22,375 nt of DNA from positions 1 through 22,375 of IMG/VR virus record IMGVR_UViG_3300047548_000731; one strand, given 5' to 3'. The position numbers were made by a program, and so were the translations under genes. Every line of letters begins with the position of its first letter. Position 1 is the first letter of the stretch. The notes beneath the pieces were generated by a model, which was given only the letters and a program-made list of their open reading frames with translations, did no database searches and was not told the origin of the DNA. Below, piece after piece: positions 1 to 22,375 of this stretch. Source of the DNA: a virus.

Positions 1-1509
1 CTGTACATGGACGCCTACGAGTTCGCCCTTCCCCAGCGGCAGCTCTATGGCGTGTGGGAGGGGGCCAGCACCGGCAAGAACAAGATGACGCGGGTCTTCG
101 ACTCGACGGCCATCAACAGCACCCAGCGGTTCGCCAACCGCCTGCAGAGCGTGGTCTTCCCGCCGCAGCGCAAGTGGTGCCGCCTGGACGCGGGCAGCGA
201 CATCCCTGCCGAGCGCACCGGCCAGGCCAAGGCGGTGCTGGAGGTCTACAACGAGAAGATGTTCACCGTCCTGCGGCAGTCGAACTTCGACATCGCCATG
301 GGCGAGTTCCTGCTCGACCTGGCGGTGGGCACGGCCTGCATGATGGTGCAGCCGGGCGACGATGTGCAGCCGCTCAACTTCATCCCGGTGCCCCTCTTCC
401 TGGTCACCTACGAGGAGGGCGCGAACGGCCAGGTGGACAACGTCTACCGCAAGATCCGCATGAAGGCCGAGAGCATCCAGCGCCAGTGGCCGGACGCCAA
501 GATCGAGGGCCAGCTCGCCCGCCTGATCCAGGACAAGCCGACCGAGGATGTCGAGCTGCTCGAGGCCACGATCTTCGACGCCAAGCGGGGCGACTACTGC
601 TACCACGTTCTCTACACGCACGGCAAAGAGGAGCTGGTCTACCGCCGCCGCAAGTCCAGCCCCTGGGTGATCTCGCGCTACATGAAGGTGGCCGGTGAGA
701 TCTACGGGCGCGGGCCGCTGATGACCGCCCTGCCGGACATCAAGACCCTGAACAAGACCATCGAGCTGCTGCTCAAGAACGCCTCGCTGGCGGTCTCCGG
801 GGTCTACACGGCTGCCGATGACGGAGTGCTGAACCCGAACACCGTGAAGCTGGCCCCTGGCGCGATCATCCCCGTGGCGCGCAACGGCGGCCCGCAAGGC
901 CCGGCCCTGGCCGCCCTGCCCCGTTCCGGCGACTTCAACGTGAGCCAGCTGGTCATCAACGACCTTCGCTCCAACGTCAAGCGCATCCTGCTGGATGAGT
1001 CCCTGCCGCCGGACAACATGAGCGCCCGGTCGGCCACCGAGATCGTGGAGCGCATGAAGGAGCTGTCCCAGAACCTGGGCAGCGCCTTCGGTCGCCTCAT
1101 CAACGAAACCATGATCCCGCTGGTGGCCAAGATCCTCGAGGTCATGGATGAGCGCGGGCTGATTGATCTGCCCCTGCGCGTCAACGGCCTCGAGGTGCGC
1201 GTGGTGCCCGAGGCCCCGCTGGCGCAGGCCCAGGCTATGGATGAGGTGCAGGCCATCATGCAGTACGCCCAGATCATGCAGGGCTTCGGTGCCGACGGCG
1301 CGGTGGCCATCAAGACCGATGTGCTGCCCGACTACCTGGGCGACAAGCTGGGTGTGCCCGCTTCTGTCCGCAATACCCGCGAGGAGCGCGCTGTGCTGCT
1401 CGAGGAGGCCCAGAAGGCGCAGCGTGCCCAGATCATCGCCACCGGCATGGCCCAGCAGGCGCAGGCCCAGGCAGCGTCTGGCATGGCCCCTGAAGGGATG
1501 CCCGCATGA
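1..1509 (+). CDS. Portal (head-tail connector) protein, 5' end outside the window
   Basis: This is the podovirus portal of the T7 gp8 type, the dodecameric ring at the head vertex through which DNA is packaged and ejected and on which the tail is built. The start of the recognisable family is seen in EFALPQRQLY, IFDST-like VFDSTAINSTQRFANRL and FPPQRKWCRL (about residues 5-60 counted from the Met at base 7). The helical region GRGPLMTALPDIKTLNK lies near residue 234 and the SLPPDNMSARSATEI segment near residue 335. The tail is Gln/Ala-rich, as in other portals. The reading frame is open through base 1 (Leu-Tyr before the Met at 7), and relatives usually carry some 25-35 residues before this point, so the Met at 7 is probably internal and the gene is truncated by the window edge. 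The stop overlaps the next start by 4 bases (ATGA). The family assignment is from remembered motifs. Confidence 0.93.
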   Translation: MYMDAYEFALPQRQLYGVWEGASTGKNKMTRVFDSTAINSTQRFANRLQSVVFPPQRKWCRLDAGSDIPAERTGQAKAVLEVYNEKMFTVLRQSNFDIAMGEFLLDLAVGTACMMVQPGDDVQPLNFIPVPLFLVTYEEGANGQVDNVYRKIRMKAESIQRQWPDAKIEGQLARLIQDKPTEDVELLEATIFDAKRGDYCYHVLYTHGKEELVYRRRKSSPWVISRYMKVAGEIYGRGPLMTALPDIKTLNKTIELLLKNASLAVSGVYTAADDGVLNPNTVKLAPGAIIPVARNGGPQGPALAALPRSGDFNVSQLVINDLRSNVKRILLDESLPPDNMSARSATEIVERMKELSQNLGSAFGRLINETMIPLVAKILEVMDERGLIDLPLRVNGLEVRVVPEAPLAQAQAMDEVQAIMQYAQIMQGFGADGAVAIKTDVLPDYLGDKLGVPASVRNTREERAVLLEEAQKAQRAQIIATGMAQQAQAQAASGMAPEGMPA

Positions 1510-1769
1510 GCTGGGAAGAGCTGGAAGCCATCGGCCAGACGGATGACATCCGCGAGGTCAAGCAAAAGCGCGAAGACCTGATGCGGCTGTGCCTGCGGGT
1601 GCTGGGCACCGAGGACGGCCAGAAGCTGCTCGAGTGGCTGCGCGAGATGTATGTGGATGTGCCCGTTGCCGTGCCGGGCGCTGATCCCTCCCACGCCTTC
1701 TATGCCGAAGGGCAGAGGAACGTGGTGCGGGACTTGATAGCACGGGTTTCACAAGCAAGGAAGCTATGA
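1506..1769 (+). CDS. Bbp19-like small phage protein between portal and scaffold
   Basis: The protein has 87 residues, is mostly helical and charged, and has no membrane segment. The C-terminal part, with FYAEGQRNVVRDLIARV (about residues 63-80), matches my memory of the Bbp19 family, named after a Bordetella phage BPP-1 protein and typically found as a small gene beside podovirus portal genes. Its biochemical function is not established. The position between portal and scaffold suggests a head-assembly or minor virion role, which is inference. It overlaps the portal stop by 4 bases and its own TGA overlaps the scaffold ATG (ATGA), so it is very likely translated by coupling within one transcript. 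Confidence 0.75.
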   Translation: MSWEELEAIGQTDDIREVKQKREDLMRLCLRVLGTEDGQKLLEWLREMYVDVPVAVPGADPSHAFYAEGQRNVVRDLIARVSQARKL

Positions 1770-2542
1770 GCGACACCAACGACCAGCCCGGTGAAAGCAC
1801 CGGCCTACTGGACGCGGTCACCGTCGAAGACCCCTCCACCCCCGCCGAGCCTCAGAAGGCCGAGATCCCCCACAAGGCAGAGCCTGCAGCTGCAGCCCCA
1901 GCCGCAGCCCCTGGCGACGACAAGCCGCCGGAGTGGATGCCCGAGAACTTCCTCAAGGACGGCAAGCCCGACTACGAGGCGCTGGCCAAGAGCTGGCGCG
2001 ATCTGCGCGGCAAGATCAGCAAGGGTGCCCACAACGCCCCCGCCGACGGCAAGTACAACTTAAGTGCTTTCGGCGAGAAGGGCGAGGAGAACCCCATCGG
2101 CCAGACCCTGGCGGGCTGGGCCAAGGAGAACGGCATCAGCGCCGCCGCCTTCGAGGAGCTGACCGCCAAGATCAGCGCCCAGGCGCAGGAGATCATGGGC
2201 GCGGACATGGTCGACCCCAAGGCCGAGATGGCCAAGCTGGGGCCGAACGCCAACGCCGTGGTCAACGGCATGGTGGATTGGGCGCGCGGCCTGGTGAACA
2301 AAGGTGTCTGGGCGAAGGAGGACTTCGAGGAGTTCAAGATCATGGGCGGCACCGCCCGTGGCCTGCAGGCCCTGCTCAAGATCCGCGAGGCTTACGAGGG
2401 CCGGGTGCCCATCGAGTCGGTTCCTGTGGACGGCGCTCCTACCAAGGACGACCTGTACCAGATGGTGGCCGACCCCAAGTACAAGACCGACGCTGCCTAT
2501 CGGCAGAAGGTCGAGCGCCTGTTCGCGCAGACGCTGGGATAG
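1766..2542 (+). CDS. Capsid assembly (scaffolding) protein
   Basis: This 258-residue acidic protein probably guides procapsid assembly and then leaves the head. The N-terminal ~50 residues are low-complexity Pro/Ala/Glu. They are followed by the segment PPEWMPENFLKDGKPDYEALAKSW (about residues 52-75), which is characteristic of podovirus scaffolds, and then by a mostly helical body. The C-terminus (YRQKVERLFAQTLG) is basic-helical, as in scaffolds that contact the coat protein through their C-terminus. An AAGGAAG ribosome site lies just before the ATG. It sits between the portal and the major capsid gene, the standard scaffold position. Unusually, a strong hairpin terminator and a promoter-like sequence separate it from the capsid gene. 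Confidence 0.85.
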   Translation: MSDTNDQPGESTGLLDAVTVEDPSTPAEPQKAEIPHKAEPAAAAPAAAPGDDKPPEWMPENFLKDGKPDYEALAKSWRDLRGKISKGAHNAPADGKYNLSAFGEKGEENPIGQTLAGWAKENGISAAAFEELTAKISAQAQEIMGADMVDPKAEMAKLGPNANAVVNGMVDWARGLVNKGVWAKEDFEEFKIMGGTARGLQALLKIREAYEGRVPIESVPVDGAPTKDDLYQMVADPKYKTDAAYRQKVERLFAQTLG

Positions 2543-2580
2543 AGTCTCCAAGGTTGCGGCGATCTTGCCGTTGCCACCTC

Positions 2581-2610
2581 GCCCCGGCCTAACCCGCCGG
2601 GGCTTTTTTT
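2581..2610 (+). terminator. Rho-independent terminator after the scaffold gene
   Basis: A perfect 8-bp stem (GCCCCGGC at 2581-2588 with GCCGGGGC at 2596-2603) encloses a 7-base loop and is followed directly by seven T residues (2604-2610). This is the best intrinsic terminator in the window. It sits 38 bases after the scaffold stop and just before a promoter-like sequence, so it should cut the portal-scaffold transcript off from the capsid transcript, at least in part. Confidence 0.88.
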
Positions 2611-2632
2611 GTCCAAAGCCCCAAGGGGGGTA

Positions 2633-2659
2633 TTGACAAACACAAAATCCCTCTACAAT
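2633..2659 (+). promoter_or_regulatory. Sigma70-like promoter ahead of the major capsid gene
   Basis: A perfect -35 hexamer TTGACA (2633-2638) and a five-of-six -10 hexamer TACAAT (2654-2659) are separated by 15 bases, shorter than the usual 17. Local sequence is AT-rich compared with the rest of the window. Transcription would start near 2666, giving a leader of about 135 bases before the capsid ATG. The terminator lies immediately upstream. The placement parallels the strong promoter that T7 places before gene 10. The short spacer is the main reason for doubt. Confidence 0.6.
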
Positions 2660-2799
2660 CAAGGCCCAAGGCCCACCGCGCAAGCGACCCTGACCGTGGC
2701 GAGATGCCAACGAGTGGCTGCCGCAAGCAGCAAGCACAGGCCCGCATCAGCGGCTCACCGACGCGCCAAACCCTGTCCAACAACCGAATGAGGTAAATC
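2660..2799 (+). promoter_or_regulatory. Long untranslated leader of the capsid gene
   Basis: About 135-140 bases between the presumed start point and the capsid ATG hold no open frame that looks real. AAGGCCC occurs twice in tandem at the 5' end, and only short hairpins (4-bp stems) are visible. A ribosome site, GAGG at 2790-2793, lies 6 bases before the ATG. There is no tRNA or recognised riboswitch. The leader may stabilise the capsid message or support high translation, which is inference. Confidence 0.35.
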
Positions 2800-3654
2800 A
2801 TGAGCGTTTCTCTGTCGAACGCCTTCGTGACCCTGTTCGACGCTGAGGTCAAACAAGCCTACCAGGGCAAAGCAATGCTGGTGGGCGCTGTGCGTCAGCG
2901 TCGGGGCGTCGAAGGTGCCTCCGTTAAGTTCCCCAAGGTCGGCCGTGGCGTGGCAACTGCCCGCGTTACCCAGACCGATGTGACCCCGATGAACGTTGGT
3001 TTCTCCAACGTCACCTGCACCCTGTCTGACTGGAATGCCGCTGAGTACAGCGACATCTTCTCTCAGCAGAAGGTCAACTTCGATGAGCGTAGCGAGCTGG
3101 CCCAGGTGGTCGGTGCCGCGATTGGCCGCCGCCAGGATCAGCTGATCCTCGACGCGCTGAACGCTGCTTCCGGCACTGGCACCGTGGCGAACTCTATTGG
3201 TGGCGCGAACACCAACATGAACATCGCCAAGCTGCGCGAGGCTGCCAAGATCCTCAACGCCAAGAACGTCCCGGCTGAGGGCCGCAACATCATCATCCAC
3301 GCCAACTCCCTGGCCGCGATGCTCGAGCAGACCTCGGTCACCAGCTCGGACTTCAACACGGTCAAGGCGCTGGTGCAGGGCGAGATCAACCAGTTCCTGG
3401 GCTTCACGTTCCATGTGCTGGGCGACCGCTCCGAGGGTGGCCTGCCCATCGACGGCTCCAGCGACCGCACGCTGTACGCCTTCCACCGTGACGCCATCGG
3501 CTACGCCGAAGGCATCGCTCCTCGCACCGAGATCAACTACATCCCCGAGAAGACCAGCTGGCTTGTCAACGCCCTGTTCTCCGCTGGTGCTGTGGCGATC
3601 GACGCCGAGGGTATCGTCAAGATCACCGCCCGCGACACCGCGGCTGCGGCTTAA
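2800..3654 (+). CDS. Major capsid protein (HK97 fold)
   Basis: This 284-residue protein would form the icosahedral shell. The order of motifs fits the podovirus coat family that I remember as Phage_capsid_2: an N-terminal LFDAEVKQAYQGKAMLVGAV, the VKFPKVGRG strand (about residues 42-52), a central NFDERSELAQVVGAAIGRRQDQLILDAL helix (the HK97 spine helix, about residues 88-115), and a C-terminal strand region ending in AAAA. It is expressed behind its own promoter-like sequence and ends in tandem stops (TAA TAG). Codon choice differs from its neighbours, with more CGT, GGT and GCT codons, as expected of a very highly expressed gene. Length and position between scaffold and tail-tube genes support the call. 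Confidence 0.93.
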   Translation: MSVSLSNAFVTLFDAEVKQAYQGKAMLVGAVRQRRGVEGASVKFPKVGRGVATARVTQTDVTPMNVGFSNVTCTLSDWNAAEYSDIFSQQKVNFDERSELAQVVGAAIGRRQDQLILDALNAASGTGTVANSIGGANTNMNIAKLREAAKILNAKNVPAEGRNIIIHANSLAAMLEQTSVTSSDFNTVKALVQGEINQFLGFTFHVLGDRSEGGLPIDGSSDRTLYAFHRDAIGYAEGIAPRTEINYIPEKTSWLVNALFSAGAVAIDAEGIVKITARDTAAAA

Positions 3655-3669
3655 TAGGGGAGGCTGACA

Positions 3670-3948
3670 ATGGCTTACTCTGCTGACGGCTTTACCGCCT
3701 ACTCCGCGTCCAAGCGCGGCAACGCCCCGTCGATGTACGGCTACAAGACCGCCGACGCCATCGCGGATGTCAACACCAGTGGCTACTTCAACGCCCTGGC
3801 CAACACCCTGGAAGTGGGCGATGTCATCCACTGCGTGACCTCCACCGGCACTACCCCGGTGGTCACGCTGGTGTATGTCGTCTCCAACGCCTCCGGCGTG
3901 GTGGATGTGACGGACGGCACCACGCTGTCCAACACTGACAGCGACTGA
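3670..3948 (+). CDS. Small structural protein, probable capsid decoration or head-fibre protein
   Basis: The 92-residue protein is rich in Thr, Ser, Val and Gly, with a predicted all-beta character and no membrane segment or signal. The segment DVNTSGYFNALANTLEVGDVIHC (about residues 34-56) and the end VVDVTDGTTLSNTDSD resemble short beta-domain proteins encoded next to podovirus capsid genes, and are also found as parts of head fibres or tail proteins. It follows the capsid stop by 13 bases with a GGGGAGG ribosome site (3657-3663) and precedes a hairpin, so it shares the capsid transcript and is presumably made in large amount. A decoration role is inferred from position and size. No enzymatic motif is seen. 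Confidence 0.65.
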   Translation: MAYSADGFTAYSASKRGNAPSMYGYKTADAIADVNTSGYFNALANTLEVGDVIHCVTSTGTTPVVTLVYVVSNASGVVDVTDGTTLSNTDSD

Positions 3949-3965
3949 CGCAAGTCAGCGCAAGC

Positions 3966-3997
3966 GGGCCAGCCCCTGAGCAATCGGAGGCTGGCCC
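3966..3997 (+). terminator. Hairpin after the capsid/decoration genes, weak terminator or attenuator
   Basis: A perfect 9-bp stem (GGGCCAGCC at 3966-3974 with GGCTGGCCC at 3989-3997) encloses a 14-base loop, followed by TTCTC rather than a long T tract. A smaller perfect hairpin, CTGAC-GCAA-GTCAG (3945-3958, GCAA tetraloop), spans the decoration stop just before it. The poor T tract suggests partial termination or protection of the 3' end of the capsid message rather than a full stop. Confidence 0.6.
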
Positions 3998-4018
3998 TTC
4001 TCACATTAAGAGGTTCAC

Positions 4019-4633
4019 ATGGCTGCAGGCGATACCGGAATCACCATCTGCTCAGATGCTCTGCTGATGCTGGGCGCGAAGGCCATCTCTTCGTTCAACG
4101 ATGGCACCGACGAGTCCAGCGTCTGTGACCGTCTGTACCCCGACATTCGTGACTCCACGCTGATGATGTACCCGTGGAGTTTCAGCTTCAAGAAGATTCA
4201 ACTCGCCCGCCTGGTGACTGCGCCCGGCAGCGTCTGGAAGTACGCCTACCAGCTGCCTGGTGACCGCCTGGGCAACCCGCGCGCCGTGTACGACACCGCC
4301 GCCGTGGGCGGCACCCCGCGCAAGGATTGGGAGATCCAGGGCGATCAGCTCCTGACCAACCTCGAGGCGGCCTTCATTGACTACCAGTACAGCGTCGGCG
4401 AGTTCGCCATGCCGCAGTACTTCGTGCAGCTGCTGAAGTACCAGGTGGCCTGGCACATCGCCGAGCCGATCACCGAGCAGGCCGAGAAGGCTGGCTTCTG
4501 GCGGCGCATGGCGCTGGGTGAGCCGGGCGAGAACGGGCGCGGCGGCTACTTCCGGCAGGCCACGCAGATCGACGGCGCGAACAACGCGGTCAAGGTGATC
4601 GACGACTACACGCTCATCACGGCGAGGTACTGA
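4019..4633 (+). CDS. Tail tubular protein A (gp11-like adaptor)
   Basis: This 204-residue protein is the ring-forming adaptor that connects the portal to the tail nozzle in T7-like phages. The pattern fits: an N-terminal ICSDALLMLGAKAISSFND (about residues 11-29), the YPDIRDSTLMMYPWSFS motif (about 40-56), YAYQLPGDRLGNPRAVY (about 76-92), and a C-terminal helical part with WHIAEPIT. An AAGAGG ribosome site lies 7 bases before the ATG. The stop TGA overlaps the ATG of the nozzle gene by one base (TGATG), and adjacency of the two is the normal T7-like arrangement. Confidence 0.88.
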   Translation: MAAGDTGITICSDALLMLGAKAISSFNDGTDESSVCDRLYPDIRDSTLMMYPWSFSFKKIQLARLVTAPGSVWKYAYQLPGDRLGNPRAVYDTAAVGGTPRKDWEIQGDQLLTNLEAAFIDYQYSVGEFAMPQYFVQLLKYQVAWHIAEPITEQAEKAGFWRRMALGEPGENGRGGYFRQATQIDGANNAVKVIDDYTLITARY

Positions 4634-6627
4634 TGTCCCGATTCGTTGACATCCAGACCAACTTCAGCACGGGCGAACTCGACCCGCTGCTGCGCGCCCG
4701 CGTGGAGCTTGAGCAGTACAACAACGCGCTGGCCAAGGCCACCAACGTGCTGATCCAGCCCCAGGGCGGTCTGCGCCGTCGGCCTGGCACCAAGCACATC
4801 CTCGAGCTGCCCAACACCAGCACCGCGAGCGCAGGCAACGGCGTGCGCCTGGTGCCCTTCCAGTTCAGCGTGTCGGACAGCTATATGCTGTGCTTCACCC
4901 ACCAGCGGATGTACGTCATCAAGGCTGGTGTGGTGGTGGCCAACATCAACGCCTCCGGCAACAACTACCTGGCCATCAGCAGTCTCACCAGCGACATGGT
5001 GGACGATATGTGCTGGACGCAGTCGGCTGACACCCTGATCGTGGTGCATCCCGATCTGCAGCCGGTGCGGATTGTGCGCGGGGCCAATGATGCGAGCTGG
5101 ACGGCCAGCACCATCACCTTCGACAGCATCCCCAAGTACGCCTTCACGCTGACCGTGACCACGCCCTCGGTCGGTCACCTGACGCCCAGCGCGGTGTCTG
5201 GCAACGTCACCCTGACCGCGCAGAACAGCATCTTCACGGCGGCCAGCGTCAACCAGTACATCAACGCGGTGCCGCAGGGCCGCGCCCGCATCGTGGAGTA
5301 CATCAGCGGCACCACTGTCAAGGCTGTCACCGAGTACCCATTCTTCGACACCAGCAACATCGCCCAGGGCAACTGGGAGATTGAGTCTGGCTACGAGGAT
5401 GTCTGGAGCAGCGGCAAGGGCTGGCCCCGGTCGGTGTCCTTCCATGAGGGGCGGCTGTACTTCGGAGGCTCCAAGTCCCGGCCCTCGACCATCTGGGGCA
5501 GCAAGATCGGCCTGTTCTTCGACTTCGTGCCGACCGAGAGCCTGGACGATGATGCGGTGGAAGCCACTCTGGACACCAACGAGCTGAACGTCATCACCGA
5601 CATCATCAGCTCGCGGGACTTCCAGGTCTTCACCACGGGCGGCGAGTTCTTCGTGCCGCAGCGCGACAGCGACCCGATCACCCCGCTGACCTTCACGTTC
5701 AAGAACGTGAGCCGCAACGGCATCAAGCCGGGCACCCGAGTGCTGACGCTCGAGTCCGGGTCGGTGTACATCCAGCGCCAGGGCAAGAGCCTCAACGAGT
5801 TCATCTTCACCGACACGCAGGCGACCTACGTCACGCAGCGCATCTCGCTGCTGTCCGGCCATCTGCTGAAGACTCCGCAGCGCATCGCCATGCGCCGGGC
5901 GGCCAGCACCGACGAATCCGATCTGCTGATGCTGACCAACCAGGCCGACGGCTCCATGGCGGTCTACTCGCTGATGCGCTCGCAGCAGATAACCAGCCCC
6001 AGCGAGTTCATCACCGATGGCCAGTTCATTGATGTCGGCGTGGATGTGACGCAGATCTACTGTGTGACCAAGCGCCGCTTCAACAACGTGGACAGGTACT
6101 TCGTGGAACTGTTCAGCGACGACCTGTATACGGACTGCGCCTTCACGGGCGGCTCTGCGGGCGGCGTGGGTTCCGGCCTGCCGCACATCGGCAAGAGCCT
6201 GAACGTGATCTGCGACGGCGTGCCACAGAGCAACGAGACCGTGAGCGCGGGCGGTGCGATCACCTTCGACCGCGAGAGCGTGACCAGCTACGAAGTGGGC
6301 CTGCCGATCACGGTCTATGTGAAGACCATGCCGGTGGACATCCGGCTGCAGACCGGCAACCGGGTGGCCTTCAAGAAGCGCATCGTGGAGATCAATGCGG
6401 TGGTGAAAGACACCCAGCACATGATCCTGAACAACAACCCCATTGCCTTCCGCTTGTTCGACAACCCGCTGCTGGACTTGCCCGAGCCGACTTTCACCGG
6501 CATCAAGCGGGTCAACGGGGTGCTGGGCTACAGCCGCGAGCAGGCCATCGAGGTGTCGCAGAACCTGCCACTGAAGATGACGCTGCTGGGCCTTGACTAC
6601 CGCGTGGCGGTACACGCAGGAACCTGA
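4633..6627 (+). CDS. Tail tubular protein B (gp12-like nozzle)
   Basis: This 664-residue protein is probably the hexameric nozzle at the end of the short tail, to which fibres attach and through which DNA leaves. The N-terminus (FVDIQTNFSTGELDPLLRAR, then NALAKATNVLIQPQGGLRRRPGT, about residues 4-56) is a signature of this family. The middle part contains the WPRSVSFHEGRLYFGGSKSRPSTIWGS motif (near residues 265-290), seen in nozzle beta-propeller-like regions. There is no signal peptide or TM segment. It is coupled to the gp11-like gene by a 1-base overlap and is followed after 2 bases by the first internal virion gene. Length compares with about 790 in T7 gp12. Confidence 0.9.
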   Translation: MSRFVDIQTNFSTGELDPLLRARVELEQYNNALAKATNVLIQPQGGLRRRPGTKHILELPNTSTASAGNGVRLVPFQFSVSDSYMLCFTHQRMYVIKAGVVVANINASGNNYLAISSLTSDMVDDMCWTQSADTLIVVHPDLQPVRIVRGANDASWTASTITFDSIPKYAFTLTVTTPSVGHLTPSAVSGNVTLTAQNSIFTAASVNQYINAVPQGRARIVEYISGTTVKAVTEYPFFDTSNIAQGNWEIESGYEDVWSSGKGWPRSVSFHEGRLYFGGSKSRPSTIWGSKIGLFFDFVPTESLDDDAVEATLDTNELNVITDIISSRDFQVFTTGGEFFVPQRDSDPITPLTFTFKNVSRNGIKPGTRVLTLESGSVYIQRQGKSLNEFIFTDTQATYVTQRISLLSGHLLKTPQRIAMRRAASTDESDLLMLTNQADGSMAVYSLMRSQQITSPSEFITDGQFIDVGVDVTQIYCVTKRRFNNVDRYFVELFSDDLYTDCAFTGGSAGGVGSGLPHIGKSLNVICDGVPQSNETVSAGGAITFDRESVTSYEVGLPITVYVKTMPVDIRLQTGNRVAFKKRIVEINAVVKDTQHMILNNNPIAFRLFDNPLLDLPEPTFTGIKRVNGVLGYSREQAIEVSQNLPLKMTLLGLDYRVAVHAGT

Positions 6628-6629
6628 AC

Positions 6630-7316
6630 ATGGCAGCTACCCCCACCCCCACCCTTGGCCCGGCGCAGGCAGTCAGCGGGATGCTGGACGCCTATGCGGC
6701 GTCGGAGATGCAGCGCGCCCAGGCCATCCAGCAGCAGACCGCGTACCTGGTGCAGGCCCGCGACACCATGGCCATCGCCGAGGTGCGCGCCGACCTGGAC
6801 GAAACCTATGCGGCGGTGCAGTCCGGTCGGATGCTGCAGAAGGCCGAGACCGAGGCCCGCAACTGGCAGATCGCGGGCAACACGCTGCTGCGGAACATGA
6901 GGCAGACCAATGCCGCCATCCGCGCCCGTGCGGCTGCCAGCGGCGTGGTGGTGGGCGAAGGCTCCATCCAGCAGGTGGTCGACCAGAACGTGGCCGCTTC
7001 GATGCGCGATGTGGCCGTGGCCGACCTGAACGCGCTGACGGCTCGCGTGCTGGGCTTCCAGGATGTCAGCGCGCTGCTGGAGTCCACCGGCCTGCAGAAC
7101 ACGCTCAACCAGTTCCAGGCGCAGCGGCAGGCTGGCCAGTACAACCAGGCCGCGAGCAGCGCCCGGCAGACCGGCTCCATGCTGGCCAACTTCACGCTGG
7201 CGCGCGGGGTCAGCAACTTCGTCAAGACCGACCCGTTCGCGGGCATGGGTGCAAAGCCGGACAACACGCAATTGCCAACAGGCGATTTCGCACGCATGGA
7301 TAGGGGACAACGCTAA
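6630..7316 (+). CDS. Internal virion protein, gp14-like
   Basis: This 228-residue, Ala/Gln-rich, mainly helical protein sits directly after the nozzle gene, where T7-like phages encode gp14, a core protein ejected into the cell to form a pore in the outer membrane. Supporting features are the long helical segment with AVSGMLDAYAASEMQRAQAIQQQTAYL at the N-terminus and NWQIAGNTLLRNMRQTNAAIRARAAASGVVVGEGS (about residues 83-117), a pattern typical of gp14-like proteins. The C-terminal ~40 residues look unstructured. It starts 2 bases after the nozzle stop with GCAGGA as ribosome site, and its TAA overlaps the next ATG (TAATG). The identity rests mainly on position and helical pattern. Confidence 0.78.
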   Translation: MAATPTPTLGPAQAVSGMLDAYAASEMQRAQAIQQQTAYLVQARDTMAIAEVRADLDETYAAVQSGRMLQKAETEARNWQIAGNTLLRNMRQTNAAIRARAAASGVVVGEGSIQQVVDQNVAASMRDVAVADLNALTARVLGFQDVSALLESTGLQNTLNQFQAQRQAGQYNQAASSARQTGSMLANFTLARGVSNFVKTDPFAGMGAKPDNTQLPTGDFARMDRGQR

Positions 7317-9031
7317 TGGCAACCGGACGCATTGAATCTGGCCGCGTGGACATCCGCGCCCCTGGCTCTGTCCCGATGCAGCGGGTCAGCGTGCCCGATG
7401 TCAACTTCGTGGCCCCTCGCGTCGAGGCCCAAGGGTCGGCGCAGCTGGCCGAGGCGCTTGACCGCATGAGCGCCAACCTGTTCCAAGACGCCATGGTCTC
7501 GCGCCAGCGCGAGGGCCTGCAGTTCGCTGCGGAGAACCCGCTGACCCCGGAGCAGATCGAGGCCGCCAAGAACGGAGACCTGTCCACGCTGGATCTCGGC
7601 AGCAACCCCGTGGGCGTGTTCTCGCAGGCCGTGCGGAAAGCCCGCAGCCTGGAGCTGTCCAGCCGCTTCGAGGCCGAGGGACGCAACGAGCTGGTGACCC
7701 TGCTCAACCAGGTGGAGCTGGGCCAGGCAACGTCCGAGCAAGTCCAGACCAAGATCAACACGATGATCGACGGCATGGGCCGCTCGCTCGCCAAGGTCGA
7801 TCCCGAGGCCGCGTACAAGTTCCGCGCCACGATGTCCACGCATGGCAACGCGGTGCTGAAGTCCGCACTGGATCATGAGGTCAAGCGGGCGCAGAACCAG
7901 GCGCTGACGCAGTTCGACTCCAACTTCGACAACGCGACCATTCTGCTGGAGAAGGCGGCAAGCGACGACCCGGAGAACTTCGACTTCCACGCCTCGGTCT
8001 ACGCCACCAACATCACCCGCGCTGCCCTGCGGTTCAACAACCCGCAGCTGCAGGCGCAGTACAGCGAGAAGGCCCGCCTGGCCGTCCGCAACGCCAAGAT
8101 CAACGCGGTGACCAAGGAGCTGCTGCTCGACCCGAACAACACCGATGCGCTGGCGATCCTGAACCAGATCCGCACGGGACAGGCCGGTGCCAAGAGCAAG
8201 ATGCTGCAGGGCATGATCGGCTCCGACTTCGAGGCGGTGGCCAAGATCGAGGCCAACGTGATGACGGCGGTGAACCACCGCAACAGCGTCATCCAGCAGC
8301 AGCAGGCAGCGGCCAAGGCTGCGGCGGTCAAGGAGTTCATCCCGCTGTACGAGCAGGCTGTGGCCGCGCCCGAGGGCAGCGCCCTGCGGCGGCAGCTCGC
8401 CGGGCAGATCTCGGCCATCGCCCAGCGCCAGCCCGATGCCGTGCCCCTGTCGGTCATCAAAGACCTGTTCGAGCCGAACAAGGAGGGCAACCCGGTCGCG
8501 GAGTTCAACACCCTGCGCGGGATCTACGAGGGCCGCATCACCAGCCCCGACCAGATCTGGAGCGCGCCCGGTCTGACGGCCAAGCAGAAGGTGTCGATGC
8601 TCAAGACGCTGACCAGCGAAGACCGCCGCGACCAGCGCGAGCTGGACACCGGCCTGGCGCGTCTGGCTGGCATCCCGACCATGCCCGGCCAGGTGACCGT
8701 GATCGACCCCAAGGGCGTGGAGTTCCAGCGCCTGCAGGGGCTGCGCTCGCAGGCTCTGCAGATCCAGGCTCAGGCGACGGCAGAGGGCAAGATCCTCACG
8801 CCCCGCGCCATCCTGCAGCAGGTCGAGTCCGGCATTGAGCAGGCCCGCAACACCGAGGCGGCAAGGGCGGCACGCAAGACGCTGGATGAAACCTACTCCA
8901 AGCGGTATGGCGGCATCCAGATCACCCGCGAAAACCTGCCCGCTCTGCGCCAGAAGGCTGGCAATGACCCGACCAAGCTGCGCGAGCTGACCCGCATTGA
9001 GCAACTGCTGAACACCGCAGAGGGCAACTAA
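7316..9031 (+). CDS. Internal virion protein, gp15-like
   Basis: The 571-residue protein is nearly all helical, with no signal, TM segment or catalytic motif that I can see. Its place, second of the internal virion genes, corresponds to T7 gp15, which forms part of the ejected trans-envelope channel. The N-terminal ~40 residues are extended and Pro/Val-rich (VSVPDVNFVAPRVEAQGSAQ), followed by the conserved-looking LAEALDRMSANLFQDAMVSRQREGLQFA. A Gln/Ala-rich stretch near residue 323 (HRNSVIQQQQAAAKAAA) looks like a coiled linker. It is coupled at both ends by TAATG overlaps. Sequence similarity to T7 gp15 itself is expected to be very low, so the call is positional and by pattern. Confidence 0.72.
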   Translation: MATGRIESGRVDIRAPGSVPMQRVSVPDVNFVAPRVEAQGSAQLAEALDRMSANLFQDAMVSRQREGLQFAAENPLTPEQIEAAKNGDLSTLDLGSNPVGVFSQAVRKARSLELSSRFEAEGRNELVTLLNQVELGQATSEQVQTKINTMIDGMGRSLAKVDPEAAYKFRATMSTHGNAVLKSALDHEVKRAQNQALTQFDSNFDNATILLEKAASDDPENFDFHASVYATNITRAALRFNNPQLQAQYSEKARLAVRNAKINAVTKELLLDPNNTDALAILNQIRTGQAGAKSKMLQGMIGSDFEAVAKIEANVMTAVNHRNSVIQQQQAAAKAAAVKEFIPLYEQAVAAPEGSALRRQLAGQISAIAQRQPDAVPLSVIKDLFEPNKEGNPVAEFNTLRGIYEGRITSPDQIWSAPGLTAKQKVSMLKTLTSEDRRDQRELDTGLARLAGIPTMPGQVTVIDPKGVEFQRLQGLRSQALQIQAQATAEGKILTPRAILQQVESGIEQARNTEAARAARKTLDETYSKRYGGIQITRENLPALRQKAGNDPTKLRELTRIEQLLNTAEGN

Positions 9032-9546
9032 TGGCCTACAGCAACATCGAGAACCTGTACCTGAACCGCCAAGCGGACATGGTCTTGCCCCCCATGCCCG
9101 AGGAGCCGATGGGCGAGGAGGCCCTGCAGCTCGCGGCTGGCCCGGCGGCATCGGCGTCGGACGCTGGCAATGGCTTGCCAAGCCTCAAGTCTTATGACCC
9201 GACCACGCGAGAGAAGCTGGCCGACTTCCTGCAGGCGGGTTTCGAGCGCGTCGGCCTGGACAGGTACCGCGCCCGCAAGCAGGCCGAGACCCTGATCGGT
9301 GGCCCCAACAGCAACCTGCCGCTGGAGCTGGGGCTGGCCGACATCGTGCCCTTCTTGGGGACGGCGCTACAAACGGAGGAGGCGGTGCGGATGGGTGAGG
9401 ATGCTGTGGCTCAAGTCAAGGAGGGCAACTACGGCATGGCCGCTGCTGAGGCTGTCGGGGCGGGGCTTGGCTTGCTGCCGGGCGGTGTTGCAACGGGTAA
9501 GGCCGTGAAGGCTGCGGCGCGTGCCGCCAAGAAAGGAGCCAAGTAA
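9031..9546 (+). CDS. Unknown small protein within the internal virion gene cluster
   Basis: I do not recognise this 171-residue protein with confidence. The N-terminal ~55 residues are acidic and Pro/Ala-rich. The middle (DPTTREKLADFLQAGFERVGLDRYRARKQAETLIGG) is helical. The C-terminal half has two hydrophobic Gly/Ala-rich stretches (LGLADIVPFLGTAL near residues 94-107 and AVGAGLGLLPGGVATG near 138-153) and ends in a strongly basic tail of alternating Ala and Lys/Arg. That amphipathic, membrane-active appearance, and its place between two ejection proteins with TAATG coupling on both sides, suggest a minor ejected protein. This is inference only. Confidence 0.6.
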   Translation: MAYSNIENLYLNRQADMVLPPMPEEPMGEEALQLAAGPAASASDAGNGLPSLKSYDPTTREKLADFLQAGFERVGLDRYRARKQAETLIGGPNSNLPLELGLADIVPFLGTALQTEEAVRMGEDAVAQVKEGNYGMAAAEAVGAGLGLLPGGVATGKAVKAAARAAKKGAK

Positions 9547-12410
9547 TGGCCATCCCATCCCTCGACCAGCGCCTGAGCGCGATGCTCCCGACGGCGACGA
9601 CCGACACGCCGCAGGAGCCGATGCCCGCTGAGGCTGCGATGCCGCCTGACCTGAGCGTGGACGGCGAGCCGGGCACGCCCAACATGGAGGAAGGCGTCCA
9701 GGTCGCTGGCCCTGCCAACGCCATCGGCGGCATCCTCCGCAAGGCCGTCCGCAACGCTGACGCCCCTGCCGAGCGCCCGATCATGCCCGGCAAGCTGCCC
9801 GAGGGCGAGCTGGCCGACCCCGCCAAGGCGGGCCGCTTCAAGCTGATCCCCGAGGCCGACCAGCAGGTGACCGATGCGGTGACCGGCGCGGTCGCCGCTC
9901 GCAAGGCGGCCCCGATGACCGAGCGCATCGGCAAGCCCAGCCCGACGCCTGCAGACCGGGCGCTGGGCATGAACGTCGAGGAAGCCTTCAACCTCGCCCG
10001 CTACCAGACCGAGGACGCTGCTGCCATTGTGGGCGGCGTGGCCGACGCCCTGGGCATCCGCACGAAGGCCGTCACCTTCGATGAGATCAAGGCCAAGGCC
10101 GCCGAGTCCGGCATCAGCGAGAACTTCCTCTCGCGCCTGGTGGGCAACGATGGCCGGATGATGGCCAACGCTGTCGAGACCTACAAGGCGCTCGAGGTGC
10201 TGGAGTCCAGCGCCAATGAGCTGGATAACCTCTTCCGCAAGGTGGCCCAGGCCGACGCGACCGACGCCGACAAGCTGCGCCTTCGCCAGCAGATCGCCTT
10301 CCACGGCCTGCTGCAGAAGGGCATCAAGGGGATGCAGACCGAGACGGCCCGCGCCCTGGCGGTCTTCCGCATCCCACGCGACGGCAATGCCGCCGTGGTG
10401 CGCCGGGTGCTGGATGAATTCGGTGGCGATGCGGCTCTGTCCGATCTGGCCCGCAGCTACCTGTCGCTGGAGACCCGCGCCGCCCAGAACGCGCTGGTGG
10501 AGAAGACCATGATGTCCGGGGTGAAGGATGTCTGGTTTACCACCTACATCAACGGCCTGCTGGCCAGCCCGGTGAGCCACGCCAAGAACATCATCGGCAA
10601 CAGCTTCTTCGGGCTGTACCAGATCCCCGAGCGGATGATCGCCAGCTTCTACGGCAACACCCTGCCCCAAGGCTTCCGCAGCTGGGGCGCGCTGGTGCCC
10701 GGCAACGCCGACGAGAAGATCGCGCTGGATGAGGCGCTGGTGATGGTGCAGTCCCTGCGCGAGGGCCTGAGCCGGGGCCTCGAGCTGGCATCGACCGCCT
10801 TCCGCAAGAACCAGCCCAGCGACCTGGCCAGCAAGATCGAGATGCAGCGCAACCCCAGCGAGAGCATGGGTGCGACCCTGCAGCGGGTGTTCGGGCAAAG
10901 CCCCGAGAGCTTGATGGGCAAGGCGCTGGACTACTACGGCACCGCCGTGACCCTGCCTGGCCGGGCGCTGATGAGCGAGGACGAGTTCTTCAAGGGCGTG
11001 CTGTACACGATGGAGCTGAACACCCAGATCGTGCGCCGCACCCGGCAGACCTACCGCAACGCCATCGAGGACGGCCTGAGCGAGACCGATGCCATCGCCC
11101 GTGCCGAGGCCGAGGCCATCGCCCTCAAGCAGAACCCGCCCGCAGATCTGGATGAGGCGGCGGCCCGCTTCGCCGAGAAGGGCACGTTCACCGCCGATCT
11201 GCCCCCGGCGCTGGACAAGCTGCAGGATGTCTTCAACCACCCTGCCCTGAAGATCATCGTGCCCTTCTTCAAGACCCCGGCCAACATCGGCCTGGAGGTG
11301 CTGGAGCGCACGCCGCTGGCTCCCGTTGTGTCCAGCCGCTTCCGCGAAGAGATCGCGCAGGGCGGGATCTACCGCGACATGGCCATGGCCAAGGTGACCC
11401 TGGGCACCAGCCTGATGGCCCTGTACGCCGCCTATGCCGCCGAGGGTCACATCACCGGGCGCGGCCCCGAGCGCAAGGCCGACCGCGAGGCGCTGATGCG
11501 CGACGGCTGGCAGCCCTACTCCATCAAGGTAGGCGACAAGTACTACAGCTATGCGGGCCTTGAGCCGATGTCGGCGCTGATGGCCATCGCCGCTGACTAC
11601 GCCGATTACGCCCGCAATGAGCCGGACAAGAGCAAGGTCGAGCAGGTGTTCTTGGCTGGAGGCTTTGGCTTGTACGAATACATCAATGAGCAGCCATACC
11701 TGCAAGGTGTCGCCGACATTTCCAAGCTCATCGGCGAGGCTGACTCTGGCAAGGTGAAGGCTGGCGTTGAGTCTTATCTGCGGCAATTCGGCGGGTTCGT
11801 GATCGGCGGCAGCCCCCTGCCCGGCACCAGCTCCCTGGTGGCTGGCATTGAGCGCATCCTCGACCCGACGGCCAAGGACACCCGCGCCAGCCCCGATCTG
11901 CCCATGGGCGTGCGCCAGTTCTATGAAGCCTTCAACCGCTACCGCAGCCGCCTGCCCTACGCCAACGAGTCCCTGCCCGACCAGCTGAACCTGTGGGGCG
12001 ACCCGATCAAGCAGGGCCGGGGCAACCCGCTCGAGATCGTGCTGCCGACTAGGGTTTCCCCTGAGCAGTTCTCTGAGGTTGACCAGGCGCTGGTGCAGAT
12101 GGGTTCGCCCATTGGTATGCCCGAGCGCAAGCTGGATGGCGTGGAGCTGGATGCCAAGCAATACCACCGCCTGCTGTCCATCTACGGCAAGGAGACCCTG
12201 GCCAAGGAGCAGATCCTGACGGTCATCAACTCGCCTGGTTTCGCCCTGCTATCGCTAGACGACCAGCAGAAGACCGTGCAGTCAGTCCACAGCAAGTTCA
12301 TGGACTTGGCCAAGAAGCAGCTGATCTCTGAAGACCCCGACCTCCAGGCCAAGATCGCCGATCTGCAAGAGATGCGGAAGGCCAATGGGCTGTACTACAA
12401 ACCCGACTGA
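9546..12410 (+). CDS. Large internal virion protein (gp16-like by position)
   Basis: The 954-residue protein is the last and largest of the internal virion series, the place of T7 gp16, the ejected protein that helps pull DNA into the cell. The first ~140 residues are Pro/Ala/Glu-rich and probably disordered. From about residue 325 there is a strongly patterned segment, VWFTTYINGLLASPVSHAKN then GNSFFGLYQIPERM, and near 565-635 another, IIVPFFKTPANIGLEVLERT plus a hydrophobic stretch TLGTSLMALYAAYAA. These resemble segments of phage large polyvalent-type proteins (possibly LPD38; recalled, not checked). No lytic transglycosylase domain like the one at the N-terminus of T7 gp16 is visible. AAAGGAG precedes the ATG, which shares one base with the previous stop. 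Confidence 0.75.
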   Translation: MAIPSLDQRLSAMLPTATTDTPQEPMPAEAAMPPDLSVDGEPGTPNMEEGVQVAGPANAIGGILRKAVRNADAPAERPIMPGKLPEGELADPAKAGRFKLIPEADQQVTDAVTGAVAARKAAPMTERIGKPSPTPADRALGMNVEEAFNLARYQTEDAAAIVGGVADALGIRTKAVTFDEIKAKAAESGISENFLSRLVGNDGRMMANAVETYKALEVLESSANELDNLFRKVAQADATDADKLRLRQQIAFHGLLQKGIKGMQTETARALAVFRIPRDGNAAVVRRVLDEFGGDAALSDLARSYLSLETRAAQNALVEKTMMSGVKDVWFTTYINGLLASPVSHAKNIIGNSFFGLYQIPERMIASFYGNTLPQGFRSWGALVPGNADEKIALDEALVMVQSLREGLSRGLELASTAFRKNQPSDLASKIEMQRNPSESMGATLQRVFGQSPESLMGKALDYYGTAVTLPGRALMSEDEFFKGVLYTMELNTQIVRRTRQTYRNAIEDGLSETDAIARAEAEAIALKQNPPADLDEAAARFAEKGTFTADLPPALDKLQDVFNHPALKIIVPFFKTPANIGLEVLERTPLAPVVSSRFREEIAQGGIYRDMAMAKVTLGTSLMALYAAYAAEGHITGRGPERKADREALMRDGWQPYSIKVGDKYYSYAGLEPMSALMAIAADYADYARNEPDKSKVEQVFLAGGFGLYEYINEQPYLQGVADISKLIGEADSGKVKAGVESYLRQFGGFVIGGSPLPGTSSLVAGIERILDPTAKDTRASPDLPMGVRQFYEAFNRYRSRLPYANESLPDQLNLWGDPIKQGRGNPLEIVLPTRVSPEQFSEVDQALVQMGSPIGMPERKLDGVELDAKQYHRLLSIYGKETLAKEQILTVINSPGFALLSLDDQQKTVQSVHSKFMDLAKKQLISEDPDLQAKIADLQEMRKANGLYYKPD

Positions 12411-12443
12411 ACCCGTACAATTTTCAACAGGAAGGATTGACCC

Positions 12444-14159
12444 ATGGCCATCCCGATTTCCAACGTCCCCCGTCGGGTGGTGTACGCAGCAAGCGGCACC
12501 GGCCCGTATGCCTTCACCTTCGAGATCCTGGCTGCGAGTGACATCGCTGTCTACCGGGACGACACGCTGCTGACGCTGACGACCAACTACACGGTCACCA
12601 TCAACGCCAACGGCACGGGGTCTGTGACGCTGACCGCAGCCCCGACGGGCGCGACTCAGATCGCCATCGTGGGAAACCGCACGATCCAGCGCAGCACCGA
12701 CTTCACGACGGGTGGCGACTTCTTCGCCAACACGCTGAACGACGAGCTGGATCAGCAGACCATTTTCAACCAGCAGAACGCCGAGGGCCTGGCCCGTGCA
12801 CTGCAGGCTCCGCAGACCGATCCGACCACGATCAACATGACCCTGCCCCGTGCGTCGGAGCGGGCCAACAAGTACCTGGCCTTCGACGCCAACGGCAACC
12901 CCCGTCCTGGCGAGACCGCTGTGGAGGTGGCTGCGGTCTACGAGATCCGCGACGAGATCGCTGCGGTGTCTGCGATTGACAACGAGGTGGTGACCGTCGC
13001 TGGCAACAGCGCGAACGTGACGGCCGTTGCAGGCAATGCGGCCAACATCAACACGGTCGCCGGGATCGCGGCCAACGTCACCACGGTGGCGGGCATCAGC
13101 GCGAACGTCACCTCGGTGGCGGGCAACTCGAGCAACATCAACACGGTGGCGGGCAGCAATGCGAACGTGACCACGGTGGCGACCAACATCGCCAATGTGA
13201 ACACGGCAGCCACCAACATCGCCAGCATCAACACCGCCGCGACCAACATCGTGGCGATTCAGAACGCAAGCTCTAACGCATCAGCCGCCGCTGCCAGCGC
13301 CAGTGCCGCAGCTGCCAGCGAGTCTGCTGCAGCCGCCTCTGCCGCCGCAGCTGCTGCCTCGCTGGACAACTTCGACGACCGCTACCTGGGTGCCAAGTCC
13401 AGCAACCCGACGGTGGACAACGACGGCAACCCGCTGGTGACGGGTGCGCTGTACTACCGCACCACGGCCCCCATTGGCATGAAGGTGTACGACGGCAGCC
13501 AATGGCTCGAGGCCTCTGCCGCGCAGCAGGCCGCCCTGGTGACCTACGAGTATGTGGCCACCGCCGGCCAGACGACCTTCAGCGGCGCGGATGCCAATGC
13601 CCTGACCCTGAGCTACATCGCGGGCGGCCTGATCGTGTCGCTCAACGGCGTGATCTTGCGGCCTGGCGACGACTACACCGCGACCAACGGTACGAGCGTG
13701 GTGCTGGTGTCTGCTGCAGCCCTCAATGATGAGGTCTGCATCTACGCCTTCTCCAGCTTCCAGGTCGCCAACACCTACACCCAGGCGCAGTCGGACTCGC
13801 GCTACGCCCAGCTCGCTGCAGCGCAGTCCTTCACCGCTGCCCAGCGCGGGGCCATCTCGGCCCTGACCGACGGCGCGACCATCACGCCCAACTTCGCCCT
13901 GGCCAACAACTTCAGCGTGACCCTGGGCGGCAACCGCACGCTGGCCAACCCGACCAACCTGACCGCTGGCCAGCACGGCGTGATTGTCATCACGCAAGAC
14001 GGCACCGGCTCGCGCACGCTGGCCTACGGCAGCAACTTCAAGTTCCCGGCTGGCGTGGCCCCAACGCTGACCACCACGGCCAACGCCGTCGACGTTCTTG
14101 CCTACTACGTCGAGAGCGCATCGCGCATCACCGCTCGACTGATCGGAGATGTGAAGTGA
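12444..14159 (+). CDS. Tail fibre with T7 gp17-type N-terminal domain
   Basis: This 571-residue fibre probably attaches to the tail through its N-terminus. Residues 1-150 (VPRRVVYAASGTGPYAFTFE, then TDFTTGGDFFANTLNDELDQ) match the phage T7 tail-fibre N-terminal domain. Residues 185-274 are nine consecutive 10-residue repeats of the type VAGN-x-ANVTT, probably a trimeric beta or coiled shaft. They are followed by an almost pure Ala/Ser coiled segment (about 276-306), then DNFDDRYLGAKSSNPTVDN and a C-terminal beta-rich region. A strong AGGAAGGA ribosome site (12430-12437) precedes the ATG. The short C-terminal head and the 4-base overlap with a large adhesin gene suggest it is an adaptor or shaft rather than the only receptor-binding protein (inference). 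Confidence 0.88.
   Translation: MAIPISNVPRRVVYAASGTGPYAFTFEILAASDIAVYRDDTLLTLTTNYTVTINANGTGSVTLTAAPTGATQIAIVGNRTIQRSTDFTTGGDFFANTLNDELDQQTIFNQQNAEGLARALQAPQTDPTTINMTLPRASERANKYLAFDANGNPRPGETAVEVAAVYEIRDEIAAVSAIDNEVVTVAGNSANVTAVAGNAANINTVAGIAANVTTVAGISANVTSVAGNSSNINTVAGSNANVTTVATNIANVNTAATNIASINTAATNIVAIQNASSNASAAAASASAAAASESAAAASAAAAAASLDNFDDRYLGAKSSNPTVDNDGNPLVTGALYYRTTAPIGMKVYDGSQWLEASAAQQAALVTYEYVATAGQTTFSGADANALTLSYIAGGLIVSLNGVILRPGDDYTATNGTSVVLVSAAALNDEVCIYAFSSFQVANTYTQAQSDSRYAQLAAAQSFTAAQRGAISALTDGATITPNFALANNFSVTLGGNRTLANPTNLTAGQHGVIVITQDGTGSRTLAYGSNFKFPAGVAPTLTTTANAVDVLAYYVESASRITARLIGDVK
12996..13265 (+). repeat. Nine tandem 30-bp (10-residue) repeats in the tail fibre
   Basis: Nine in-frame units of exactly 10 codons encode variants of VAGNSANVTA, VAGNAANINT, VAGIAANVTT and so on, decaying to AATNIASINT and AATNIVAIQN at the 3' end. 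The motif GTGGCGGGC begins several units at the DNA level. Small aliphatic residues recur at fixed positions with Asn between them, as expected of an intertwined trimeric fibre shaft. Unit number could change by slippage, which would change shaft length. Confidence 0.85.
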
Positions 14160-16525
14160 GCGCCATGATTGGCAACCCGCTCTTGCTGGCCGATGACGGC
14201 TACCAGATCAGCCGCTCGGTGCGGCTGCGGTCGAGTGCGACTGCTTCGTTTAGTAGAACCCCTGCCGGCGCTGGTAACCGCAAGACATGGACTTGGAGCG
14301 GGTGGGTTAAGCGTGGGTTGTTGGGGACTAACCAAAACCTTCTTACAGTCGGCCCCACCGGCAGCGACATTACGCTTCTTGCTTTCACGTCATCCGATCA
14401 ACTTGACACTCTGAATAACATCGGTGGTGCAACTGTCGGTAGGCTGCAAAGTACGGCGGTGTTTCGTGACCCTTCGGCGTACTACCACGTTGTTTGCGCT
14501 TGGGATACGACCAACGCAACCGCAAACAACAGAATTCGTCTTTGGGTCAACGGCAGCGAGTTGACTTCATTCGCCATTCGCACCAACCCCACCTTGTCGC
14601 AAGACACGCAGGTCAATGTCGCACAGTCGCATCTTCTCGGCATTTCACTCACCAATGTAAACCCATTCGACGGCTACCTCACCGAGATCAACTTCATCGA
14701 CGGCCAAGCCCTGACACCCAGCAGTTTCGGCGAAACCGACCCCGTGACCGGCGTGTGGAAGCCCAAGAAGTACACGGGCACCTACGGCACGAACGGCTTC
14801 TATCTAAACTTCTCCGACCCGTCTGCCGCCACCGCTGCGGCCATCGGCAAGGACTACTCGGGCAACGGCAACAACTGGACGCCGAACAACATCTCGGTCA
14901 CCGCTGGCACGACCTACGACTCGATGCTGGATGTGCCGACTCAGTTCTCTGATCGGGGGAACTATGCGGTCATCAACCCTCTTGATGGCCCCACAAACGG
15001 CTCGTTTGCGATTACTGATGGCAACCTAAAAACAGAGTCAACTTCAACTGCAAACCGCAACCATGCACGGGCGACTATCGGCGTGACTAGCGGGAAGTGG
15101 TACTTTGAAGTCGTGGCGCTAAGTGGTGACAGAAACGCCGTTGGTGTTGTCACGGCAGCAGCCAACAAAAACGAGTTTGTCGGTTTCGACACAAGCGGCT
15201 GGGGCATTTATCAGCTGGATGGCTACAAGTACACCAACAACACCGGAACGGCCTACGGATCTGGGTGGACTACCGCCGGCGACATTCTCATGGTCGCCTT
15301 CGACGCTGATAACGGGAAGCTGTTCTTTGGGAAAAACGGCACCTGGTTTTCGTCTGGCGACCCCGCTGCTGGCACAAACGCAGCCTTTACCGGGCTGACC
15401 AGCGGGCCATACTTCCCCGCCATTGGCGACGCTTCTAGTGGTGGAGTTTATGCGGCGGCGACTAACTTCGGCCAGCGCCCATTCGCCTACACCCCGCCGT
15501 CCGGGTTCAAGGCGCTGCACACGGGCAACCTGCCGGAGCCGACGATCTTGCAAGGGCGGCGGTGGTTTGATGCAACGCTGTGGACGGGTAATGGCAGCAG
15601 CGGCCGCAGCATCACCAACAGCGGCGCGATGCAGCCGGACTTGGTGTGGGTCAAGAAGCGCAACGCCGCCTTCGACCACAACTTGTTCGACTCGGTGCGC
15701 GGCGCAAACAAAGGCCTGGAGTCAAGCACCACCGCTGTCGAATTCACTTCAACTGACCGACTGACCGCGTTCAATGCGGACGGCTTTACCGTTGGCGCCG
15801 GCAGCGCTGTGAACAACAACGCCGACACCTACGTCGCCTGGCAGTGGAAAGAAGGCGCGACCCCCGGCTTTGACATCGTGACCTACACGGGTGACGGTGC
15901 CAGCAGCCGCACCATCGCGCACGCGCTGGGCGTGACCCCGGCCATGATGATCGTGAAGTCGCGCAGCTTCGCGGACAACTGGATCGTCTGGCACCGCAGT
16001 CTCAGCAGCGCCACGCAAGACTACCTGCTGCTGAACTCCACCAACGCCAAGGCGACCAGCTCGGTCATCTGGGGCAACACCGCGCCGACATCCTCTGTGT
16101 TCGGCGTCGGCATCACCGGGTCGGTCGGATACACGAACCAGAACGCTGGCACCTATGTGAACTACCTGTTCTCCGAGGTCGCAGGCTTCAGCCGCTTCGG
16201 CAGCTACACCGGCAACGGCAGCAGCGACGGGCCGTTTGTGTTCTGCGGGTTCAGGCCGAGATTCCTGCTCTACAAGAACTCCAGCCTTGGCACCGAGAGC
16301 TGGGGAATCATCGACACGGCCAGGCCCGACTACAACTTCAATGGCAACTGGCCGTTGTTCCCAAACTCAAGCTCCGCTGAAGCTACTGCTGCAAGCGTCC
16401 GATTCGATTTGCTTTCAAACGGGTTCAAGGTGCGTGGCACAAACGGCGACAACAACGCAAACGGCAACACGATCATCTTCGCGGCCTTTGCCGAGAACCC
16501 GTTCAAGTATTCCCTAGCGAGGTAA
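14156..16525 (+). CDS. Large multi-domain tail adhesin (LamG-like, SPRY-like, beta repeats)
   Basis: This 789-residue protein is a probable receptor-binding tail protein. Residues ~20-195 look like a LamG/concanavalin-type lectin fold (TWTWSGWVKRG, YYHVVCAWDTTNATANNRIRLWVNG, FDGYLTEINFIDG). Residues ~313-450 look SPRY-like (GKWYFEVVAL, GDILMVAFDADNGKLFFGKNG, FGQRPFAYTPPSGFKAL). Residues ~464-789 hold three diverged repeats, each with a YTGNGSS-type start (WTGNGSSGRSI, YTGDGASSRTI, YTGNGSSDGPF) and a following P-x-x-x-x-x-K strand, resembling the family I recall as DUF7483. The start is GTG at 14156, overlapping the fibre stop by 4 bases with GGAG 7 bases upstream; ATG at 14165 is the alternative but is too far from that site. 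GC content swings sharply inside the gene. Confidence 0.82.
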   Translation: MSAMIGNPLLLADDGYQISRSVRLRSSATASFSRTPAGAGNRKTWTWSGWVKRGLLGTNQNLLTVGPTGSDITLLAFTSSDQLDTLNNIGGATVGRLQSTAVFRDPSAYYHVVCAWDTTNATANNRIRLWVNGSELTSFAIRTNPTLSQDTQVNVAQSHLLGISLTNVNPFDGYLTEINFIDGQALTPSSFGETDPVTGVWKPKKYTGTYGTNGFYLNFSDPSAATAAAIGKDYSGNGNNWTPNNISVTAGTTYDSMLDVPTQFSDRGNYAVINPLDGPTNGSFAITDGNLKTESTSTANRNHARATIGVTSGKWYFEVVALSGDRNAVGVVTAAANKNEFVGFDTSGWGIYQLDGYKYTNNTGTAYGSGWTTAGDILMVAFDADNGKLFFGKNGTWFSSGDPAAGTNAAFTGLTSGPYFPAIGDASSGGVYAAATNFGQRPFAYTPPSGFKALHTGNLPEPTILQGRRWFDATLWTGNGSSGRSITNSGAMQPDLVWVKKRNAAFDHNLFDSVRGANKGLESSTTAVEFTSTDRLTAFNADGFTVGAGSAVNNNADTYVAWQWKEGATPGFDIVTYTGDGASSRTIAHALGVTPAMMIVKSRSFADNWIVWHRSLSSATQDYLLLNSTNAKATSSVIWGNTAPTSSVFGVGITGSVGYTNQNAGTYVNYLFSEVAGFSRFGSYTGNGSSDGPFVFCGFRPRFLLYKNSSLGTESWGIIDTARPDYNFNGNWPLFPNSSSAEATAASVRFDLLSNGFKVRGTNGDNNANGNTIIFAAFAENPFKYSLAR

Positions 16526-16528
16526 CCC

Positions 16529-16957
16529 ATGTTCATGCTCGACAACAAACCGCTGGCGCTGGATGTGCCGTTCACCCACGCGGAGATCCAGTACCCGGCC
16601 AACTGGCTGCGCCTTGCCAGCCCCGCAGAGCGTGCTGCCATCGGCATCACCGAGGTGGCCGACCCGGTGCCGCACGATGACCGCTTCTATTGGGGGCCGG
16701 GTCTGCCGAAAGACCTCGACCAGCTCAAGGCGCAGATGGTCGGCCAGGTGAAGTCCATCGCCGGCTCGCTGCTGGCCCCGACCGATTGGAAGGTGACCCG
16801 CGCTGCCGAGGGCGTGAAGGCTGTGGACGCCGAGACGCTGGCGGCCCGCGCTGCGATCCGAGCTGCATCGGATGCGAATGAGGCGGCGGTGCTGGCCTGC
16901 TCGAGCGTTGACCAGCTCGCCGCGCTGCAGTTCACCTGGCCGCAGACCGCCGTGTAA
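16529..16957 (+). CDS. Small tail-associated protein, possible fibre chaperone
   Basis: The 142-residue protein lacks TM segments and signals. The N-terminal part (MFMLDNKPLALDVPF, then YPANWLRLASPAERAAIGITEV and DDRFYWG, up to about residue 54) has the look of small phage proteins encoded after tail fibres. The middle contains LLAPTDWKVTRAAEG (about residues 81-95), shared in style with tail-assembly proteins that end in a TDW-x-V-x-R motif. The last third is Ala-rich and helical. It starts 3 bases after the adhesin stop, sharing its transcript, and is followed by a hairpin. A chaperone or assembly role for the adhesin is likely from position but not shown by the sequence. Confidence 0.65.
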   Translation: MFMLDNKPLALDVPFTHAEIQYPANWLRLASPAERAAIGITEVADPVPHDDRFYWGPGLPKDLDQLKAQMVGQVKSIAGSLLAPTDWKVTRAAEGVKAVDAETLAARAAIRAASDANEAAVLACSSVDQLAALQFTWPQTAV

Positions 16958-16971
16958 GTACAGAAACCAGT

Positions 16972-16992
16972 AGGCCCGATTGGGCCTTCTTT
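16972..16992 (+). terminator. Short hairpin with T-rich tail, weak terminator
   Basis: A 6-bp stem AGGCCC (16972-16977) with GGGCCT (16982-16987), a GATT tetraloop and a following TTCTTT form a small intrinsic terminator between the tail-associated gene and the C1q-like gene. The short stem and interrupted T tract suggest partial termination, which would lower expression of the genes after it relative to the virion genes. Confidence 0.55.
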
Positions 16993-17015
16993 CAGAACAT
17001 CGAAAGGAGTCCCAG

Positions 17016-17462
17016 ATGGGCAAGTCAAGAGAGATCGCTAGGTTGCCGAACGGCCCCGCATTCAGCGCCGTGCCAAGCGGCACGCAGTCTATCGGCGCGG
17101 CAACGGCCACAAAGCTCACCTTTGCGACAGAAGAGTTCGACACGGCTGCCGCATATGACAACGCCACCAACTATCGGTTCACCCCCCAGGTCGCTGGCTA
17201 CTACCAGGTCAACCTGGGCATCCAACTGCAGTCTGGTCAGACCGTGCTGATTGGGTACATCTACAAGAACGGCAGCAACTTCAAGTCGGCATCGCGTGAC
17301 TCGGCGACGGCCAACCAGACAACCATCACCACAAGCGCGCTGGTCTATCTGAACGGCTCGACCGACTACATCGAGGCGTACATCTACACCAGCGGCAGCG
17401 CCACCGTCACGAACGCTGGCCAGTGGAACTACTTCCAGGCCAGCCTGGCCCGCGTTGCTTGA
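17016..17462 (+). CDS. C1q-like beta-sandwich protein, probable tail or adhesin accessory
   Basis: The 148-residue protein reads as a single C1q/TNF-like jelly-roll domain: PAFSAVPSGTQSIGAATATKLTFATEEFDTA at the N-terminus, NYRFTPQVAGYYQVNLGIQL (about residues 50-69), GYIYKNGSNFK, then TSALVYLNGSTDYIEAYIYTSG and a final aromatic strand YFQASLARV. Such domains trimerise and bind ligands, and phages often carry them at fibre tips. No collagen-like stretch or attachment domain is present, so it may ride on another tail protein. The start at 17016 was chosen because AAAGGAG lies 6 bases upstream; an in-frame ATG at 16980 lies in the hairpin loop and has no ribosome site. It stands between the fibre genes and the lysis genes. 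Confidence 0.75.
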   Translation: MGKSREIARLPNGPAFSAVPSGTQSIGAATATKLTFATEEFDTAAAYDNATNYRFTPQVAGYYQVNLGIQLQSGQTVLIGYIYKNGSNFKSASRDSATANQTTITTSALVYLNGSTDYIEAYIYTSGSATVTNAGQWNYFQASLARVA

Positions 17463-17473
17463 TGAGGTGAGAC

Positions 17474-17686
17474 ATGGAGCCAGGAGAGATTGACCCTGTG
17501 AAGTACGGCGTGCTGTGGGAGCGCGTGCAGGCCATGGATCGCAAGGTGGACAAGATGGAGCGCCAGATCGAAGAGCTGCTGGCGCTGGCCAACAAGTCCA
17601 AGGGCGGCTTCTGGATGGGGATGACGCTGGCCTCCATGGCTGGCGGCTTCATCACCTGGGTGGCCAGCCACTTCAAGGGAGGCTGA
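17474..17686 (+). CDS. XhlA-like one-TM protein, putative holin component
   Basis: This 70-residue protein has an N-terminal amphipathic/coiled part (LWERVQAMDRKVDKMERQIEELLALAN, about residues 14-40) and one C-terminal TM segment (GFWMGMTLASMAGGFITWVASHF, about 45-67). That layout is like XhlA-type haemolysin/holin-associated proteins, which act with a holin and lysozyme in membrane disruption. GAGGTGAG lies just before the ATG, and the gene starts 11 bases after the C1q-like stop. It opens a run of membrane proteins leading to the lysozyme, supporting a lysis role. It could instead be an antiholin or an unrelated small membrane protein. Confidence 0.65.
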   Translation: MEPGEIDPVKYGVLWERVQAMDRKVDKMERQIEELLALANKSKGGFWMGMTLASMAGGFITWVASHFKGG

Positions 17687-17690
17687 CGCC

Positions 17691-18164
17691 ATGATCCCCA
17701 TCGACCCGATCACGGCGCTGGCCGCCGTCAACAAGGCGGTGAAGATGGTGAAGATGGCGAGTCAGACCGCCAGCGATGTGGCACAGCTCGGGCCGCTGCT
17801 GGGCAACTACTTCGACGCCAAGCACACCGCCATCAAGGCTGCGCGCCAGGCCAAGAAGAAGGGCGGCAGCAACCTCGGTGCCGCCATGCAGATCGAGATG
17901 GCGCTGAAGGCGCAGGCCGACTTCGAGCGCGAGATCCAGGGCCTGTTCTTCAGCTCCAACAACATGGACATCTGGCACCAGATCAAGAAGCGCGAGGCAG
18001 AGATGAACGCTGCCGACAAGGAGGAGGCGCTGCAGGAGAAGCTCGCTGAGGAGCGCCGCGCACGGCAGGCTCAGGAGATGCGCGACATCGGTGTCGCTGT
18101 GGCCATCTGCGCGATTGCCGTCGGTGGCATTGGCTGGCTCATGGCAAACATCATCTTTGGCTAG
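17691..18164 (+). CDS. Unknown coiled-coil protein with C-terminal membrane segment
   Basis: I do not recognise a named family with confidence. The 157-residue protein begins with a moderately hydrophobic helix (IDPITALAAVNKAVKMVKMA). A highly charged helical body follows (residues ~42-130, rich in Lys/Glu/Ala/Gln, with FFSSNNMDIWHQIKKREAEM near 85-104). It ends with one TM segment (IGVAVAICAIAVGGIGWLMANIIFG, about 132-156), so it is probably anchored by its tail. Similar small proteins occur in other podoviruses, without known function. An AAGGGAGG ribosome site is 8 bases from the ATG, overlapping the stop of the previous gene. In this lysis cassette it could act as an i-spanin-like or regulator protein, but its TM segment is at the wrong end for a classical i-spanin. 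Confidence 0.6.
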   Translation: MIPIDPITALAAVNKAVKMVKMASQTASDVAQLGPLLGNYFDAKHTAIKAARQAKKKGGSNLGAAMQIEMALKAQADFEREIQGLFFSSNNMDIWHQIKKREAEMNAADKEEALQEKLAEERRARQAQEMRDIGVAVAICAIAVGGIGWLMANIIFG

Positions 18165-18171
18165 CTATGAG

Positions 18172-18342
18172 ATGCCCTGGCCGCCAGACCTGTCCAAGAT
18201 CATTCTCGACGCGCTCGAGAAGTGGATCAAGGTCGTCTGCTACCTGTGGCTCGCGGACATCGCCTTCAGCATTCTCATCGTCCTGCCGCCGGAGATCGGC
18301 AACCGCGTCATTGAATACATCTTGAAGAAGCTGGGCATATGA
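18172..18342 (+). CDS. Small one-TM protein of the lysis cassette
   Basis: The protein has 56 residues, beginning MPWPPDLSKIILDALEKW, followed by one TM segment (VVCYLWLADIAFSILIVLP, about residues 21-39) and a short amphipathic tail IEYILKKLGI. The ATG at 18172 was chosen because it lies 7 bases after the preceding stop, allowing coupling; an in-frame ATG at 18091 would overlap the previous gene by 74 bases. The ribosome site is poor (only GAG nearby). The stop overlaps the next ATG by 4 bases (ATGA). Function is unknown; a pinholin, antiholin or partner of the DUF4337 protein are possibilities. Confidence 0.55.
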   Translation: MPWPPDLSKIILDALEKWIKVVCYLWLADIAFSILIVLPPEIGNRVIEYILKKLGI

Positions 18343-18818
18343 ACTTCATCAGCAAACCTGCTCCCGGTGCCAGCCGGTCTGAGCGCGAGGCCTACGTCAA
18401 GGCCTGGGCCGCCATCACCATCTCTGTCTTCGCCCTGCTGCTGGCCATCAATGGCTACTTCGGCGGCAGCAACTCGAGCCTGGTGCTGAACAAGACCATC
18501 GAGGCCAATAACCTCTGGGCCTGGTATCAGGCCAAGAACATCCGCTCGGTCATCTACGAGGAAGGCGGCAAGGCAGACAAGGCCGCCAAGCAGAAGGCCG
18601 ACATGGAGGACATCAGCAGCAAGGCCAAGAAGGCCGAGGCTGACCGCGATGTCGCCAAGAACAGAAGCCCCTGGTTCTCCTATGCAGGCATGGCCCTGCA
18701 ACTTGCCATCGTCCTGTCGAGCGCCGCGATCTTGGCTGTGATGATGCCCATGCTGCTTGTCAGCGTTGCAGTGGGTGCGGGCGGTGCCGCACTGCTGGTT
18801 TATGCAATGGTGATCTGA
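18339..18818 (+). CDS. DUF4337-like membrane protein
   Basis: This 159-residue protein has three probable TM segments: about residues 23-42 (WAAITISVFALLLAINGYF), 116-136 and 138-158. A charged loop lies between the first and second. The stretch after TM1, NKTIEANNLWAWYQAKNIRSVIYEEG (about 51-76), matches the DUF4337 pattern (Asn-x-x-Ala-x-x-x-Trp-x-x-Tyr-Gln-Ala-Lys-x-x-x). DUF4337 proteins are bacterial membrane proteins of unknown function; I know of no defined role in phages. It overlaps both neighbours (ATGA in front, TGATG behind), so it is firmly in the lysis transcript. Being next to a three-TM holin and lysozyme suggests a role in lysis timing or membrane remodelling (inference). Confidence 0.65.
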   Translation: MNFISKPAPGASRSEREAYVKAWAAITISVFALLLAINGYFGGSNSSLVLNKTIEANNLWAWYQAKNIRSVIYEEGGKADKAAKQKADMEDISSKAKKAEADRDVAKNRSPWFSYAGMALQLAIVLSSAAILAVMMPMLLVSVAVGAGGAALLVYAMVI

Positions 18819-19318
18819 TGCTCTCTCTACTCTCAACCCTTGGCGGCATCCTGCTGGGTGGCCTGCCGAAGCTGCTGGACTACTTCCAATCCAAGCAAGA
18901 CCACAAGCACGAGCTGGAGCTGGCCCGCGTCCAGACCGAGCGCGAGAAGGAGCTGGCCGCGCTGGGCTTCGCTGCTCAGGCCAAGGTCGAGGAGATCCGC
19001 TCCGACCAGATCGCCATGCAGACCGAGGCCTCGATGACCCAGGCCGCGCTCGACCATGACAAGCAGGTGCTGAAGTCGGCCAGCAAGTGGGTGGCCAACT
19101 ACATCGGGACGGTGCGCCCGACTGTGACCTACCTGTTCGTGCTGGAGCTGCTGGCCATCAACGGCTTCCTGGCGTACTACCTCTGGTCGCACCCGGAACT
19201 CATCAAGAGCATCGACGATGTCATCAAGTACTCGGAGCTGATCTTCTCGAGCGATGAGATGGCGATGCTGGGCGGCATCATCGGGTTCTGGTTCGGTTCT
19301 CGGGGCTTCAAGAAGTGA
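18818..19318 (+). CDS. Three-TM holin (GTA-holin type)
   Basis: The 166-residue protein has a hydrophobic N-terminal segment (LLSTLGGILLGGLPKLL, residues 4-20), a long charged coiled coil (about 25-85), then TM segments at about 102-122 (TVTYLFVLELLAINGFLAYYL) and 147-160. The C-terminal pattern VRPTVTYLF ... MLGGIIGFWFGSRGFKK matches the family I know as GTA_holin_3TM or 3TM-type phage holins. These open the inner membrane so that the endolysin reaches the cell wall. It sits directly before the lysozyme, with a 4-base GTGA overlap, the expected holin-endolysin pair. The lysozyme lacks any export signal, so it needs such a holin. Confidence 0.8.
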   Translation: MLSLLSTLGGILLGGLPKLLDYFQSKQDHKHELELARVQTEREKELAALGFAAQAKVEEIRSDQIAMQTEASMTQAALDHDKQVLKSASKWVANYIGTVRPTVTYLFVLELLAINGFLAYYLWSHPELIKSIDDVIKYSELIFSSDEMAMLGGIIGFWFGSRGFKK

Positions 19319-19839
19319 AGCTGTCCGAGCGCGGTGCGGCCCTGATGCACAAGTACGAGGGCTGCCGGAACAAACCCTATCTGTGCCCGGCGCACATCTG
19401 GACGATTGGCTATGGCCATGTGCTGTACCAGGATCAGATCCGTCTGCCGGTGGTGCATCGGGAAGAGGACAAGGCCAAGAAGCCACTGCCCATGCTGAGG
19501 CAGCAGTACCCGCTGAAGGAAGAGGACGCCCGTGTCTGGAGCAAGGACGAGATCAATGCGCTATTCGACACTGATGTCGCAAGTTTTGAACGGGGTGTTC
19601 TACGTCTTGTTCCCGGCGTGGCTGGCCGCCAAGGAGCTTTCGACGCTCTGGTCTCTTTTGCTTTCAATGCTGGGCTAGGCAATCTGCAGCGCAGCACCAT
19701 CCGTACAAAGGCCAACAGAGGCGATTGGGATGGTGCTGCCGAGGCCTTCATGGCCTGGACTAAGGGCGGCGGGAAGGTGCTGCCCGGTCTGGTCAAGCGC
19801 CGCGAGGCAGAGCGCGAACTCTTCCTCTCGGACTACTGA
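19315..19839 (+). CDS. Endolysin, GH24 lysozyme (T4/P22 type)
   Basis: This 174-residue muramidase would cut the glycan strands of peptidoglycan at lysis. The catalytic Glu is E15 (KYEGC), followed by the TIGYGH motif at 30-35 with Thr30 equivalent to T4 lysozyme Thr26. The position equivalent to T4 Asp20 is Cys24 (in YLCPAHIW). FAFNAGLGNL (115-124) and LPGLVKRREAERELF (156-170) are the usual conserved blocks. An extra ~35-residue segment (about 38-73) separates TIGYGH from the SKDEINALFDTDV helix. There is no signal peptide or SAR anchor, so release depends on the holin. The start is GTG, overlapping the holin stop by 4 bases; without it the N-terminal helix would be lost. Its stop interlocks with that of the opposing recT gene. 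Confidence 0.93.
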   Translation: MKLSERGAALMHKYEGCRNKPYLCPAHIWTIGYGHVLYQDQIRLPVVHREEDKAKKPLPMLRQQYPLKEEDARVWSKDEINALFDTDVASFERGVLRLVPGVAGRQGAFDALVSFAFNAGLGNLQRSTIRTKANRGDWDGAAEAFMAWTKGGGKVLPGLVKRREAERELFLSDY

Positions 19840-20897
19840 GCTGCGCCCAGCGCGTTGAGGCGCTTCTGGTACGCGGCTGTGTGCCGGATGCGCTTGAGGG
19901 TGTCGATCCGCTCGAGCGTGGCCTGGTTGCACTCCTTCAGCTCGCGCAGCTTGGTCATCCGCTCACGCGGCGGCACCTTGCCAGCACGGGCCGTCTTCTC
20001 GGCCAGGTCTTCGTAAGCCTCGGCCCACTCATCCAGGCTCTGGTGGATGCTGAACGGCAGCTCCTTGCCCGGCACCATGAGTCCGTAGCCGACGGCCACC
20101 ACCTTTGGGTCGAGGTCGGCCATCTCTGCCATCGCCTCCTCGGCCATGGCCTGCACCGCCTCCACCTCCGGGTCAGGCACGGGCACGGGCGCTGGCACGG
20201 TGACCGCATCGGTAATCTGTTGCTCAACCGCAACAGTAACCGGCTCATCCACGACATCGGCCAGGGCGGCCTCGATCACCACCGGGTCGCTGGTCGGCAG
20301 GGCCGGGGCGGCGACCATATCCAGCGGGTTGGCTGGCTTTATTGCGACCTTACTGTGGTTTAGCTCGCTGGGATAATCTTGCGCCTCCTCGGCGGTGATG
20401 AGGCCCTTCAGCACATCGGGGAAGGCATCGCGCAGGGCGAAGCCCCTGGCCCGCATCTGCATCATCCGCTTGGGATAGGCCTGCCAAGGCCCCTGCTTGC
20501 CCCATAGGCCCGCGCGCTTGGCATCCTCGACCGAGAACGTGGCGCGCACCGGCTTGCGGCCCTTGCGGTGGGCGATGCAGACCGCGACGGGGTTCGGGGT
20601 GCCCTCGCCCTCGATGAACTCCTCGACGCCATCGCAGACCGGGCTGGCCTGCACCAGGGCCATGGCCGCATCCCCGTACACCGAGGGCTTGCCGTTGATG
20701 ACGGCAATGTTCTGCAGCGCCTGCATGGGGGCCAGGCCGATCTCATAGCCCCACTGGACGCAGACCATGATGTCCTGGGGCTTGCCCTGGTAGGCCTTGG
20801 GCACCATGGAGCTGTCAGCCAGCATCTTGCTGAACTCCATGGCCTCGGTGATGGTGGCCGGGGCGAAGCCCTGGCGGTTAGTGGCTAGCTGGCTCAT
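19833..20897 (-). CDS. recT: RecT-family single-strand annealing protein
   Basis: The protein has 354 residues. The RecT core is at residues ~1-190: FAPATITEAMEFSKMLADSSMVPKAYQGKPQDI, VCVQWGYEIGLAPMQALQNIAVINGKPSVYGDAAMALV (about 47-84), ATFSVEDAKRAGLWGKQGPWQAYPKRMMQMRARGFALRDAFPDVLKGL (about 129-176). It anneals complementary single strands exposed by its partner exonuclease in phage recombination and replication. After ~200 there is an acidic Pro/Val/Ala-rich linker (APVPVPDPEVEAV) and a helical C-terminal region with PFSIHQSLDEW, possibly for protein partners. AGAGGA precedes the ATG. It overlaps the upstream 62-residue gene by 20 bases. The exonuclease gene lies three genes upstream in the same operon. 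Confidence 0.9.
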   Translation of the reverse strand: MSQLATNRQGFAPATITEAMEFSKMLADSSMVPKAYQGKPQDIMVCVQWGYEIGLAPMQALQNIAVINGKPSVYGDAAMALVQASPVCDGVEEFIEGEGTPNPVAVCIAHRKGRKPVRATFSVEDAKRAGLWGKQGPWQAYPKRMMQMRARGFALRDAFPDVLKGLITAEEAQDYPSELNHSKVAIKPANPLDMVAAPALPTSDPVVIEAALADVVDEPVTVAVEQQITDAVTVPAPVPVPDPEVEAVQAMAEEAMAEMADLDPKVVAVGYGLMVPGKELPFSIHQSLDEWAEAYEDLAEKTARAGKVPPRERMTKLRELKECNQATLERIDTLKRIRHTAAYQKRLNALGAAQ

Positions 20898-21066
20898 GTT
20901 TCTTTTCCTCTTCTAGGTACGTCCTCATGGTGGTGAAGATCAGTTTTGTCAGGGAGTCAACGACTGCCTCGGCCTCATCCTCGGTGGCTTGGGGGCAGGC
21001 ATTGAGAACGGCGACGACGGCCTCGGAGTAGGCGTCCTCGAGCGGGGTCAGGTCTACTGCGGTCAC
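20878..21066 (-). CDS. Small acidic protein between exonuclease and RecT genes
   Basis: The protein has 62 residues starting TAVDLTPLEDAY after a GTG start, helical and acidic (AVLNACPQATEDEAEAVVDSLTKL), with no TM segment; I recognise no family. The frame is open further upstream because of high GC, but there it lies antisense-frame to the exonuclease and looks unlike protein. The GTG at 21064-21066 was chosen because GGAGG (21072-21076) lies 5 bases upstream and because the GTG overlaps the stop of the 42-residue gene by 4 bases (GTGA). Its end overlaps recT by 20 bases. Such tight coupling suggests it is expressed with, and may bind, the recombination proteins (inference). Confidence 0.6.
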   Translation of the reverse strand: MTAVDLTPLEDAYSEAVVAVLNACPQATEDEAEAVVDSLTKLIFTTMRTYLEEEKKHEPASH

Positions 21067-21191
21067 AGCACCCTCCACCCCAGCAGGAACAGCTCGGACG
21101 CGACTCTGGCGACCAGCCCAAGCACGATCCACAGCAGGGCGAACAGCGCGACCGTCGAGACGAAGACAATGAATCTTTCTGCGGCGGTCAT
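21063..21191 (-). CDS. Tiny one-TM membrane protein in the recombination operon
   Basis: The protein has 42 residues: a short N-terminus (MTAAERF), one long hydrophobic segment (IVFVSTVALFALLWIVLGLVA, residues 8-28), and a C-terminal part ELFLLGWRVL that is also hydrophobic. It could be overlooked because of its size, yet it fills the gap between the exonuclease and the 62-residue gene exactly. Its ATG shares one base with the exonuclease stop (TGATG), with AAGGAGGT ~13 bases upstream, and its TGA overlaps the GTG of the next gene. No family is recognised. A membrane protein here is unexpected; it could be an early inhibitor or exclusion-type peptide, or could anchor partners (speculative). 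Confidence 0.6.
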   Translation of the reverse strand: MTAAERFIVFVSTVALFALLWIVLGLVARVASELFLLGWRVL

Positions 21192-22147
21192 CACTGCTGC
21201 ACCTCCTTGATGGACAGGCTGGACTGCCGCACTGAGTAGGCTTCCTTCGCGGGCACCAGCTTCTCGGGCTGGGCCTTGTAGTTCCGCATCGGCCAGGAGA
21301 TGACGTACCGGCCCGCCCGGCCCTTCTCGGCCTGGCCCAGCAACTCCTTGATGCTCTTCTCGGCCTGCTCGATGCCCTCCTCTGCCTGGCGGATGGCCGC
21401 CTTGTTCTCGATGATGGCCAGCGCCAGCATCTCGACGGTCTCGGGCAGATCAACCACCTCCTTGCTGGCTGCGCTGGGGTAGATCCGATCCAGCTCGCGG
21501 CTGGTCTGCGGTGGATACCACTCGATGCCGCCGGTCTGGCGGTAGGTCTCGAGCCGGGACTCGAAGTCCTGCACCGCCTTGACGATGGCGGCCTGGGTCT
21601 CCTTGTGCTGGGCGAACAGGAAGACCCGCAGCTCGATGCCCTGGTACAGCACGCAGACCGCGCCCCACTTGTGGCCGGTGACCAGCATCTGGCCCTGCAG
21701 CTGGATGGGGCCGCGCGCCAGGTGCGGCACATCCTCGGGTGCGACCTTGGTGACCTTGGACTCCAGCACGCCGGGGCCGTCCAGCCGGATGGTGTCCTGG
21801 CCGACCACGAAGATCCCCTTCTCCGGGTCGCTGGCGATCTCGCGCCCGTCGCCATGGCCGATGCCGTCCAGGCTGCAGGACAGGGCGAAGGAGCGATGGC
21901 TGTACGCCTTGTCGATCTGGAAGTCGCCCTCGATCCCCAGGCGCTGGCAAGCAGCCCCCAGCACCACTGGCTCTAGTGTGTTGCCCCAGGCCATGGCTTC
22001 GTTGCCGATGTCGGGCCGGGGCTTGCCGTCGATGGCATTGATGCTGAACTGCAGCTCATCATTGGGGGTCGAGTACTTGCTGAAGCCCATCAGGCCCGGC
22101 AGGCGGGATGCGGACATCTCGCGGTCATCAGTGAGCTTGCCTGCCAT
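21191..22147 (-). CDS. YqaJ/lambda-exo-type recombination exonuclease
   Basis: The protein has 318 residues with the PD-(D/E)XK fold of YqaJ viral recombinases: ASRLPGLMGFSKYSTPNDEL at the N-terminus (about 13-32), WGNTLEPVV with Glu59, SCSLDGIG with Asp94, GVLESKV with Glu129 and Lys131 (the ExK pair), and QLQGQMLVTGHKWG with Gln149/Gln151. All expected metal-site residues are present, so it should be active. Such enzymes resect double-stranded ends 5' to 3', leaving single strands for a RecT/Bet annealing protein, here encoded three genes downstream. The C-terminal ~90 residues form a charged helical extension (ENKAAIRQAEEGIEQAEKS). The start overlaps the winged-helix gene by 20 bases, with GGAGG just upstream. 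Confidence 0.88.
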   Translation of the reverse strand: MAGKLTDDREMSASRLPGLMGFSKYSTPNDELQFSINAIDGKPRPDIGNEAMAWGNTLEPVVLGAACQRLGIEGDFQIDKAYSHRSFALSCSLDGIGHGDGREIASDPEKGIFVVGQDTIRLDGPGVLESKVTKVAPEDVPHLARGPIQLQGQMLVTGHKWGAVCVLYQGIELRVFLFAQHKETQAAIVKAVQDFESRLETYRQTGGIEWYPPQTSRELDRIYPSAASKEVVDLPETVEMLALAIIENKAAIRQAEEGIEQAEKSIKELLGQAEKGRAGRYVISWPMRNYKAQPEKLVPAKEAYSVRQSSLSIKEVQQ

Positions 22148-22346
22148 GGTCGGCCTCCTTGAGCTTGTATTGGGCGATGTGCTTCCCGTTTGGGGTGGTG
22201 ATGGTCTCGGTCTCGATCTGGATGCCCTGCTGGCGCAGATCGGCGATGCGGGCGGCCAGCCGGAAGCAGCCTGCTTCCTTGAGCGCGTCCAGCGGGGTGA
22301 CCGGGCCGCGCTTGAGCATGGCCAGGATGGCTTCGCATTGGCTCAT
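22128..22346 (-). CDS. Small winged-helix DNA-binding protein
   Basis: The 72-residue protein has the pattern of the helix-turn-helix family I know as HTH_39: AILAMLKRGPVTPLDALKEAGCFRLAARIADLRQQGIQIETETI (about residues 6-49), with a helix, a TPLDAL turn-helix, a recognition helix RLAARIADLRQQG and a beta wing ending in YKLKE. Proteins of this type are common at the start of phage early operons. It could regulate the operon or assist DNA processing; the sequence does not decide. The start is ATG at 22346 with GGGAGG 7 bases upstream, overlapping the stop of a preceding gene (ATGA). Its 3' end overlaps the exonuclease start by 20 bases. Confidence 0.75.
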   Translation of the reverse strand: MSQCEAILAMLKRGPVTPLDALKEAGCFRLAARIADLRQQGIQIETETITTPNGKHIAQYKLKEADHGRQAH

Positions 22347-22375
22347 GCCGCGCCTCCCGTCATTGGGTTCAGGCG
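22343..22375 (-). CDS. C-terminal end of an upstream minus-strand gene, cut by the window
   Basis: An open frame runs from the window edge, ending RLNPMTGGAA and a TGA that overlaps the ATG of the winged-helix gene by 4 bases. That coupling matches every other junction of this operon, so it is probably the tail of a further early gene. Too little is present to say what it encodes. Confidence 0.4.
   Translation of the reverse strand, partial: RLNPMTGGAA

Follow-up and report, generated by a model that had tools for sequence, protein, structure and literature searches.

The window, the whole stretch of DNA analyzed here, is the 22,375-base virus record IMGVR_UViG_3300047548_000731, and it carries a cassette of four overlapping genes on the minus strand. 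In their direction of reading these are exo (21191..22147), for a YqaJ/RecE-like recombination exonuclease of 318 aa; T1 (21063..21191), for a 42-aa transmembrane (TM) microprotein with one predicted TM helix followed by GLVARVASELFLLGWRVL; s2 (20878..21066), for a 62-aa acidic protein with a GTG start and a pI of 4.3; and recT (19833..20897), for a RecT-family ssDNA annealing protein of 354 aa. The initial annotation had described four frames in this order and on this strand, joined by overlaps of 1, 4, and 20 nt, all of which we could confirm on the sequence. The exo TGA ends at 21191, where the ATG of T1 begins (an alternative T1 start, a GTG one codon upstream at 21194, would give a 4-nt overlap with exo), T1 and s2 share the 4-nt stop/start sequence GTGA (21063..21066), and the s2 and recT frames overlap by 20 nt (20878..20897). 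SD-like sequences, AGGAGG, GGAGG, and GAGGA, precede the starts of T1, s2, and recT. A gene for a 72-aa winged-helix (HTH_39) protein (22128..22346, minus strand; PF14090, E value of 1.1e-14) overlaps the exo start by 20 nt and is the first visible gene of the run to which the cassette belongs. At the other end, recT converges with a lysozyme gene on the plus strand (19315-19839), the 3' ends overlapping by 7 nt (19833-19839), and one of the small genes lined up ahead of the lysozyme gene encodes a DUF4337 protein (18339-18818, plus strand; PF14235, 2.8e-27).

The two outer genes are firmly assigned. Exo matches the YqaJ/RecE profile PF09588 above its cutoff (E value of 1.9e-6; 28.7 bits against a cutoff of 22) as well as the RecE-like PHROG 434 (3e-29), and inspection by eye finds the motifs WGNTLEP, CSLDG, LESK, and QLQGQ, which are expected for the nuclease family; the protein is predicted to be a YqaJ-type recombination exonuclease, its nuclease role being read from the sequence. 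RecT matches PF03837 (2.8e-6; 27.5 bits against a cutoff of 24) and PHROG 561 (9.4e-50) and is a predicted RecT annealing protein. The virus bearing the cassette is a MEP301-like podovirus, as judged from its portal, which shares 73% identity with the portal of Methylophilales phage MEP301. MEP301 is a marine phage of OM43 and, according to the published report, has no RNA and DNA polymerase genes (PMC8024684). One relative of the cassette, with s2 present and an exo of only 48% identity, lies on a contig of a Burkholderiales metagenome-assembled genome (L159), a weak hint of betaproteobacterial hosts.

Relatives of the cassette were gathered in three ways, with searches centered on exo, on s2, and on RecT, and s2 was counted over the 138 nonredundant loci that have both exo and recT. 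The acidic frame recurs in 126 of these, at the start of recT in 122 (by profile search) and ahead of an insert that separates it from recT in four (L012, L083, L141, and L144). Where measured, s2 is 56 to 65 aa long; its start usually lies 4 nt inside the end of the upstream gene, be that exo or an inserted gene, and where it adjoins recT its end lies 10 to 23 nt inside the latter. In the 12 loci without s2, exo overlaps recT directly, except in L211 and L212, where another ORF lies between them. Most s2-less lineages have exo and recT re-coupled by a 1- to 4-nt overlap, usually ATGA, and in a further group from a later scan (L265, L267, L268, and L270), s2 is likewise absent and ATGA links exo to recT. 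The deepest branch (L269) has a 51-aa frame that was taken as s2 by eye. Since the s2 state changes four times on the exo tree and on the recT tree, the simplest reading is that s2 is the ancestral third gene of the Exo-RecT cassette and was lost about four times. Whole-record searches of the s2-less records tested found no displaced s2, searches of 50,697 isolate phage records gave no match, and no s2 homolog was found with the isolate RecT relatives of Komagataeibacter phage phiKX1 and Salinibacter phage 3_10.

The s2-recT junction is a second insertion point of the cassette. Read by eye, L012 has a 61-aa s2 followed by an HNH-type nuclease-like frame (4066-4416) before recT, and in L083, L141, and L144 s2 and recT are separated by about 460 nt that hold an HTH-like frame.

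The s2 gene is under purifying selection, with a median dN/dS outside the overlaps of 0.22 over 158 pairs and a tail toward higher values, and the +1 and +2 frames of its DNA mostly contain stops. No match worth following was obtained in Pfam, NCBIfam, PADLOC, PDB, isolate-phage, or plasmid searches; PHROG 710, a family of unknown function, gave weak matches to 11 of 31 members (best, 8e-4), and in the one protein inspected the match did not span the full length. An AF2 model built on a 52-member alignment predicts a helical hairpin (residues 7 to 23 and 29 to 56) with a mean pLDDT of 89.7 and a core of about 98. The most conserved positions (A12, A16, A19, A32, L42, and T46) hold packing residues of small or hydrophobic type, as would suit a tightly packed protein and perhaps a dimer. 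The net charge, by comparison, is -9 in the window and ranges from -2 to -12 (median, -8), with a median pI of 4.2 over the 52 members. A structure search against the PDB returned nothing significant (best E value of 2), and the best viral structure match was an uncharacterized 58-aa podovirus protein (E value of 1.6e-3, 45% identity).

The history of T1 is a different one. Its maximum 19-residue hydropathy of 2.69 bears out the single, clear TM segment noted initially, although TM character alone is not decisive, since a hydrophobic score of at least 1.9 occurs in about 5.5% of all-frame ORFs of 30 to 60 aa in these loci. The search model was built from the TM ORFs of the window and of L005 only, in both of which T1 lies between exo and s2. 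With this model, the L049/L056 group emerged as a third group of family members at an E value of 2.5e-6 among 19,117 small ORFs; it lies in the cassette too, directly 3' of recT with a 4-nt overlap. By inspection, more members with a GWxL-type tail follow recT in L052 (the loosest fit), L060, L172, L173, L177, and L182. The T1 state changes about seven times on the tree, and most relatives have no T1; the gene is an optional, recurrent insert. Whole-record searches of 30 viral records detected it in 6, never outside the cassette, and when 2.9 million viral contigs were scanned with the L172/L182 subgroup, only the same four contigs came back, results to be read in light of nearly all loci being cassette centered and of the limited reach of 42-aa TM profiles. 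No confirmed relative came from scanning viral contigs with the alignment of the window and L005 TM ORFs. The T1 of the window had no match at an E value of 1 or below in Pfam, PHROG, NCBIfam, or PADLOC, the other members had weak matches only (best, 0.017 in Pfam and 0.028 in PHROG), and the T1 profile reached a best E value of 0.55 against the PDB.

Both small frames are thus genuine genes and are coupled to exo and recT, as had been proposed, given the recurrence of the acidic frame and the T1 relatives found. They do not form one inserted pair, as the initial annotation had it; their histories differ, with s2 apparently ancestral and only T1 an optional insert. The expectation that the small frames would be kept in relatives held for s2 and in part for T1, which is sporadic and occupies two positions, and the substitution pattern expected of real genes was obtained for s2, whereas the T1 family gave too few substitutions and the T1 genes of the window and L005 are too diverged from each other. 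The cassette holds two real, unannotated small gene families, of which the acidic s2 is the more interesting.

T1 shares the exo-s2 slot with other occupants. T2, a 31-aa family with one TM segment, is under purifying selection, with pairwise dN/dS values mostly from 0 to 0.26, and T3 is a 49-aa TM microprotein in L179. T1, T2, and T3 were compared as candidates for a single family, and their pairwise scores did not rise above those of shuffles. The slot also holds a 135-aa ORF in L052 and L053 and, in L262, where s2 is present, a KHTPGPW-type ORF of 93 aa (4234-4512). ORFs of the KHTPGPW or A(A)PDLLxAL type were observed in the exo-recT interval of L211 and L212 as well, there without s2. Because such ORFs sit in L211, L212, and L262, the exo-recT junction accepts general small phage genes. 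The exo-s2 slot draws attention to a small group of membrane microproteins in phages as possible counter-defence candidates.

Recombineering is built on pairs of an exonuclease and an annealing protein, which are regarded as machines with two components; in lambda Red, RecET, and SPP1 Chu/35, the two are encoded by neighboring genes. Here, in contrast, a conserved third gene stands between them and overlaps recT. Conserved yet nameless in databases, s2 is probably an overlooked helper of phage recombination. The initial annotation had suggested that the small genes are accessory to the flanking recombination system, which is probably so for both. The combination that we tentatively favor, plausible if short of probable, is that s2 is a helical recombinase accessory and T1 is cargo. 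In this scenario, s2 would be a small, probably dimeric alpha-helical protein that is coproduced with Exo and RecT and binds one of them, more likely RecT because s2 nearly always directly precedes recT. It may tune the loading or the handover of the resected strand, in a role like that proposed for P22 Arf, and would be useful rather than essential. The accessory role is favored because s2 is tied by position to recT and because packing rather than charge is conserved. Counting against it, four lineages keep exo and recT without s2, so that the pair can persist in its absence, and RecBCD inhibitors are also found among the small acidic helical proteins of such cassettes.

Indeed, s2 might itself inhibit host RecBCD or AddAB, in the manner of Gam or of T7 gp5.9, a small acidic DNA-mimic dimer, and so shield DNA ends for the phage exonuclease, an explanation that we regard as possible though doubtful. 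Lambda Gam and gp5.9 resemble s2, a small and acidic protein modeled as a helical hairpin, in being small, highly acidic, and largely alpha-helical, and both are dimers (PMC9836394); that four lineages can dispense with s2 would also fit a host-dependent function. The accessory and inhibitor roles overlap in their predicted anatomy. However, the acidity of s2 is inconstant and the positions it conserves serve packing and are not acidic, which speaks for protein-protein contacts more than for pure mimicry of charge, and an inhibitor would need neither a location between exo and recT nor coupling to recT. No sequence relation of s2 to a solved protein was seen; its profile found no inhibitor in the PDB, an absence that says little, since homology between gp5.9 and Gam is itself undetectable (PMC9836394), and it says equally little that Gam- or gp5.9-type inhibitors were not among the fold-search matches listed. 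Two further explanations are far less probable. The nearly invariant overlaps at both ends of s2 would suit a frame that serves as a translational spacer coupling recT to exo, its protein product having no function; we disfavor this strongly, given the dN/dS of 0.22 outside the overlaps, the conserved hairpin, and the s2-less lineages, which couple exo straight to recT, so that no spacer is needed. It is just as hard to believe that s2 is a shortened HU/IHF-like helical dimerization domain: several HU/IHF hairpins were among its structure matches, with Z scores of up to about 5, but such scores are ordinary for two-helix models. An HU/IHF identity was also examined directly and rejected, as hhalign gave a probability of 4% against four HU/IHF sequences, none of 31 members had a Pfam HU/IHF match, and the model has two helices only, with no DNA-binding beta arm. 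The s2 product, an unannotated third protein conserved in a large group of uncultured phages and encoded by a gene that overlaps recT, is a concrete accessory-factor candidate, one that might boost or limit the activity of RecT or shield DNA ends.

For T1, a role as cargo in host interaction is probable. The microprotein would insert into the inner membrane and act on the host or on competing phages, through exclusion, counter-defence, or a mild membrane effect, rather than being a working part of the recombinase. We propose that T1 rides in the cassette because the ATGA and GTGA stop-start junctions admit an added gene without breaking coupled translation. The absence of T1 outside the cassette, both in the 30 records and in the L172/L182 scan, counts against this, being odd for freely moving cargo. 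The same confinement to the cassette, at two junctions only (after exo or after recT) and with stop/start overlaps, would instead suit a real membrane arm that tethers a complex of Exo, s2, and RecT to the inner membrane, for example, at the site of phage DNA entry or replication, and the predicted tail after the TM segment, short and usually with R or K, is compatible with a cytoplasmic end. We nevertheless consider such an arm unlikely, since most relatives do without T1, its state changes about seven times, T2 and T3 in the same slot are unrelated to it, and the slot also holds soluble ORFs. That T1 and s2 together anchor end resection and annealing at the inner membrane, forming a four-part membrane-tethered recombinase, is more doubtful still; it keeps a slim chance because T1 is apparently confined to the cassette.

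Among the closest known systems is the P22 recombination module arf-erf-abc1-abc2, in which a small gene of unknown role likewise lies beside that of a single-strand annealing protein. The function of Arf is unknown (PMC5928155); the protein is small and acidic, and DNA mimicry has been put forward as a possibility for it (PMC9836394). P22 differs in that its annealing protein is Erf and host RecBCD is hijacked by Abc2 (PMC5928155), whereas here a YqaJ-type exonuclease accompanies the annealing protein, and the likeness of s2 to Arf is one of description; Arf was absent from the PHROG, Pfam, and phage-record matches of s2. By its portal, MEP301 belongs to the same virus group as the window, and it has the same kind of exonuclease (37% identity), but an ERF-family gene follows its exo, and a search of the surrounding 8.6 kb turned up no homolog of either s2 or T1. 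In L151, a relative of the MEP301 type, exo and the ERF-family gene are separated by a 60-aa charged ORF (2480-2662) with no recognizable relation to s2; it is possibly an analogue of s2 in the same place.
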